Below the pieces are notes generated by a model. It saw nothing but the letters and a program-made list of their open reading frames with translations, had not been told where the DNA came from and did no database searches. From assembly GCF_018131075.1 (NCBI RefSeq), contig NZ_JAFCLS010000007.1, positions 62,001 through 126,000 on the forward strand: a DNA stretch of 64,000 nucleotides. The letters run 5' to 3'. Positions 1-64,000 of this stretch are shown here, piece after piece; positions within the stretch are counted from its first letter, which is position 1, and the number at the start of each line of letters is the position of its first letter. The translations under genes were made by a program, and so were the position numbers. This DNA comes from Bradyrhizobium sp. JYMT SZCCT0428. GTDB lineage: Bacteria; Pseudomonadota; Alphaproteobacteria; Rhizobiales; Xanthobacteraceae.

Positions 1-1
1 G

Positions 2-754
2 AACGGCGTCCGCCGCTATCCCTGCTTCGAACGCGACGGGTTGATCTTCGTATGGCCCGGCACAGGGCCTGCCGCCGCCCCCTTGGTGCAAATCGGCGCA
101 AGCGCTGACGCCGCCTACAAGACCCGGCGGTTCGGCAAGCTCGTCGCCTGCCACTACACTTTCATGCATGAGAACTTGATGGACATGAACCATCAGTTCC
201 TGCATCGGCGCACCACCGGCAAGGTCGTGCCGCGCTATCTCGGCAGCCGCGCCGGCGAGCGCTGGATGGAAGTCGATTACAGCTTTGCCCGGCCCGGTGA
301 GAAGCCGCCCCTTGGCGAGGCCGTCATCGTCGGCGGCCTGCGCGGCCGTGCCGGCACGGCGCGCGACCTGATGACGGTGCGCACCGAGTATCCCTACCAG
401 ACCCTGCAGATGTGGACGAAGGGCGACGCACCGGTTCTCAGCGTATGGCTCGGCTACACGCCCATCGATGCCGCGCAGCGCCGTAACCGGACCTTTGTCG
501 TGCTGTCGGTGCGCAAGCCCAGAATCCCCGGCATCCTCGATCTCGGCTGGCCGGTGCTGGCCTGGTTCACCAACCGGGTCTTTTCGGAGGATTGCGAGAT
601 CGTCGAGATGGAACAGGCCGCCCACGACGCGCAAGGCGCCGACTGGAACAGGGAAGTGTTTCCACCGATCCACGCGCTGCGGAAACTGCTGCGGGAGTGC
701 GGGGAGCCTGGAAGTAGCCCGGATGGAGCGAAGCGAAATCCGGGACGCACGTGA
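2..754 (+). CDS. Rieske-type aromatic ring-hydroxylating oxygenase, catalytic subunit (5' end cut by window)
   Basis: The reading frame is open from base 2, so the gene begins before the window and the N-terminal Rieske [2Fe-2S] domain is mostly missing. The first visible residues (NGVRRYPCFERDG, then LIFVWPG) match the end of the Rieske domain of oxygenase alpha subunits. The stretch ENLMDMNHQFLH holds the family's mononuclear iron ligands in the D-x2-H-x4-H arrangement. These enzymes use electrons from a reductase partner to oxidise aromatic or O-methyl substrates; no partner lies in the window, so the substrate is unknown. The last roughly dozen codons and the stop lie in a palindromic repeat, so the native C terminus may have been altered. 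The family is clear; the specificity is not. Confidence 0.85.
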   Translation, partial: NGVRRYPCFERDGLIFVWPGTGPAAAPLVQIGASADAAYKTRRFGKLVACHYTFMHENLMDMNHQFLHRRTTGKVVPRYLGSRAGERWMEVDYSFARPGEKPPLGEAVIVGGLRGRAGTARDLMTVRTEYPYQTLQMWTKGDAPVLSVWLGYTPIDAAQRRNRTFVVLSVRKPRIPGILDLGWPVLAWFTNRVFSEDCEIVEMEQAAHDAQGADWNREVFPPIHALRKLLRECGEPGSSPDGAKRNPGRT

Positions 755-797
755 CATCGCGGCATGCCCCGGATTTCGCTTCGCTCCATCGGGCTAC
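714..797. repeat. Long inverted repeat overlapping the 3' end of the oxygenase gene
   Basis: The arms at 714-744 and 768-797 are reverse complements apart from one base missing from the right arm, separated by a short loop. The element begins inside the oxygenase reading frame and supplies its stop codon. It looks like one of the mobile palindromic intergenic elements typical of Bradyrhizobium-type genomes. A role as a transcript-end hairpin is an inference. Confidence 0.8.
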
Positions 798-844
798 AGC
801 CTGCGCCGCTCAACTTCCCCGGCGCAGGGCCGGGACGCCACCAT

Positions 845-875
845 AAAAAAACGCGGCGTCACCGCCGCGTTTTCT
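845..875 (-). terminator. Rho-independent terminator of ftsH
   Basis: An 8-bp G+C-rich stem (851-858 with 863-870) has a 4-base loop and is followed on the minus strand by a run of T. It lies 20-50 bases after the ftsH stop codon. T residues on the plus-strand side mean it could act in both directions. Confidence 0.8.
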
Positions 876-894
876 ATTCCAGGTGCAAACCCAG

Positions 895-2817
<1,923 letters not shown>

Positions 2818-3084
2818 CGATCTTCCTTCGTGGCCGCGCGGATCGCGGCCTTATGTCCTTGGCAGTAAACCTTGGGTCGTCCTAGAGCAGTCAGGCGAGA
2901 ATCCCCGGAGCACTGCTTACAATCTAGGTGGCGCCCGGGTCGATGCCAAGGGAACCACGCAGGACTATTTAGCGCATCTTAACGGGATTCCCGGTCAAAT
3001 AATGGCGTAAAATTCAGCGTTTTTCGGGGGTGGTTAAGACTCCACACCAGTTTATGACGGGATATCAAGGTTTAGGCTTGCCTC

Positions 3085-4113
3085 TCATGCCGGCCTGCGA
3101 CGACGCGGAGGAGCCGGCTCGACGTGAATCCGGCCTCCAATGAAGCTGATTGCGGCGCCCGCGAGGGTCTGCTTCAACCTCGGCTGGCCTTCCGATACCG
3201 CCCGATCCAGCGCCGTCAGCAGGACCTCGACCTTGCCGAGTTCCGCAGGCCCCTCATGACCGACGCGGTCGATGGCCCGCATCAGCAGCCGAAGCCGGAT
3301 TTCCTCAGGCAGACCCGCAAAGGCTGACGCATCGAAGCCAAAACGCGCGGCGTCATGGCGATCCCTCAGCGCCAGATAGCGCTCGGCGCCATCGACCAGC
3401 ACTTCCAGCGCAGCATTGGCCCGCGCCAGCCGCGACGCCAGCCGCGCCAGGATTCTGGCATCGCCGCCCTCTTCCGCCAGCGCCGGCATCAGCGCACGTA
3501 ACCGAGGCCGCGTGTAATTGACGTCGCGGTTGGTCGGATCATCGGCGAAGGCGATCCTGGCCTTGTTCAATGTCGCGATCAGTTGCGATTTCGGGACATC
3601 CAGCAACGGCCGCGCCAGCCACACGCCGTCGCGCTCCGATTGCCGCGCCATCGCCGCCAGACCGGCGATGCCGCTGCCACGCAGCATCCGCATCAACAAT
3701 GTCTCGGCCTGGTCATCGCGGGTATGCGCGGTGAGGATATGGGTCGCGCCACTAGCGCGCGCTGCCTGCGCCAGCAGGCGATAGCGCGCGGTGCGCGCCG
3801 CGGCCGGCACACCCGTGTTCGGCTTGGCGCCATGCCAGCGCAGCGTGCGATGGGGCAGATCAAGATGCCTGGCGAGCTTTTTGGCGTCACGCGCCTCGCG
3901 CGCGGCTTCATGCCGCAAGCCGTGATCGACGGTCACCGCGATCAATCGCGGCCCGCGCTTCAAGGCACGGCGCCAGCGCGCGGCGAGCCACATCAGGGCG
4001 ATGGAATCAGGTCCGCCGGAAACGGCAAGCACGATCGCGGGCGCAGCTTTCCAGTCGGCGAACAGAAGTTTCGCCTGGCTCGCCGTGATCGCGGAATGGT
4101 CGTCCTCTGCCAT
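3085..4113 (-). CDS. tilS: tRNA(Ile)-lysidine synthetase TilS
   Basis: TilS joins lysine to C34 of the CAU-anticodon tRNA-Ile, using ATP, so that the tRNA reads AUA codons. It is normally essential. The PP-loop ATP-pyrophosphatase motif SGGPDS lies at residues 32-37, followed by the TVDHGLR and HTRDDQAETLLMR segments typical of the N-terminal catalytic domain. At 342 residues it is shorter than the E. coli enzyme and lacks much of the C-terminal tRNA-binding extension, as is common in alphaproteobacteria. It sits between cpoB and ftsH, 72 bases after cpoB, which is a frequent rhizobial order. Confidence 0.95.
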   Translation of the reverse strand: MAEDDHSAITASQAKLLFADWKAAPAIVLAVSGGPDSIALMWLAARWRRALKRGPRLIAVTVDHGLRHEAAREARDAKKLARHLDLPHRTLRWHGAKPNTGVPAAARTARYRLLAQAARASGATHILTAHTRDDQAETLLMRMLRGSGIAGLAAMARQSERDGVWLARPLLDVPKSQLIATLNKARIAFADDPTNRDVNYTRPRLRALMPALAEEGGDARILARLASRLARANAALEVLVDGAERYLALRDRHDAARFGFDASAFAGLPEEIRLRLLMRAIDRVGHEGPAELGKVEVLLTALDRAVSEGQPRLKQTLAGAAISFIGGRIHVEPAPPRRRRPA

Positions 4114-4185
4114 GGGCCGACCATAGCGTTTTCAAGCGAGGGCTGTCCCGCACTTGATGCAGATTCAGGCCGAACGAGCGAATGC

Positions 4186-5277
4186 TCAGCACTTCACCCG
4201 CTTCTGCTCACGGTCCACGGCGGCCTTCACGCCGGCCGAGGCGCGCGGATATTTCCGCGTCACTTCGCCGAGCGCGGCGCAGGCCGCTTCCTTTTCCTTC
4301 AGCGCCGCCAGCGACTGGCCGAGCCGCAGCAGGGAATCCGGCGCCTTTGCGGACTTGTCGAACTTGGTGGTCACGCCGAGAAAGGCTTCCGCAGCGTCGC
4401 GATATTGCTGGCGCTGGAAGTAGCTTTCGCCAAGCCAATATTGCGAATCCGCGATCAGAGGATCGCTCGGATATTTCTGCGCGAAATTTTTCATGGTCTC
4501 TTCGGCGAGCGCGTAATCCTTGCGCTGCATGTAGCCGATGCCGAGATCGAACTCGTCCTTGGGCGTGGCCGAAGGCGGCAGCGTCGTCAGCGCGGCGCTG
4601 GCGCCGGGCGCACGAACGGGCGGCGGCGCGCCGCCGGGATCGCGCGGGCTGGTCGCGCCGAGGTCGAGCGGCTCGCCCCGTCCGCGGCCGCCGGGAGCCC
4701 CGACCGGCGCGTCGTTGGCAACCGGCAACTGACCGCCGCCGAGCGCGCGCGGCGCGCCGGGAGCGTTCGGATTCTGGTTGGGATCGAAGGCGTCGCCGCG
4801 GCGGCGGCCGGTCGCCGGCGCTGCTGCCTGTTCCTGCATGATCGGCGGCGGTGCCGCGATCTGCGGCTGCTCATAGGTCGGCTGCGCCTGCGGATAGCCC
4901 TGCTGCGCCTGGGGTTGCCGGGCGGGCGGATAGGCCTGGACCGGGGGCGGCACCGCGGCCACGCTGGGCTGGGCCGCCGGAGGCTGACCGGCAGGCGCTA
5001 CCGCCGCACCGCCACCGAGCTGCCGCAGGCGCTCCTCGAGCTGGCGGTTACGATATTGCAGTTCCTCGTTCTGCCCGGTGAGCTGCCGCAGCTGGTTCTC
5101 GAGCCGCTGGATCCGCATATCCGCGTCGGCGTCGTCGGATTGCGCCTGGACCGGCGGGGAGCTTTGCGGAGAAGAGGACCACGGGAACGATATCTGTGCG
5201 AAGGAGGCCTGCGAAGACAGTGAGAGCATCGCGGCAATCGCCACGGCGCTGATCGAATTGAGAAACCTGAATGACAT
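4186..5277 (-). CDS. cpoB: Tol-Pal associated periplasmic TPR protein CpoB/YbgF
   Basis: CpoB links the Tol-Pal machinery with peptidoglycan synthesis during outer-membrane constriction. The chosen ATG at 5277 begins a classic signal peptide (MSFRFLNSISAVAIAAM, then a small-residue cleavage region ending SFA-Q), with a weak purine-rich ribosome site; the frame is open further upstream but that part is not signal-like. The mature protein has a coiled-coil segment (RIQRLENQLRQLTGQ and following), a Pro/Gln/Gly-rich linker and three C-terminal TPR-like repeats (from about FDLGIGYMQRKDYALAE). It lies directly downstream of pal, as in other Tol-Pal operons. Confidence 0.93.
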   Translation of the reverse strand: MSFRFLNSISAVAIAAMLSLSSQASFAQISFPWSSSPQSSPPVQAQSDDADADMRIQRLENQLRQLTGQNEELQYRNRQLEERLRQLGGGAAVAPAGQPPAAQPSVAAVPPPVQAYPPARQPQAQQGYPQAQPTYEQPQIAAPPPIMQEQAAAPATGRRRGDAFDPNQNPNAPGAPRALGGGQLPVANDAPVGAPGGRGRGEPLDLGATSPRDPGGAPPPVRAPGASAALTTLPPSATPKDEFDLGIGYMQRKDYALAEETMKNFAQKYPSDPLIADSQYWLGESYFQRQQYRDAAEAFLGVTTKFDKSAKAPDSLLRLGQSLAALKEKEAACAALGEVTRKYPRASAGVKAAVDREQKRVKC

Positions 5278-5570
5278 TTTGCCCTGACGACGAAAATTCG
5301 GCGTGACATCGAAAGCCGAACACATTGAGAGAGGGAGTACGCCAGAATTGTGACTGGCGTTTCCGAATCCGGAAGCCGGATTTCGGTATGGTTTAGTATC
5401 AGCTTCAAAACAAGCAAGCGGCTTGGTCGGCGGGCCGTTCATCAGCGGAAGGGGTCAGGCCTTTGCACGCACCCGTGAACGGGGTGCGGCCTATTCTTCG
5501 ACGTCGAAGGCGCGAAACTGGCGCTCGACGGAGCGGACGCTGGCCGTCATTCGCGGCTTCATCATGCGCC

Positions 5571-5600
5571 CAAAATAGAACCGGCGCCCAAGGGCGCCGG
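5571..5600 (-). terminator. Stem-loop after pal, probable terminator or attenuator
   Basis: A perfect 9-bp stem (5581-5589 with 5592-5600) with a 2-base gap lies 27 bases after the pal stop. It is followed on the minus strand by a U-rich tract interrupted by C and A. It may reduce read-through from pal into cpoB. Confidence 0.6.
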
Positions 5601-5626
5601 CTGTGAAATTCGGAAGTCGCAGTCGC

Positions 5627-6118
5627 TCAGGCGCCGGCGTTCAGCACCGTGACCGCGCGGCGGTTCTGCGACCAGCAGGAGATGTCGTTACACACCGCAA
5701 CCGGGCGTTCCTTACCGTAGGAGATCGTGCGCATGCGGTTCGGATCGACGCCGCGCGAGGCGAGATAGCTCCGTACCGACTGGGCGCGCCGTGCACCGAG
5801 CGCGATGTTGTATTCGCGGGTGCCGCGCTCGTCCGCATGGCCTTCGATGGTGAAGGAATAGCGGTTGTAGGTCTGCAGCCACTGCGCCTGCTTTTCCAGG
5901 GTCGCGATTGCCTGCGGGCTGAGCTCGGTCTGGTCGCTCTCGAAGAACACGCGGTCGCCGACATTGACCACGAAGTCCTGCTGGCTGCCCGGGGTCGCCG
6001 CACTCGCCATCGCCCCCTCGGCGCCGACGTTCTTGTTGGCGCAAGCGCCCATCGACAGGGCCACCGCGAGTATCGCGGCCAGTTTTAATCCCTGGAGGAT
6101 GCGCATCTGATGTTTCAT
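5627..6118 (-). CDS. pal: Peptidoglycan-associated lipoprotein Pal
   Basis: Pal is an outer-membrane lipoprotein that binds meso-diaminopimelate in peptidoglycan and is recruited to the division site by TolB and TolQRA. The ATG at 6118 follows a strong GGAGG site. The signal peptide ends in a lipobox-like SMGAC, putting the lipidated cysteine at residue 26. The C-terminal OmpA-like domain contains the diagnostic GHADERGTREYNIALGARRA segment. At 163 residues it is a normal size. In this window it is separated from tolB by two unrelated genes (6410-9620), and its 291-bp upstream gap probably holds its own promoter. Confidence 0.96.
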   Translation of the reverse strand: MKHQMRILQGLKLAAILAVALSMGACANKNVGAEGAMASAATPGSQQDFVVNVGDRVFFESDQTELSPQAIATLEKQAQWLQTYNRYSFTIEGHADERGTREYNIALGARRAQSVRSYLASRGVDPNRMRTISYGKERPVAVCNDISCWSQNRRAVTVLNAGA

Positions 6119-6409
6119 TCCGGAGCCTCCACGCTCACGTTTTCCGACTGTTATCCGGTCTACAGGGCGATGGTTAAGCGAACGTTCCGTCAACCTTGAT
6201 GGAACCTTGCCAGACCCGATCAAATGCCGACAAACCGTGAAAAGCGCCCACGATGGTTAATGGTTTGTAAATGTGGCGCGACGGTGAAGGCAAGTGGCGC
6301 TGAGGCCGGAATCATCGCTTGGGCGCTCGGCACCAGGCGGTTTGTGCGCGGATTGGGCGGCCCCCTGCCGGCGAACAGGCAAATTCGGGGCGATTCCGGC
6401 CCGGCAGCT

Positions 6410-7156
6410 TCAGGAACTGGGAACGATCGAGGCTCGCTCGAAGGTCGATATTTCGGTTTCCTGGAAGGAGTGGGGCGCGCGCTGGAACAGCATCCGCCGC
6501 TCGAATGCACTTGAGCGCATGATCGGAAACCGGGTCATGACGTGTTCCCGCACGGCGCGGAAATCGGACGCCATCAATGCCACCTTTGCCAATGCGTTCG
6601 GAAACTGGCGCGGGTCGGCGATGGTCTCGTTAAGAAAGACCCGGCGATAAAACGACTGGTGCGCCGGGCGAACGAGCGCGAGCCCGGTATCGGCGTTGAA
6701 ATACTCGCATGCCAGATAGGCCAGCCGCACTGTCAGATAAGGAAGCTCCGGGAAACGCTGGGCTTTATCCGGATCTGCAACGAAACGGGCCGGATCGATG
6801 AAAACTTCGCCGCGATCGAGGCGCGGGTGAAGAACATCGCCGAACAAATCGGTCGTGCAGGACATCCGCTGTTCGGAGGTCAGGACGTGGAGACGGATAG
6901 AGCTATAAAGCTCTCCGTCAACATAGATCCCGAACGTCCAGGCATTGGGCGCATCGTCGTAGCGATCACTGTAGCGCTCGGTCCCTGACGGCGGAATTAA
7001 ATTGCCGTGCGTGTAGGCCCGGTAGCGCATCAAATAGAGCTGGTCCTTCGCCTCAGGCGTTTCGATGGGTCGGTAATCGACGCGGTCAAACAGCGCTCCT
7101 CCCCGAACAGCGAACGAAGCGCGCGGTTCGGCTCCGGATTTCATCTCGTACTCCAT
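6410..7156 (-). CDS. FeeM-like N-acyl amino acid synthase / GNAT-fold acyltransferase
   Basis: The protein (about 248 residues) resembles the N-acyl amino acid synthase FeeM and LuxI-type autoinducer synthases, which move acyl chains from acyl-carrier protein to an amine. Visible features are the early YLMRYRAYTHGNLI segment, the SSIRLHV strand, RGEVFIDPARFV, and PYLTVRLAYLACEYFNADTGLA, the positions where FeeM-type proteins keep conserved acidic and aromatic residues. Start choice is uncertain: ATG at 7156, or ATG at 7144, which has a well-placed GGAG. It lies between pal and a GGDEF-EAL gene, inside what is usually an unbroken Tol-Pal operon. The product and acyl donor are unknown; the fold is more certain than the activity. 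Confidence 0.65.
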   Translation of the reverse strand: MEYEMKSGAEPRASFAVRGGALFDRVDYRPIETPEAKDQLYLMRYRAYTHGNLIPPSGTERYSDRYDDAPNAWTFGIYVDGELYSSIRLHVLTSEQRMSCTTDLFGDVLHPRLDRGEVFIDPARFVADPDKAQRFPELPYLTVRLAYLACEYFNADTGLALVRPAHQSFYRRVFLNETIADPRQFPNALAKVALMASDFRAVREHVMTRFPIMRSSAFERRMLFQRAPHSFQETEISTFERASIVPSS

Positions 7157-7289
7157 CACTTCCAACAACCTCAGCGAGTACGAAAAACTTAACAGCTCCT
7201 TAACAAAATTGCAAAGCTATCGACACGTTAGGGTTAACCTTTGTAGCCGTCGCACCCGTAAAATTACGGAACAATTACGGGAAGTTGTG

Positions 7290-9620
7290 TCACGCGATCG
7301 AGCGCGACGGAACCACGACCAGCGGCTCGTCCGGCGAACGGCGGCCGTGGGAAGCATTCAGCAACTGGCGAACCCGAACCGCCGGGACCGGCCGGCTGAA
7401 CAGATAGCCTTGCGCCTCGGTCACCGTGCCATCGGTGCTGATCAATTCGAGTTGTTCGTTGGTCTCGATGCCCTCGACCACGACCGACATGCCGAGATCG
7501 GCCGAGAGCCGCGCCACGCCGCGCAGCAATGTCAGCGGACGATCGGTATCGATGCCTTCGAGGAAGGAACGGTCGATCTTCACTTTTTGCAGTGGGAAGT
7601 TGTGCAAATAGCTCAGGCTCGAATAGCCGGTGCCGAAATCGTCCAGCGAGATCCGCACGCCGAGCGAATGCAGTTGCGACAGCACATCATGCGTCAGCTG
7701 CGTGTTGCGCAACAACGAGGATTCGGTGATCTCGATTTCGAGCCGGTGCGCCGGCAGGCCGGAGACCTCGAGCGCGTAGCGAACTTCGCTCAGCACGTCG
7801 CGCTGGTGGAATTGCTGCGGCGAGAAGTTGACGGCGACGCTGACGGCCTCGGGCCACTTCATGCACTCCATGCAGGCCTTGCGCAGAATCCAGCGGCCGA
7901 GATCGACGATCAGGCCCATATCCTCGGCGACCGGAATGATATCGATCGGCGACACGGTGCCGCGGACCGGATGATTCCAGCGCAGCAGCGCCTCGCAGGT
8001 CGCGATCTTGCCGGACTTGATATTGACCAGCGGCTGATAGAACAGCTCGAACTCCTCGTTCGCCAGCGCCTTGCGCAGGTCGAGTTCAAGGATGCGGCGC
8101 GCTTCGACGGTTTGGGCCATCTCGTCGCGGAAGAAGCAGAAGGTGCCGCGGCCGTCGGCCTTGGCGCGGTACAGCGCCATGTCGGCATTCTTCAGCAGCG
8201 TATCCGCGCTGACGCCGGCAGAGGTCATGGCGATGCCGACGCTGGCGCCGATCTCGACCAGATGATTGTCGATCTTGTAGCGCTCGCTCAGGCGGTCGAC
8301 GATGCGCCGGGCGAGGCCTGCCGCGTCCTCGTGGGAGTGGATGTCCTGCTGGAACACCACGAATTCGTCGCCGCCAAACCGCGCCACGAAGTCCTCGGGA
8401 CGCAACATCTCGCGCAGCCGGCCGGCAACCGCGCACAACAACTGGTCGCCGCAGGGATGACCCAGCGTGTCATTGACCTGCTTGAATTGATCGAGGTCGA
8501 CGAACAGCAGCGCCGACAGCCTGTCGGCGCCTTGCTGAATGGCCAGCAGGCGCCCGATTTCGTCGCGGAAATTGACCCGGTTGGGAAGCTCGGTGAGTTC
8601 GTCGTAACGCGCGAGATGGCTGATCTTGGCTTCCGCGTCGCGCCGCTCGGTGATGTCTTCGAGCAAGACCACCGCGCCTCCGCCCGCCATCGGCTGGAAC
8701 GTCCATGACAGGGACCGGTTGCGCGTGAAGTCGGGATCGGTCGTGATCATGTCCCGCGCCTGCGAGCTCTCGATTTCCGACAGGATCATGCTGCCGCTCG
8801 CGTTCGAAATCGAACCAGAGGCGACGCAGGCTGCAATAATATCGGACGCACTGGCGCCACCCTGCACCAAAGCGTCAGGCAGGTTCATCATCTCGCTGAA
8901 GCGGTGGTTCATGACCGCAAGGCGACCGTCAGCGCCGAACATGCACAGCCCGTGCGGCATGTTGTTCAACGCGGTGTCGAACTGGCCGGCCAGCGCCGCC
9001 TCGCGCTCGCGCGCCATCAGCGCCTGCATGAATATTCTGTGCAGATTGGCCGAAATTTGTATGACCGCCACGAGAAATGCGGCGCACAGGACCGACATGG
9101 CCATGTAATAGGGCGTGCCCCGCAATGCCAGCGCGATGACCGTTGAACCGAAGCAAAGGTAAGCCTGCAGCTGGAATATCCATTGCCGTCCATAGGCCCT
9201 GCCCGCACCGCCCGCCACGAAGCCGGTGGTGGTGGACAGACAAATCATATGGGCCACGGCGTCGTCAGAGACCAACAGCGTGGTGCAGCACCAGATGCCG
9301 ACCGCGGCGGCCTGGATGATCGCCCCGATCTGATGCCGGCCCTTCCAGCGCGCAGCTTCATCGGCGGTCAGCGTCGCTTTGCGTGTATCGTAGCGCCGCA
9401 AGTCGAACGCCCGGAGGGCGGCGGCGAAGATCAGAAGCGCGACACACGCCCAGATCAGCGGTTCTCCCGTCTTCAGCGCGGTCACGGCCGCCGCAACGGC
9501 GCCGAAGAAAAGACCCGTGAGCAGCGGAGCGCGAGTTTCGAACAGCGAATCGATCAGCGCCGCGCGAAGATACGGCGACATCTTCTGATCGGACTCTCCG
9601 TTCTGGTTTGCGAGCTGCAT
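7290..9620 (-). CDS. Membrane-bound PAS-GGDEF-EAL protein (cyclic-di-GMP turnover)
   Basis: This 776-residue protein should make and/or break cyclic-di-GMP at the inner membrane. Its order is an N-terminal hydrophobic region with several membrane segments (about residues 30-190), a PAS-like sensor region (about 210-325), GGDEF domain and EAL domain. The active-site GGDEF lies at 416-420, with a product-binding RxxD (I-site) at 407-410. The EAL motif is intact (EALLRW at 543-548), as is the later DDFGTGYSSL metal-binding loop, so both activities are possible. It is embedded between tolB and the FeeM-like gene on the same strand; control of envelope or motile-to-sessile behaviour is an inference from this position. 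Confidence 0.92.
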   Translation of the reverse strand: MQLANQNGESDQKMSPYLRAALIDSLFETRAPLLTGLFFGAVAAAVTALKTGEPLIWACVALLIFAAALRAFDLRRYDTRKATLTADEAARWKGRHQIGAIIQAAAVGIWCCTTLLVSDDAVAHMICLSTTTGFVAGGAGRAYGRQWIFQLQAYLCFGSTVIALALRGTPYYMAMSVLCAAFLVAVIQISANLHRIFMQALMAREREAALAGQFDTALNNMPHGLCMFGADGRLAVMNHRFSEMMNLPDALVQGGASASDIIAACVASGSISNASGSMILSEIESSQARDMITTDPDFTRNRSLSWTFQPMAGGGAVVLLEDITERRDAEAKISHLARYDELTELPNRVNFRDEIGRLLAIQQGADRLSALLFVDLDQFKQVNDTLGHPCGDQLLCAVAGRLREMLRPEDFVARFGGDEFVVFQQDIHSHEDAAGLARRIVDRLSERYKIDNHLVEIGASVGIAMTSAGVSADTLLKNADMALYRAKADGRGTFCFFRDEMAQTVEARRILELDLRKALANEEFELFYQPLVNIKSGKIATCEALLRWNHPVRGTVSPIDIIPVAEDMGLIVDLGRWILRKACMECMKWPEAVSVAVNFSPQQFHQRDVLSEVRYALEVSGLPAHRLEIEITESSLLRNTQLTHDVLSQLHSLGVRISLDDFGTGYSSLSYLHNFPLQKVKIDRSFLEGIDTDRPLTLLRGVARLSADLGMSVVVEGIETNEQLELISTDGTVTEAQGYLFSRPVPAVRVRQLLNASHGRRSPDEPLVVVPSRSIA

Positions 9621-9793
9621 GTCGGGTGTACGCCGTCCTGTTCGGGTGCGTAGTCTTACCCTTTGCAGATGAAGTCTTTCTGAGGGAATATCGTTACCAA
9701 GACGTTGCTTTCGGTTTCAGGCTGTAGAAATCCGCCTGATAAATCAGCACGCTAGGCAATGTTTGCCGATTAACGCCCTAACCCATGGAGCGC

Positions 9794-11170
9794 TCAGGAC
9801 AACAGCGGAGACCATGCCGGATCGGAGGCGAAGCCGGGGGTCGGAACCCGCAACTCGTTGCGCCCGGAGATATCGACGGTGAACAATGAAGGGCCGCTGT
9901 TGCCGCCGGGCTCGCGGAAGAACATCAGAACCCGGCCGTTCGGCGCAAAAGTCGGGCCTTCGTTATGGAAGCCGGAGGTGAGAATGCGCTCGCCCGATCC
10001 ATCCGGCTTCATGATGCCGATCGCGAATTGACCACCGCCCTGCTTGGTGAAGGCGATGTAGTCGCCGCGCGGCGACCACACCGGCGTCGAATAGCTGCCC
10101 TCCTGGAACGAAATGCGTTGTGCCCCGCCGCCGGTTGCCGGCATCACATAGATCTGCGGCTTGCCGCCGCGATCGGACTCAAAGCAGATGCGGGCTCCGT
10201 CCGGCGAATAGGACGGCGAGGTGTCGATCGCCGGCGTGTCGGTCAGCCGCGTCGTCGATTTCGAGCGCAGGTCCATCACGAACAGGTTCGAATTGCCGCC
10301 CTGCTGCAGGCTCATGATGACGCGCTGGCCGTCCGGCGAGAACCGCGGCGAGAACGACATGCCCGGGAAATTACCGACGATCTCGCGCTGCCCGGTCTCG
10401 ATGTTGAACAGATAGACGCGCGGATCGCCCTGCCCGAACTCCATATAGGTGATTTCCTGAGTCGACGGCGAGAACCGCGGCGTCAGCACCAGGTCGGCGC
10501 CGCGCGTCAGATATTTCACATTGGCGCCGTCCTGATCCATCAAGGCCAGCCGTTTGACGCGGCGTTCCTTGGAGCCGCTTTCGTCGACGAACACCACGCG
10601 GCTGTCGAAGTAGCCTTTTTCGCCGGTCAGGCGCTCGTAGATCTGGTCGGAGATGATGTGGGCGATCCGCCGCCAGTATTCCGGCGAGGTGAAATATTGC
10701 TGGCCGGTGAGCTGCTGGCCGGTGTTGACGTCCCAGAGCCGGAATTCGGCCTTGAGACGGCCGTCGCCCTGCCGCGTCATGCGGCCGGTCACCAGCGCCT
10801 GCGCGTTGATGCTCTTCCAGCTCTGGAAGTTCGGCGCGGCATCGATGTTGATTACTTTCTCGATATAGGCCGCCTGATCGATCGGCGCGAACAGACCGCT
10901 GCGCTTGAGGTTGTTGGTGATGACCTGCGTGACGCCGACGCCGACCTCGGCGTCTGCCGGCGTGCCGGCGGCGAAATTCGGGATCGCGATGGGGAGCGGC
11001 GTGAATTCGCCTTCGGGCACGATGATGCGTTTCGGCGCCTGGCCGAAGGCACGCTGGCCGCCCATCAGCAGGCCCGCTGACGCCATTCCCGTAATGATCT
11101 GCCGGCGGCTCGGGCGAAACAGCATGTTCGGCAATCCATCTTTGTCAGTCATCGCTTCGACTTTGCTCAT
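9794..11170 (-). CDS. tolB: Tol-Pal system beta-propeller protein TolB
   Basis: TolB is the periplasmic beta-propeller that binds Pal and is displaced by TolA. The N-terminal domain (about residues 45-180) is followed by repeated blades with the SPDG/FSPDGQ and RLTDTP motifs of TolB/PD40 repeats. The leader contains [17 protein letters not shown], a twin-arginine-like start rather than a plain Sec signal, although the start codon itself is uncertain and lacks an obvious ribosome site. It follows tolA by 41 bp. The next gene downstream is the GGDEF-EAL gene, not pal. Confidence 0.95.
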
Positions 11171-11211
11171 ATCCGTGATTGCCGGGAGGTGACCACCAAA
11201 TTACAAAAGCT

Positions 11212-12189
11212 TCAGGTCTTCTGTTCGGTGAACACCGGCGCAAAATATTTCCATTCCTCGAAAAACGCCGCAGGCAGCTTGTACGGCTGGCATTCGATGA
11301 TCGCGCGCAACGCGCTCTCCTGATAGACGCGCAGATACGGCGTTCCCGGCGTTCCTTCCGGAACCGGCATTCCCTCGAGCGTACCGTCGCGCTTCAGGCG
11401 GATCGCAAACGCCGCTTCCGGCTTCTGCGACTCGATGCCGCCATAAGGTTTCTTCCAGCAACGCTCGACCTGCTGCTTGAACATCGATCCCCAGGTCGCG
11501 GAGTTGTCTGCGGCGGTGCCCTTGGCGGTGCCCAGGGCGGCATTCGAATTCAAGGTGTCGCCGGTCGCGGCCCTTCGCGACGGGTCCCGCTTGTCGAGCA
11601 GCGCCGCGATACTGACCAACGGATCTTCCGACTTGGGCTTCGCGTCCGCTTTGGCCTTCGCCTCGGCTTCGGCCTTGGCTTTTGCCTCGGCCTTTGCCTT
11701 CGCTTCCGCCTTGGCTTTTGCCCTCGCCTCGGCCTTGGCCTTTGCTTCCGCCTCTGCGTTCGCCTTCATCATCTCTTCAGCGATCGGATCGACCTTCGGC
11801 GGATCGGGCTTCTTCTCCGGCTTCGGCTCTTCCTTCGCCTTCTCGGCAACCTTCGGCGGGTCCGGCTTTTTCTCGACCGGCTTCTCTTCCGCCTTCGGCG
11901 GCGCCATTTCGGTGACCACGGGCGCCTTCTCGGTCACCTTGCCGACCGCGTCTTCGAGCGGCTTGGCCTCGGCAACCTTGTCCACCAGCGGCTTCGGGTT
12001 TTCCTTCTTGCCGGTCTTGGTCCCGGCCATGACCTTGGCGAGCTGGTCGGGCGAAATGACATCGACGGCGACCGATTCCTCCGGCGTCATTTCGTAAGCC
12101 TTGGTCGAGAACGACACCAGTCCGTACCCCAGCACGAGGACGTGCAGGGCGACCGACGCAGCCAGTGTCTTGTCGATCTTGAGCTTCAC
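11212..12189 (-). CDS. tolA: Tol-Pal energy-transducing protein TolA
   Basis: TolA spans the periplasm and transmits proton-motive force from TolQR to Pal/TolB. One N-terminal membrane segment (about residues 9-28) is followed by a long Lys/Pro/Glu/Ala-rich helix, with dense AKAEAKAK-type repeats around residues 165-215, and a C-terminal TonB/TolA fold containing FKQQVERCWKKPYGG and the paired VYQESALRAI helix. It has 325 residues. It sits between tolR (83 bp upstream) and tolB on the same strand. The low-complexity coil rules out precise residue-level family comparison by eye, but domain order and context are decisive. Confidence 0.95.
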   Translation of the reverse strand: MKLKIDKTLAASVALHVLVLGYGLVSFSTKAYEMTPEESVAVDVISPDQLAKVMAGTKTGKKENPKPLVDKVAEAKPLEDAVGKVTEKAPVVTEMAPPKAEEKPVEKKPDPPKVAEKAKEEPKPEKKPDPPKVDPIAEEMMKANAEAEAKAKAEARAKAKAEAKAKAEAKAKAEAEAKAKADAKPKSEDPLVSIAALLDKRDPSRRAATGDTLNSNAALGTAKGTAADNSATWGSMFKQQVERCWKKPYGGIESQKPEAAFAIRLKRDGTLEGMPVPEGTPGTPYLRVYQESALRAIIECQPYKLPAAFFEEWKYFAPVFTEQKT

Positions 12190-12272
12190 TTAAGTCTTTC
12201 CGCTCCGCTCACGTAATTTTTTCCGCTCCGCTCGCGCACTTCAGCTTCCACCCCGCGCGAAAACGCTGCCGC

Positions 12273-12746
<474 letters not shown>

Positions 12747-12798
12747 GATCGGATGCCCACAATGCTCACGATTGACCGCTCCTCACGCCGTTTATCCG

Positions 12799-12847
12799 GG
12801 GCATGATCTGGTCCGAAAACCGGTTTCCACTTTTCGGGATCATGCCC
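12799..12847. repeat. REP-like palindromic element at the tolQ/tolR junction
   Basis: The terminal arms GGGCATGATC and GATCATGCCC (12799-12808, 12838-12847) enclose a core resembling CGGTTTCCACTTTTC. It is the same family as the copies at 13645-13690, 13708-13752 and 31707-31751. The tolQ stop codon (12840-12842) is part of the right arm. Confidence 0.85.
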
Positions 12848-13613
12848 GCTCGTCGATCTGGCGCGACAGGATCGCTGAAAATTCGTCGGCGAACCCCTCC
12901 AGCCGTTGGGCCTGCCGGTTCACCTCGGAAATGAACTTATTGTAGAAAATAGTCGCCGGAATGGCAGCGATAAGGCCGATCGCGGTGGCAAACAGCGCCT
13001 CCGCGATACCAGGCGCCACCACCGCCAGCGAGGTGTTCTTCGAGGCCGCGATCGACTGGAAGCTCGACATGATGCCCCAGACGGTTCCGAACAGGCCGAC
13101 GAACGGCCCGGCCGAACCGACGGTGGCCAGCACCAGGAGCCGCCGTTCCAGCCGCTCGACTTCCCGGGCGATTGAGACGTTCATCACCTTCTCGATCCGC
13201 ATCTGCAGGCCGGCAAAGGACCGGGTCTGGCTCTCGAACGAACGTTTCCATTCGCGCATCGCCGCGACAAAGCACGCTGCCATGGATTGCGTCGGCTTGG
13301 CGGAGAGCGAGCGGTAAAGCTCCTCGATCGATTGCCCGGACCAGAACGCTTGTTCGAAACGGTCCATCGCGCGCTTGGTCCGCGCATAGAGAAAGATCTT
13401 GTCGATGGCGATCGCCCAGACCCAGACCGAACAGGCGAGCAGCCCCATCATCACTGATTTGACGACCCAGTGCGCCTGCAGGAACAGCGAAATCAGCGAC
13501 ACGTCTGACGCGGCCAGCGACAGCGATTGCGTTTCGACCTGTTGGGCGCTGGCGGACGAAGCCGTTGCCAGAAGGCAGGCTAGCGTCACGAACTGCAGGA
13601 ATCTCCGGATCAC
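12840..13613 (-). CDS. tolQ: Tol-Pal proton channel subunit TolQ (MotA/ExbB family)
   Basis: TolQ is the three-helix inner-membrane subunit of the proton-driven Tol motor. The start is taken as GTG at 13613 (VIRRFLQFVTLACLL), preceded by GAGAGGA at suitable spacing; the open frame further upstream runs into repeats. Membrane segments fall around VKSVMMGLLACSVWVWAIAI, LLVLATVGSAGPFVGLFGTV and IAEALFATAIGLIAAIPATI, with the conserved GTVWGIM loop. The extra N-terminal hydrophobic segment looks signal-peptide-like (ATASSASAQQ). The stop codon is provided by a palindromic repeat. Upstream one would expect ybgC, but an accessory region begins here instead. Confidence 0.95.
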   Translation of the reverse strand: MIRRFLQFVTLACLLATASSASAQQVETQSLSLAASDVSLISLFLQAHWVVKSVMMGLLACSVWVWAIAIDKIFLYARTKRAMDRFEQAFWSGQSIEELYRSLSAKPTQSMAACFVAAMREWKRSFESQTRSFAGLQMRIEKVMNVSIAREVERLERRLLVLATVGSAGPFVGLFGTVWGIMSSFQSIAASKNTSLAVVAPGIAEALFATAIGLIAAIPATIFYNKFISEVNRQAQRLEGFADEFSAILSRQIDERA

Positions 13614-13644
13614 CAGATCATATCCTCTCAATGCTCTCGTTTGG

Positions 13645-13690
13645 GCATGATCCTCATCGGAAAACCGGTTTCCACTTTTCCGGATCATGC
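13645..13690. repeat. REP-like palindromic element upstream of tolQ (copy 1)
   Basis: GCATGATC and GATCATGC ends surround a core with CGGAAAACCGGTTTCCAC. It lies 32 bases upstream of the tolQ start, so it falls in the tolQ leader or promoter region. Confidence 0.85.
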
Positions 13691-13707
13691 TCTGTCTCTT
13701 GTTTGGC

Positions 13708-13752
13708 GCATGATCTTTTCGGAAAACCGTTACCCACTTTTCCGGATCATGC
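13708..13752. repeat. REP-like palindromic element upstream of tolQ (copy 2)
   Basis: A second tandem copy of the same element, separated from copy 1 by 17 bases, with the same GCATGATC/GATCATGC ends and a slightly changed core (CCGTTACCCAC). Confidence 0.85.
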
Positions 13753-14107
13753 TCCTTCCCAAATTCCTCCGGGAGCGACTGGCTGCCCGTTCCACAGCCG
13801 CGCATCGGGCGCGGCGAAAAATGCGCCAGCGCGAGAGCCTCATTGGTGTCGCATGGGGGGCCCGTCCAAAGCCGGGTCCTGCTTCCCCTGCCAACGTGTC
13901 AAAACGAGGGCTATCCGCGCGTCTTTACGTCCCTAACCAGACGCTAATCTTGGTTAATGCGAGGTTACCAAAGGAGATTTTGACGGCCGGAAATCAAGGC
14001 AGGCCGGGCGGTTACGGGGGGCTGGAACCGGAGTTCCCGAGGGCGTCCCGGCCTAACCGCCATCCCCGGACGTTTGGATTCACTGGGGTGGGCGCGCCCT
14101 CTCCACG

Positions 14108-14182
14108 TCATTGCGAGCGCAGCGAAGCAATCCATACCTAAACACCGGGATAGAATGGATTGCTTCGCTTCGCTCGCAATGA
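14108..14182. repeat. Inverted repeat in the tolQ-cysE gap
   Basis: Arms of 28 bases at 14108-14135 and 14155-14182 are reverse complements with a single mismatch, separated by 19 bases. It lies within the gene-free stretch 13753-14787, in which no convincing coding region was found on either strand. Confidence 0.85.
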
Positions 14183-14251
14183 CCGTTGATACAGTTTCGC
14201 GATCTCGCGACGCATTGCGCCCGAGCTTTGCCAGAAAACCTTGCCCCCGAA

Positions 14252-14600
14252 ATGAGAGGGCGCAGGGAAGACCGGGTGCGCGCTGCACCCGCGGTCCCGT
14301 GTGCGGTTTGCACTAAAAAGGCTGCACACGAGCATACAGGGCAGCGGAGAACACCCGGCCTTCCCTGCGCAATGGCTTTACGGCTTATGCCGTGATCTCC
14401 CCGGAGACGAGTTCTTGGTTGACTCCGTCGCTGCCGGTTCAGCTCGCGCTTCTCCGGCAACTTGACGCCGGCAACGGGCGCCAGGACCACACGGTTTTGC
14501 CGTACGCTTAGTCCACGCCATCGTCTCAGCGTAAACCAGCGTCCACCGCAACCCGCCCAACGTCCGTGACGACGGCCGACGCCCTTCTGAGTAGGACGGG
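14252..14600. other. Gene-free, structured repeat-like segment
   Basis: No convincing gene covers this segment. It contains a long-range pairing of 19 bases (14260-14278 with 14352-14370, one G-U type mismatch) enclosing a 7-bp hairpin (14298-14304 with 14334-14340). Its look recalls long interspersed non-coding elements seen in many copies in Bradyrhizobium genomes, but this is from memory. Orientation and function are unknown. Confidence 0.5.
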
Positions 14601-14787
14601 ATGGCCAAAGATATGCACCCGATTTTACTTCTGGTAAACAGAAATATTTTTGATTCTTGGGCTTGACATGATTTCCGTAAATCGGAACTGATTTGCCCGT
14701 CGGGTTGATTTGTCGCAGTCTCTGCACGAGATCGTGCTTGCGCGAGGCGCGACGCAGTTCCCAGCGCGTACCTGCGCCACACTTTGC

Positions 14788-15564
14788 TCAGGCGGAAATC
14801 TTCGACTGCGGGCAGTTTGTCAATCGCACCGGCATGCCGACGGCGGTACATCCGGCCGGCACGTCTTGCTCGATGAGCGCGCCGGCGCCGATCTTGGCGA
14901 AGTCGCCGATGCTGACGTCACCCAAAATCGTGGCGCCGGTGCTGAGCAGCACGCCGCGGCCGATCCGGGGCGCGCGGCCCGGCATTGCCTGTTTGCGGCC
15001 GATGGTGACATTTTGCAGGATCGTCACCTCGTCGCCGATGACAGCGAAGGCGCCGACGATGATGCCGGTCGCGTGATCGAGAAACACCGAGGTGCCGATC
15101 GAGGCGGAGGGGTGAATGCTGACTTGCAGGGAATCCGACGACAGGCTTTGCAGCAACAAGGCGAGGTCGGTTCGCTGGTGACGCCAGAGCCAGTTGGACA
15201 CGCGCCAGGCCTGCAGCGCGACGTAGCCTTTGAAGTTGAGCAGCGGCGGCAGCAGCCCTTTGGTCGCAGGATCGTGAACGGCAATGCTTTGCAGATCGAG
15301 GCTTGCCGCGTCGATCAAATCAGGCGCGGCGTGAAAGGCCTCGCCGGCAATGCGGGCGAACAATTCGCGGTCAGCCGCGCGCTTGCCGAGCCGTTCGCCG
15401 ATCTGATGGGCGAGCGCGCGACCGAAATCGGCATGATCGAGGATCGCCGATGACAGCGAGGCGCCGAACAGCGGATCGTTGGCGAGGACGCTTTCGGCCT
15501 CGCGGCGAACGGATCGCCAAAGCTGGTCGACGGGTGCAATTGCGCTCTGGATCATCGCCATCAC
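14788..15564 (-). CDS. Serine O-acetyltransferase-like protein (CysE family)
   Basis: CysE-type enzymes acetylate L-serine from acetyl-CoA, the first step of cysteine synthesis. The N-terminal helical domain (WRSVRREAESVLANDPLFG) and left-handed beta-helix hexapeptide repeats (SIHPSASIGTSVFLDHATG, then IGDEVTILQNVTIG) follow the family plan, including the catalytic-region DHATG histidine. However, the usual glycine-rich GGTGK loop after VTLG is replaced by GRKQAMPG. This suggests a divergent paralogue or altered acceptor use. At 258 residues it is family-sized. It is divergently separated from the Tol block by about 1.1 kb of repeats. Confidence 0.8.
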   Translation of the reverse strand: MMAMIQSAIAPVDQLWRSVRREAESVLANDPLFGASLSSAILDHADFGRALAHQIGERLGKRAADRELFARIAGEAFHAAPDLIDAASLDLQSIAVHDPATKGLLPPLLNFKGYVALQAWRVSNWLWRHQRTDLALLLQSLSSDSLQVSIHPSASIGTSVFLDHATGIIVGAFAVIGDEVTILQNVTIGRKQAMPGRAPRIGRGVLLSTGATILGDVSIGDFAKIGAGALIEQDVPAGCTAVGMPVRLTNCPQSKISA

Positions 15565-15650
15565 CTCGGGTGCGCCGGCCCGAGATATAGGTCGTCCGGG
15601 GGACTTCGCCAGCGCAAGCAGCCCACCAACAGCAACCCGTCCACGAAACG

Positions 15651-16544
15651 TCAGGACTGTTCAAAGGCAGCCCATGCCGACTCGGCCGCCTGGCTCTGCC
15701 GCGCGACGGGGCGGAAAAGACGAATTTCGATAGGGATCTGCAAATCCGCAGCGCCCGCTTCAACCAGCCGTCCGGCAGAAATGTCCTCTTCGGCCAAGGT
15801 CCGCGGCAGCCATGCCACGCCGTCTCCAGCGCGCGCCATCGAAAGCAGGGTCGCGGCCAGATGGGACGTAAAGATCGTTTCGAGCGCAAAGGCTCGATCT
15901 TTCGTTCCCCATTGGGCGGCCACGATGCGTCCCAATCCCGACTGCGCACTATAGGCGAGGTATTTGACCGGCTTGCCGCCGCGAAGCCGCCAGTGCGGAG
16001 CGCCATTTTGGCCGGGCGCGCTGAGCGGAACGAGCGTATCGGATCCGACCAGGATGCTCCTGAACTGGCGGGACTCCAGCCGGCTGCTCATTTGCGGGTG
16101 GTGGTGGCAAAGCAGAAACTGCGCATCGCCGCGCAGCATCATCTGCTCGCACGCCTGCATGCTGTCGGAAATCAGGTTGAGATTCCCAAGCGCCAGCACC
16201 CTTTCATTGCCGCGAACCCACTTTGGAAAAAACGTGAAGGAGAGCGCGTGCGTCGCCGCGATCGACAGGAGCCTTGCACCGCGGCCGGAAACTTCCAGCG
16301 TATCGCGGCGCAATTGATGCACCGCGCGGGTCAGCATCTCCGCCTGATTGTGGAAATGTTCGCCCGCCGGGGTCAGCGCGACGCCATGCGTCGTGCGGGT
16401 GAACAAGTCAGCGCCGACCCAGCTTTCGAGCGCGCGAATCCTGCGGCTGAAGGCCGGCTGGGTGACGTGGCGCGCCTCGGCCGCCCTCGAGAAGTTCAGG
16501 GTTTCGGCGAGCGCCAGATAGTCCTCGAACCAGATCAGCTCCAT
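15651..16544 (-). CDS. LysR-family transcriptional regulator, probably of tarD
   Basis: The N-terminal winged helix-turn-helix is clear (FEDYLALAETLNFSRAAEARH, then TQPAFSRRIRALESWVGADLF at about residues 6-50), followed by a periplasmic-binding-protein-like effector domain. The length of 297 residues is typical. It is transcribed divergently from the D-tartrate dehydratase gene with a 148-bp shared region, the usual arrangement for a LysR activator of its neighbour. Tartrate or a dehydration product as effector is an inference. Confidence 0.93.
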   Translation of the reverse strand: MELIWFEDYLALAETLNFSRAAEARHVTQPAFSRRIRALESWVGADLFTRTTHGVALTPAGEHFHNQAEMLTRAVHQLRRDTLEVSGRGARLLSIAATHALSFTFFPKWVRGNERVLALGNLNLISDSMQACEQMMLRGDAQFLLCHHHPQMSSRLESRQFRSILVGSDTLVPLSAPGQNGAPHWRLRGGKPVKYLAYSAQSGLGRIVAAQWGTKDRAFALETIFTSHLAATLLSMARAGDGVAWLPRTLAEEDISAGRLVEAGAADLQIPIEIRLFRPVARQSQAAESAWAAFEQS

Positions 16545-16692
16545 TGGTAATGCCGTATCAACATAACCAGTTCAGGCAATAGCATTGGCGTTGAAGCAAA
16601 TCCAGCCTTAGTGGTCATTCCGAACAGGCTTGCTGCTGTCGCTATCGGCATGACCAGCGCCTCCAAGCAATGGCCGATGGAAGGAAAACATC
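16545..16692. promoter_or_regulatory. Divergent LysR-tarD control region
   Basis: This 148-bp gap separates the two start codons and should hold both promoters and the LysR binding sites. A TTCA-N17-TGAA arrangement is visible around 16572-16596. No single site could be assigned with confidence. Confidence 0.45.
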
Positions 16693-17856
16693 ATGCGTAT
16701 CGTCGACGTCGTCGAAATCACCAAGCCGATCGCCTCTCCGATCCGCAACGCCTATATCGACTTCTCGAAAATGACGGCGAGCCTCGTCGCCGTGGTGACT
16801 GACGTCATGCGCGACGGTCGCCGCGTCGTCGGATACGGCTTCAACTCCAATGGCCGCTATGGCCAGGGCGGCCTGATTCGGGAACGTTTCCGCAATCGCA
16901 TCGTCGAGGCCGAGCCTGCGAGCCTGCTCGACGACGCCGGCACCAACCTCGATCCGCATCGGATCTGGGCGGCGATGATGTCCAATGAAAAGCCGGGCGG
17001 GCATGGCGAGCGCTCGGTAGCGGTGGGCACGCTCGACATGGCGGTCTGGGACGCCGTCGCGAAGATCGCCGGCAAGCCGCTGTTCCGCCTTCTCGCCGAA
17101 AAGAAGGGCCGTGAGGCCAATCCCCGTGTCTTCGTTTACGCCGCGGGCGGCTATTATTATCCGGGCAAGGACAATTCGGCGCTGCAAGCGGAGATGCGCG
17201 GCTATCTCAACCGCGGCTACAACGTGGTGAAGATGAAGATCGGCGGCGCGTCGATCGACGAGGACCGCGGACGGATCGAAGCCGTGTTGAAGGAGATTGG
17301 TTCGGAAGCGCGGCTTGCCGTCGACGCCAACGGACGCTTCGATCTCGAAACCGGGATCGCTTACGCGAAGATGCTGCGCGACTACAAGCTGTTCTGGTAC
17401 GAGGAGATCGGCGACCCGCTCGACTACGCGCTACAAGCCGCCATGTCGGAATTCTATCCGGGTCCGATGGCGACCGGCGAAAATCTCTTCTCGCACCAGG
17501 ACGCGCGCAATCTGCTCCGCTATGGCGGCATGCGGCCGGATCGCGACTGGCTGCAGTTCGATTGCGCGCTGTCGTACGGGCTTGTCGAATATCTGCGGAC
17601 GCTCGATGTCCTGGCACAGCATGGCTGGTCGCCGTCGCGCTGCATCCCCCATGGCGGGCACCAGATGTCGCTGAACATCGCGGCAGGTCTCGGCCTCGGC
17701 GGCAATGAGAGCTATCCGGACCTCTTTCAACCGTATGGCGGCTTTCCCGACTCCGTTCGCGTCCAGGACGGCCACATCGTCATGCCCGACCTTCCCGGCA
17801 TCGGCTTTGAGGGAAAATCCGACCTGATCAAGGTGATGCGCGAACTGGCTGAATAG
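16693..17856 (+). CDS. tarD: D(-)-tartrate dehydratase (enolase superfamily)
   Basis: The sequence closely follows the structurally characterised Bradyrhizobium D-tartrate dehydratase, which converts D-tartrate to oxaloacetate with Mg2+. Superfamily residues are in place: KMK at 180-182 (base lysine 182), metal ligands Asp211, Glu237 and Glu263, and the catalytic HGGH starting at His320. This is the same pattern as the known enzyme, offset by two residues. N-terminal specificity features (YIDFSKMTASLVAVV, GYGFNSNGRYGQGG) and the C-terminal NESYPDLFQPYGGFPD are also retained. The 387-residue length is normal. The divergent LysR gene is the likely regulator. Confidence 0.93.
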   Translation: MRIVDVVEITKPIASPIRNAYIDFSKMTASLVAVVTDVMRDGRRVVGYGFNSNGRYGQGGLIRERFRNRIVEAEPASLLDDAGTNLDPHRIWAAMMSNEKPGGHGERSVAVGTLDMAVWDAVAKIAGKPLFRLLAEKKGREANPRVFVYAAGGYYYPGKDNSALQAEMRGYLNRGYNVVKMKIGGASIDEDRGRIEAVLKEIGSEARLAVDANGRFDLETGIAYAKMLRDYKLFWYEEIGDPLDYALQAAMSEFYPGPMATGENLFSHQDARNLLRYGGMRPDRDWLQFDCALSYGLVEYLRTLDVLAQHGWSPSRCIPHGGHQMSLNIAAGLGLGGNESYPDLFQPYGGFPDSVRVQDGHIVMPDLPGIGFEGKSDLIKVMRELAE

Positions 17857-17875
17857 CGGAACGCAGTTTCACGCA

Positions 17876-17918
17876 CAAAAAAGCAAACCGCCCGTCTGTG
17901 CTGATCACAAACGGGCGG
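17876..17918 (-). terminator. Terminator between tarD and the DUF2852 gene
   Basis: An 8-bp stem (17888-17895 with 17911-17918) is followed on the minus strand by TTTGC and a run of T. It lies downstream of both convergent genes and best serves the minus-strand gene; it may also act for tarD. Confidence 0.7.
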
Positions 17919-17980
17919 CTCGTTAGCCTTCAGGCGCTATGGGGGCACATCGCCCGAGGCGTTAGCTCACGACTTGAAGT

Positions 17981-18466
17981 TCAGCTTTGCGGCTGATCGT
18001 TCGGCGGGGTCGGACGCGGCTTGTGCTGCGCCATGAACTGGTCGAACTCTTCCTTGTCCTTGGCGTGACGCAGGCGATCGAGGAAGTCGCGGAATTCGAC
18101 CTGCTCTTCCTCAAGGCGCCGCAACGTTTCGGTGCGGTATTCGTCGAAGGCGCGGTTGCCGCTCGAGGGCGGGCCGAAACCACCGAAGCCGAAACCACGG
18201 CGCTCCATGCGGCCGCGCATCCGGTCCATCTTGTACTGCATCCGCTCCATCTTGTTCTGCCAGCGATCCTGGTGACTCCAGCAACCCATTTTTCTGCTCC
18301 CGAGTGTGAAAAAGAGAAGGGCAAGCCCGATCGGCCACCAGATGATGAAGCCGAGGATGGTTACGGCGATCCAGCCAGGATGCCAGGGGCTATCCAGCAT
18401 ATGCGGGGGCCGACTGGTTTCTTCAGCGGGGCCGCGCCATCGATTGACATCTGCGGTGTAGGCCAT
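17981..18466 (-). CDS. DUF2852 family membrane protein
   Basis: This protein belongs to a small family of unknown function common in alphaproteobacteria. The ATG at 18466 (MAYTADVN) is preferred because GGAGAGGG lies just upstream. A hydrophobic segment (WIAVTILGFIIWWPIGLALL) spans the membrane once or as a hairpin. It is followed by a Met/Arg/Gly-rich region and a charged helical C terminus (RRLEEEQVEFRDFLDRL). A perfect 19-bp palindrome upstream (18501-18519) resembles the one over the neighbouring tetR start, which suggests repression by that TetR protein. Confidence 0.8.
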   Translation of the reverse strand: MAYTADVNRWRGPAEETSRPPHMLDSPWHPGWIAVTILGFIIWWPIGLALLFFTLGSRKMGCWSHQDRWQNKMERMQYKMDRMRGRMERRGFGFGGFGPPSSGNRAFDEYRTETLRRLEEEQVEFRDFLDRLRHAKDKEEFDQFMAQHKPRPTPPNDQPQS

Positions 18467-18500
18467 TTCCCTCTCCATGACGGCGATCACGCCGTTGTGA

Positions 18501-18519
18501 ATGTAAATAACATTTACAT
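18501..18519. promoter_or_regulatory. Palindromic operator upstream of the DUF2852 gene
   Basis: A perfect palindrome reads ATGTAAATAACATTTACAT. It shares ATGT(A/G)AA and TT(T/A)ACAT half-sites with the palindrome over the adjacent tetR start codon, so both are probably bound by the same TetR regulator. Confidence 0.75.
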
Positions 18520-18572
18520 ACCTAAACCATCCACGTTTTTTGTCAAGCGGGCGGCAAGCGGCGGCCGGTAAA

Positions 18573-19301
18573 TTATTTTGGAGAGCCCCAAGGACCGGCC
18601 GGCGGAACCGGCGGCGGGCCGGACGGCTTCTCGCTCGCCGGGTCCTTCGCGGCGGGCCTGCGATCGGTCGGGAAGCCGAGCCCGCGCAGATAAATCAGCA
18701 CTTCGGCTTCCAGCAGATCCTCGGCCGACATCGGCAGCTTGCGGCGCGCCGCATCGCCCCGCGCAAACAGCGACGCCACGCCGTGCGACATCGACCAGAT
18801 GTGCAGCGCCATCATCATCGCCGGCGGCCGCGGCATGCCCGGCGGCACCAGCGCGGCGAGACGCTCGGCTGCAGCCCTGATGACGGCGAAGGCGCGTTCG
18901 CTCGCCGCCTGCAATGTGGGGCTGAGGTCGACCGGAAGGCCGGATTCGAACATCGCCGAGTAGAACGCCGGCTCATCGCGCGCGAAGGCCAGATAGGCTT
19001 TGCCGAGCCGCTCGAACGCCGTGACGGTGTCAGGGCGGCCGTCGTCCCAGGCTTGCAGCAAGAGCGCCTCGAACTGCTCGAAGCCGCGCTGGGCGATCGA
19101 GGACAGCAATTCGTCGCGATCGCGAAAATGCCGATAAGGCGCCGCCGGGCTGACGCCGGCCATGCGCGCGGCGTCGGCAAAGGTGAAACCGGCCGCGCCC
19201 TTTTCGGCGATCAGCCCGAGCGCCGCCTGCAGCAATGCCTCTTTCAGATTGCCGTGATGATAGCCGCGCTCGGGGCGGCGGGGTTCCTTGCGCCAACTCA
19301 T
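18573..19301 (-). CDS. TetR/AcrR-family regulator
   Basis: The DNA-binding domain is at the N terminus (GNLKEALLQAALGLIAEKG, then FADAARMAGVSPAAPYRHF, about residues 18-66). The C-terminal ligand domain has the alternating pattern of the WHG-type TetR C-terminal family, and the last 35 residues are Pro-rich. The ATG at 19301 lies inside a 35-bp near-perfect palindrome, a strong indication of autorepression. The nearby DUF2852 gene, on the same strand downstream, carries a related operator, so the two genes form a small regulon. Ligand unknown. Confidence 0.92.
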   Translation of the reverse strand: MSWRKEPRRPERGYHHGNLKEALLQAALGLIAEKGAAGFTFADAARMAGVSPAAPYRHFRDRDELLSSIAQRGFEQFEALLLQAWDDGRPDTVTAFERLGKAYLAFARDEPAFYSAMFESGLPVDLSPTLQAASERAFAVIRAAAERLAALVPPGMPRPPAMMMALHIWSMSHGVASLFARGDAARRKLPMSAEDLLEAEVLIYLRGLGFPTDRRPAAKDPASEKPSGPPPVPPAGPWGSPK

Positions 19302-19326
19302 GTGAAAGGCTTTTACATGAGTTGGC
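19292..19326. promoter_or_regulatory. 35-bp palindrome covering the tetR start codon
   Basis: Positions 19292-19326 form an inverted repeat with one mismatched pair around centre 19309. The inner half-sites are CATGTGAAAG and CTTTTACATG. The tetR ATG (19299-19301, minus strand) and its next codons lie within one arm. Confidence 0.85.
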
Positions 19327-19467
19327 TATAAAGGTCACTTATTTTGCGCGTTCAGGAAGTGTTAACGGGCGGAAATGCGTAGGCGCACACTGCTCCACCG
19401 CCTCAAACGCTCGTCTGGGACCAAAAACGGAAGAGGAGCGAGCGCAGGCGGGAGAGGTTCCAGCGCC

Positions 19468-19893
19468 TCACCGCGCCTTGTTCGCATTTGCCTGCTGCAG
19501 TTCCTCAAACCCTTTGGCGGCTTGCTGCACCTCCTCCGACCAATCGGACATCTCCTGCACCTGGCGGATTTCGATGATCTCGTTCTCGGAAGCCGGGCAT
19601 TTCTTGGCCCAGGCGATCGCCTCCTCGCGCGACGCGACGTCGATCATCCAGTAGCCGCCAAGCACTTCCTTGGCCTCAGTGAACGGACCGTCGGTGACGA
19701 TGGGCTTGCCTGACGCAAACGACACCCGCGCGCCCATCGACGGCGGGTGCAACCCGTCGAGCGCGATCAGGACTCCGGCTTCACTCAGCGCCTCATTGTA
19801 TTTCATCATCGCCTTGACGCGCTCGGGATCGAGCTGCACATCCGGCGCCGCGGTCTCATAGCCCAGGGGGATCATCAGCATCATGAATCGCAT
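19468..19893 (-). CDS. YciI-family (DGPF) protein, paralogue 1
   Basis: A member of the YCII-related/DGPF family: small ferredoxin-like-fold proteins often found with ECF42 sigma factors; their biochemical role is mostly unknown. The diagnostic motif appears as VTDGPFTEAKEVLGGYW, and the N terminus MRFMMLMI is typical. It has 141 residues, with a helical C-terminal tail. It follows paralogue 2 on the same strand after a 121-bp gap filled with nested inverted repeats, so it is probably transcribed from the promoter at 20487-20513 by read-through. No separate sigma-type promoter was seen. Confidence 0.88.
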   Translation of the reverse strand: MRFMMLMIPLGYETAAPDVQLDPERVKAMMKYNEALSEAGVLIALDGLHPPSMGARVSFASGKPIVTDGPFTEAKEVLGGYWMIDVASREEAIAWAKKCPASENEIIEIRQVQEMSDWSEEVQQAAKGFEELQQANANKAR

Positions 19894-19920
19894 GGTGGGA
19901 ATTTCCTGTTTGGTTTGGGG

Positions 19921-20009
19921 TCATTCCGGGGCAGCCCGCAGGGCTGAACCCGGAATCTCGCGCAACAATCTCGGGATTCCGGGTTCGCGCTTCGCGCGCC
20001 CCGGAATGA
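19921..20009. repeat. Nested inverted repeats between YciI paralogues
   Basis: The outer arms at 19921-19932 and 19998-20009 are exact reverse complements. The inner arms at 19947-19960 and 19972-19985 pair with one mismatch. It may weaken transcription into the downstream yciI copy. Confidence 0.8.
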
Positions 20010-20014
20010 CAAAG

Positions 20015-20431
20015 TCATTTCTTCCCAGCCTGGGCGCGCAGGCGATCTTCCTGCTCGCGCAGTTCGGGGGTGAACGCCTCGCCAAAATCCTCGGCCGCGA
20101 ACACCTGGCGGATTTCGATCTCGGCGCCGCCGTCGAACGGCGCGCGCTTCATCCACGCGATCGCCTCATCGAGCGATTTTGCGTTGATCAGCCAGAAGCC
20201 GCAGACGAGATCGCCAGTGAAGGGGAACGGACCTTTGACCGCACTGCCCTCTCCGCCCTGGTATTTGACGCGCGCGCCCTTCGAAGACGGATGCAGGCCC
20301 TCGCCCGCCTCCATCATGCCGGCCTTGACCAGTTCCTCGTTGAACTTGCCCATCGCGGTCAGCATTTCCGTGCTCGGCATCACGCCGGCTTCGGTTTCCT
20401 TGCTGGCCTTCACAATCACCATGAATCGCAT
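20015..20431 (-). CDS. YciI-family (DGPF) protein, paralogue 2
   Basis: A second YCII-related protein of 138 residues from ATG at 20431 (MRFMVIVKASKETEAG), which is preceded by GGAG. The upstream in-frame codons lie in the leader. The family motif is degenerate here: the usual DGPF appears as VKGPFPFTGDLVCGFW, so the aspartate is changed. The promoter-like element TGTCGG-N17-CGTC ends 55 bases upstream of the ATG, linking the gene to the ECF42-type sigma factor encoded at 30036-31310. Confidence 0.88.
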   Translation of the reverse strand: MRFMVIVKASKETEAGVMPSTEMLTAMGKFNEELVKAGMMEAGEGLHPSSKGARVKYQGGEGSAVKGPFPFTGDLVCGFWLINAKSLDEAIAWMKRAPFDGGAEIEIRQVFAAEDFGEAFTPELREQEDRLRAQAGKK

Positions 20432-20486
20432 CGTTTCGCTCCGTTGTTTGTCTGGCCGCTCGGCCGGTACCATCGCTCGTCAACAT

Positions 20487-20513
20487 GACGAACCGGGTTT
20501 TGCGACACCGACA
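20487..20513 (-). promoter_or_regulatory. ECF42-type promoter of the yciI pair
   Basis: On the minus strand TGTCGG (-35) is separated by 17 bases from CGTC (-10), with GGTT directly before CGTC. The same spacing and GTT-CGTC context occurs at 21631-21657, 28306-28332 and 31756-31782. Confidence 0.7.
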
Positions 20514-20571
20514 TGGTTCTCGAAATTATTTTGGAGACCATTTTCCTCGGACCAGATGGGGCCGGAGGAAC

Positions 20572-20943
20572 TTAGCTGTCGCCCTGGCGAACGAAGGCGC
20601 CGTTTTCGTAGGTCGCGCCGAAATAGACGTCGATGCGCCTGATCCTGTCGCCCGCAAAAGCGAAGAACTCCGTATTGCGGAAACTCTTGCCTTCCCTGGC
20701 GACGCATCGATAGGTCACGAACGCCGCCTCGCCCTCGACCATGATCGTTTCGAGATCCTGCCGTTCGATCCAGTCGCTGTTCTTCCAGCACCGCGCGAAA
20801 TAGGTCGCCTTGTCGATTTCGTCGTCATAGGGGCTGGTGAAACGGAAATCGTCGGTGAAGGCGGCCTCGACCGCCGCGCGGTCGTTCGCCAAATAGGCGG
20901 CGAACAGGTTGCGGATAATCCCGGTCTTGCTTGCGGCGCTCAT
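20572..20943 (-). CDS. SnoaL-like / NTF2-fold protein
   Basis: The 123-residue protein has the SnoaL/NTF2 pattern: an N-terminal helix (IIRNLFAAYLANDRAAVEAAF), then TDDFRFTSPYDDEIDKATYF and an antiparallel sheet ending RIRRIDVYFGATY. Such folds serve as small enzymes or binding proteins; the substrate cannot be inferred. Its ATG directly follows the TGA of the upstream GST gene with no gap, so the two are translationally coupled and share the promoter at 21631-21657. Confidence 0.82.
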   Translation of the reverse strand: MSAASKTGIIRNLFAAYLANDRAAVEAAFTDDFRFTSPYDDEIDKATYFARCWKNSDWIERQDLETIMVEGEAAFVTYRCVAREGKSFRNTEFFAFAGDRIRRIDVYFGATYENGAFVRQGDS

Positions 20944-21597
20944 TCAGCGCTCCTTCGGCACCATATTGAAATAGGGCTTGGCCTCCTTCAGCACCCGTGC
21001 GAACGACGGCCGCGCCTTCAGTCGTTCGAGATAGGCGGCAAGGTTTGTCTCGCCATCGCCGAACGGCTGCGCCATGCTGCCGTAGAACAGCGACGGCGCC
21101 GCGGCGCAATCGGCGAGGCTGAAATCATCGCCCATCGCCCAGGCTCCGCCGGCCATCTGTCGTTCGATCATCGCGTAGGAAGTGCGCAGCTGCGCCCGCG
21201 CCTCCTCGACGCCGTGGGGATCCTTCGGCCCTTCAGGGCGAAGGCGGTCGAGCATGATCTTCTGCATCGGCAGATGCACATAGAGATCGTAGAAGCGGTC
21301 GCGCAGCCGGGTCTGCAGGGCCTTGTCAGCGTCAGCCGGAAGCAATCGCGTGCGTCCGAGATAGTGGCGATCGAGATATTCGATCACGATGCTCGATTCC
21401 GGGACGATCTCGCCCCTGGCATCGTCCTGCAGCACCGGAAATTTTCCAATAGGCCACAGTTGCAGCAAGGCGGCGCGTTCGGCCGGATTGCCGAGATCGA
21501 CCAGCTTCGGCGTGAACGGGACGCCGATCTCGTACAGGGCAATCAGCGCCTTCCAGCAGAACGATGACAGCGGGTGGAAATGCAGGGTCAGTGACAT
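20944..21597 (-). CDS. Glutathione S-transferase family protein
   Basis: The ATG at 21597 gives a 217-residue protein. The thioredoxin-like N-terminal domain begins MSLTLHFHPLSSFCWKALIAL, where serine or cysteine near residues 11-14 would contact glutathione. GKFPVLQDD and the PESSIVIEYLDRHY segment form the glutathione site. The C-terminal helical domain has the FSLADCAAAPSLFY N-capping motif. A probable role is conjugation or thiol-dependent detoxification. A TGTCGG-N17-CGTC promoter element lies 33 bases upstream of the start, placing the GST-SnoaL pair in the proposed ECF42 regulon. Confidence 0.9.
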   Translation of the reverse strand: MSLTLHFHPLSSFCWKALIALYEIGVPFTPKLVDLGNPAERAALLQLWPIGKFPVLQDDARGEIVPESSIVIEYLDRHYLGRTRLLPADADKALQTRLRDRFYDLYVHLPMQKIMLDRLRPEGPKDPHGVEEARAQLRTSYAMIERQMAGGAWAMGDDFSLADCAAAPSLFYGSMAQPFGDGETNLAAYLERLKARPSFARVLKEAKPYFNMVPKER

Positions 21598-21630
21598 CTG
21601 GACTCCGGAGTGTTTTGGGCACGTCAGCAA

Positions 21631-21657
21631 GACGAACCAGGGTTTGGCAGGCCGACA
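21631..21657 (-). promoter_or_regulatory. ECF42-type promoter of the GST-SnoaL unit
   Basis: TGTCGG and CGTC on the minus strand are 17 bases apart, with GGTT before CGTC. Bases beyond the core (AAATAATT upstream and the CCxGGTTCGTC run) are also shared with the promoter at 20487-20513. Confidence 0.7.
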
Positions 21658-21668
21658 TTTGCTCCGAA

Positions 21669-22220
21669 TTATTTCGGAGCGGCGGGCGCGTAGCGCAGGA
21701 TCACGATCCCGCTTGACATCGGCCGGCTGTCCAGCAGCTTGAGCCGGGTCCGCGCGCCCTGTTTGAACAACGGCGTTCCGCCGCCAAGGATGATCGGGTT
21801 CAGCGCGATGCGGAATTCGTCGATCACGCCGTGCGGAATCAGGTGCGACGCCAGATCGGCGCTGCCGAACAGAAAGATATCCCTCGGCGCATCGCGCTTC
21901 AATTTGGTGACGGTATCGACCACGTCGTCCGCGAACATCTGCGTGTTGTTCCAGCCGGATTGTTTCAGCGTGCGCGAGAACACGTATTTCGGCACAGCAT
22001 TCATGAAGTCGGCGACTTCGCCGGTCGCATTCGGCCAATGGTTCGCCATCAGCTCATAGGTGACGCGGCCGAACAGCAATCCGCCGGCGGCGTTGAGCTG
22101 CTCGATCGACAACCGCTCCAGTTCTTCGCCCCAGACGTCTTCATGCCAGGAGATGTCCCGGTTCGGCCCTTCGACGAAGCCATCCAGCGTCATCAGGTTC
22201 CACATGATCAGCTTTGCCAT
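21669..22220 (-). CDS. Dihydrofolate reductase-like protein (RibD C-terminal family)
   Basis: A 183-residue member of the RibD C-terminal/DHFR-like family (KLIMWNLMTLDGFVEGP at the start, LLFGRVTYELM, IFLFGSADLASHLIPHG and IILGGGTPLF). These proteins usually bind NAD(P)H and are often stress-linked; few have known substrates. It is divergent from an HxlR-family regulator, with an inverted repeat between the two starts that probably controls it. It does not carry the ECF42-type promoter, although the GST unit follows 71 bp downstream on the same strand. Confidence 0.88.
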   Translation of the reverse strand: MAKLIMWNLMTLDGFVEGPNRDISWHEDVWGEELERLSIEQLNAAGGLLFGRVTYELMANHWPNATGEVADFMNAVPKYVFSRTLKQSGWNNTQMFADDVVDTVTKLKRDAPRDIFLFGSADLASHLIPHGVIDEFRIALNPIILGGGTPLFKQGARTRLKLLDSRPMSSGIVILRYAPAAPK

Positions 22221-22252
22221 CTCGGCGCTCCCTTAACTGATTGCGATTTGCA

Positions 22253-22278
22253 ACTGGTTGTATCCTGAGACAACCGGT
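22253..22278. promoter_or_regulatory. Inverted repeat between the reductase and hxlR-type genes
   Basis: ACTGGTTGT (22253-22261) and ACAACCGGT (22270-22278) are inverted with one mismatch and an 8-base spacer, in the 93-bp divergent promoter region. It is a likely operator of the HxlR-family regulator. Confidence 0.65.
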
Positions 22279-22313
22279 GCAATAATGCAAGCAGTTTTTT
22301 CGGAGACGAATCC

Positions 22314-22805
22314 ATGGCTGACGACCAACGCTCCGGCTGCCCGATCAACCTCACGCTGGAAGTAGTCGGCGACAAATGGAGCCTGCTCATCATCCGCGAC
22401 ATGATGTTCGGCAACCGGCGGCATTTTCGCGAGCTATTGACCAAGTCCGAGGAAGGCATCTCCTCCAACATCCTCGCCGACCGGCTGAAGACATTGCTCG
22501 ACGCCGGCATCATCACCCGCGAGGACGATCCCAGCCACAAGCAGAAGGGAATCTATTCGCTGACCGAACAGGGCATCGAACTGCTGCCGGTCCTCGCGCA
22601 GATGGCAGCCTGGGGTTACCAATATCTCCCGGTCTCCGAAGAACTCGGCATCCGCGCCAGGTTGCTCCGCGAGGGCGGGCCCAAAATGTGGGCAGAGTTC
22701 ATGGACGAGTTGCGCGAGACTCATCTGGGTCAGGTCCGGCGCAGGAAGGGGCCGACGGTCGGTGAGCGGCTCCAGGCGTATGAGAGTGTCGTGAACCGGA
22801 CATAA
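22314..22805 (+). CDS. HxlR-family transcriptional regulator
   Basis: A winged helix-turn-helix protein of the HxlR family (163 residues). The hallmark N terminus CPINLTLEVVGDKWSLLIIRD contains the conserved cysteine (Cys9), which in several family members senses electrophiles or disulfide stress. HFRELL and SSNILADRLKTLLDAGII form the recognition helices. A C-terminal extension of about 50 residues is charged. It is divergent from the DHFR-like gene and probably regulates it through the inverted repeat at 22253-22278. Redox sensing here is an inference from the family. Confidence 0.92.
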   Translation: MADDQRSGCPINLTLEVVGDKWSLLIIRDMMFGNRRHFRELLTKSEEGISSNILADRLKTLLDAGIITREDDPSHKQKGIYSLTEQGIELLPVLAQMAAWGYQYLPVSEELGIRARLLREGGPKMWAEFMDELRETHLGQVRRRKGPTVGERLQAYESVVNRT

Positions 22806-23080
22806 CGTTCAAAAAGCTCAAGAAATTCGCTCCGTATGAATACGTAGCCGGCAGGCATGGTCGGAGGCCGTCACTCTGCCCATCAACGTGCACACGCGAC
22901 AAATTATCGCGATGGATGAAGGCGCAAAGACAATTCACACCCGGGAGCGCGTTCGCAGGAATTTCATCAGGCGAAACATTGGCGAACGAGATGGTTTACG
23001 GTTGATAAACGGGTATCTGCAACTTTTTCCCGTAGTGAATTATCAGCCATCCATTTTTCAAACAGCGCGCGGAGCCTCAC

Positions 23081-24748
23081 GTGTTCAATCTGCAAAAGAA
23101 AGCAAACACCCAAAGCGCGCTTGCCCAAGCCGCTGCCATCAACAAGTCGCAGGCCGTGATCGAGTTCAAGCTCGACGGTACCATCGTCACCGCGAACCCG
23201 AATTTTCTCGGCGCCGTGGGCTACACGCTGGCCGAAATCCAGGGCAAGCATCACGGCATGTTCGTCGATCCGGCCGAGCGCGAGAGCGCGGCCTATCGCG
23301 AATTCTGGGCGCGGCTGAACCGGGGCGAATTCCAGGCCGCCCAATACAAGCGGTTCGGCAAGGGCGGCCGCGAGATCTGGATCCAGGCGTCCTACAATCC
23401 GATCCTCGATAGCGGCGGAAAGCCGGTCGGGGTCATCAAATTCGCGACCGACATTACGGCGCAAAAGATCCACAGCATGGAGGACGCCGGCAAGATTGCC
23501 GCCCTCAGCCGGGCCCAGGCCGTGATCGAGTTCAACATGGACGGCACCATCGTCACCGCCAACGAGAATTTCCTCGGCGCGGTCGGTTACGCGCTCGAGG
23601 AGATCCAGGGCAAGCACCACAGCATGTTCGTGGTCCCGGAAGAGCGCGACAGCGCTGCCTATCGCGAATTCTGGGCGCGGCTGAACCGCGGCCAGTACGA
23701 AGCCGCCGAATACAAGCGCCTCGGCAAGGGCGGCAAGGAAATCTGGATCCTCGCCAGCTACAATCCGATCCTCAACGAGGCCGGCAAGCCGTTCAAGGTG
23801 GTCAAGTTCGCCACCGACGTCACCGCGCAGAAGCTGAAAGCCGCCGACAATGACGGGCAGATCGCCGCGATCGTCAAGTCGCAGGCCGTGATCGAATTCA
23901 ACATGGACGGCACGATCCGCACCGCCAATCCGAATTTCTGCGCCGCGCTCGGCTATTCGCTGCCGGAAATCCAGGGCAAGCATCACGGCATGTTCGTCGA
24001 GCCGAACGAGCGCAACGCGCCGGCGTATCGCGAATTCTGGGAAAATCTCAACCGCGGCCAGTACCAGGCGGCGCAATACAAGCGGATCGCCAAGGGTGGC
24101 CGCGAAATCTGGATCCAGGCGTCCTACAATCCGATCCTCGACCTCAACGGCAAGCCGTTCAAGGTGGTGAAATACGCGACCGACATCACCGCCCAGGCGA
24201 TTGCGCGCAAGAAGGCCGAGAACGCCCGCGGCCTGATCGAGTCGGTGGCAGCGGGCAGCGAAGAGATGAGCGCCTCGATCCGCGAAATCTCCGAGACCAT
24301 GACCAAGTCCAAGGCGAATGCCGCGAACGCGACCGCCCGGGTCGAAGCCGCGGACGCGCAAGCCGTGAAGCTCAGCGCCGCTTCGCAAGCCATGAGCGGT
24401 ATCGTCGAACTGATCGGCAACATCACCGGACAGATCAACCTTCTGGCGCTGAACGCCACCATCGAATCGGCGCGGGCGGGCGAAGCGGGCCGCGGCTTTG
24501 CCGTGGTGGCCTCCGAGGTCAAGAACCTCGCCAATCAGGCCAAGCACGCCACCGACACGATCTCGAAGGAGATCGAACAGCTGAACGGCGTCGCCAGCGA
24601 GGTCGTGGGCTCGCTCACGGCCATCAAGGAGGCGATCGCCAGCGTCAACGAGTTCATCGCCTCCACGGCGGCCGCCGTGGAAGAGCAGAGCGCCGTCACA
24701 TCGGACATGTCGTCCAACATGCAGCGCGCCTCCGCCGAATTGGCCTGA
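23081..24748 (+). CDS. Soluble methyl-accepting chemotaxis protein with three tandem PAS domains
   Basis: The start is GTG at 23081 with GGAG nine bases upstream. Three near-identical PAS repeats begin at about residues 24, 147 and 268 (QAVIEF; spacing 123 and 121), each with the [16 protein letters not shown]-type core and ending ATDITAQ. A coiled linker leads to the MCP signalling domain ([28 protein letters not shown]), which contacts CheA/CheW. No membrane segment is present, so it should sense an internal signal such as redox state through bound cofactor. The 555-residue protein ends soon after the signalling hairpin, without a CheR-tether pentapeptide. A strong terminator follows. Confidence 0.93.
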
Positions 24749-24815
24749 TACGGGACCGCCAGCCCCTCGTATCGGTTCAATCAGCCTTCGGGAGCCATCT
24801 CGAAGGCGAGCTTGA

Positions 24816-24857
24816 CCGGCACCGCAGGCGCAGAAGCGCAGCGGTGCCGGCTTTTTT
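24816..24857 (+). terminator. Rho-independent terminator of the triple-PAS chemoreceptor gene
   Basis: CCGGCACCGC (24816-24825) pairs perfectly with GCGGTGCCGG (24841-24850), followed by a C and six T residues. Confidence 0.9.
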
Positions 24858-24873
24858 GGGCATCGGCGTTCGC

Positions 24874-25257
24874 TCAGACCTGGTCCCACCGCCGCGTCAC
24901 TTCCGTCGCGCCCTCCGGCGTGGCCTCGAACACCGGCGACGCCAGGACGGCGTGGATATGCAGCATGTCGGTGCCGGAATTGCGGAAGCCGTGCAGTTGC
25001 CCAGCCGGCACGATCAGGGATTGCCCCGACGTGACGATGCTGTGTTCCCCGCCGAGCCACATCTCGGCCTCGCCCTCGCGCACGGTGAGCACCTCCTCGA
25101 CGGGGTGCGAATGCGTCGGGGCGCCGGCGCCGGGCGCGATCCATTGCTCGAAGATGCACAAATGCTTGGCGCCGTTGCGCGCCGAAACCAGCATGCGGGT
25201 TTCCACGCCCAGCCGCCATTGCTCCGGTGGCATATCCCTGACGTCGACCACCCTCAT
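24874..25257 (-). CDS. Small cupin-domain protein
   Basis: A single-domain cupin of 127 residues. The first cupin motif is PTHSHPVEEVLTVREGEAEMW (two histidines and a glutamate as metal ligands), and the second is VPAGQLHGFRNSG with the last histidine. Such proteins are metal-dependent enzymes or binding proteins; nothing indicates the substrate. The ATG at 25257 follows AAAGGG. It is convergent with the triple-PAS chemoreceptor gene and divergent from the SDR gene. Confidence 0.88.
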   Translation of the reverse strand: MRVVDVRDMPPEQWRLGVETRMLVSARNGAKHLCIFEQWIAPGAGAPTHSHPVEEVLTVREGEAEMWLGGEHSIVTSGQSLIVPAGQLHGFRNSGTDMLHIHAVLASPVFEATPEGATEVTRRWDQV

Positions 25258-25410
25258 TGCCGGACCCTTTCGGTTGCCGTGACCTCGCGTGGTTCGAGAA
25301 CGTGCGCCGGATGCGGCGCAGCATGCAAGCGGGGGCTACCGGCAGGTTCGAGACACAATGAACGGCGTGGGGTATAGAGCCAAAGAATCAATCATCAGCG
25401 GACCTGCTCC

Positions 25411-26199
25411 ATGCCCACTTCCCTATCAAAAGTCGCACTTGTCACCGGCGCCGCGCGCGGTATCGGGCTTGCGACCGCAAAACGCTTTCTCGCCGATGGC
25501 TGGCGGGTGGCGCTGCTCGACATCGAGGGCGAACTGCTGCGTGGCGCGGTCGCGGCGCTGGCCGATCCCGACAATACGCTGGCGCTGCATTGCGACGTCA
25601 GCGATGCCGGCGCGGTGGCCTCGGCGATGACAAATGTGATCGGGCGCTTTGGGCGGCTCGACGCGCTGGTCAACAATGCCGGCGTCGCTGTGTTCGCGCC
25701 GCTGCTCGAGACATCGGACGAAGACTGGAACCGGATCCTCGCGGTCAATCTCACCGGGCCATTTATCTGCACCAAGGCCGCCGCGCCCCTGATGCGCGAG
25801 CATGGCGGCGGCGCAGTAGTGAACATCACCTCGATCTCGGCGGTGCGCGCCTCGACGCTGCGCTCGGCCTACGGCACCAGCAAAGCGGGGCTTGCGCATC
25901 TCACCAAGCAGCTCGCGGTCGAACTGGCTTCGCTCGGCATCCGCGTCAACGCCGTGGCGCCCGGCCCGGTCGAGACCGCGATGGCGAAGGCGGTTCATAC
26001 CCCGGAAATCCGCGCCGATTATCACGACGCCATTCCGCTCAACCGTTACGGCCTCGAAGAAGAACTGGCGGAAGCGGTGTTCTTCCTGTGCAGCGACCGT
26101 TCCAGCTACATCACCGGGCAGGTGCTGGCCGTCGACGGCGGTTTTGATGCCGCCGGCATCGGCTTGCCGACCCTGCGCGGCGAGCGGCGGAATGGCTGA
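25411..26199 (+). CDS. Short-chain dehydrogenase/reductase
   Basis: A classical SDR of 262 residues. It has the nucleotide-binding TGAARGIG near the N terminus, NNAG in the central strand, catalytic Ser in ITSISAV and YGTSK (Tyr/Lys). The C terminus has the SSYITGQVLAVDGG motif of FabG-like enzymes. Aspartate after the second strand (LLDIEG) suggests preference for NAD(H). The substrate is unknown and neighbours give no pathway clue. Confidence 0.92.
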   Translation: MPTSLSKVALVTGAARGIGLATAKRFLADGWRVALLDIEGELLRGAVAALADPDNTLALHCDVSDAGAVASAMTNVIGRFGRLDALVNNAGVAVFAPLLETSDEDWNRILAVNLTGPFICTKAAAPLMREHGGGAVVNITSISAVRASTLRSAYGTSKAGLAHLTKQLAVELASLGIRVNAVAPGPVETAMAKAVHTPEIRADYHDAIPLNRYGLEEELAEAVFFLCSDRSSYITGQVLAVDGGFDAAGIGLPTLRGERRNG

Positions 26200-26262
26200 C
26201 GGAGCCTTGCCGGACGTGCCAACGTTGACTAATTCAACAGCTCCCGGACGAAGGAGCTGCAC

Positions 26263-26700
26263 ATGCGAATGGCGCTCATCAAGGCAATTGTTGTTGCGGC
26301 GGCGCTGTGCGCTGCGGTTTCACCTGTTCGTGCCGAGGTGCGCATCCTCGCCAGCCCCGGCGGACAGGTCGGCCCGTTTCTCGACCTGTTCGAGCGCCTG
26401 CGCGCGTCCGGCGAGCGCGTCGTGATCGACGGGCCGTGCCTGTCGGCCTGCACGCTGGTGCTGAGCACGGTGCCGAACGAACGCATCTGCGTGACGCGCC
26501 GCGCGGTGCTCGGCTTCCACGGCGCGCGGTCGATCGACCGCCGCGGCCGGATGTATGCCGAACCGGAAGCGTCGCAGGCGGTGCTGGAAGCCTATCCGGA
26601 GCCGGTTCGTAAATGGATCAGCCGCCGCGGCGGATTGACGTCGCGGATGTTGTTGCTGCGCGGGCGCGAACTCGCCGCGATTTACCCGTCGTGCAGGTGA
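26263..26700 (+). CDS. Secreted protein of unknown function (COG3904-like)
   Basis: A 145-residue protein with a signal peptide (MALIKAIVVAAALCAAV, cleavage near VRA-E). The mature part resembles the periplasmic proteins often grouped as COG3904, with a ClpP/crotonase-like look: ILASPGGQVGPFLDLFERLR, then GPCLSACTLVL with a serine in the position of a possible nucleophile. Two cysteines flank this segment and another is near the C terminus, so disulfides are possible. ATG at 26263 follows GGAG. No activity can be assigned. Confidence 0.7.
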   Translation: MRMALIKAIVVAAALCAAVSPVRAEVRILASPGGQVGPFLDLFERLRASGERVVIDGPCLSACTLVLSTVPNERICVTRRAVLGFHGARSIDRRGRMYAEPEASQAVLEAYPEPVRKWISRRGGLTSRMLLLRGRELAAIYPSCR

Positions 26701-26707
26701 AGGATTT

Positions 26708-26789
26708 GTAGGGTGGGTTAGGCGAAGCCGTAACCCACCGCCTTTGAGCGGGGAAAGTGGTGGGTTTCGCTACGCTCTACCCACCCTAC
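26708..26789. repeat. Inverted repeat in a convergent gene gap
   Basis: GTAGGGTGGGT (26708-26718) and ACCCACCCTAC (26779-26789) are exact reverse complements, with further internal GGGTTA/TAACCC pairing. It occupies most of the 107-bp gap and may end transcription from both sides. Confidence 0.8.
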
Positions 26790-26807
26790 GCAGCTATGCA
26801 CCCACCG

Positions 26808-27224
26808 TCATGACTGCATATCTGCCGGGCAGTTGACCATCCAGGGCGTGCCGAACTTGTCGACGCACATGCCGAAACCATTGGAGAAAAAGGTCTTGGC
26901 AAACGGCATCTTCACGGTGCCGCCATCGGCCAGCGCGTTGAAGCGGCGCTCGGCGTCGGCGGGGTTCTCGACCTGCAGCGCGACCGCAAAACCCTGCGGC
27001 TGATGGAAGTCGCCGGGAAATGCATCGGAGGCCATCACCACCTCGCCGTCGACCGTGAAGCTGGCGTGCATGATCTTCTTCTTCCATTCCGCCGGGGTCG
27101 GCATGTCGGCGGGTCCGCCTTCATAGCGCATCATCGCGTCAATCTTGGCGCCAAGCACTTTTTCATAATACTTCAGTGCTGCTTCGCAGTTTCCGTTGAA
27201 GAACAGATAGGGATTGACCTGCAT
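26808..27224 (-). CDS. VOC-superfamily protein (PhnB-like)
   Basis: A vicinal-oxygen-chelate fold protein of the PhnB-like group (138 residues): NPYLFFNGNCEAALKYYEKVLGAK, then MHASFTVDGEVVMASD and the C-terminal FGMCVDKFGTPWMVN. Members have glyoxalase- or bleomycin-resistance-type folds; enzymatic roles are rarely known. AAGGAG precedes the ATG. It is the last gene of the DoxX-SRPBCC-VOC unit, which carries an ECF42-type promoter; genes of this kind are common companions of ECF42/DGPF loci. Confidence 0.88.
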   Translation of the reverse strand: MQVNPYLFFNGNCEAALKYYEKVLGAKIDAMMRYEGGPADMPTPAEWKKKIMHASFTVDGEVVMASDAFPGDFHQPQGFAVALQVENPADAERRFNALADGGTVKMPFAKTFFSNGFGMCVDKFGTPWMVNCPADMQS

Positions 27225-27238
27225 CGTTGGCTCCTTGG

Positions 27239-27280
27239 GTGAACGGATTTGGCGTGAACGAATTTGCGGTGAACGTGCGC
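27239..27280. repeat. Three short tandem repeats between the SRPBCC and VOC genes
   Basis: Three units of about 15 bases begin GTGAACG (27239, 27254, 27269); the first two continue as (G/A)ATTTG. They fill most of the 55-bp intergenic gap. Confidence 0.7.
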
Positions 27281-27816
27281 TACTTCTCGGTGAGCTTTTT
27301 CAGATTGGCAAGACCAGTCTCGAAATCCCTGCCGATCATGCGGTCCAGGTTCATGAACACCTGCATCACCTTGGACAGGAACACGGCGGGCCCGGTCATC
27401 GTCCAGGTCAGATGGGTAGCATCGCCCTGCGGCAGCATTGTGAATTCGGCAGTGTTGTGACCTTCGAACGGCTTGAAGAAATCGAGCTTGATGAGGATCC
27501 TCGAGGGCACTGACGTTTCGAGGATTTCCATGCGGCCGGACCCGACATTCTTGTTGCCGTCCCAGGCATAGACCGCGCCCTTGCCGCTGTCGGCGCCGCC
27601 ATAGGTGCGCTTCAGCGCAGGATCCCTGTCCTCGTAGGGCGACCAGCTGCGCCATTGGTGAAAATCGTTGATCAGCGGAAAGATCCTGTCCGCCGGCGCC
27701 TTGATGCTGATGGCGCGCTGGACCTGGAACGTATCCGGCTTGGTCGCGGCCAGAATCAGCACCGCGGCGATGGCAATCGCCAGGACGACGGCGATGATGG
27801 CAATGATGTCGAGCAT
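27280..27816 (-). CDS. Membrane-anchored SRPBCC (START-like) protein
   Basis: The 178-residue protein has an N-terminal membrane anchor (MLDIIAIIAVVLAIAIAAVL) and then a polyketide-cyclase/SRPBCC domain: VQRAISIKAPADRIFPLINDF, HQWRSWSPYED, and the C-terminal long helix DRMIGRDFETGLANLKKL. Domains of this type enclose a hydrophobic ligand pocket. It is the second gene of the DoxX-SRPBCC-VOC unit (24-bp gap to doxX). A lipid-like ligand is only an inference from the fold. Confidence 0.88.
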   Translation of the reverse strand: MLDIIAIIAVVLAIAIAAVLILAATKPDTFQVQRAISIKAPADRIFPLINDFHQWRSWSPYEDRDPALKRTYGGADSGKGAVYAWDGNKNVGSGRMEILETSVPSRILIKLDFFKPFEGHNTAEFTMLPQGDATHLTWTMTGPAVFLSKVMQVFMNLDRMIGRDFETGLANLKKLTEK

Positions 27817-27840
27817 GTCAGGCTCCGTACGGGCTGGTGA

Positions 27841-28275
27841 TTATGATGCAAGTCGGCGGCGGAAAGGAATGAAATTGCGCAAGGCCGGATCGCGCAGCCA
27901 CAGCCCGCCCCATACCATCAGGCCGAGATAAAGCCCGAACAGCGTGTGGGTGAACAGCGGGCTGTCGATCCGGACATGGGATGCCATCGCGCCGCCGAGA
28001 TACCCGGTCAGCAGGATGGCGCCGAGGATCGAGGTCGGCGGCACCGAATACAGCACGGTGCAGACGATGGTGATGATGCCGAGGCTGCGCGCCAGCGTTT
28101 CGCTGGAACCATAACCCATCTTGTCCATCGTTTCCGTGACGATCGGCCACGGCACCAGCTTGATGGCGCCGTCGAACAGCAGGAACACGATGACCAGGCC
28201 GGAGAGAATACGGCCGGTCCAGCGGGCGGTTTTGGCGACCGGCGCGGGTTCGTCGATCGCAGTCATGGTGGACAT
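27841..28275 (-). CDS. DoxX-like integral membrane protein
   Basis: A 144-residue protein with four hydrophobic helices (ILSGLVIVFLLFDGAIKLV, LGIITIVCTVLYSVPPTSIL, AILLTGYLGGAMASHV, LFGLYLGLMVWGGLWL), typical of the DoxX family. Some DoxX proteins take part in redox-linked membrane complexes. AGGAGAAA precedes the ATG. It is the first gene of the unit; TGTCTG-N17-CGTC lies 30 bases upstream of the start, so it is proposed as an ECF42 target. Confidence 0.87.
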   Translation of the reverse strand: MSTMTAIDEPAPVAKTARWTGRILSGLVIVFLLFDGAIKLVPWPIVTETMDKMGYGSSETLARSLGIITIVCTVLYSVPPTSILGAILLTGYLGGAMASHVRIDSPLFTHTLFGLYLGLMVWGGLWLRDPALRNFIPFRRRLAS

Positions 28276-28305
28276 GGCTTTCTCCTGTCATTTGCATAAT
28301 TCCAG

Positions 28306-28332
28306 GACGAACGAGCCTGACGTAAACAGACA
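28306..28332 (-). promoter_or_regulatory. ECF42-type promoter of the doxX unit
   Basis: On the minus strand TGTCTG is separated by 17 bases from CGTC, with CGTT before CGTC. It differs from the other three sites only in the fifth base of the -35 hexamer. Confidence 0.6.
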
Positions 28333-28538
28333 GGGCAGCGAACTTTTTTCAGGGGCCGCAACTCACGCCGCATAAGCAATGGCAGGTGGGCCGCATGAAT
28401 CGACGGAGCACGCCGCCAGCGCAGTCTCTGGCGAGGGCATCTCTGATCGAGATGGCACACATCACCATGGCCGATTTCATGCGTGCGATCAGCGACATGC
28501 GATTGAAATAACCGCGCGCCTGGCACGAACCTTTCATC

Positions 28539-28648
28539 GCGAAGGCGCGACTAACGGCTGTCAATCGAGACAGCCACCCCCGGCAAAACCCATCCATTCT
28601 GGAGCACGACCAATGTCCTGCGAACAAAAGACGCTTGTCAAAATCAAC
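28539..28648. repeat. Direct repeat of the globin leader and first codons (partner at 28849-28951)
   Basis: The segment is similar to 28849-28951, including the identical CATTCTGGAGCACGACC before the start codon, the preceding GCGAA(A/G)GC(A/G)CGAC and the first codons (GCTTGTCAAAA). It marks a partial duplication of the globin promoter and gene start. Confidence 0.75.
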
Positions 28649-28816
28649 CGGCCTGAGGACTCGATGTCCTATGCCATGATCGTCATCGGCGGCGGTGTCG
28701 GAAATCTCGCCGCAGCGATTTATTCTGCTGTTGCAAACGGCCTGCGTCGCGTCCTGACTGCGCAAGCGCCGGCGAGGGAACGCCATCTCCCGGCTGCATA
28801 TTCTCAGCAGGGTTAA
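28613..28816 (+). pseudogene. Chimeric gene remnant: globin start joined to an FAD-binding fragment
   Basis: The reading frame starts MSCEQKTLVKI, copied from the downstream globin (MTPDQKALVKT). After about 17 codons it becomes MIVIGGGVGNLAAAIYSAVAN, which resembles the FAD-binding N terminus of thioredoxin-reductase-like proteins, although the usual GxGxxG is altered to GGGVGN. It stops after 67 codons. Both parts are too short to work as either protein. It could still be translated, since the ribosome site is duplicated intact. The origin by duplication plus fusion is inferred. Confidence 0.55.
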
Positions 28817-28916
28817 TTGCGATCGCAGCTTCCGCGCAGCTTTTGATAGCGAAAGCACGACCAACAAAATTCATCGAAGACCAATCATTGCAGATCATTC
28901 ATTCTGGAGCACGACC

Positions 28917-29342
28917 ATGACCCCCGACCAGAAAGCGCTTGTCAAAACAACCTGGAGCCTCGTGGTCCCGATCGCCGATACCGCCGCGACATTGTTTTAC
29001 GGCCGGCTGTTCGAAATCGACCCCTCGACGCGCCCCATGTTCAAGAGCACCGACATGCCGGAGCAGCGCAAGAAGCTGATGCAGGCGTTGGCGACCGTGA
29101 TCGCCGGTCTCGATAACCTCGCGCCGCTGATCCCGGTGCTGGAAACGCTCGGCAGGAAACACGTCGCGTACGGCGTCCTCGACAAGCATTACGACTCGGT
29201 CGGCACCGCATTGCTGTGGACGCTCGAACAAGGCCTGCAAACCGCATGGACACCGCCTGTGCAGGACGCCTGGATCGCGGCATACACGGCGGTTGCCGGC
29301 GTGATGCGCAATGCGGCAAAGACGGTTCCGAACGCCGCATGA
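28917..29342 (+). CDS. Single-domain haemoglobin (bacterial globin)
   Basis: A 141-residue globin of the single-domain flavohaemoglobin-like class (Vitreoscilla type). The start MTPDQKALVKTTW and the FYGRLFEIDPSTRPMF segment, with the distal CD-loop phenylalanine, are typical. The proximal histidine lies in LGRKHVAYGVLDKHYD, followed by the H-helix with VQDAWIAAYTAVAGVM. It should bind haem and O2 or NO. No reductase domain is fused or adjacent. The promoter and first codons are partly duplicated upstream. The ribosome site is GGAG. Confidence 0.93.
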   Translation: MTPDQKALVKTTWSLVVPIADTAATLFYGRLFEIDPSTRPMFKSTDMPEQRKKLMQALATVIAGLDNLAPLIPVLETLGRKHVAYGVLDKHYDSVGTALLWTLEQGLQTAWTPPVQDAWIAAYTAVAGVMRNAAKTVPNAA

Positions 29343-29423
29343 CCGGCGCCGCCGGTGCTTGTCGAACCTCACGCGAGGTTGAGGCGACATAGGTCCGTTC
29401 ATCTCGAACGAGAGTGGAAGGAC

Positions 29424-29720
29424 ATGGATCCGCAATTGGAGCTTGATTCCATCCTGATCGCCCTGCGCGGCGCAAGCCTCGAGGAGCAAGCGGAGATCGG
29501 CCGGGGCGATCTGGCGTCCCTGCTTCATGTCGCGCCGCCGCAACTGGTCGACAAGATCATCAAGATGGCGCGGCGCGACAACCGGATCAGGAATGCGCTC
29601 GCCGCGTCACGGTATTATTGCGGCCTCGGAAAGACGATCTGCGACAAGATTGATTCCGTGGTGAGCGCGCCGTTCCCGGCGGCGCTTCAGCCCAAGCGGA
29701 AACCGTCCTCCAGACGCTAG
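29424..29720 (+). CDS. Conserved-looking small protein of unknown function
   Basis: A 98-residue protein from ATG at 29424 (MDPQLELDSILIALRGASLEEQAEIG), preceded by GGAAGG. It is predicted mainly helical, with a basic tail (QPKRKPSSRR), and shows no transmembrane segment or recognised motif. It lies 81 bp after the globin gene on the same strand and may be co-transcribed with it. Not recognised. Confidence 0.6.
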   Translation: MDPQLELDSILIALRGASLEEQAEIGRGDLASLLHVAPPQLVDKIIKMARRDNRIRNALAASRYYCGLGKTICDKIDSVVSAPFPAALQPKRKPSSRR

Positions 29721-29936
29721 CTATCGATCCTGTTTTCCAACTCCATCCACGCAATCGGACCAGGCCACGCAGAACAACGTGAACACGAAGATGTTCCAGC
29801 TTGGCTGGATGTCGCACCACGCCGCCACGACAGGAACGGGCAAGGCGAAAACAAGCGGCCGCGCGATCCAGCGCAGGCAGAAAAATCTCGCGCTGGCAGG
29901 CTCGCCGAAAGCGACTTTTCGCAATGTGTCGATCAT
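29721..29936 (-). CDS. Possible small membrane protein
   Basis: From ATG at 29936 the frame encodes 71 residues with two hydrophobic stretches (WIARPLVFALPVPVVAAW and WNIFVFTLFCVAW). The stop codon abuts that of the preceding convergent gene with no gap. GGAG lies 13 bases upstream of the start, which is rather far. The hydrophobic profile supports a real gene, but coding status is uncertain. Confidence 0.4.
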   Translation of the reverse strand: MIDTLRKVAFGEPASARFFCLRWIARPLVFALPVPVVAAWCDIQPSWNIFVFTLFCVAWSDCVDGVGKQDR

Positions 29937-30035
29937 CACCAGGCCCGTGCTCCACCGTTGCCGGTTAGTCGCGGGCGTTCGGGCGCGGTTCAAATCCGCG
30001 AGGCCGAATGGCCTGTTGCCGGCTGAAGCAGAGGC

Positions 30036-31310
30036 CTACGTCCCGGCCTTGGCGCCGCGCGGCTTGCTGTCGCGCATCAGACGGTCGAGGTGCATGCGGA
30101 TGTGGGCGGCTTCGGCCGAGGTGTTGGCCAGCGCGATGGCGCGGTCGAAGGCGACTCGGGCCTCCTCGTTGCGCCCGAGCTGCATCAGGAAGGCGCCGCG
30201 CACGCCGAAATAATGAAAGTAATTCGACAGCCGCGCCGCCAGCGGCTCGATCATGTCCAGCGCGGCTTCGGGACCTTTCACCTTCGAAACGGCGACAGAG
30301 CGGTTGAGCGTCACCACCGGCGACGGCTGCATGATCTCGAGCGCGCCGTACAGCAGATCGATCTGGGTCCAGTCGGTATCCTCGGGCTTTTCGGCGCGGG
30401 CATGCAGGGCGGATATTGCCGCCTGAGTTTGATAGGGTCCGCTGCGGCGATGGCGCATCGCCTTGTCGATCAGCGCCAGCCCCTCGGCGATCATCTTGCC
30501 ATTCCACAGCGTGCGATCCTGGTCGTCGAGCAGGATCACCGCGCCGTCGGCATCGAACCGCGCCGCGGCGCGCGCGTGCTGCAGCAACAGCAGCGCGGTC
30601 AGCCCCATGATCTCGGGCTCGCTCTGGAACAGCCGCAGCAACAGCCGCGCCAGCCGGATCGCTTCCTCGCACAGCGGGCTGCGGATCTCGGCGGTATCGT
30701 CGCTCGCCGAATAGCCCTCGTTGAAGATCAGGTAGATCATCGCGGCGACCGCAGCCAGCCGTTCGGTGCGCTCCACCGCCCCCGGGGTCTCGAACGGCAC
30801 ATCGGCGTCGGCGACGCGGGCTTTTGCACGCGTGATGCGCTGCTCCATCGCGGCTTCCGAAACCAGGAAGGCGCGCGCGATCTGCTTCACCGTCAGGCCC
30901 GAGACGATGCGCAGCGCCAGCGCGATCTGCTGCGTCGCCGGCAGATCTGGATGGCAGCAGATGAACAGCAGCCGCAGAATGTCGTCGCGGTAATGCGAGC
31001 CGTCGAGCCGCTCGGCGAGTTGCTCCTCGGCGTCGTCGGTATCCGAGATCGCGTGGTCGTCCTCGGGCAGCGGCTCCTGCTTGCGGCCTCGCCTGATGTC
31101 GTCGATCGCGACGTTGCGCCCGACCATGATCAGCCACGCCGCGGGATCACGCGGCGGGCCGTTCTGCGGCCAGCTCTTCAGCGCCCGCAGGCAGGCATTC
31201 TGGAAGGCTTCCTCGGCGGTTTCGAGATTGCGGAAATAGCGCAGCAGCGCGCCGACTGCCTGGGGGCGCGCCGAGGTCAGCGCGCTATCGATCCAGGCGG
31301 TGTCGGTCAT
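30036..31310 (-). CDS. ECF42-type RNA polymerase sigma factor with C-terminal TPR-like extension
   Basis: The 424-residue protein is about twice the usual ECF length. It has sigma region 2 (about residues 15-78, with DPAAWLIMVGRNVAIDDIRR) and region 4 (about 110-168, with LRLLFICCHPDLPATQQIAL and GLTVKQIARAFLV). The DUF6596/TPR-like extension is marked by YLIFNEGYSAS at about 193-203 and HLDRLMRD-type repeats near the end. This layout defines the ECF42 group, which is not controlled by an anti-sigma factor but depends on its extension. Its ATG overlaps the stop of an upstream DGPF gene (ATGA). The pair shares an autoregulatory-looking promoter at 31756-31782. Confidence 0.93.
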   Translation of the reverse strand: MTDTAWIDSALTSARPQAVGALLRYFRNLETAEEAFQNACLRALKSWPQNGPPRDPAAWLIMVGRNVAIDDIRRGRKQEPLPEDDHAISDTDDAEEQLAERLDGSHYRDDILRLLFICCHPDLPATQQIALALRIVSGLTVKQIARAFLVSEAAMEQRITRAKARVADADVPFETPGAVERTERLAAVAAMIYLIFNEGYSASDDTAEIRSPLCEEAIRLARLLLRLFQSEPEIMGLTALLLLQHARAAARFDADGAVILLDDQDRTLWNGKMIAEGLALIDKAMRHRRSGPYQTQAAISALHARAEKPEDTDWTQIDLLYGALEIMQPSPVVTLNRSVAVSKVKGPEAALDMIEPLAARLSNYFHYFGVRGAFLMQLGRNEEARVAFDRAIALANTSAEAAHIRMHLDRLMRDSKPRGAKAGT

Positions 31311-31675
31311 TTCGGGGCGCTCCCGGGTGTGAAATGGCCAACTGGACGGATTTCATAGGCGCCACCGGGATTGGCCTTGCCGAGATCGCGCGCGACGTCG
31401 AGCGCCGCGTCGAGATTCTCGCAATCGACGACATAGAAGCCGAGCAATTGCTCCTTGGTCTCGGCATAGGGGCCGTCGATCACGACCGGCGGATCGTCCT
31501 TGCGCAGAGTGGTCGCCGACGTGGTCGGCAGCAGGCGGGCGACCGGGCCGAGCCGGCCCTGCTTGGTGAGCTTGTCCTGCACGACCCGCAGTTTGGTCAT
31601 GACCGCGGCGTCCTGTTCCTTGGTCCAGGACCCCGTAAAATCTTCGTCGTGGTAGCAAAGGATGGCGTACAGCAT
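31307..31675 (-). CDS. YciI-family (DGPF) protein co-encoded with the ECF sigma factor, paralogue 3
   Basis: A 122-residue YCII-related protein (MLYAILCYHDEDFTGSW) with the full family motif VVIDGPYAETKEQLLGFYVV. It overlaps the start of the ECF42 sigma gene by four bases, the standard arrangement for this sigma group, and probably works with it in an unknown sensing step. The leader between the promoter and this start contains a REP-like palindrome (31707-31751). Confidence 0.92.
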   Translation of the reverse strand: MLYAILCYHDEDFTGSWTKEQDAAVMTKLRVVQDKLTKQGRLGPVARLLPTTSATTLRKDDPPVVIDGPYAETKEQLLGFYVVDCENLDAALDVARDLGKANPGGAYEIRPVGHFTPGSAPK

Positions 31676-31706
31676 GCGACCCGCATCTCCGTTGTCTCTT
31701 GATGAG

Positions 31707-31751
31707 GCATGATCTTATCGGAAAACCGGAGCCCACTTTTCCGGATCATGC
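31707..31751. repeat. REP-like palindromic element in the DGPF-sigma leader
   Basis: The same GCATGATC/GATCATGC element as near tolQ, placed between the predicted sigma promoter and the DGPF start codon, so it would be transcribed as a leader hairpin. Confidence 0.85.
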
Positions 31752-31755
31752 CTAG

Positions 31756-31782
31756 GACGAACGATTATGCCCGCTGCCGACA
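31756..31782 (-). promoter_or_regulatory. ECF42-type promoter of the DGPF-sigma operon
   Basis: TGTCGG-N17-CGTC on the minus strand with CGTT before CGTC, 81 bases upstream of the DGPF start. It suggests that the sigma factor transcribes its own operon. Confidence 0.7.
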
Positions 31783-31933
31783 GGGGAGCGAAAGAAATTT
31801 TCGAGTGTTCCACGCCCGGTCAGAGACCGACAATCGAAATGCCGGCAGGTGCATGACAGCCATGACCACAGCCGGAATTACGATGATTTGGTCATTTGGT
31901 ATCTCCCTTGCTTGGTGAAAGGAGGTTAGAGGA

Positions 31934-32035
31934 ATGGTTCAATCCTCAGAAGGTACCGATCGCGCTGCGTGGCGATACGAAGGGAAAATCAATGAAAAAA
32001 GGGGCGCTTGCGCTGCTGGTGCGTGGCGGGACTGA
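31934..32035 (+). CDS. Short leader reading frame overlapping the ghrA-like start
   Basis: An ATG at 31934 follows a strong AAAGGAGG site and opens a 33-codon frame (MVQSSEGTDRAAWRYEGKIN and on). It runs over the start codon of the 2-hydroxyacid dehydrogenase gene in another frame and ends 41 bases inside it. It could set translation of the main gene by coupling. No known peptide; it may also be chance. Confidence 0.35.
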   Translation: MVQSSEGTDRAAWRYEGKINEKRGACAAGAWRD

Positions 32036-32957
32036 TAACTGGGCAGCGTCGCGGTGGATGAAGCGGTTTGGCGACGTCTGCCCGGACCGCCTCGTGGTGG
32101 AGATGCCGGATCCATCGTTCGACCCGGCCGAGGTCCATTATGCCGCGGTGTGGAAGCCGAAGCCCGGGGAGCTCGCCGCTTTCAGGAATTTGCGTATCAT
32201 CTTCAATCTCGGCGCCGGCGTCGACGCACTGATGGTGGATTCCACGCTGCCCGACGTGCCGCTGGTGCGGGTCGCGGTCCCCGACCTGACCGAGCGGATG
32301 ACGGAATATGTCGTGCTGCATGCGCTGATGCATCACCGGCAGGAGCTTTATCTGCGCGAGAGCCAGCGGGTGAAGCGCTGGTCGCCGCAGCCGCAATGGG
32401 CGGCGGGCGCGATCACGGTCGGCATCATGGGGCTGGGCGCGCTGGGCGCCCATGCCGCCGGGGTGCTCAAGCATGTCGGCTTCAAGGTCGTGGGCTGGAG
32501 CCGCAGCCCCAAGGAGATCGCCGGCGTCCCCTGCTTTCACGGCGAACAGCAACTGGACACGTTCCTGCGGCAGACCGATATTTTGGTCAGCCTGCTGCCG
32601 CTGACGGCCGATACGCGCGGTATCCTCAATCGCGCCATGTTCGAAAAACTCAACCGCAATAGCCCGATGGGTGCGCCGGTTTTGATCAATGCGGGCCGCG
32701 GCGCGTTGCAGAATGAAGCTGATATTTTGAGCTGCCTGGAAGACGGCACGCTCGGCGGCGCCTCGCTCGACGTCTACGTGACCGAGCCATTGCCCGCCGA
32801 CAGCCCGTTCTGGACCCATCCGAAGGTAGTGCTGACCCCGCACAACGCCGCCGACACCGATCCTGAGGAAATTTCGAAATACGTCGCGCAGCAGATCGAG
32901 CGTTTTGAGGCCGGCGGAGCGTTGGAGAACGTGGTGGATCGCAAGCAGGGGTATTGA
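31992..32957 (+). CDS. Glyoxylate/hydroxypyruvate reductase A-like D-2-hydroxyacid dehydrogenase
   Basis: An NAD(P)H-dependent 2-hydroxyacid dehydrogenase of the GhrA branch (321 residues from ATG 31992, AAGGG upstream). The Rossmann motif is VGIMGLGALGAHAAGVLK. The catalytic triad is Arg in LINAGRGAL, Glu in VYVTEPLP and His in LTPHNAA. The absence of a basic NADP-binding loop was not tested further. A likely role is reduction of glyoxylate or hydroxypyruvate. A frame in which the gene starts upstream (TTG 31896) is open but has no better start signal. Confidence 0.88.
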   Translation: MKKGALALLVRGGTDNWAASRWMKRFGDVCPDRLVVEMPDPSFDPAEVHYAAVWKPKPGELAAFRNLRIIFNLGAGVDALMVDSTLPDVPLVRVAVPDLTERMTEYVVLHALMHHRQELYLRESQRVKRWSPQPQWAAGAITVGIMGLGALGAHAAGVLKHVGFKVVGWSRSPKEIAGVPCFHGEQQLDTFLRQTDILVSLLPLTADTRGILNRAMFEKLNRNSPMGAPVLINAGRGALQNEADILSCLEDGTLGGASLDVYVTEPLPADSPFWTHPKVVLTPHNAADTDPEEISKYVAQQIERFEAGGALENVVDRKQGY

Positions 32958-33073
32958 GTCCAGTTTGAATGGCGATTCCCGGCCTTGAGCCGGGACCCAT
33001 AGCCACCGGCGGTTATTGGTTAGCAGGCTGGTCGCTATCTTCCATTTCCAACAACATCCGCCGCGGCGTATGG

Positions 33074-33093
33074 GTCCCTGCGTTCGCAGGGAC
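33074..33093. repeat. Short perfect palindrome of the GTCCCTGCG family
   Basis: GTCCCTGCG and CGCAGGGAC are separated by TT, in the 142-bp convergent gap before a tetR gene. Related copies are at 41529-41548 and 41621-41639. It is probably a mobile intergenic palindrome that can act as a terminator stem. Confidence 0.8.
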
Positions 33094-33099
33094 GACGAC

Positions 33100-33810
33100 T
33101 TACCCCTGCGCCATCACAGCGACCGCGCCGTTGACAAGCGCTTCCAGTTCCGCGCGCGGGATCTGGGCGCGGGCGCGGATTGCGATGGTGTGGATGGTCG
33201 CCGACGCGAGATTCGCCAGCACTTGCGGATCGGCTGTGGCTGGCAGTTCGCCGCGCTCCTGTGCGATCTTGAACAGCCGCGCAAAGAAGCGGTCCATCTC
33301 GACGAGGCCGCTGACCACGAGAGCGCGGATGTCAGGGTCGAACACCGCTTCCGAGGTCGCGGTCATCACAGTGAAGCAGCCGCGCGGGCCGCCCTCGCCC
33401 GACAGATACATGTCGAGCGCGATGCCATAGATTCGAAGCAGCATCGGCCGCAGCGGCAGATCGGCCGCAAAGGCCTCGCCCATCCGCGCGCGGGCGCGGT
33501 TGCGGTAGCTCTCATAGGTCTTCTTGTAGAGTTCGCGCTTGTCGCCGAACGCGCCATAGAGGCTCGGCCGGTTCATGCCGGTGGCGGCGCTGAGATCGTC
33601 GAGCGAGGTCGCGGCAAAGCCGTCCTTCCAGAACACATCGAGCGCGCGGGACAGCGCCACGTCAGGCTCATAGGCGCGCGGCCGGCCGCGGCGTTTTGGT
33701 GGGACGGCGCCGGCCGCGGGCGACGGCTTCGCAGGCTGAGGCTTTGCGGACTTCAGCAATGCAGCCTCGGGCCGGGCGCGCGGTGGCGGCGGACTTCTTT
33801 TTTGTACCAT
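33100..33810 (-). CDS. TetR/AcrR-family regulator
   Basis: A 236-residue TetR protein with a Pro/Lys/Arg-rich N-terminal extension of about 45 residues before the helix-turn-helix (ALSRALDVFWKDGFAATSLDDL, then SAATGMNRPSLYGAFGDK). The C-terminal half matches the subgroup with RGCFTVMTATSEAVFDPDIR. It is divergent from a glutathione S-transferase gene and is its probable regulator. The start could be further downstream, because the extension is low-complexity. Confidence 0.92.
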   Translation of the reverse strand: MVQKRSPPPPRARPEAALLKSAKPQPAKPSPAAGAVPPKRRGRPRAYEPDVALSRALDVFWKDGFAATSLDDLSAATGMNRPSLYGAFGDKRELYKKTYESYRNRARARMGEAFAADLPLRPMLLRIYGIALDMYLSGEGGPRGCFTVMTATSEAVFDPDIRALVVSGLVEMDRFFARLFKIAQERGELPATADPQVLANLASATIHTIAIRARAQIPRAELEALVNGAVAVMAQG

Positions 33811-33927
33811 CTTGCAAATAATCCTTGACGCTTATTTATACGAAGCGGTACATAAATCAAGCTCAGCCGTCGCGACCGTCTGAACCCGAGCGTGAAACCC
33901 CAAAGTGAACCACAGGGAGATTCGACC

Positions 33928-34572
33928 ATGGACCTTTATTTCTCGCCCCTCGCCTGCTCGATGGCAACCAGGATCGCGCTGTATGAGGCCGGCAGCCAGG
34001 CCAACTTCATCGAGGTCGACCCCAAGACCAAACGGGTGTTGAAGGACGATTCGGATTTCTACGCGGTCAATCCGCTCGGCCTCGTGCCGGTCGTACGGAC
34101 CGACGACGGCGTGACGCTGACCGAGAACGCCGCGATCCTGCAGCACGTCGCAGAGCGATTGAGCGATTCCAATATCGGCGCCAGGCCCGGCATCGAACGC
34201 TCGAAGCTGCAGCAATGGCTGTGCTTCATCGGCACCGAACTGCACAAGGGCCTGTTCACGCCGTTGCTCGGCAAGACCGTGCCGGCGGAGGTCAAGGCCT
34301 ATACGCTGGAGCGGTATCTGTCGCGCCTCGACTACCTCAACAAATATCTCGAGGGGCGTGAATTCGTGCTCGACCATTTCAGCGTGGCGGACGCCTATCT
34401 CACCACCGTGCTGAACTGGAGCATCGCCACCCCGATGATCGACTTTTCGAAATATCCGGCGGTGAAGGATTATCTCGAGCGGATGAAGAAGCGGCCGAGC
34501 GTGGCGAAAGCGCTGGCGGAAGAGTTCGATCTCTACAAGGCCGAGATCGCGCGCCACAAGGCGGCGGCGTAA
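33928..34572 (+). CDS. Glutathione S-transferase, beta-class-like
   Basis: The ATG at 33928 follows CAGGGAG and gives 214 residues. The N terminus MDLYFSPLACSMATRIALYE has the Cys10 of beta-class bacterial GSTs, with NPLGLVPVVRTDDG and TENAAILQHVAERL completing the glutathione site. The C-terminal domain has FSVADAYLTTVLNW. A TTGACG-N18-TACATA arrangement at 33825-33854 could be its promoter, overlapped by an imperfect ATTTAT...ATAAAT repeat that may bind the divergent TetR protein. Confidence 0.93.
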   Translation: MDLYFSPLACSMATRIALYEAGSQANFIEVDPKTKRVLKDDSDFYAVNPLGLVPVVRTDDGVTLTENAAILQHVAERLSDSNIGARPGIERSKLQQWLCFIGTELHKGLFTPLLGKTVPAEVKAYTLERYLSRLDYLNKYLEGREFVLDHFSVADAYLTTVLNWSIATPMIDFSKYPAVKDYLERMKKRPSVAKALAEEFDLYKAEIARHKAAA

Positions 34573-34576
34573 TTCA

Positions 34577-34722
34577 GTTGTCGCCCCGGCGAACGCCGGG
34601 GCCCATACTCCGCGGCGGTCGTGATTTAAGGCGGTCGTCGACCACCGCGGCTAAATGGATGGGCCGCGGCGTATGGGCCCCCCGATGTGCAATTGCACAT
34701 CTGAGCTCAAGGCCGGGACGAC
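34577..34722. repeat. Composite palindromic intergenic repeat
   Basis: The gap after the GST gene contains CCCCGGCG/CGCCGGGG pairing, repeats of CCGCGGC and a GTGCAATTGCAC palindrome (near 34687-34698). It has no gene and looks like nested palindromic elements. Confidence 0.65.
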
Positions 34723-34746
34723 GCAGTTGAGAGAACGCCACCAACA

Positions 34747-35307
34747 TTATCTCGCCAGCAAACGCGCCTTCATATCCACCATCGCCTGCCCGAACACTTT
34801 GGTATCGTCGAGCGCGCGCGCCAGCACCAGCGCGCCCTGAATGGTCAGCAGCGCATCCGCGGATCGCCGCCGCGCCACGCCTGCACTGAAGCCGGCACGT
34901 CGCAGCGTCTGCGCCAGCGCATCGTTCCAGCGACTGAAATAATCCTGCACCTGCGAGCTGAAAATATCCCGCGACGCCCCGAGCGCAATGACGCCGACCA
35001 GGCAGACGCGGTGGCCGGAGTGGAAATACCGGTCGACCCCGGCGGTCATGTCGGCAATCGCCTGTGCGGGATCATCGGACTTGCGCAGGGCTGCGAAGAT
35101 ATTGACTTCGAACCAGTGGTCGATCTCGGCCAGGACTTCCGCGGCCATCTGCGCTTTGCCGTCGGGGAAGAAATGATAGAGGCTGCCCTTGCCAAGGCCG
35201 GTGGCCTTACTGATCAACGCCAGCGTCGCGCCCTCGTAACCGTGGCTACGAAAGACCTCGCCCAGCAGGGGCAACAGATCGGCGCGTTCGGAAACGGTCT
35301 TGGCCAT
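34747..35307 (-). CDS. TetR/AcrR-family regulator
   Basis: A 186-residue TetR protein of the YxaF/LmrA-like subgroup: helix-turn-helix FRSHGYEGATLALISKATGLG and GKGSLYHFFPDGKAQM, then a C-terminal domain with DRYFHSGHRVCLVG. It is the second gene of a unit with the DUF1348 gene upstream (7-bp gap). The perfect 18-bp palindrome before the unit (35815-35832) is its likely operator, giving autoregulation of both genes. Confidence 0.93.
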   Translation of the reverse strand: MAKTVSERADLLPLLGEVFRSHGYEGATLALISKATGLGKGSLYHFFPDGKAQMAAEVLAEIDHWFEVNIFAALRKSDDPAQAIADMTAGVDRYFHSGHRVCLVGVIALGASRDIFSSQVQDYFSRWNDALAQTLRRAGFSAGVARRRSADALLTIQGALVLARALDDTKVFGQAMVDMKARLLAR

Positions 35308-35314
35308 GGCTCCG

Positions 35315-35782
35315 CTAGAACGGGCTCTCGCTCAAGCCCGCGACATCCGCCGGACGCGGTCCGGGCGCGGCCCAATGAAAGCGGCGGTCTTTCTCGGCAA
35401 TCGCGACATCGTTGATGCTGGCCTCGCGCCGGCGCATCAGGCCGTGCTCGTCGAACTCCCATTGCTCGTTGCCGTAGGAGCGGTGCCACTGCCCGGCAGC
35501 GTCATGCCATTCATACTGGAAGCGCACCGCGATGCGGTTGGCGTCGAACGCCCAGAGATCCTTGATCAGGCGATACTCGTGCTCTTTGGCCCATTTGCGG
35601 GTGAGGAAAGCGACGATCGCTTCGCGGCCCTGGAAAAATTCGGCGCGGTTACGCCAGCGGCTGTCCTCGGTATAGGCCAGCGAGACGCGGACCGGATCGC
35701 GCGAATTCCAGGCGTCCTCCGCCATGCGGGCTTTCTGGGCAGCGGTCTCCCGCGTGAACGGCGGCAATGGCGGACGCGACAT
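35315..35782 (-). CDS. DUF1348/NTF2-like protein
   Basis: A 155-residue protein of the DUF1348 group within the SnoaL/NTF2-like fold: [40 protein letters not shown], and [18 protein letters not shown]. Function unknown. It is co-transcribed with a tetR gene and begins just downstream of a perfect palindrome, so expression is probably released by an inducer. Two arginine- and histidine-rich segments may line a ligand pocket; this is inference. Confidence 0.9.
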
Positions 35783-35814
35783 CTGACATCTCCAGCTTTG
35801 AACAGGGCTGGAGA

Positions 35815-35832
35815 CTGTACCGATCGGTACAG
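35815..35832. promoter_or_regulatory. Perfect 18-bp palindrome, probable TetR operator
   Basis: CTGTACCGATCGGTACAG lies 33 bases upstream of the DUF1348-tetR unit. It is a typical TetR-type operator length and position. Confidence 0.8.
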
Positions 35833-35854
35833 CGAGTCAAGCATTCGACGAAAA

Positions 35855-36304
35855 TCAATCGAGATCGGCCTTCAGCAGCAGCCGGAGCGATTTCGGGATC
35901 GGCTGCGCCCGCCCCTCGCAAATGAACGCGACGCGCACCTTCGCCGTGACCAGAGCTTCCGTTCCACGCCGCACTTCCTGCGCCAGCGTGATCGAGGCGC
36001 CCTTCACCGCGATCGGCCAGGTCACCACGTCGAGCAGATCGTCCATCCGCGCCGGGCGCAGGAAGTCGATCTCCATCGAGCGGACCACGAAGGCAAAGCC
36101 CGGCGTCTCCGCCTGCGCCTGCTCGAACAGTGCATGCTGATCGGCGCCCATGAGCCGCAGATGATTGGTGCGGCCGCGCTCCATGAAGCGCAGATAATTG
36201 GCGTGATAGACGATGCCGGAGAAATCCGTGTCCTCGTAATAGACGCGGACCTGCATGTGATGGCGGCCGTCGCGGACCGCGCCGTCGATGTGGGGTAAAG
36301 TCAA
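35855..36304 (-). CDS. ybgC: Tol-Pal associated acyl-CoA thioesterase YbgC
   Basis: A 4-hydroxybenzoyl-CoA thioesterase-fold enzyme that hydrolyses acyl-CoA or acyl-ACP and is normally the first gene of the tol-pal operon. YYEDTDFSGIVYHANYLRFMERGR carries the catalytic aspartate and conserved Tyr-His-Asn. 149 residues is normal. The start appears to be TTG at 36304 with GAGGG upstream; ATG for MQVRVYYED (36256) is an alternative. Here it is separated from tolQ by about 22 kb of accessory genes and follows the phosphoesterase gene. Confidence 0.93.
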   Translation of the reverse strand: MTLPHIDGAVRDGRHHMQVRVYYEDTDFSGIVYHANYLRFMERGRTNHLRLMGADQHALFEQAQAETPGFAFVVRSMEIDFLRPARMDDLLDVVTWPIAVKGASITLAQEVRRGTEALVTAKVRVAFICEGRAQPIPKSLRLLLKADLD

Positions 36305-36382
36305 TTGCGGCCCTCGATCGCCTGGAAAGCCATCGTTTTGCGCAAAATACGCGTGGTGCGCAAGCGTAACGCCTGCGGCGGA

Positions 36383-37294
36383 TTACGCTACCACCGCGCC
36401 CTGCCCGCCCAGGGTCACCAGCACGATCTCCGGGGGAACGCCGATGCGGAACGGCATGATGCTGCAGCCGAGGCCGCCGGAGACGACGATGTCGTGCTTC
36501 ATGCGGATGTGGCCATAAGCGAGCCGCTGGCCGGACGGCGCGACTGGCGACCAGCCCAGCAAACGCACCTGACCGCCATGGGTATGGCCGGAGAGCTGCA
36601 GTGACACCCGCGACGGCACGCGTTTGGCGATGTCGGGCTCATGCGCCAGCAAGATGATCGGCGCGTCATCGGTGACCTTCGCCAGCGTGGCGCCGAGATC
36701 GTCGACGCCGACCCGCCGCACCGGCCTGAAACGGCGTGCCGGGAAATAGGCCAGTTGGTCGCCAAGGCCAGCCAGCCAGAATGGCCGCCCGTCCTTGGTG
36801 AGGCGCTTGGCGTCGTTGTCGTAAACCGGAATACCGGACGCTTCCAGCGCGCGGCGGGCGAAGGTGTGCCCCTTGCCTTCGCGCTGCACTTCCTTGTCAT
36901 CCCACCAATCATGATTGCCGAGAATGGCGTGCACGCCGAGCGGGGCCTTCAGCCTGGCCAGCACCGGCGCCCATTCATCGGCCGGGATGAAGCGCGTCAC
37001 CTTGCGGTGCCCAGCCACGTAGTCGCCGAGCATGACGATGACGTCGGCCTTCAGGGCGTTGGTTCGCTCAACAATCCCCTGGATGCGGTCGAGCGACATC
37101 CAGGGATCGCAGGCGTGCAGATCGGTGATGACGGCGATCTTGAGCTTGAGATCGGTGGGCCATTGCGGCGGCGCAAGGTTGTAGCGCGTAACGCGAAGCT
37201 GCAGCGCGGGTTCGGAGAATCCGTAGGCCGTGGTCGTGACGCCGAGGGCGCCCAATCCACCAAAGAGTCGAAAGAAATGTCGGCGTGAAATCAT
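36383..37294 (-). CDS. Tat-exported metallophosphoesterase (calcineurin-like)
   Basis: A 303-residue phosphoesterase with an N-terminal twin-arginine signal (ISRRHFFRLFGGLGALGV). The two-metal motifs are in order: DLHAC, GDYVAG, GNHDWW, LAHEPD and SGHTHGGQ. The family includes UDP-2,3-diacylglucosamine and related phospholipid or lipid-precursor hydrolases, but the exported location argues for a different substrate. It precedes ybgC by 78 bp on the same strand, in the ruvB-ybgC interval. Confidence 0.92.
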   Translation of the reverse strand: MISRRHFFRLFGGLGALGVTTTAYGFSEPALQLRVTRYNLAPPQWPTDLKLKIAVITDLHACDPWMSLDRIQGIVERTNALKADVIVMLGDYVAGHRKVTRFIPADEWAPVLARLKAPLGVHAILGNHDWWDDKEVQREGKGHTFARRALEASGIPVYDNDAKRLTKDGRPFWLAGLGDQLAYFPARRFRPVRRVGVDDLGATLAKVTDDAPIILLAHEPDIAKRVPSRVSLQLSGHTHGGQVRLLGWSPVAPSGQRLAYGHIRMKHDIVVSGGLGCSIMPFRIGVPPEIVLVTLGGQGAVVA

Positions 37295-37385
37295 GGCTGG
37301 TCAATCGTGATGCATCGCAAACATGGGCGGGTATTGGGCCGGAATTGGGGTGCGTTTGTGCAGATCGTCAGCAGTTGCATTAAGG

Positions 37386-38252
37386 TTACCACCTGTTCTC
37401 TCCGATCAGCGCGTCAAGCCGGGCCCTCAATTCGTCGGAGGCGCGATAGTACCAGACGCCGCCCAAAAGATCTCGAAAACGGTCGCTGGCCTGGGCCTCG
37501 CGCCCGATGCGGTCGATGGTTTCCATGCTGATGACATCCTCGAGCGGACCGGCGGCGAGCAGCGAAAGCAGCGCCGGATTGGTCTCGATCTCGAGGATCG
37601 CGACGATCAGATCAATCGCCCCGTCCGGATTCTCACCACGCAATTCGCTCTCATAATCCATCATCGCAAAGAAATTGTCGTCGCGGTCGCAGTCGGATTT
37701 CGAATGCTGTTCGACCCAGGCCCGCGCCAACTCCGGCAGCGTCATGGCTTCACAATCGAGCGGCTGTTTGGGGGTCCGTCGTGCGACGTCGTCGGCCTTC
37801 CAGCCCTTGAGGTCGGCGATCGCCTGGATGCGCTGCTTCAACGGCTTGTTTGGACCGAGCAGAATGCCGCCGAGCAGCCAGCGCAGCCGGACATTATCCT
37901 TCGCCTCGGCCTCGATCCGGTCGATCACGCTTTCGCCGTGGGCATACATCAGCGACATCATGAACTTTTCATTGAGCTGCATCACGGTCGGCTTGTCGGA
38001 TTCACTGCGCAGCACTTCAAGCGCAAGATCGAGCGCGCGATCCGGCTTGCGGTGCGGCAGATGATCGAAATAGAGCTTGGCCGCCCAGGCGCCGGAGGTC
38101 TGGTCGCGCTTGCTGAGCCGCTGCAGCACAGCCCACAATGAGGCCAGCTCGTCGACCGGCATCGCGTTGAGGAAGTTGTCGGAATCGTCGGGCGTGCCCA
38201 GTTCCGGCGCCGCGACAATGGCCAGCACCTTGGCGTCTTCGGTCGATTTCAT
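37386..38252 (-). CDS. Protein with C-terminal DUF6869-like domain, unknown function
   Basis: ATG at 38252 (MKSTED, GGAG upstream) gives 288 residues. The N-terminal half is helical with PVDELASLWAVLQRLSKRD. The C-terminal half resembles the DUF6869 domain: LLSLLAAGPLEDVISM, then IDRIGREAQASDRFRDLLGGVW. No membrane segment or signal. It lies between ruvB and the metallophosphoesterase gene on the same strand. The identification as DUF6869 is from memory. Confidence 0.65.
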   Translation of the reverse strand: MKSTEDAKVLAIVAAPELGTPDDSDNFLNAMPVDELASLWAVLQRLSKRDQTSGAWAAKLYFDHLPHRKPDRALDLALEVLRSESDKPTVMQLNEKFMMSLMYAHGESVIDRIEAEAKDNVRLRWLLGGILLGPNKPLKQRIQAIADLKGWKADDVARRTPKQPLDCEAMTLPELARAWVEQHSKSDCDRDDNFFAMMDYESELRGENPDGAIDLIVAILEIETNPALLSLLAAGPLEDVISMETIDRIGREAQASDRFRDLLGGVWYYRASDELRARLDALIGENRW

Positions 38253-38356
38253 CTGGCACTCCACGGAAGAACCAGCCGGTCCCGCGCGATGCGCGCGCCG
38301 CCGACTTGTTGATATTCTCTGTTAGTGCGTGATTGGGCCGTTCCGGTTCGAACGCG

Positions 38357-39406
38357 TCAGTCGTCGCTGTCGCCGCCGCCGAACAAGCCGAACTGCGCCG
38401 GATCGCGCGCCGGTTCGGCGAGGCCGAGATGCTTGAAGGCGTGCGAGGTCAACAGCCGGCCGCGCGGGGTGCGCTGCAGATAGCCGCACTGGATCAGGAA
38501 CGGCTCGATGATGTCCTCGATCGCATCGCGCGGCTCCGACAGCGCCGCCGCCATGGTTTCCACGCCGACCGGACCGCCGCCATAGTTCAGCGCGATGGTC
38601 GAAAGATATCGCCGGTCCATCGCATCGAGGCCGGCGGCATCGACTTCCAGCGCGCTCAGCGCGTGGTCGGCGATGGCGCGATCGACGGAGCTGGCATCCG
38701 CGGCGGACGCAAAATCCCGCACCCGGCGCAGCAGCCGACCGGCGATGCGCGGCGTGCCGCGGGCGCGGCGCGCGATCTCGTTGGCGCCGTCAGGCGTCAT
38801 GCCGATGTTGAGCACACGGGCGCCACGGGTGACGATCTTCTCCAGCTCTTCCACGGTGTAGAAATTCAGCCGCACCGGAATGCCGAAGCGGTCGCGCAGC
38901 GGATTGGTGAGCAGGCCCGCGCGCGTCGTGGCGCCGACGAGGGTGAATTTCGCCAGCTCGATTTTTACGGATCGCGCTGCCGGCCCCTCGCCGATGATGA
39001 GATCGAGCTGAAAGTCCTCCATCGCGGGATAGAGCACTTCCTCAACCGCCGGGCTGAGGCGATGGATTTCGTCGATGAACAGCACGTCGCGCTCTTCGAG
39101 ATTGGTCAGCAGCGCCGCAAGGTCGCCGGCCTTGGCGATCACAGGTCCGGAGGTCGCGCGAAATCCGACGCCGAGTTCACGCGCCACGATCTGCGCCAGC
39201 GTGGTCTTGCCGAGACCGGGAGGGCCGACGAACAGCACGTGATCGAGTGCCTCGCCGCGCTTGCGCGCCGCCTCGATGAAGATCGACAGATTTTTCCGCG
39301 CCTGCGCCTGCCCTACGAATTCGGACAGCAATTGCGGGCGCAGCGCGGTGTCGCCGACATCGTCGGAACGGCGCTCGGGGGTGACGATGCGGGAGGGGGT
39401 GTTCAT
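38357..39406 (-). CDS. ruvB: Holliday-junction branch-migration ATPase RuvB
   Basis: The hexameric motor of the RuvABC resolvasome. 349 residues, with Walker [10 protein letters not shown], Walker [12 protein letters not shown], sensor region [17 protein letters not shown] and the C-terminal winged helix ([19 protein letters not shown]). The start ATG overlaps the stop of the preceding membrane-protein gene by four bases. The first residues MNTPSRIVT are copied at the start of that preceding gene (MNTPSRNVT), a sign of local duplication. The -MNTPSR- start region lies in a 31-bp direct repeat. Confidence 0.98.
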
Positions 39407-39411
39407 GCGGC
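39381..39411. repeat. 31-bp direct repeat at the ruvB start (partner at 39923-39953)
   Basis: The two copies differ at only two positions. Each includes an Ala-stop (GCCGCATGA) overlap of the upstream gene and the first codons of the following gene. They flank the 0.54-kb membrane-protein gene. Confidence 0.85.
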
Positions 39412-39948
39412 AGTTCTAGCACGATGCAGGGGTTTCGCGAGCCACCAGCACAGGCTGGCCGGAATGACCGCCAGCACAGCGAGGATCGCTGACAGCGTCA
39501 ACGCCTGTCGTGCTGACCGGACATCCGGCAAAATCACGGCCGATGATTCCGAGGGCACCATGAAGGTGCCGAATACGACGAAACCGGCGACGGCAATGGC
39601 CGCGGCGAGCCACGCCATCCAGATCATGCTGATGCCGCCATAAACCGCAGCCAATGCGAATATCAGGCCGGCCGCGACCGATGGCAGGAACGACGCGAGC
39701 ATCGTCGCAAGTGCGAGCAGCACGATCGCGACAGAGACCAGGGTGCGCAGCGCTTCGAGTTCGAGAAGCGCGAGAAACATCTGCAGCAGCGCGGCGCCGA
39801 AACCGACCACGATCAGCGAAATCAGCGCCGCAATCGTCAGCGGTCCTGCAATCGAAAAAATCAGGACGATGCCGATCGCGCGCGCGAAACGCCCGGCAAC
39901 GGCGCCTGCCGAATAGTCGCGCGTGACGTTGCGGGAGGGCGTGTTCAT
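39403..39948 (-). CDS. Hydrophobic membrane protein inserted before ruvB
   Basis: A 181-residue protein with about five membrane helices ([20 protein letters not shown], then [49 protein letters not shown] and [18 protein letters not shown]). Not recognised. It overlaps both neighbours by four bases: the upstream NIPSNAP stop and the downstream ruvB start. Its first nine residues match RuvB apart from one, through the flanking direct repeat, so its translation start is probably borrowed from ruvB. Confidence 0.8.
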
Positions 39949-40262
39949 GCGGCCATTTTCGGAAACAACGGCCGGAAAAACGACCGTTCATAACGGATGA
40001 AGCAGCGTGTCCGCTTTGCAAAGGCGACGGCCTTCTGGCAGTCGGGATCGGTGCTGGCGTCCTTGCGATACTGTTCGTAGGCCGCAAGGCTCGGAAAGCT
40101 GAACATCGCCAAAGCGACGTCGCTCTCGCCTTCGGATGGCAGAAAGTAGCCGTGATGGACGCCGCCAAACCGCGGCAGCAGCTCAAGCCACATGGCGCCG
40201 TAAGCCTCGAAGTCGGCGAGCTTGTCCGGATCGAGCTGGTAACGCAGATAACACGTAATCAT
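39945..40262 (-). CDS. NIPSNAP-family protein
   Basis: A 105-residue dimeric alpha-beta barrel type protein: MITCYLRYQLDPDKLADFEAYGAMW, GYFLPSEGESDVALAMFSFPSLAAYEQYRK. The function of bacterial members is unknown. It lies between ruvA (25-bp gap) and the membrane-protein gene, whose start it overlaps by four bases, so the genes are translationally coupled into the ruv operon. Confidence 0.88.
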   Translation of the reverse strand: MITCYLRYQLDPDKLADFEAYGAMWLELLPRFGGVHHGYFLPSEGESDVALAMFSFPSLAAYEQYRKDASTDPDCQKAVAFAKRTRCFIRYERSFFRPLFPKMAA

Positions 40263-40287
40263 TTTATGATGCTCCAGCGCAGTTCGC

Positions 40288-40905
40288 TCACTTCGCGAGT
40301 TCCTTCAGCCCCAAGCGGATCAGCTGCGCCGTTTCCGCATTCTCGCCGGCGCTGCGCGAGGCCGACGCGATGGCGGCCGCGGCCTGCGGCTGGCCGTAGC
40401 CGAGATTGACCAGCGCCGAGATGGCGTCGGTGACCGGGCGCGGCGCGCGATCATTGTCGATGGCGCCGGAAAGATGCACCAGCGCTGGATCGACGCTGGC
40501 GAATGCCGGCGCCTTGTCCTTCAATTCGGTGACGATGCGTTCGGCGACTTTCGGCCCGACGCCGGGCGTGCGCGTCACCGCCGCCTTGTCGCGCAGCGCG
40601 ATGGCATTGGCGAGTTCAGCCGGCGGCAGCGTCGAGAGCACCGCCAGCGCCACCTTGGCGCCGACGCCCTGCACGGTCTGCAGCAAACGAAACCATTCGC
40701 GCTCGATGTCGCCGCGAAAACCGAACAGCTTGATCTGGTCTTCGCGCACATAAGTCTCGATCGAGAGCACCGCGGCCTCGCCGGGCGCGGGCAGCGCCTG
40801 CAGCGTGCGCGACGAACAGTGCACCTGATAGCCAACGCCGCCGACGTCGAGGATCACGTAGTCCTCGCCGTAGGAGTCTATCAGGCCCTTGAGTTTGCCG
40901 ATCAT
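40288..40905 (-). CDS. ruvA: Holliday-junction DNA-binding protein RuvA
   Basis: A 205-residue tetramer-forming junction-binding subunit. Domain I has [21 protein letters not shown] and [11 protein letters not shown]; the helix-hairpin-helix region has [19 protein letters not shown] and [18 protein letters not shown]; domain III ([17 protein letters not shown]) contacts RuvB. Its start overlaps the ruvC stop by four bases. Confidence 0.97.
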
Positions 40906-41429
40906 AGGCCCGCCACCCTCATTCGCAGCGCCGTGCTGGCGCGGTGATGGGCGTGCGTGATCGCGATCGCCAGCGCGTCGGCGGCGTCGGCGGATTTCGG
41001 CTCGGCCTTCGGCAGCAGGATCTTGAGCATGACAGCGATCTGGTTCTTGTCGGCATGACCGGCGCCGACCACGGTCTTCTTGACCTGGTTGGGCGCGTAC
41101 TCGGCAACCGATATGCCGAACATCGCCGGCGCCAGCATGGCGACACCGCGCGCCTGGCCGAGTTTCAGCGTCGCGACGCCGTCCTTGTTGACAAAGGTCT
41201 GTTCGACCGCAGCCTCCATTGGGCTGTAGTCGCCGAGCACGGCGGCGAGGCCTTCATGGATCGCGAGCAGCCGGCTCGCCAGCGGCTGATCGTCCGGCGG
41301 CTCAACCGAGCCGCAGCCGATGAAGACCAGGCGGTTGCCCTCGGTCTCGATCACGCCCCAGCCGGTGCGGCGCAGGCCGGGGTCGATGCCGATAATCCGG
41401 ACGGGTTGGCGAATCGGAGGAGATGTCAT
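40902..41429 (-). CDS. ruvC: Holliday-junction resolvase RuvC
   Basis: The endonuclease that cuts Holliday junctions. The catalytic acidic residues are seen in [14 protein letters not shown] (Asp), VEQTFVNKD (Glu) and near the C terminus [16 protein letters not shown] (two Asp). 175 residues is normal. It begins the ruvC-ruvA pair with a four-base overlap and lies downstream of yebC, a widely conserved order. Confidence 0.97.
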
Positions 41430-41524
41430 GGCCTGTGATAACGCCAGAGCACCGTGAACGAAACATAAAGAGAACGGTCATCCCCGCGAAAGCGGTGGAC
41501 GCCGGCAGCCCCTCACCGCTCCAT

Positions 41525-41640
41525 CACCGTCCCTGCGAACGCAGGGACCCATAACCATCAGCTTTTATTGGGCAAAAGGTCTTTGCCGCCGTGCCCTGAC
41601 TGATGGATCACACGGTATGGGTCCTGCGTTCGCAGGGACG
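41525..41640. repeat. Pair of palindromic elements between yebC and ruvC
   Basis: GTCCCTGCG-N2-CGCAGGGAC at 41529-41548 and GTCCTGCG-N3-CGCAGGGAC at 41621-41639 are inverted copies with ATGGGTC/GACCCAT flanks, in the 216-bp gap. They are the same family as 33074-33093. Confidence 0.8.
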
Positions 41641-41645
41641 ACAGA

Positions 41646-42392
41646 TCACCCGCCCATCTTCGCCATCAGCGCGTCCGAGACCTCGAAATTGGCGTAGACG
41701 TTCTGCACGTCGTCGTGCTCGTTCAAATGGTCGATCAGCTTGAGCAGCTTCTCGCCGGTCTCGTCATCGACCGGCACCGTGTTCTGCGGCTTCCAGGTCA
41801 GCGCCGCCTTGCGGGCCTCGCCGAATTTCGCTTCCAGCGCCTTGGCGACCTCGCGAAAGGTTTCCTTGGAGGCATAGATTTCGTGGCCGCTCTCGCTCGA
41901 GATCACGTCGTCGGCGCCGGCTTCGATCGCGGCATCCAGCATCGCATCATCGGAGGCCACCTTGGCGTCGTATTCGATGATGCCGGTGTGATCGAACATG
42001 AAGGAAACCGATCCGGTTTCGCCGAGGTTGCCGCCGGACTTGGTGAAGTAGGAGCGGATATCGGAGGCCGCGCGGTTGCGATTGTCGGTCAGCGCCTCGA
42101 CGATGACGGCGACGCCGCCGGGGCCATAGCCCTCGTAGCGGATCTCGTCGTAATTCTCGCCCTCGCCGCCGCTCGCCTTCTTCACGGCGCGCTCGATCGA
42201 ATCCTTCGACATATTCTCCTGGCGGGCGGAAATGATCGCCGCGCGCAACCGCGCGTTCATCGCGGGATCAGGCTGGCCCATCTTGGCCGCGACCGTGATT
42301 TCCCGCGCCAGCTTGCCGAACAGTTTCGACTTCTGGGCATCCTGCCGCCCCTTGCGGTGCATGATGTTCTTGAATTGGGAATGGCCGGCCAT
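41646..42392 (-). CDS. yebC: YebC/PmpR-family regulatory protein
   Basis: ATG at 42392 begins the canonical [20 protein letters not shown]. The protein has 248 residues, with the family's KLARE, NPRLRAAI-type segment ([19 protein letters not shown]) and [24 protein letters not shown]. YebC proteins are described as DNA-binding regulators and more recently as translation factors that relieve stalling at proline runs. It lies immediately before ruvC on the same strand, its classical neighbour. Confidence 0.96.
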
Positions 42393-42594
42393 GCGGGGTC
42401 TCTTGGATTCGTTCGTGAGCGGATTTGGATGAAAACGCGGCCTTATAGGCCGACAACCGGCCAAAATCAAAGATTCACGGCCGTTTTGGTACTTAAGTAG
42501 TGCCCCGTATGCCGGAATATCAGGCAGTTGTTAACCATGACTTCATGCCCGGATGAGAGGATGCGCCGCACATTCTCAACTTATAAGAGCCCTC

Positions 42595-44352
42595 ATGGCG
42601 TTCGGTTTGTTTCGAAAGCGCGTGCCGGAAGCGACCGCGGCTGCCGTCGAGCTTAAGGTTCCGGCGGTTGTGGCTGCGACCGACGCGACCGCGCCTGAAG
42701 GCGATTCGGCCAAGGAAATCCTTGAACTGCTGGAACTCGAACTCGGCGGCATGATCCGCCAGCTCGAGCGCGCGGCCCATTCGGTCGCCGGCGGCGCCGA
42801 GGCGACCGCGGCGACGCTGACCACCATCCGCCACCGCACCGATGCCCTGACCGGCCGCACCACCGCAGCCCAGTCTACCGCGACCACCTTCTCGCAGGCC
42901 GCCGACAAATTCACCCATTCGGCCCAGGGCATCGGCGAGCAGGTCCGCGATGCCGGCAAGCTCGCCGACCAGGCCAGCGAGGCCGCCCGCGAAGCCAGCG
43001 CCAATGTCGACCGGTTGCGCGAATCGTCCGCGGCGATCGGCAATGTCGTCAACCTGATCGCGCAGATCGCGCGGCAGACCACGCTGCTGGCGCTCAATTC
43101 CACCATCGAGGCCGCGCGTGCCGGCGAAGCCGGACGCGGCTTTGCCGTCGTCGCCACCGAGGTGAAGGCGCTCGCGGTGCAGACCCAGAACGCCACCGAG
43201 GAAATCACCAGGAAGATCGAAGCGCTGCAGCGCGACGCCGCCGGCTCGGTCGACGCCGTGCATCGGATTTCGCAGGCGATCGAATTGATCCGGCCGGTGT
43301 TCGACAACGTCAACGGCGCGGTTGCCGAGCAAAGCCAGACCACCGGCGAAATGTCCGACAATGCCGCCTCCGCCTCGCGCTTCATCGTCTCGGTCGGCGA
43401 AAGCGCCACCGAGATCGATGTCGCGACCAAGGAAGCCGAAGCGCATGGCGAAAGCGTCGCCAATGCCGGACGCGCGGTCACGACCTTTGCGCAGAAGCTC
43501 AAATCGCGCTGCGCGGTGCTGCTGCGCCAAAGCGAGCGTCAGGGCCAGCGCAAACAGGAAAAGCTGCCTTGCAGCCTCCAAATCGAAATCCAGACCGCGC
43601 GCGGCCTGATCACGGCGCCGGTCTACGAGATTTCGATCGACGGCATTCTGATCAGTGGCCCGGACGCCGAAAAGCTGACGCCAAACCAAAGCCTCGACGC
43701 CACGCTGCCGGATATCGGCGCCTGCAAAATTCGCATCAGTGAGCGTTCCAAGGCCGGTGCGCAGGCGCAGTTCGAGCGGCCGGATTCCGCTTTGCGCGAG
43801 GCGATCGAAGACAAATTGTGGGCGATCCACGACGAGAACACCGAATTCGTCACCCGCGCCATGGAAGCCGGCGCCGCGCTGACCAGGATTTTCGAGCAGG
43901 GCGTCGCCAGCGGCGCGATCTCGATGGAAGACATGTTCGACACCAACTATGTCGAAATCCAAGGCAGCAACCCGGTGCAGTACCGCACCAAGATCCTGGA
44001 CTGGGCGGACCGCGCGCTGCCGCCGTTCCAGGAAGCTTTCCTCGCCAGGGACAAGCGGATGGCGTTCTGCGCTGTCATCGACACCAACGGCTATCTGCCG
44101 GTTCACAACAAGATCTATTCACACCCGCAGCGGCCCGGCGACGTCACCTGGAACACCGCCAACAGCCGCAACCGCCGCATCTTCAACGATCCCGCGGGCC
44201 TTGCCGCCGGCCGCAACCAGCGCGCCTATCTGGTGCAGAGCTACGCCCGCGACATGGGCAACGGCAACACCGTGATGATGCGCGAGATCGACGTGCCGAT
44301 CCGCGTCAAGGGCCGGCACTGGGGCGGTTTCCGCACGGCCTACCGGCTCTAA
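42595..44352 (+). CDS. Soluble chemoreceptor with PilZ-like and C-terminal sensor domains
   Basis: ATG at 42595 (MAFGLFRKR) gives 585 residues with no membrane segment. An MCP signalling domain comes first ([20 protein letters not shown] and GFAVVATEVKALAVQT, about residues 155-200). Next is a PilZ-like stretch (RQSERQGQRKQEKLPC, YEISIDGILISG) with an RxxxR but an E in place of the usual D/N before S. Last is a C-terminal domain of about 150 residues ending MGNGNTVMMREIDVPIRV and GRHWGGFRTAY. The same C-terminal domain occurs in the next gene. It probably signals to CheA in a cytoplasmic array; cyclic-di-GMP binding is possible but not assured. Confidence 0.85.
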   Translation: MAFGLFRKRVPEATAAAVELKVPAVVAATDATAPEGDSAKEILELLELELGGMIRQLERAAHSVAGGAEATAATLTTIRHRTDALTGRTTAAQSTATTFSQAADKFTHSAQGIGEQVRDAGKLADQASEAAREASANVDRLRESSAAIGNVVNLIAQIARQTTLLALNSTIEAARAGEAGRGFAVVATEVKALAVQTQNATEEITRKIEALQRDAAGSVDAVHRISQAIELIRPVFDNVNGAVAEQSQTTGEMSDNAASASRFIVSVGESATEIDVATKEAEAHGESVANAGRAVTTFAQKLKSRCAVLLRQSERQGQRKQEKLPCSLQIEIQTARGLITAPVYEISIDGILISGPDAEKLTPNQSLDATLPDIGACKIRISERSKAGAQAQFERPDSALREAIEDKLWAIHDENTEFVTRAMEAGAALTRIFEQGVASGAISMEDMFDTNYVEIQGSNPVQYRTKILDWADRALPPFQEAFLARDKRMAFCAVIDTNGYLPVHNKIYSHPQRPGDVTWNTANSRNRRIFNDPAGLAAGRNQRAYLVQSYARDMGNGNTVMMREIDVPIRVKGRHWGGFRTAYRL

Positions 44353-44507
44353 GCGCCATTGGGTTTCCGACGGGCATGCTTCGCTGGAAAACGCTCTAGT
44401 TCGCTCTCAGGCAAGACTCCAAGGCGCGAATCGCGTTCTAGACTTGAAGTTGGAATGCGCTCGCCGCGGTGAGCCGATCACCGGCTCTGACTGGAGAAAG
44501 CTCGAGC

Positions 44508-45931
44508 ATGTCCTTTGTGCAGCGTGCGGTCCTGGACACTCAATCCAACCAGACACTTGCCGAACGACTGATTGACCAGCTTGCCGACCGCATCGGCGGG
44601 CTCGGCGTGGAGCTTGCCGATATCGCCGGCAACGTCCAGGAGGTCGCAAGCCGCGTCGCGAACCAGTCGGACCGGTTCCACCACTTGCAGAAGACGGCCC
44701 AGACGATGGTCGCGGCCAACCGCGACATCGCCAATGCATCGCAGGCGGTGCAATCGACCACGTCCGCAGCCGTCGGTGAGATCGTCCAGTCGCGCAGCGC
44801 GGTGGATACGGCCGTCAAGCACATCGCCGAACTCGTCGACGCGGTCGGCCGCATCGAGGCCCGGCTCAGCGCCGTCGGCTCGGCGCTGTCGCAGGTTGCA
44901 AAAGTTTCCGGCTCGATCGAGGCGATTGCGAAGCAGACCAACCTTCTGGCGCTCAATGCCACGATCGAGGCGGCGCGCGCCGGAACCGCCGGCCGCGGCT
45001 TTGCCGTGGTCGCGAACGAAGTGAAGAGTCTCGCGGAAGGAACGCGCCAGGCCACGCAGCAGATTTCCGATACCATGCGCGATCTCGACGGCCAGATCGG
45101 CAGCCTGATCGGCGAGAGCAGCGACGCCTCGCTCCGCGCCAAGAGCGCTAGTGAAGGCGCACAGCAGATCAGCGGCATCATCGCGCGCGTGCACCAGGGC
45201 ATCGCGTCCGTAGGCTATGAGATCGACGGCGTCGCCAGGGCCGCGACGTCCAATCTCGGCCATTGCGACCGCGTGATCGAGGAACTCGGCCAGCTTGCCC
45301 AAGGCGTCGATCTGTCTTCCAGCGAGCTGAAGCAGGCCGACGGACGGGTGGCGAAGCTGCTCGAACTGTCGGAAGGCCTGATCGTGCTGATTGCCGACAG
45401 CGGCGTCGAGACGGCGGATGCGCCGTTGATCCGCGTGGTGATCGATACCGCAAAGCAGATTTCCGACGCGTTTGAGGCCGCCGTCGCGCGCGGCGAGATC
45501 ACCGTCGAGCAGTTGATGGACGAGAAATACCGCGAAATCGCAGGCACTGATCCGAAGCAATATCTGACCGACTATGTCGCCTTCACCGACCGCGTCCTGC
45601 CTGCCATCCAGGATCCGATCCAGAAGAGCGATCCGCGCATCGTGTTCTGCGTCGCCTGGGCCAAGAGCGGCTACCTGCCGACCCACAATCCGAACTACCG
45701 CCTGCCGCAGGGGCCCGACCCGGTCTGGAACAACGCCAATTGCCGCAACCGCCGGCTGTTCAGCGATCGCGCGGTGAAGAAGGTGGCTGTAACACAAAGC
45801 CGTTCCTGCTGCAGACCTACCGCCGCGACATGGGCGGCGGCAATTTCGTGCTGATGAAAGACCTCTCCTCGCCCATCCACGTGCGCGGCCGCCATTGGGG
45901 CGCTTTCCGCATGGGCTTTAGGCAGTCCTGA
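44508..45931 (+). pseudogene. Soluble chemoreceptor with C-terminal sensor domain, frameshifted near its 3' end
   Basis: From ATG 44508 ([10 protein letters not shown]) the frame encodes an MCP signalling domain ([36 protein letters not shown]) and the start of the C-terminal sensor domain shared with the previous gene ([45 protein letters not shown]). After AVKKVA, near 45792-45800, the frame changes. The rest of the domain ([19 protein letters not shown] and GRHWGAFRMGF) continues in another frame to 45931. One missing base within GGCTGTAAC explains it. Without correction the product ends at 45854 with an unrelated tail. Either a real mutation or a sequence error. Confidence 0.8.
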
Positions 45932-46048
45932 ACGACAGACGTCAAAACGCCCTGCCCGGCGTGGGCTGTCACACCCCTGACATGCCCATTTGAAACTAAC
46001 GGTGATGCCGTGCATTTCCTTTTGCGCTTCCCTGGGCGGAGTAATCTG

Positions 46049-46969
46049 ATGACCGAAAAACCAGTCAATGGCTCGATCCATGACCGCATCCACGCGGAAA
46101 TGATGGACAGTTTCGACGAGGAACTGGAACTGGAAATCGACGACGACCTCCTCGACACGCTGACCACCGAATTCGAGGGCGATACATCAGAGAAAACCGT
46201 CGACCGTCACCTTTATTTCAAGGAACTGTTCCGCCTGCAGGGTGAACTCGTCAAACTGCAGAGCTGGGTGCAGCACCAGAAGCTGAAAGTGGTTGTCATC
46301 TTCGAGGGACGCGATTCAGCCGGCAAGGGCGGCGTCATCAAGCGCATCACGCAGCGGCTCAATCCGCGGGTCTGCCGGGTCGCCGCGCTGCCGGCGCCGA
46401 ACGAGCGCGAACGCACGCAATGGTATTTCCAGCGCTACGTCTCGCATCTGCCGGCCGGCGGCGAGATCGTGCTGTTCGACCGGAGCTGGTACAACCGCGC
46501 CGGCGTCGAGCGGGTGATGGGATTTTGCAGCGAAGGCGACGTCGAGGAGTTCTTCCGCTCGGTGCCGGAATTCGAACGCATGCTGGTGCGTTCCGGCATC
46601 ATCCTGATCAAATACTGGTTCTCGATCACCGACGAGGTGCAGCATCTGCGTTTCACCATGCGGATCCGCGACCCCTTGAAGCAGTGGAAGCTGAGCCCAA
46701 TGGACGTGGAGGCGCGCAGCCGCTGGGAGCAATACACCAAGGCCAAGGAAGCAATGCTGGAGCGCACCCATATTCCGGAAGCGCCGTGGCACCTGGTCGA
46801 GGCCGTCGACAAGAAGAGGGCGCGGCTGAACTGCATCGCCCATCTGCTTGAACAGATTCCCTACAGCGAGGTCCCGCAGGCCCCCGTCATCCTGCCAGCG
46901 CGCGTGCGCAATCCGGATTACCAGCGCGGCCCGGTGCCGCCGGAGATGTACGTGCCGGCGCGCTACTGA
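46049..46969 (+). CDS. ppk2: Polyphosphate kinase 2
   Basis: PPK2 uses inorganic polyphosphate to phosphorylate nucleotides (or the reverse). The P-loop is VVIFEGRDSAGKGGVIKRI, Walker B is IVLFDRSWYNRAGVERVMGF, and the lid region includes RFTMRIRDPLKQWKLSPMD. An acidic N-terminal region (DEELELEIDDDLLD) precedes the kinase core. ATG at 46049 with GGAG is preferred over the upstream ATG at 46010. 306 residues. Whether it prefers ADP or GDP/AMP cannot be read by eye. It is separate from the ppk1/ppx genes. Confidence 0.95.
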   Translation: MTEKPVNGSIHDRIHAEMMDSFDEELELEIDDDLLDTLTTEFEGDTSEKTVDRHLYFKELFRLQGELVKLQSWVQHQKLKVVVIFEGRDSAGKGGVIKRITQRLNPRVCRVAALPAPNERERTQWYFQRYVSHLPAGGEIVLFDRSWYNRAGVERVMGFCSEGDVEEFFRSVPEFERMLVRSGIILIKYWFSITDEVQHLRFTMRIRDPLKQWKLSPMDVEARSRWEQYTKAKEAMLERTHIPEAPWHLVEAVDKKRARLNCIAHLLEQIPYSEVPQAPVILPARVRNPDYQRGPVPPEMYVPARY

Positions 46970-47019
46970 GCGCGTACCACTTGTCTGGCAGACCCGCGTC
47001 CGGACCGTTGGCCCGGAAT

Positions 47020-47664
47020 CTAGCGCAGGCCTGCCGGCAATTCGAAGCCCTTGTACTCGCGCAGCAGCATCGCCTTGAGCACCGGCGTTTCCGGCTTGGC
47101 GTCGGGCCCGGGCACCGGATTGCTGTCCGCCTTGATAAAATCCGGTGGCGTCCCCGGCAATTTGTAGAGATTGAAGCCGTTCCGCCGCACGGCGAAATCG
47201 GCCTGCAAATAGCCGTCCGCCATCATGCTGCCGGCAGGCGCGAGGTAGAAGCCGTCCTCACGATAGGGCCCGAGCATCGAATAGGCCTTCGAGCCTTTCC
47301 GGACGCCGCTGAGCTGGCTGCTCAACCTGACCAGTTCGGTCTCGCGGCCGTCGATGTTCACATAGACCCGGCGCAGCGGCAGTTCGGCAGCATCCTGCGT
47401 CACCACGCTGACGAGCACGAGCACATGCTTGGCGAGCGCGCGGTATTCTTCCGCACTGGAAGCCCAGGAGAAATCCACCGAGGATCCTCTTGCCGCGCCC
47501 TTCGGCGCGACCTTCGCCGTGTTGATCGCGGACTTCTCCAGCCGCCCGGTCATGTCTTCGGGCGATACCGGGTTCTGCGATACCGGGCGCTGGGTGAGTT
47601 CTTGCGCAGACGCCGACTGCGACAGCAGCAACGCCAGCAGGACGACCAGAAACCTTTGCATCAC
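47020..47664 (-). CDS. Secreted protein of unknown function
   Basis: A 214-residue protein with a clear signal peptide (MMQRFLVVLLALLLSQSASA-Q). The mature part has a beta-rich look (DFSWASSAEEYRALAKHVLV, LRRVYVNIDGRETELVRLSS) and no cysteine or lipobox. Not recognised. It follows ymdB by 18 bp on the same strand, so it may share its transcript. Confidence 0.72.
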   Translation of the reverse strand: MMQRFLVVLLALLLSQSASAQELTQRPVSQNPVSPEDMTGRLEKSAINTAKVAPKGAARGSSVDFSWASSAEEYRALAKHVLVLVSVVTQDAAELPLRRVYVNIDGRETELVRLSSQLSGVRKGSKAYSMLGPYREDGFYLAPAGSMMADGYLQADFAVRRNGFNLYKLPGTPPDFIKADSNPVPGPDAKPETPVLKAMLLREYKGFELPAGLR

Positions 47665-47682
47665 ACCTTCTCGTAACCCCGT

Positions 47683-48510
47683 TCAGTGGCCGGTCCAAAA
47701 TCCCGGCACCGCCGGCTCCAGCCTGCCGCCCGCCCGCACCGGCGCGATTCGCAGCGCCAGCCCGGTGGCATCGTCGGTTTCGACCGCGACGCCGCTTAGT
47801 GTCGCCACACCGAACGCCGGTTCGAACCGGCCCGAGGGAATGCCGGTGACGAAGCGATGCAGCGGCTCTTCCTTCTGCATGCCGATGATCGAATCGTAAT
47901 CGCCGGTCATGCCGGCGTCGCTCATATAGGCGGTACCGCCGGGCAGCACCTGATGATCGGCAGTGGGCACATGGGTATGGGTGCCGACCACGAGGCTGGC
48001 GCGGCCGTCGCAGAAAAATCCCATGCCCTGTTTTTCGCTGGTCGCCTCGCCATGGAAATCGACCACGATGGCGTCGGCGGCTTCGCGCAGCGGACAGGCG
48101 TCGAGTTCCTTGCCGACCGCGTTGAAGGGATCGTTGAGCGGCTCCATGAAGACGCGGCCCATGGCGTTGATGACCAGCGCGCGCTTGCCGTTCTTGGTGT
48201 CGATCAGTGCGGCGCCGCGGCCCGGCGTATGGCGCGGAAAGTTCAAGGGGCGGATCAGGCGCGGCGCGCGCTCGATGAACACCAGCGCCTCCTTCTGATT
48301 CCAGGCGTGGTTGCCCAGCGTGACCGCATCCGCGCCGGCGTCGAGGAAATCCTGATAGATCGCCTCGGTGATCCCGAAGCCGCCGGCCGCATTCTCGCCG
48401 TTGACGATGACGAGATCGAGCGACCAGTCTCTGACCATGCCGGGGAGATGCTCGGAAATAGCGGTGCGGCCGGTCTTGCCGACGACGTCACCGATGAAGA
48501 GGATGCGCAA
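47683..48510 (-). CDS. ymdB: YmdB-type metallophosphoesterase
   Basis: A 275-residue two-metal phosphodiesterase of the YmdB/TIGR00282 family, which in Bacillus hydrolyses 2',3'-cyclic nucleotides and affects biofilm and motility decisions. Motifs are ILFIGDVVGKTGR, VNGENAAGGFGI, TLGNHAWNQKE, VDFHGEATSEK and VGTHTHVPTAD. It lies 3 bp downstream of fau; this pair, with 6S RNA and zapA, is a common alphaproteobacterial arrangement. Confidence 0.94.
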   Translation of the reverse strand: MRILFIGDVVGKTGRTAISEHLPGMVRDWSLDLVIVNGENAAGGFGITEAIYQDFLDAGADAVTLGNHAWNQKEALVFIERAPRLIRPLNFPRHTPGRGAALIDTKNGKRALVINAMGRVFMEPLNDPFNAVGKELDACPLREAADAIVVDFHGEATSEKQGMGFFCDGRASLVVGTHTHVPTADHQVLPGGTAYMSDAGMTGDYDSIIGMQKEEPLHRFVTGIPSGRFEPAFGVATLSGVAVETDDATGLALRIAPVRAGGRLEPAVPGFWTGH

Positions 48511-48513
48511 AAT

Positions 48514-49089
48514 TCAGCTCCGGAAATCGAACACTTTCTTTTCCGTTACCACAAAATCCAGCGCCACGTCGTGCGGCTGCGCCGGAACCGCCTTTATTTG
48601 CTGCACGGCAAACGCAGTGCCGACGGCGATAATGGTTTTCGCCTTGCGCAAATGCTCCAGCGTGAAATCGTAATGTCCGGCGCCATAGCCGATCCGGTGC
48701 CCCTCGGCGTCGAACGCCGCCAGCGGCACCAGCATGATGTCGGGAATGAGCTCGGCGGCGGCCGGCGATGGCTCGGGAATGCCGAGTGGCCCGAGCATCA
48801 GCCGATCGTTCCCGGACCACGCACGGAAGGCAAGCGACTTGCCACGCGCCATCACCGCCGGCAGCGCCAGCTTCGCGCCTGCTTCCGCGAGCTTGCGCAT
48901 CAAGGGTGCCGGGTCGATCTCGTTGCGGATCGGCGAATAACCCGACACGACCATGCCCGGCGTGATCTCAAACGGCAGGCCGCGCTTGGCGAGGGCTTGC
49001 GCGGCAGCCGCGCGCTGCTCGTCGCTCAATGCATCGCGCTTTGCCAAAGCGGCAGCGCGAAGGTCTGCTTTCGAAGCACTTGCCGTCAT
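48514..49089 (-). CDS. fau: 5-formyltetrahydrofolate cyclo-ligase
   Basis: Converts 5-formyl-THF to 5,10-methenyl-THF with ATP. N-terminal KADLRAAALAKRDALSDEQ, the ATP site VPLAAFDAEGHRIGYGAGHYDFTL and C-terminal QPHDVALDFVVTEKKV are diagnostic. About 191 residues from ATG 49089 (MTASASK); an in-frame ATG at 49113 is also possible, and neither has a good ribosome site. It lies directly after the 6S RNA gene, as in E. coli (ygfA). Confidence 0.93.
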   Translation of the reverse strand: MTASASKADLRAAALAKRDALSDEQRAAAAQALAKRGLPFEITPGMVVSGYSPIRNEIDPAPLMRKLAEAGAKLALPAVMARGKSLAFRAWSGNDRLMLGPLGIPEPSPAAAELIPDIMLVPLAAFDAEGHRIGYGAGHYDFTLEHLRKAKTIIAVGTAFAVQQIKAVPAQPHDVALDFVVTEKKVFDFRS

Positions 49090-49206
49090 GCAGCGTTCTG
49101 TTCCGCCGAACATCGCCCGCGAAGACGGACGAAGCGAAAGTTGCAGGGCCTAGGTGGTGAAGCCGGTAGAGTAAAAGCTCGACGCAAAAATCAACCGAAA
49201 CAAAGT

Positions 49207-49366
49207 GCGAAGCCGCAGAGGCCGTTGAAGCGCTCGATCCCGGAGTTCCCTACGAAAGTAGGTGGGCACCATATGACCGGATCCACGGACCCGGCCAGGG
49301 ACAGTTCCCTGAAGGATCGATAAGGCCCCGGGGATATATGGCTCCTGACGCGCAACGCAGCTTCGC
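49207..49366 (-). ncRNA. ssrS: 6S RNA (RNA-polymerase-binding regulatory RNA)
   Basis: A 160-nt span on the minus strand closes with a 10-bp terminal stem (49357-49366 with 49207-49216, one G-U). Inside are the AGGGAAC-TGTCCCTG hairpin, a GGGTCCGTGGATCC arm and the small 3' hairpin CCTAC-TTTC-GTAGG. Together they form the long, bulged rod that mimics an open promoter. The position between zapA and fau/ygfA is the conserved location of ssrS. Identification is by structure, position and size, not by a covariance search. Confidence 0.78.
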
Positions 49367-49470
49367 CCACGCAATGTAGGCGTTAAAGGTCCAATCCGCC
49401 AGCGCTAACGCGCAATACACAAGCGGGAGCGCGTCTTCACCCTCCCCCTCCAGGGGGGTAAGAAAAACCA

Positions 49471-49854
49471 TCACCCGATCGCGACGCCGCCGCCGATGGT
49501 GCGGTTCAGCATCTGCGTGGTCTTTTCGATGCGGTCGGCTGCGGCATTGAGCGCGTTGGCGACCGCGGTCTGCGTCGTTCGGGCGCGATCGATGGCGGCG
49601 ACGCGCACATTGCGCAAGGCGTCGAGTTCTTCCTCGAGCGCACGGATACGATGGTTGGCGTCGAGCAATTCGTCGCACACGGTCAGCGCCGCCATCACGG
49701 TAAGCCGCGCATCACCGATCTCGCCGAACTTGCCGCGCAGCGATTCGACGCGTGCTTCGAGGCTCTCGGCGAGCTTGAGCAGACGCACCTCCTGCCCTTC
49801 CTCGCAGGCCATGCGGTACTGCCGGCCGTTGATGGTGACGTTGATGTGGCTCAT
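49471..49854 (-). CDS. zapA: Cell division protein ZapA
   Basis: ZapA crosslinks FtsZ protofilaments at the division ring. The 127-residue protein begins MSHINVTINGRQYRMACEEGQE with the typical beta-strand region, followed by a long helical C terminus (IRALEEELDALRN). Its start overlaps the stop of the DUF4164 gene by four bases. 6S RNA lies just downstream. Confidence 0.93.
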   Translation of the reverse strand: MSHINVTINGRQYRMACEEGQEVRLLKLAESLEARVESLRGKFGEIGDARLTVMAALTVCDELLDANHRIRALEEELDALRNVRVAAIDRARTTQTAVANALNAAADRIEKTTQMLNRTIGGGVAIG

Positions 49855-50171
49855 GAGCTTTCTCCGGCGTCCAGCACGGCGCGGATGGTGCCTATCGCGG
49901 CGTCGAGTTTTTCCGATATCTCGCGGTTGGTGCGCTCCAGCCGCCGGGTCTTCACCAGCGAGCCGTCGAGTTCGTCGGCGAGGCGCGAGCGGTCGGCGCC
50001 GAGTGCCTGGATCCGGCTCGCAAGTTCATTCTCGTCACGGTCGGCATCGCGCCGCCGCTCGGCCGCAGCTTCCAGCGCATCCAGCGCCGCCATCAGCCGC
50101 CTTGTTGCAGCGTCGATGTCGGCAAAGGCGAGCTCGGGGTTGCCGGCCCCGTTGGCGGGACGATCGCTCAT
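49851..50171 (-). CDS. DUF4164 family coiled-coil protein
   Basis: A small (106-residue) helical protein upstream of zapA with a heptad-like pattern (IDAATRRLMAALDALEAAAERR, ADELDGSLVKTRRLERTNREI). DUF4164 members are usually found in front of zapA and may be coiled-coil partners of ZapA or FtsZ (as suggested by context only). The start is ATG 50171 (MSDRPANG); no strong ribosome site is seen. Its stop overlaps the zapA start. Confidence 0.85.
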   Translation of the reverse strand: MSDRPANGAGNPELAFADIDAATRRLMAALDALEAAAERRRDADRDENELASRIQALGADRSRLADELDGSLVKTRRLERTNREISEKLDAAIGTIRAVLDAGESS

Positions 50172-50306
50172 GAGAGACAGCGCGCACCTTCGGTTAAGCC
50201 GGCCGCACAGCAAAATCTGCGGTTGGGCAAGCGGTTAGGCCGCTAAATTTACGTGGCAAGCGAGGACAGCGCAACGCCCGCGCGAAGCTATGCACCGGTA
50301 GATCGG

Positions 50307-50362
50307 GCGAGCTTCGCTTCGGTCCCGTGGAAACCCGGTACCCGCTCTTCCGGATCATACGG
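50307..50362. repeat. Degenerate REP-like element before tkt
   Basis: A decayed copy of the GCATGATC...CGGATCATGC element (TGGAAACCCGGTACCCGCTC, then CTTCCGGATCATAC) in the 350-bp divergent gap between the DUF4164 gene and tkt. No gene is seen in this gap. Confidence 0.5.
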
Positions 50363-50521
50363 ATAAGCAACCTTTCGCACCGGAAGTGCGTTTCCTGAGC
50401 CTTGGACTCCGGGAATTGAGGTGCTATCCAGCCCTTAACCCTGCTGCCGAAGGGCAGCCCCATCACTGCAGTTCGCCGGCGGGCGGACATCAACCTCCTC
50501 AATTTCAAGCGGATTTTCATC

Positions 50522-52504
50522 ATGACGCAGGTCGATCACTCCCGTATGGCCAATGCGATCCGTGGCCTTGCCATGGATGCCGTCGAGAAGGCGAAATCCG
50601 GCCATCCCGGCCTGCCGATGGGCGCCGCCGACATCGCGACCGTGCTGTTCACCCAGTTCCTGAAATTCGATGCCGCCGAGCCAAAATGGCCGGACCGCGA
50701 CCGTTTTGTCCTCTCGGCCGGGCACGGCTCGATGCTGCTGTATGCGTTGCTGTACCTGACCGGCAACAAGGACATGACGCTCGACCAGATCAAGAATTTC
50801 CGCGCATTGGGATCGCTGACGCCGGGCCACCCCGAGAACTTCCACACCAAGGGCATCGAGACCACGACGGGTCCGCTCGGCCAGGGCATCGCGACCTCGG
50901 TCGGCATGGCGCTGGCAGAGAAGATGCTTGCCGCAGAGTTCGGCAAGAAGGTGGTCGGCCATCACACCTATGTGCTCGCCTCCGACGGCGACCTGATGGA
51001 AGGCGTGTCGCAGGAAGCGATCGCGATGGCCGGGCACTGGAAGCTCAACAAGCTGATCGTGCTGTATGACGACAACGGCATTTCGATCGACGGCCCGACC
51101 TCGATCGCCGATTCCGTCGACCAGGTGAAGCGCTTCAAGTCGGCCGGCTGGGCTGCCGAACTGATCGACGGCCACGATCCGAAGGCAATCGCAGCCGCCA
51201 TCACCCGCGCCCAGAAGTCCAACAAGCCGTCGCTGATCGCCTGCAAGACCACCATCGGCTTCGGCGCGCCGACCCGCGCCGGCACTGCAAAAGCCCATGG
51301 CGAGGCGCTCGGCGCCGAAGAACTGAAGGGCGCCAAGGAAAAGCTCGGCATCTCGCTCGAGCCGTTCTCGGTGCCCGACGATGTCCTGAAGGCGTGGCGC
51401 GCCGCCGGCAGCCGCGGCGCCGCTGCGCGCCAGGAATGGGAGGGCGTGTTTGGCGAACTGGGTCCGCGCAAGCGCGCCGAATTCGAGCGCCGGCTGCGCC
51501 ATGAGCGCCCGGCCTCGCTCGCCAAGGCGCTGCGCGACCACAAGAAGAAGCTGCTCGAAACGCCGCAGAACGTCGCGACCCGGAAATCCTCGGAATCGGC
51601 GATTGAGGCGATCGCCGGCGCGATGCCGATGGAATTCCTGGCCGGCTCGGCCGACCTGACCGGCTCCAACAACAACAAGGCGAAATCGGCTGTGGCGTTT
51701 TCCGCCAAGACGCCGAAGGGCCGCTTCATCCATTACGGCATCCGCGAGCACGGCATGGCCGCGGCCATGAACGGCGTCTTCCTGCATGGCGGTTTTGCGC
51801 CCAATGGCGCCACCTTCCTGGTGTTCACCGACTACGCGCGCCCTGCGATGCGGCTCGCGGCGCTGATGGGCGCGGGCGTCGTCTATGTCATGACCCATGA
51901 TTCGATCGGGCTCGGCGAAGACGGTCCGACGCATCAGCCGGTCGAGCATCTGGCGGCGCTGCGGGCGATTCCCAACATGCGCGTGTTCCGGCCCTGCGAC
52001 GCCGTCGAGGTCGCCGAATGCTGGGAGCTCGCGCTCAACCGCATCGACGGCCCGACGGTGCTGGCGCTGACCCGCCAGAACCTGCCGCAATTGCGCACCA
52101 CCGCCCCGAACGACAATCCCTGCAGCCACGGCGCCTATGAATTGGTCGCCGCGCAGGGTGACGCAAAAGTGTCATTGTTCGCCTCCGGATCCGAGGTCGA
52201 GATCGCGGTCGCCGCCCAGAAGCAGTTGGCCGAACGCGGCATCGCGTCGCGGGTGGTTTCGGTGCCCTCGCTCGAATTGCTGCTGGCGCAGCCGGCGGAC
52301 CGCCAGAAGGCCGTTATCGGCAACGCGCCGGTCAAGATCGCGATCGAGGCCGCGGTGCGCTGGGGCTGGGACGCCGTGATCGGTCAGGATGGTGAATTCA
52401 TAGGCATGCACGGCTTCGGCGCCAGCGCGCCCGCCAAGGACCTTTACAAGCACTTCGGCATTACCGCCGAGGCGGCGGTTAACGCTGCCCTGAAGCGCCT
52501 CTAG
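50522..52504 (+). CDS. tkt: Transketolase
   Basis: Transfers two-carbon units between sugar phosphates with thiamine diphosphate, in the pentose-phosphate pathway and the Calvin cycle. 660 residues, with [15 protein letters not shown], the TPP-binding [13 protein letters not shown] and catalytic-pocket segments HSGPLGQ-like [20 protein letters not shown] and the pyrimidine-domain [10 protein letters not shown] and [15 protein letters not shown]. It starts the tkt-gap-pgk-fba cluster, followed by a 439-bp gap with repeats and hairpins before gap. Confidence 0.97.
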
Positions 52505-52943
52505 AGCCTTCCCGTTCCGATGGAATTGGAACGGGGCTCCAGATTCTTGTTTTGACGCGTTTTCTACCGCAGATAAGTCTACGCAATCTGCGTAAACTTG
52601 ATTGCTATGCGAACCGGTATCCACTTCGCTCGAAAACGCTCCGGTGCCCGTTTCCGAAGTTCGCGCGCCATTTGCGGCCCTGCGAACTTCGGACACAAAA
52701 GGGCAGTAGACGACAGTTAACTTTGGTGTGCCGCTTGTCGAAGTTTCCTGACCGTGCTCTGCGCAACCATTGCAGGAACTTCAACTCGGCGGCGCGCTGC
52801 TGACGGTTGAGCTTGTTGGCAAAAAGGTCTACCTAAAAGCTCATCTTGACCGTTCTCGCCCGGCCGAACCGGGCGATCCGCCGTAAGCACCCCCGTGGAA
52901 CCATTCCACGGGGGTGACACCAGCTATTAAAGGAGAAACGAGC
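52505..52943. other. Non-coding tkt-gap intergenic region with repeats and hairpins
   Basis: No convincing gene is present. It contains CGTTCC/GGAACG pairing after tkt, a repeat-like block with GCGAACCGGTATCCACTTCG (52596-52645) and a perfect 12-bp stem, loop of 17, at 52653-52664/52682-52693. The gap promoter and leader should lie near the right end. Confidence 0.7.
52888..52916 (+). other. Perfect 13-bp hairpin in the gap leader
   Basis: The arms at 52888-52900 and 52904-52916 pair perfectly with a 3-base loop, ending 27 bases before the gap start codon and just before its AAGGAG site. It would form a strong RNA hairpin if transcribed, possibly controlling stability or elongation. Confidence 0.75.
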
Positions 52944-53951
52944 ATGGCAATCCGGGTCGCGATCAACGGATTTGGCCGCATCGGCCGCAACATCTTGCGG
53001 GCGATTGCGGAATCCGGCCGCAAGGATATCGAAGTCGTAGGGATCAACGATCTCGGCCCGGTCGAGACCAACGCCCATCTGCTGCGTTTCGATTCCGTGC
53101 ATGGCCGTTTCCCCGGCACCGTGACCGTCGACGGCGACTCGATCAACCTCGGCAACGGCAAGATCAAGGTTTCCTCCGAGCGCGATCCCTCGAAGCTGCC
53201 GTGGAAGGAACTCGGCGTCGACATCGCGATGGAATGCACCGGCATCTTCAGCGCCAAGGCCAAGGCCACTGCGCACCTGACCGCCGGCGCCAAGCGCGTG
53301 CTGGTTTCCGCGCCCTCGGATGGCGCCGATGCCACGATCGTCTACGGCGTCAATCACGACAAGCTGACCCGCGACCATCTCGTGGTCTCCAACGGTTCCT
53401 GCACCACGAACTGCCTGGCCCCGATCGCCAAGGTGTTGAACGACACCGTCGGCATCGAAACCGGCTTCATGACCACGATCCACGCCTATACCGGCGACCA
53501 GCCGACGCTCGACACCCTGCACAGCGACCTCTATCGCGGCCGTGCTGCAGCGATGTCGATGATCCCGACCTCTACCGGTGCGGCCAAGGCGATCGGCCTG
53601 GTGCTGCCCGAGCTTCAGGGCAAGCTCGACGGCGTCGCGATCCGCGTGCCGACCCCGAACGTCTCGGTGGTCGACCTCAAGATCGTCGCCAAGCGCGCCA
53701 CCGACGTGAAGGAAATCAACGCGGCGATGAAGCGCGCGTCCGAGCAGGAGCTGAAGGGCATTTTGGGCTATACCACCGCGCCCAACGTCTCGATCGACTT
53801 CAACCACGATCCGCACTCGTCCACCTTCCATGTCGACCAGACCAAGGTGCAGAACGGCACGCTGGTGCGGGTGATGTCCTGGTACGACAATGAATGGGGT
53901 TTCTCCAACCGCATGGGCGACACCGCCGTGGCGATGGGGAAGCTGCTGTAA
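52944..53951 (+). CDS. gap: Glyceraldehyde-3-phosphate dehydrogenase
   Basis: 335 residues starting [16 protein letters not shown] (NAD-binding GFGRIGR), after a strong AAGGAGAAACG site. The catalytic cysteine is in [12 protein letters not shown] with the histidine in PHSSTFH-region sequence, and the phosphate-site [20 protein letters not shown] is intact. It works in glycolysis/gluconeogenesis or the Calvin cycle. Two strong RNA hairpins follow (53973-54056), separating it from pgk. Confidence 0.97.
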
Positions 53952-53972
53952 GCTAAGTCTCGTGTTCCGGAC

Positions 53973-54056
53973 GCGGAGCAGCGTGTCTTCACGCTGCTCC
54001 GCAGAGCCGGGACCCATTTGCACCGCGACCAGCCCAACCATGGGTCCCGGTTCTGC
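53973..54056. other. Two consecutive strong hairpins between gap and pgk
   Basis: Hairpin 1: 13-bp perfect stem (53973-53985 with 53990-54002), loop TCTT. Hairpin 2: 17-bp stem with one mismatch (54001-54017 with 54040-54056). The T-run needed for a terminator is missing, so mRNA processing or stability is more likely. Confidence 0.75.
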
Positions 54057-54130
54057 AGCACAACGTCGGAGTCGCGCGAAGCGCGATCCTGAACGCGCTG
54101 CGCAGCCCCCCGGGACGAGAGACCACCCCA

Positions 54131-55327
54131 ATGACAAAATCATTCCGCACCCTCGATGACGTCGACGTGAAGGGCAAACGCGTGCTGCTGCGCGTCGACC
54201 TCAACGTCCCCACCGACAATGGCCGCGTCACCGACGCCACCCGGCTCGAGCGCATCGCCCCCACCATCACCGAGATTTCCGGAAAGGGCGGCAAGGTCAT
54301 CCTGCTGGCGCATTTCGGCAGGCCGAAGGGACGCGACGCCAAGGAGTCGCTCAAGCCTGTCGCCGCCGCGCTTTCGCAGGTCATCAAGAAGCCGGTCGGT
54401 TTTGCGGATGATTGCATTGGGGAGGCCGCTGCAAACGCGGTTGCCGCGATGAAGGATGGCAACATCCTCTGCCTGGAAAACACCCGCTTCCACAAAGAAG
54501 AAGAGAAGAACGATCCGGCGTTTGTCGGCGAGTTGGCAAAACTCGGCGACATCTGGGTCAACGACGCGTTCTCCGCCGCACACCGCGCCCACGCCTCGAC
54601 CGAGGGCCTCGGCCACAAACTGCCGGCCTATGCCGGCCGCACCATGCAGGCCGAACTCGACGCGCTGGGCAAGGCGCTGGAAGCGCCGACCAAGCCCGTG
54701 ATCGCGATCATCGGCGGCGCCAAGGTCTCGACCAAGATCGACTTGCTGGAAAACCTCGTCAGCAAGGTCGACGCGCTCGTCATCGGCGGCGGCATGGCCA
54801 ACACCTTCCTGCACGCGCAGGGCGTCGGCGTCGGCAAATCGCTGGCGGAAAAGGATCTGGCGGCGACCGCGCTGCGGATCATGGAAAAGGCCGAGGCCGC
54901 CAACTGCGCCATCATCCTGCCCGTCGATGCGGTGGTCGCCTATCATTTCGCCGCCAATTCGCCCTCGCATGCCTATGGCCTCGACGCCATTCCGGCCGAC
55001 GGCATGATCCTCGACGTCGGTCCGCAATCGATTGCGCGGATCCACGCCGCGATCGACGACGCCGCGACGCTGGTCTGGAACGGCCCGCTCGGCGCCTTCG
55101 AGATGTCGCCGTTCGACCGCGGCACCATGGTGTCGGCCAGGCACGCCGCCGAGCGCACCAAGGCCAAGAAGCTGATCTCGGTCGCGGGCGGCGGCGACAC
55201 CGTCGCGGCCCTGAACCAGGCCGGCGTGGCCGGCGATTTTTCCTATGTTTCGACCGCGGGCGGCGCGTTTCTTGAATGGATGGAGGGGAAACCCCTGCCC
55301 GGTGTCGAAGTTCTAAAAGTTCGCTAA
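54131..55327 (+). CDS. pgk: Phosphoglycerate kinase
   Basis: 398 residues, starting [27 protein letters not shown] with the conserved RVDLN motif and HFGRPKG substrate-binding segment. The C-terminal nucleotide domain has the [17 protein letters not shown] and [15 protein letters not shown] glycine-rich motifs. It phosphorylates ADP from 1,3-bisphosphoglycerate (reversibly) and lies between gap and fba on the same strand. Confidence 0.97.
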
Positions 55328-55386
55328 TACGTCAAACCAACAGCAGATTGAGCGCTTAGGGCGCTGTAAATACAAGGAGAATTCGG

Positions 55387-56454
55387 ATGGCTCGGATTAC
55401 GTTGCGTCAATTGCTCGACCACGCGGCGGAGCATGATTACGGCGTGCCGGCCTTCAACATCAACAATATGGAGCAGGCGCTCGCGATCATGGAGGCCGCC
55501 TCCAGCCTCGATGCGCCCGTCATCATCCAGGCCTCGCGCGGCGCGCGCTCCTATGCCAACGACATCATGCTCAAGCACATGATGGACGCCGTCACCGAAA
55601 TCTATCCGCAGATCCCGGTCTGCGTGCATCTCGATCACGGCAATGCTCCCGACACCTGCATGACCGCGATCCAGGCCGGCTTCACCTCGGTCATGATGGA
55701 CGGTTCGCTGAAGGCCGACGGCAAGAGCCCGGCCGACTGGACCTACAACGTCGGCGTCACCAAGACCGTCACCGACATGGCCCATCTCGGCGGCATCTCG
55801 GTGGAAGGCGAACTCGGCGTGCTCGGCTCGCTCGAAACCGGCATGGGCGACAAGGAAGACGGCCACGGCGCCGAAGGTAAATTGTCGCACGACCAGCTGC
55901 TGACCAACCCGGACGAGGCGGTCAAATTCGTCCAGGAGACCAAGGTCGACGCCCTGGCGATCGCAATGGGCACCTCGCACGGCGCCTACAAGTTCACCCG
56001 CAAGCCCGACGGCGACATCCTCGCCATGAACGTGATCGAGGAGATCCACCGCAAGCTGCCGAACACGCATCTGGTGATGCATGGTTCGTCCTCAGTGCCG
56101 CAGGACCTGCAGGAAATCATCAACGCCAACGGCGGCAAGATGAAGCCGACCTGGGGTGTGCCGGTCTCCGAGATCCAGCGCGGCATCAAGCACGGCGTGC
56201 GCAAGATCAACATCGACACCGACAACCGGATGGCGATGACCGGGCAGATCCGCAAGGTTCTGAAGGACAATCCGGAAGAGTTCGACCCGCGCAAATATCT
56301 CAAGCCGGCGATGGAAGCGATGACCAAGCTGTGCAAGCAGCGGCTGCAGGAATTCAACACCGCGGGCCAGGCCAGCAAGATCAAGAAGGTGCTGACCACG
56401 GCCGAAATGGCCAAGCGCTACAGCAAGGGCGAGCTTGACCCGAAGGTCGCCTGA
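55387..56454 (+). CDS. fba: Class II (zinc-dependent) fructose-bisphosphate aldolase, Calvin-cycle type
   Basis: A 355-residue metal-dependent aldolase: [33 protein letters not shown] (zinc-binding His pair region), [26 protein letters not shown] and the phosphate-binding [13 protein letters not shown]. Members of this subtype occur in cbb (Calvin) loci of rhizobia. It follows pgk by 59 bp. A second, class I aldolase gene follows directly, so both enzyme types are encoded together. Confidence 0.95.
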
Positions 56455-56564
56455 CCTCGCACCAACCCGCCGCGGAGGCTGCCGGCCGCGACGAACGTTT
56501 TCTAGGCAATTGCCCGAGAACCGCCTATTTTGGTTTGCAAGGCAGGTGTCTGGAGAACGGATCA

Positions 56565-57590
56565 ATGAATCTCGCTGACCTCAACAAGGTCGCCCTCGCC
56601 ATGGTCACGCCGGGCAAGGGCGTACTCGCCGCCGACGAATCCTCCGGCACGATCAAGAAGCGCTTCGACGCCATCAGCGTCGAATCGACCGAGGAGACGC
56701 GCCGCGACTACCGGGAAATGCTGTTTCGCTCGCAGGAGGCGATGAGCAAATACGTCTCGGGCGTCATCCTCTATGACGAAACCATCTGGCAGAATGCCAA
56801 GGACGACACGCCGCTGGTCAAGCTGATCGAACAGTCCGGCGCCATCCCCGGCATCAAGGTGGATGAGGGGACCCAGGGCCTGCCGGGCTGCCCCGGCGAA
56901 TTGATCACGGCCGGGCTCGACAAGCTCGCCGAGCGCCTGAAGAAATACTACGAGCGCGGCGCACGGTTCGCCAAATGGCGGGCGGTGATCGACATCGGAC
57001 AGAACATCCCCAGCATGACCGCGATCCATGTCAACGCGCATGCGCTCGCCCGTTACGCCGCGTTGTGCCAGCAGGCGCAGATCGTGCCGATCGTGGAGCC
57101 GGAAGTGTTGATGGACGGCGATCACGACATCGATCGCTGCTTTGAGGTGACCCAGCGGGTCCTGAACAAGACATTCCAGGAATTGCGGGTCCAGCGCGTC
57201 GCGCTGGAGGGCATGATCCTGAAACCCAATATGGCGATCGCAGGCAAGAAAAGCGCAAAGCCATCGCCCGTTGAAGAGGTCGCGGAGAAAACCATCCGGC
57301 TATTGAAGAGCTGCGTTCCGGCGGCCGTTCCCGGCATCGCCTTCCTCTCCGGCGGACAATCCGACGAGGATGCCACCGCGCATCTCAACGCCATGAACCG
57401 GATCGGCGGCCTGCCCTGGCGGCTGACCTTCTCCTACGGCCGCGCGCTGCAGGCGGCGCCGCAAAAGGCATGGTCGGGCAAGGCCGAGAACGTCGCGGCC
57501 GGCCAGCGCGCCTTCACGCACCGGGCGCGGATGAACGCGCTGGCGAGCAAGGGTGAGTGGGAAGCCGGCCTGGAAAAGAAGGTGGCATAG
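56565..57590 (+). CDS. Class I fructose-bisphosphate aldolase
   Basis: A metal-independent, Schiff-base aldolase of the eukaryote-like class I family, 341 residues from ATG 56565 (MNLADLNKVALAMV, TGGAGAA upstream). The motifs GVLAADESSGTIKKRFD, the Schiff-base lysine in GMILKPNMAI and the C-terminal GIAFLSGGQSDEDATAHLNA are clear. It begins 110 bp after the class II gene. The class I and II pair may serve opposite metabolic directions or metal availability; that is inference. Confidence 0.94.
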   Translation: MNLADLNKVALAMVTPGKGVLAADESSGTIKKRFDAISVESTEETRRDYREMLFRSQEAMSKYVSGVILYDETIWQNAKDDTPLVKLIEQSGAIPGIKVDEGTQGLPGCPGELITAGLDKLAERLKKYYERGARFAKWRAVIDIGQNIPSMTAIHVNAHALARYAALCQQAQIVPIVEPEVLMDGDHDIDRCFEVTQRVLNKTFQELRVQRVALEGMILKPNMAIAGKKSAKPSPVEEVAEKTIRLLKSCVPAAVPGIAFLSGGQSDEDATAHLNAMNRIGGLPWRLTFSYGRALQAAPQKAWSGKAENVAAGQRAFTHRARMNALASKGEWEAGLEKKVA

Positions 57591-57592
57591 CA

Positions 57593-58300
57593 TTGGCCGC
57601 CAAACCCGTTCCGCAGCGCCCGGTGCCGCGCCTCTATCTCGCGACACCAGTCGTTGACGACCCATCACAGCTCATCGCCAGCCTCCCCGGCCTGCTCGCC
57701 GCCGCTGACGTCGCCGCGGTTCTGCTGCGGCTGCGCGAGACCGACCAGCGCACCATGATCTCGCGCATCAAGGCGCTGGCGCCCGTTGTTCAGGACGGCG
57801 GCGCGGCGCTGCTGCTGGATGGCCATGTCGAGCTGGTGGCCCGCGGCGGCGCCGATGGCGCGCATCTGACCGGGATCTCGGCCATCGAAGACGCCTTCCC
57901 ATCGCTCAAGCCCGATCGCATCGCCGGCGTCGGCGGCCTCGCCACGCGGCACGATTCGATGGCCGCGGGCGAAGCGGGTGCGGACTACGTGCTGTTCGGT
58001 GAGCCCGACGCCAAAGGCGAGCGCCCTTCGGCGGAAGCGATCGCCGAGCGCCTGCAATGGTGGGATGAATTGTTCGAACCGCCCTGCGTCGGCTATGCGG
58101 CCTCGCGCGAGGAGGCCCGCGAATTTGCCGCCGCGGGTGCGGATTTCGTGCTGGTCGGCGATTGCATCTGGGCCGATCCGCGCGGGCCCGAGGCGGCGCT
58201 GATCGATATCGAGCAGGCGATCACGCAAGCGCACGCCGCCGCGTTTGGGAAAAACAAGAGCACGGACGACACCACCGAGCCGACGACCGGACGGGGATAG
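57593..58300 (+). CDS. thiE: Thiamine-phosphate synthase-like protein
   Basis: A TIM-barrel protein (about 235 residues) of the ThiE/TenI superfamily. It has VPRLYLATPVVDDPSQLI at the start, VLLRLRETDQRTMISRIKAL, GGADGAHLTG and the C-terminal FAAAGADFVLVGDCIW phosphate-binding loop. The start is probably TTG 57593, two bases after the aldolase stop, with AAGGTGG upstream. Several active-site residues of true ThiE (such as the DxxD and GSxxP-type motifs) appear degenerate, so it may be a related enzyme rather than genuine thiamine-phosphate synthase. Confidence 0.72.
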   Translation: MAAKPVPQRPVPRLYLATPVVDDPSQLIASLPGLLAAADVAAVLLRLRETDQRTMISRIKALAPVVQDGGAALLLDGHVELVARGGADGAHLTGISAIEDAFPSLKPDRIAGVGGLATRHDSMAAGEAGADYVLFGEPDAKGERPSAEAIAERLQWWDELFEPPCVGYAASREEAREFAAAGADFVLVGDCIWADPRGPEAALIDIEQAITQAHAAAFGKNKSTDDTTEPTTGRG

Positions 58301-58308
58301 CGCCGGAC

Positions 58309-59421
58309 ATGAGACTGCTGCGTCCGATATCGATCCTTGGCTGCTGCCTGATGGCAGCGGCAGGCGCATCGGCGCAGATCTCGCTGACGCCGCCCGCAGC
58401 GCAGGCACCCGCACCCGCTAGCAAGCCGGCCGCGAAGAAAGAGGCGCCCAAATCGGCGACCAAAGAGACTTCCAAAGAGACTTCCAAGGAGGCCCCGAAG
58501 CCGAAGGCGCCCGCTGTCGCCAAGAAGCCTGCGGCCACGCCCACTCCGACAGCTTCACCCACGCCCAGCTTCGACGATCCCAATGTCGATCTCGTCTATG
58601 GCGCCTATCAGCGCGGCCTCTACAAGACCGCGCTCGATCTGGCGCTGACGCGGGCGCAATATGCCGGCGACGCCAAGGCGATGACGATGATCGGCGAGCT
58701 CTACTCCGGCGCCCTCGGCGTCAAGCGCGACTACGCGAAAGCCATCGAATGGTACCAGCGCGCCGCCGACGCCGGCGACCGCGAGGGCATGTTTGCGCTG
58801 GCGATGATGAAGCTTTCCGGCCGCGGCGGCCCGGTCAACCGCGAGCAAGCGGTCAAGCTGCTGGCTTCCGCCGCCAAGCTCGGCAATCCCAAGGCGGCGT
58901 ATAATCTCGCGCTGCTGTATCTCGACGGGCAGACGCTGCCGCAGGATGTGAAACGTTCCGCCGAATTGCTGCGGATCGCAGCCGACGCCGGCAACCCGGA
59001 AGCGCAATACGCGCTCGCGACCTTTTACAAGGAAGGCACCGGCGTGCCCAAGGACATCGACAAGGCGGTGCGCCTGCTGCAGGCCGCGTCGCTGGCCGAC
59101 AATGTCGATGCCGAGGTCGAATACGCGATCGCGCTCTATAACGGCACCGGCACGCCAAAAAACGAGGCCGCCGGCGTGGCGTTGCTCCGCAAGGCGGCCC
59201 GGCAAAACAGCCCGATCGCGCAGAACCGCCTCGCCCGCGTGCTGGTTAGTGGACAGGGCGCGCTGGTGGACAAGGTCGAGGCCCTGAAATGGCACATTGT
59301 CGCCAAAACCGCCGGCAAGGGCGATCCGATGCTGGACGATGCGCTGGCGGGCCTCAGTCCCGAGGACCGCGCCAGGGCCCAGGAGGCCGCCCGCAAATGG
59401 ATCGGCAACGACAAGAAATGA
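58309..59421 (+). CDS. Exported Sel1-repeat (TPR-like) protein
   Basis: ATG 58309 opens a signal peptide (MRLLRPISILGCCLMAAAGASA-Q). A Pro/Ala/Lys-rich linker (about residues 25-85) is followed by about six Sel1-like repeats (such as AKAIEWYQRAADAGDREGMF, NREQAVKLLASAAKLGNPKA and KRSAELLRIAADAGNPEAQY). These solenoids usually bind partner proteins. 370 residues. It lies 8 bp after the ThiE-like gene, so it is probably co-transcribed. Function not determined. Confidence 0.88.
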   Translation: MRLLRPISILGCCLMAAAGASAQISLTPPAAQAPAPASKPAAKKEAPKSATKETSKETSKEAPKPKAPAVAKKPAATPTPTASPTPSFDDPNVDLVYGAYQRGLYKTALDLALTRAQYAGDAKAMTMIGELYSGALGVKRDYAKAIEWYQRAADAGDREGMFALAMMKLSGRGGPVNREQAVKLLASAAKLGNPKAAYNLALLYLDGQTLPQDVKRSAELLRIAADAGNPEAQYALATFYKEGTGVPKDIDKAVRLLQAASLADNVDAEVEYAIALYNGTGTPKNEAAGVALLRKAARQNSPIAQNRLARVLVSGQGALVDKVEALKWHIVAKTAGKGDPMLDDALAGLSPEDRARAQEAARKWIGNDKK

Positions 59422-59535
59422 CGCCTTGACGGCGACACATCGTCAGGGCACCCAGTCCCTCACCCCCTCGCTAAACCCTTAGCTCAACCCTTGGGCGGCA
59501 TTGGCCGCTTCCTCCTAACCCATAAGCCCCGCATC

Positions 59536-60324
59536 ATGCTGCATTCAGCCCTTATCAACGTCATGGTGAAAGCCGCGCGCCACGCCGGCCGCAGCCTCAA
59601 GCGCGACCTCGGCGAGGTCGAGCATCTGCAGGTGTCGCTGAAGGGGCCTGCGAATTTCGTCACCATGGCCGACAAGCGCGCCGAGGAACTGCTCTATGCG
59701 GATCTGACCAAGTCGCGGCCGGGTTACGGCTTCATCGGCGAGGAAGGCGGCACGCGCGAAGGCGCCGACAAGAGCCATACCTGGATCGTCGATCCCCTGG
59801 ACGGCACGACGAACTTCCTGCACGGCATTCCGCAATTCGCGATCTCTATCGGCCTGCAGCGCGAAGGCACCATCATCGCCGGCGTGATCTACAATCCGGC
59901 CAATGACGAGCTCTACATCGCCGAGCGCGGCAAGGGCGCGTTCCTCAACGACCAGCGGCTGCGCGTCGCCGGCCGGCGCCAGCTCGACGAATGCGTGGTC
60001 GGCTGCGGCCTGCCGCATATCGGACGCGGCGATCATGCCCAGTCGCGGCTGGAAATGACCGCGATCCAGGAAAGGGTCGCGGGCCTTCGAAGGTTCGGCG
60101 CCGCCTCGCTCGACATGGCCTTCGTCGCCGCCGGCCGCCTCGACGGCTATTGGGAGCGCAATCTGCAGCCATGGGACATGGCGGCCGGACAGATCTTGAT
60201 CCGCGAAGCCGGCGGCGTCGTGTCAGGCATGGCTGGAGACGACGATCCGCTCACGACCGGACACCTGATCTGCGGCAACGAGTTCGTGCACAAAGAGCTG
60301 GTGAAGATTCTCAAGCCGCTGTGA
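59536..60324 (+). CDS. suhB: Inositol-1-monophosphatase family protein (SuhB-like)
   Basis: A 262-residue Mg2+-dependent phosphatase: KGPANFVTMADKRAEELL, GEEGG, the WIVDPLDGTTNFLHGIPQFA motif and the C-terminal LQPWDMAAGQILIREAGGVV, with all metal ligands visible. Homologues hydrolyse inositol phosphates or act as SuhB in rRNA transcription. ATG 59536 (MLHSALINVMVKAARHAG) matches the family start. It is convergent with the RND pump gene. Confidence 0.92.
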   Translation: MLHSALINVMVKAARHAGRSLKRDLGEVEHLQVSLKGPANFVTMADKRAEELLYADLTKSRPGYGFIGEEGGTREGADKSHTWIVDPLDGTTNFLHGIPQFAISIGLQREGTIIAGVIYNPANDELYIAERGKGAFLNDQRLRVAGRRQLDECVVGCGLPHIGRGDHAQSRLEMTAIQERVAGLRRFGAASLDMAFVAAGRLDGYWERNLQPWDMAAGQILIREAGGVVSGMAGDDDPLTTGHLICGNEFVHKELVKILKPL

Positions 60325-60375
60325 CGGCGCTGGAGCCTGCCGGTCGAGGCGACAGGCCGGTGCGGTGAATGATCG

Positions 60376-63300
60376 CTACTCCGCAGCCCTCGGCGCTGCC
60401 TGCGCCGGCTTCGCTTCCGCCACCTTCTCGCGATCGCCGGCAAGGAACCTTTGCACCACGACGAAGAACACCGGCACCATCAGCAGCGCCAGGATCACGA
60501 CCGCGATCATGCCGCCCATCACGCTGGTGCCGAGTGCCTGCTGGCTGGCGCCGCCGGCGCCGGTCGCGATCACCATCGGCAACACGCCGCAAACGAAGGC
60601 GAGACCGGTCATCAGGATCGGGCGGAAACGCAAGGTACAGGCTTCGATCGTCGCTTCGACCAGCGGCTTGCCTTGCGCGCGCAGCTCCTTGGCAAACTCG
60701 ATGATCAGAATGGCATCTTTCGCAGCCAGTCCGATGATGGTGATCAGGGCGACGGTGAAGTAAACGTCGTTCGGCAAGCCGCGCAACGACGCGGCCAGCA
60801 CCGAACCGCAGATGCCGAGCGGCACCGTCAGCAGCACGGCGAGCGGAATGGTCCAGCTTTCATAGAGGGCTGCCAGACACAGGAACACCACCAGCGCCGA
60901 CAGTCCGAGCAGGAACGGCGCCTGCGAGCCCGAGAGCTTTTCCTGCAGCGATTGACCGGTCCACTCATAGCCGAAGCCGCGCGGCAGCTTGCCCGCGAGC
61001 CGCTCCATCTCGGCGATGGCATCGCCCGAGGTAAAGCCGGGCTTGGCTTCGCCGCTGATGCGCACCGCGGGATAGTAGTTGAAGCCGGCGATCTGCGTCG
61101 GCCCCTTCGACCATTCGACGGAGGCGAACGAGGACAGCGGCACCAGCTGGCCGCGGCTGTTCTTGACGTTGTAGTTCAGGATGTCGTCGGCGTTCATGCG
61201 GCTGCCGCGGTCGGCCTGCACGATCACGCGCTGCATCCGGCCCCGGTTCGGGAAGTCGTTGATGTAGTTCGATCCGAGATTGGTCGAGATGGTGTTGTTG
61301 ATGTCCTCGAAGGTGACGCCGAACGCGCCGGCCTTTTCGCGGTCGATCATCAGATTGACCTGCGGCCCCGGCGGCAGGCCTTCGACATAGACCTTTTGCA
61401 GCACACGGCTGGCATTGGCTTCCGCGATGAGCTGCTCGGCGGCGCTGACCAGCGCCGGATAACCCTTCTGGCCGCGGTCCTGCAGTCGGAACGAGAAGCC
61501 CGAGGAGTTGCCGAGATTGTCGATCGGCGGCGGCTGGAGCGCGGAAATCCGGGCGTCGCGGATCGACGACAGATCACGGTTGATGTCGTTGACGATGGCG
61601 GCTGCCGAATCCTTCGGCCCGCGATCCGACCAGTCCTTCAGCGTGATGAAGGCCTGAGCGGTGTTGATGCCCTGGCCGAGGAAGCTGAAGCCGGTGAGGA
61701 ACGTGACGTTCTCAACGCCGGAACGCTTGGCCAGATATTGCTCGACCTTCTCGACCGCCGCCTCGGTGCGGGCATAGGACGAGTCAGCCGGTGTCTGCAC
61801 GTCGGTGGTGATGAAGCCCTGGTCGTCGACCGGCAGGAAGCCGCCGGGCAAGCGAATAAAGGCCCAGCTCAGCCCGACGATCAGCGCCGCATAGATCAGC
61901 ATCAGTCGGCCGGTTCGCTTCAGCGAATGTCCGACGACGCGCGTATAACCGTCCTTGGTGCCGTCGAGCGCGCGGTTGAACCAGCCGAACACGCCCTTCC
62001 TGGCATGGCCGTGGCCGGCCGCGACCGGCTTCAGCAAGGTCGCGCACAGCGCCGGCGTCAGCGACATCGCCAACAGCGCGGAGAACGCGATCGCCGCGAC
62101 CATCGTTACCGAGAATTGCCGGTAGATGACGCCGACCGAACCCGGGAAGAACGCCATCGGCACGAACACCGCGATCAGCACCAGGGTAATGCCGATGATG
62201 GCGCCTGTGATCTGCGACATCGCCTTGCGGGTGGCCTCCTTCGGCGGCAGGCCCTCTTCCGCCATGATGCGCTCGACGTTCTCGACCACCACGATAGCGT
62301 CGTCGACGAGAATGCCGACCGCCAGCACCATGCCGAACATCGTCAACATGTTGATGGAGTAGCCGGCCGCCAGCAGGATCGCGCAGGTGCCGAGCAGCGC
62401 CACCGGCACCACGATGGTCGGAATGATGGTGTAGCGGATGTTCTGCAGGAACAGGAACATCACGATGAAGACCAGCACGATGGCTTCGACCAGCGTCATC
62501 AGCACCTTCTCGATCGAGGCCTTCACGACAGGTGTGATGTTGTACGGAATTTCATAGGCGATGTTGGCCGGGAAGAAGCGCGACAGCTCCTTCATCTTGG
62601 CCTCGACCGCGCTTGCGGTCGCCAGCGCGTTGCCGGTCGGCGACATCAGCACCGACAGACCCGCCGTCGGTTTGCCGTTAAGCCGCGTGTTGAACTGATA
62701 GCTTAATCCGCCGATCTCGATCCGGGCCACGTCGCGCAAACGTACCGTCGAGCCGTCCGCATTGGCACGCAGGATAATCGCGCCGAATTCGTCCGGCGAC
62801 GAGAGCTGGCCCTTGACCAGCACCAGCGCCGAAATCTTCTGGTCGTCCGTGCTCGGCTCGGCGCCGATGCTGCCGGAGGCGACTTGCGCGTTCTGCGCCG
62901 TGATCGCCTTGTTGACGTCGTCGGCGGTCAGGCCATAGCCGACCAGCTTGGCCGGATCGACCCAGATACGCAGACTGCGTTCGGTGGAATAGAGCGTGGC
63001 GCGGCCGACGCCGGGAATGCGTCTGATTTCGCCGAGAACGCTACGAATCATGAAGTCGCCGAGGCCGACCTCGTCGAGGCTGCCGTCGGTCGAGCGCAGC
63101 GTGATGATCTGCAGCACGGCGCTGGAAGCTTCCTCGATCAGGATGCCCTGCTGGATCACCGCGCGCGGCAGACGTGCCTCGACGCGCTTGATGCGATTCT
63201 GCACCTCCACCGACGCCGTCCCGGTGTCGGTGCCCGGCACGAAATTGGCGATGATCTCGACCTGGCCCAGCGAGTCGCTGGTGGACTCGAAGTTCAGGAT

Positions 63301-63522
63301 GCCGTTGGCGCCGTTGAGCTCTTCCTCGATCAGCCGCGTGACGCTGTTGTAGAGGTTTTCCGGCGACGCGCCGGGATAGCTGGTCGATATCGAGATCGAG
63401 GGCGGCGCGATGATCGGATACTGCGCGATCGCCAGCAGCGGGATCGATATCGCGCCGATCAGACAGATGAAAAGCGCGACGACCCAGGCGAAGATCGGCC
63501 TGTCGATGAAGAAACTCGGCAT
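60376..63522 (-). CDS. RND multidrug efflux permease (HAE1 family)
   Basis: A 1048-residue inner-membrane proton-driven pump of the AcrB/MexB type. MPSFFIDRPIFAWVVALFICL starts the first helix. The proton relay is present: paired aspartates in VGILVDDAIVVVENV and lysine in AAKDAILIIEFA. The large periplasmic loops with PPIDNLGNSSGF and GQSLQEKLSGSQAP fit hydrophobic/amphiphilic drug export. It is co-transcribed with an adaptor gene upstream (5-bp gap). No outer-membrane channel gene is in the window. Confidence 0.97.
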   Translation of the reverse strand: MPSFFIDRPIFAWVVALFICLIGAISIPLLAIAQYPIIAPPSISISTSYPGASPENLYNSVTRLIEEELNGANGILNFESTSDSLGQVEIIANFVPGTDTGTASVEVQNRIKRVEARLPRAVIQQGILIEEASSAVLQIITLRSTDGSLDEVGLGDFMIRSVLGEIRRIPGVGRATLYSTERSLRIWVDPAKLVGYGLTADDVNKAITAQNAQVASGSIGAEPSTDDQKISALVLVKGQLSSPDEFGAIILRANADGSTVRLRDVARIEIGGLSYQFNTRLNGKPTAGLSVLMSPTGNALATASAVEAKMKELSRFFPANIAYEIPYNITPVVKASIEKVLMTLVEAIVLVFIVMFLFLQNIRYTIIPTIVVPVALLGTCAILLAAGYSINMLTMFGMVLAVGILVDDAIVVVENVERIMAEEGLPPKEATRKAMSQITGAIIGITLVLIAVFVPMAFFPGSVGVIYRQFSVTMVAAIAFSALLAMSLTPALCATLLKPVAAGHGHARKGVFGWFNRALDGTKDGYTRVVGHSLKRTGRLMLIYAALIVGLSWAFIRLPGGFLPVDDQGFITTDVQTPADSSYARTEAAVEKVEQYLAKRSGVENVTFLTGFSFLGQGINTAQAFITLKDWSDRGPKDSAAAIVNDINRDLSSIRDARISALQPPPIDNLGNSSGFSFRLQDRGQKGYPALVSAAEQLIAEANASRVLQKVYVEGLPPGPQVNLMIDREKAGAFGVTFEDINNTISTNLGSNYINDFPNRGRMQRVIVQADRGSRMNADDILNYNVKNSRGQLVPLSSFASVEWSKGPTQIAGFNYYPAVRISGEAKPGFTSGDAIAEMERLAGKLPRGFGYEWTGQSLQEKLSGSQAPFLLGLSALVVFLCLAALYESWTIPLAVLLTVPLGICGSVLAASLRGLPNDVYFTVALITIIGLAAKDAILIIEFAKELRAQGKPLVEATIEACTLRFRPILMTGLAFVCGVLPMVIATGAGGASQQALGTSVMGGMIAVVILALLMVPVFFVVVQRFLAGDREKVAEAKPAQAAPRAAE

Positions 63523-63527
63523 GGAAT

Positions 63528-64000
63528 CTACCGTGTCGCTTGCGCGGACGGCCTGGCACCGGCGAAATCGGCGGACGCGTCGGCCTCGGTCAGCAGCTGC
63601 GGCCGGACCTTATCGCCGGCGGCAAACTTCTGGAAGCCCTCGACGATGACCCTGTCACCGGCCTTCAAGCCCTCGGTGACGAACCACTGGCCGCCCTGCA
63701 GCGAGCCGGTGCGTACCGGCTGGACGGCGACGAGGTTGTCGCTCTTGACCACGAACACTTCGCTGCCGCCGCCGCCATTGCGCTGGATCGCCTGCTGCGG
63801 CACCGCGATAGCGTCAGTATCGATGCCCTGCTCGATCAGCACGCGGACATACATGCCCGGCAGCAATTCACGCCTTGGATTGGGAAACTCGCCGCGCAAC
63901 GTCACCTGCCCGGTATGGGCATCGACCTTGGCCTCCGAGAACAGCAATCTGCCGGCAATCGGATAAACCGAGCCATCGTCCAGCACCAGGCGAACCTTCA
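63528..64000 (-). CDS. RND efflux periplasmic adaptor, C-terminal part (5' end beyond window)
   Basis: The frame is open to the window edge, so the N-terminal coiled coil and lipoyl halves lie outside. Visible are the beta-barrel domain (GRLLFSEAKVDAHTGQVTLR, GEFPNPRRELLPGMYVRV) and membrane-proximal domain ending in GLKAGDRVIVEGFQK. This is the typical AcrA/MexA C-terminal region. It lies five bases before the pump gene, the usual adaptor-permease order. Confidence 0.93.
   Translation of the reverse strand, partial: KVRLVLDDGSVYPIAGRLLFSEAKVDAHTGQVTLRGEFPNPRRELLPGMYVRVLIEQGIDTDAIAVPQQAIQRNGGGGSEVFVVKSDNLVAVQPVRTGSLQGGQWFVTEGLKAGDRVIVEGFQKFAAGDKVRPQLLTEADASADFAGARPSAQATR

Follow-up and report, generated by a model that had tools for sequence, protein, structure and literature searches.

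Sigma factors of the ECF42 group are described as widespread. In Streptomyces venezuelae, its members reportedly read a TGTCGA element with CGA/TC, and their targets are said to be the linked DGPF genes; we know of no scattered regulon and no paralogue-specific promoter letters in that species. The S. venezuelae factors Sven_0747, Sven_4377 and Sven_7131 resemble the system described below in having several ECF42 paralogues per genome, a YCII gene nearby and a TPR tail, which is probable in the Bradyrhizobium factor, and the ECF42 factor ECF-10 of Pseudomonas putida is tied to oxidative stress and antibiotics, which fits detoxification-type targets (PMC8999054). According to two reviews, the TPR tail controls ECF42 activity via a partner (PMC8999054, PMC9023288). 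For RpoE10 of Sinorhizobium meliloti, TGTCGG-N17-CGTC is reported at three operons (SMc01151-rpoE10, SMc01149-SMc01148 and SMb20475-SMb20474), upstream of mapped transcription starts, and overexpression raised six genes, four of them at least twofold in two operons (PMC6180224). In the same report, the factor's own YCII gene was not raised and the motif there overlaps the mapped start, which argues against simple autoregulation. ECF41 sigma factors share the -10 CGTC and the TGTC start of the -35, which reads TGTCACA at an S. meliloti ECF41 target (PMC6180224).

We analyzed a 64,000-nucleotide stretch of the genome of Bradyrhizobium sp. JYMT SZCCT0428 (the window), which encodes an ECF42-type sigma factor. 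The kind of system is known, since the motif has already been reported at the RpoE10 operons (PMC6180224). As in S. meliloti, a YCII gene lies 5' of the sigma gene; the target operons reported there code for a hydrophobic-ligand-binding protein (which we read as SRPBCC) and glyoxalase-like proteins, and one target operon adjoins the sigma gene, judging by gene number, like the DoxX-SRPBCC-VOC unit in many relatives. In contrast to the single ECF42 factor of S. meliloti, the Bradyrhizobium genome has three paralogues, and about a dozen candidate promoters stand against the three operons there, with GST, DUF2277, second YCII units and ku among the genes behind them. New here are this broader putative regulon including ku and the differing own-promoter letters of the three paralogues. 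A literature search, with most subscription journals outside its scope, found no paper on ECF42 with DGPF, and ECF42 is not mentioned in PMC3420878. We conclude, with a probability of roughly 0.86, that the four elements in the window are promoters read by the ECF42-type sigma factor encoded there, probably driving its own YCII operon and a scattered regulon of small enzymes.

The sigma factor and the four elements in the window

The original prediction placed the sigma factor in ECF42, and its architecture agrees: sigma2 and sigma4 regions, DUF6596, a probably TPR-like tail, a YCII partner gene and an element equal to the motif at the RpoE10 operons. Pfam finds an ECF core of sigma region 2 (PF04542, residues 15-77) and region 4 (PF08281, 115-165) only, followed by a tail of about 250 residues with DUF6596 at 184-285 and without a TPR match. 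In the AlphaFold model (mean pLDDT 70.7), residues 178-414 are mainly helical, and the fold matches are filled by TPR proteins, the best with Z 13.4 over 202 residues, a score to be read against the Z of about 13 that helical repeats reach without kinship; the model favours a TPR-like extension. A sequence search of solved structures gave none at E 0.001, and TIGR02937 alone was above cut-off among the 25 NCBIfam matches listed. The YCII/DGPF gene beside the sigma gene (PF03795) and the TGTCG-type -35 with a CG(T/A)C -10 before their operon are both ECF42 hallmarks. Membership in ECF41, whose sigma factors have a fused SnoaL-like tail, was rejected: the tail carries DUF6596 and no SnoaL match in Pfam, and the -35 of the four sites is TGTCGG or TGTCTG, with no TGTCACA-N14-18-CGTC in the window. 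Elsewhere in the genome, TGTCACA-N16-CGTC lies 5' of an ECF41-like gene (L032, identified by eye from the beginning of its sequence).

Four minus-strand TGTC(G/T)G-N17-CGTC elements lie exactly where they had been predicted (Table 1), each with a spacer of exactly 17 bases and with GTT before CGTC. They stand 55 (DGPF paralogue 2), 33 (GST), 30 (DoxX) and 80 nt (DGPF-sigma) from the ATG, in keeping with the 30-81 given originally, and the coordinates and start-codon gaps bear out the claim that they head the DGPF paralogue 2, GST-SnoaL, DoxX-SRPBCC-VOC and DGPF-sigma units. The full pattern is expected 0.42 times by chance in 64 kb, and none of 100 shuffles reached at least the four found. The looser TGTC-N19-CGTC does not exceed chance in the window (5 against 2.73 expected, a count reached by 17 of 100 shuffles), so the argument rests on the complete hexamer, the preceding GTT and the genome as a whole. 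The TGTCTG of the DoxX unit recurs at three related loci (L087, L088 and L298), other relatives having mostly TGTCGG, and the homologue of YCII/DGPF paralogue 1 has a site of its own in L085 and L092.

Table 1. Elements and genes of the putative ECF42 regulon in the window
Feature	Position	Strand	Basis
Promoter TGTCGG-N17-CGTC, DGPF-sigma operon	31756..31782	-	Kept in 20/21 aligned sequences and 70/80 operons of named relatives
YCII/DGPF-family protein, sigma partner gene	31307..31675	-	PF03795 (1.9e-20); homologue beside sigma gene in 80/80 loci of named relatives
ECF42-type sigma factor, 424 aa	30036..31310	-	PF04542, PF08281, PF20239; predicted model and fold matches
Promoter TGTCTG-N17-CGTC, DoxX-SRPBCC-VOC unit	28306..28332	-	Pattern scan, relatives' loci
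DoxX-like protein	27841..28275	-	PF13564
SRPBCC (Polyketide_cyc2/AHSA1) protein	27280..27816	-	PF10604
VOC/glyoxalase-type (3-dmu-9_3-mt) protein	26808..27224	-	PF06983, PF00903
Promoter TGTCGG-N17-CGTC, GST-SnoaL unit	21631..21657	-	Kept in G243, G184, G249
Glutathione S-transferase-like protein	20944..21597	-	PF13417 and others
SnoaL-like protein	20572..20943	-	PF12680
Promoter TGTCGG-N17-CGTC, two-gene DGPF unit	20487..20513	-	Kept in G243, G184
YCII/DGPF paralogue 2	20015..20431	-	PF03795 (3e-13)
YCII/DGPF paralogue 1, 3' of paralogue 2	19468..19893	-	PF03795 (5.5e-22)

Conservation and genome-wide distribution of the element

At the YCII-sigma promoter, TGTCGG and CGTC are constant among the aligned sequences while much of the flank varies, the sole exception reading CGTT. 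The exact site is absent from 10 of the 80 YCII-sigma operons of named relatives and from 6 of 20 in other genera, and within the 80 loci the downstream DoxX/SRPBCC/VOC units carry a site in 54 of 68 cases. Over these loci (848,081 bases), all 181 matches to TGTC[GT]G-N17-CGTC are on the sigma strand and none on the opposite one, and at the neighbour spacings N12-N16 and N18-N22 the sense matches number 1 to 30 and the antisense ones 0 to 5; because the loci are orthologous, these counts are not independent. In other genera, the 84 genomes that have a strong sigma orthologue contain 130 sites in 452 Mb (13 in the reversed control), and 131 genomes without one contain 36 in 592 Mb (18 reversed). 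The genes after 100 sampled sites belong to recurring families in 40/40 cases within the genus and 43/60 outside it, where the list, drawn up post hoc, comprises VOC, SRPBCC, YCII and Ku, and in the genus also GST, DoxX, SnoaL, DUF2277 and MFS. Outside the genus, such a gene follows 39 of 44 sites in genomes with the orthologue versus 4 of 16 without (hand count; Fisher 5e-6).

A whole-genome scan with TGTCKG-N17-CGTC, as proposed originally, yielded 53 matches against 28 in the reversed control, so many of the 53 must be noise. TGTCGG-N14-GTTCGTC occurs 11 times genome-wide and not at all in the reversed control. For patterns of this kind the reversed control is not strict enough (with TGTCGA it gave 17, but a spacer one base longer gave far more matches than the real one), so spacing was taken as the fairer control: of the 26 matches to TGTCGG-N8..N20-GTTCGTC, 11 have the N14 spacing and 15 are spread over the remaining 12 spacings (mean 1.25; Poisson 9e-8). 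A two-mismatch scan lost the signal (287 against 321 in the control) and was discarded. The original prediction also required that the motif not be equally frequent inside genes; this was addressed through spacing, reversed controls and downstream genes, and 10 of the 11 exact sites precede YCII, GST, VOC, SRPBCC, DUF2277 or Ku genes, and no gene was found after the remaining one (C29:1179). The regulon likely reaches well beyond the window, with about a dozen promoters including that of ku.

The ku sites and the three ECF42 paralogues

TGTCGGAAC is the -35 of every one of the 21 ku sites examined, and CGTC is followed there by a TTgAaTCC-like stretch that is not prominent at other sites; the ku site is also kept in two genomes (G190 and G200) without any DUF6596 sigma factor. 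These features would fit a regulon limited to the sigma factor's own neighbourhood and enzyme targets, with ku under another ECF sigma factor that has an overlapping -35 and the same -10; the ECF41-like gene of the same genome, with GTTCGTC after TGTCACA, is in line with this. However, the register and spacing of the ku sites are those of ECF42 sites, and a strong window-type sigma match is present in 32 of the 35 genomes with a ku-type site. In two of these 32, G221 and G249, which had seemed to have sites and no sigma factor, the window-type match is split between two reading frames. An EcfG-type reading was rejected, the EcfG-spaced motif GGAAC-N15-18-[CG]GTT being found around none of the 21 sites. 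We regard a separate reader for ku as unlikely, if still a serious contender. In S. meliloti, non-homologous end joining is reportedly under RpoE2 stress input; a link of ku to the window sigma factor, if true, would tie it to a different stress input. No paper joining ECF42 with end joining was found in the same literature search.

The genome encodes three DUF6596 (ECF42-type) sigma factors, in the window and on contigs C24 and C114, so assigning the sites to the window factor needed a further test. A search of own promoters, with TGTC and CG[AT]C required and the remaining letters free, gave TGTCGG/CGTC in 9/10 loci of the window type, TGTCGT in 10/10 of the C24 type (CGAC in 9) and TGTCGA/CGTC in 4/4 of the C114 type. 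These letters favour the window factor as the reader of the present sites, with cross-talk possible because the three paralogues share TGTCG..CG.C. TGTCGT-N14-GTTCGAC occurs at 101 sites in 80 genomes and precedes a C24-type sigma factor in 24 of 30 examined loci, which places this variant mostly at its own operon. The other six loci are not C24-type operons; one, L252, precedes a hydrolase-like gene (judged by eye), and its near-identical sites in six genomes make a second TGTCGT target possible. TGTCGA occurs at 148 sites in 80 genomes against 17 reversed, which looked like a second regulon; this reading was rejected, as the pattern with a spacer one base longer is present in 80/80 genomes and is the more frequent of the two in almost all of them, so the surplus reflects composition. 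Among 30 TGTCGA loci, 12 are the C114-type operon itself, L281 lies before a YCII-like gene, and L283 precedes a DoxX-type unit adjoining a window-type sigma gene. The view that the C114 type acts mainly on its own operon was withdrawn, other TGTCGA targets being indistinguishable from noise.

One pooled regulon, with ECF42 promoters shared by two or all three paralogues and none private, would account for TGTCG-N18-CG(A/T)C at the own operons of all three types and for TGTCGA at units adjoining window-type sigma genes (L283, L323, L341, L345 and L357). The type-specific own-promoter letters and the C24-type sigma genes behind most TGTCGT sites argue against it, and we consider it unlikely. 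Those TGTCGA units, together with ku sites in two genomes without an ECF42 factor, make the letter code a preference at most, and a comparison of specificity residues across the three paralogues gave many type-specific positions and no clear candidate. Tentatively, and with the balance somewhat against it, the three factors may be kept apart by -35 base 6 (G/T/A) and -10 base 3 (T/A/T), with C24 acting mainly on its own operon and the window factor serving a scattered detoxification regulon plus a Ku switch, which would tie a YCII/TPR-controlled sigma factor to double-strand break repair. That the element is an ordinary transcription-factor binding site, or chance, is kept as a null based on no result and is extremely improbable in view of the strict spacing, the single orientation, the closeness to start codons and, in S. 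meliloti, the position of the motif 5' of mapped transcription starts (PMC6180224).

Proposed regulon and its meaning

We propose that, in this species, RNA polymerase with the ECF42-type sigma factor would read the -35 TGTC[G/T]G and, across the 17-base spacer, the -10 CGTC within GTTCGTC. The factor shares its operon with the YCII/DGPF partner gene and probably drives that operon by feedback. Its targets in the window would be the second YCII pair, GST-SnoaL and DoxX-SRPBCC-VOC; outside it they would extend to more VOC, SRPBCC, GST and DUF2277 genes, with ku a probable addition. Signal input probably lies in the TPR-like tail by way of a partner protein, for which YCII is the simplest candidate, and reactive or toxic small molecules are the most likely trigger of the response. 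One switch thus probably turns on small-molecule detoxification-type genes, and perhaps also a DNA-repair gene.

With a definite set of enzyme families across the genus, the likely ECF42 signal can be narrowed to toxic small molecules, and the candidate regulon provides reporter promoters for inducer screens. Since one genome holds three paralogues, each with promoter letters of its own, it is also a natural setting in which to test how ECF sigma factors separate their promoters.

Probable promoter sites in the window and the genome

All four TGTC(G/T)G-N17-CGTC elements that the original prediction had placed on the minus strand were found, each with GTT before CGTC (Table), against 0.42 expected by chance in the window. 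The products of these units are YCII (three), GST, SnoaL, DoxX, SRPBCC, and VOC proteins. In the 9.24 Mb assembly containing the window, the same pattern gave 53 matches against 28 for its reversed control, TGTC-N16-GTTCGTC gave 19 against 3, and TGTCGG-N14-GTTCGTC, in which N14 before GTTCGTC equals N17 before CGTC, gave 11 against 0. When the spacing was scanned from N8 to N20, TGTCGG/GTTCGTC matched 26 times: 11 at N14 and 15 across the other 12 spacings. Three of the 11 sites lie in the window; at C29:1179, no downstream gene was found. Near matches to the exact pattern are the window DoxX site (TGTCTG) and GATCGTC before a DUF899-like gene (C112:7330; labeled by how its sequence begins and by what Pfam matches in a relative, locus L078).

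Probable promoter sites in the window (minus strand) and elsewhere in the genome (contig:position)
Downstream gene	Position	Sequence	Gap to ATG (nt)
DGPF2 (YCII/DGPF paralogue 2)	20487	TGTCGG-N14-GTTCGTC	55
GST	21631	TGTCGG-N14-GTTCGTC	33
DoxX	28306	TGTCTG-N14-GTTCGTC	30
DGPF gene of sigma operon	31756	TGTCGG-N14-GTTCGTC	80
DUF2277	C24:90974	TGTCGG-N14-GTTCGTC	
VOC	C35:70084	TGTCGG-N14-GTTCGTC	
VOC	C57:157884	TGTCGG-N14-GTTCGTC	
VOC	C118:54446	TGTCGG-N14-GTTCGTC	
SRPBCC	C35:105901	TGTCGG-N14-GTTCGTC	
GST	C112:81594	TGTCGG-N14-GTTCGTC	
Ku	C126:260887	TGTCGG-N14-GTTCGTC	

In the leader of the sigma operon (31676-31755, promoter to first gene) lies a strong palindrome, with a folding energy of -31.3 kcal/mol as RNA (z -3.6). 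The same gap measures 19-31 nt in the other relatives of the alignment whose site could be placed, except that the leader of genome G184 is longer. The palindrome core is present five times in the window (≤2 mismatches), so the palindrome appears to be a mobile REP-like insertion. Separately, judged by eye, the product of 23081-24748 resembles a chemotaxis receptor and carries three PAS-like repeats that are similar to one another. In addition, TGTCACA...GTTCGTC, with a -10 identical to that of the ECF42 sites, precedes an ECF41-like sigma gene at C13:80703 (L032).

Conservation and probable regulon content

TGTCGG-N17-CGTC is kept before the YCII-sigma operon in 20 of 21 aligned sequences (20 relatives and the window), the exception being L062 with CGTT. 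It is present in 70 of 80 loci from named genomes, where the two free positions are GG in 70/70, and the family's other genera have it at 14 of 20 sigma operons. TGTC(G/T)G sites occur at 54 of the 68 DoxX/SRPBCC/VOC units downstream of sigma in the 80 loci. Over their 848,081 bases, the sigma strand carries 181 sites and the opposite strand 0; when the spacing is moved to N12-N16 or N18-N22, matches number at most 30 in sense and at most 5 in antisense. G243 and G184 retain the DGPF2, GST-SnoaL, and DoxX-SRPBCC-VOC units, each with its site, and G249 also has the GST site. In G249 (L215) and G221 (L217), which still keep several sites, two frames share the window-type sigma gene, through a break that may be real or an assembly error.

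Ignoring kinship, the 84 of 215 other-genera genomes with a strong sigma orthologue had 130 motifs against 13 reversed, and the 131 without one had 36 against 18. Among 100 fetched sites, a gene of a recurring family (classes assigned by us) lies downstream at 40/40 in the genus (Ku 15, SRPBCC 5, YCII 5, GST 5, VOC 3, MFS 2, DUF2277 2, SnoaL 2, DoxX 1) and 43/60 in other genera (VOC about 23, SRPBCC 10, YCII 7, Ku 3). The remaining 17 have no gene, are intragenic, or precede an unrelated gene (amidase, enoyl-CoA hydratase, others). Such a gene follows 39/44 other-genera sites with sigma vs 4/16 without.

The ku-type site, TGTCGGAAC-N10-CGTTCGTC, occurs in 35 of 291 genomes (reversed 0), with Ku immediately downstream at 28 of 30 loci. 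Since 32 of the 35 genomes have a strong window-type sigma match (in split frames in G221 and G249) and three do not, Ku is a likely but not secure regulon member. All three come from a single other genus and have a 27-mer in common: G143 has only a C24-type sigma, and no DUF6596 match was found in G190 and G200, which carry ku with the full site (L109, L112). The same 27-mer in G190, G200, G143, and G252 suggests that ku may have moved between genomes together with its promoter. In S. meliloti, Ku is under RpoE2 control.

The sigma factor and its paralogues

The window sigma has region 2, region 4, and DUF6596, and its gene start overlaps the 3' end of its YCII partner gene. In the predicted model (mean pLDDT 70.7) the tail is mainly helical, and the folds that it matches belong to TPR proteins (best Z 13.4), which gives moderate evidence for a TPR-like tail. 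This architecture fits ECF42 as outlined in reviews (PMC8999054, PMC9023288), in support of the predicted assignment. Among loci of named genomes, the one with the closest sigma sequence belongs to Bradyrhizobium sp. AUGA SZCCT0176 (99%).

Three DUF6596 sigma factors, 40-44% identical to one another and named here by location, occur in the genome. TGTCGT-N17-CGAC precedes the YCII gene of the C24 sigma, and TGTCGA-N17-CGTC stands before that of the C114 sigma. Across 24 loci from 11 of the 13 genomes searched, own promoters were TGTCGG/CGTC in 9/10 window-type loci, TGTCGT (10/10) with CGAC (9/10) in the C24 type, and TGTCGA/CGTC in 4/4 of the C114 type. Matches in the window's genome number 11 for TGTCGG, 2 for TGTCGT, and 2 for TGTCGA. 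TGTCGT-N14-GTTCGAC gave 101 sites in 74 of 80 genus genomes (reversed 9), with C24-type sigma downstream at 24/30 loci. TGTCGA-N14-RWTCGTC gave 148 sites in 62/80 (reversed 17), with C114-type sigma downstream at 12/30; the N15 form is far commoner (55 in G340 alone), so this pattern is uninformative beyond the C114-type own operon and reversed controls understate noise for such motifs. TGTCGA at units adjoining window-type sigma (L283, L323, L341, L345, L357) speaks against a strict promoter code. The Streptomyces ECF42 consensus is TGTCGA with CGA/TC.

Upstream of the sigma gene, the C24-type operons at L205, L216, and L257 carry TGTCGT/CGAC twice, with about 440 nt separating the two copies. 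At L252 (G317), a hydrolase-like gene follows TGTCGT/CGAC at a distance of 67 nt; G294, G309, G310, G313, and G327 have near-identical sites, which hint at a possible second target of C24-type sigma.

Relation to known systems

In the reported overexpression of S. meliloti RpoE10 (ECF42), two operons rose at least twofold, both with TGTCGG-N17-CGTC upstream of earlier-mapped starts (PMC6180224). In the same account, the YCII gene SMc01151 was unresponsive, and the motif found after 5'-RACE overlaps its start. As these operons already carry the same motif, the candidate Bradyrhizobium regulon is a broader member of an already known kind.
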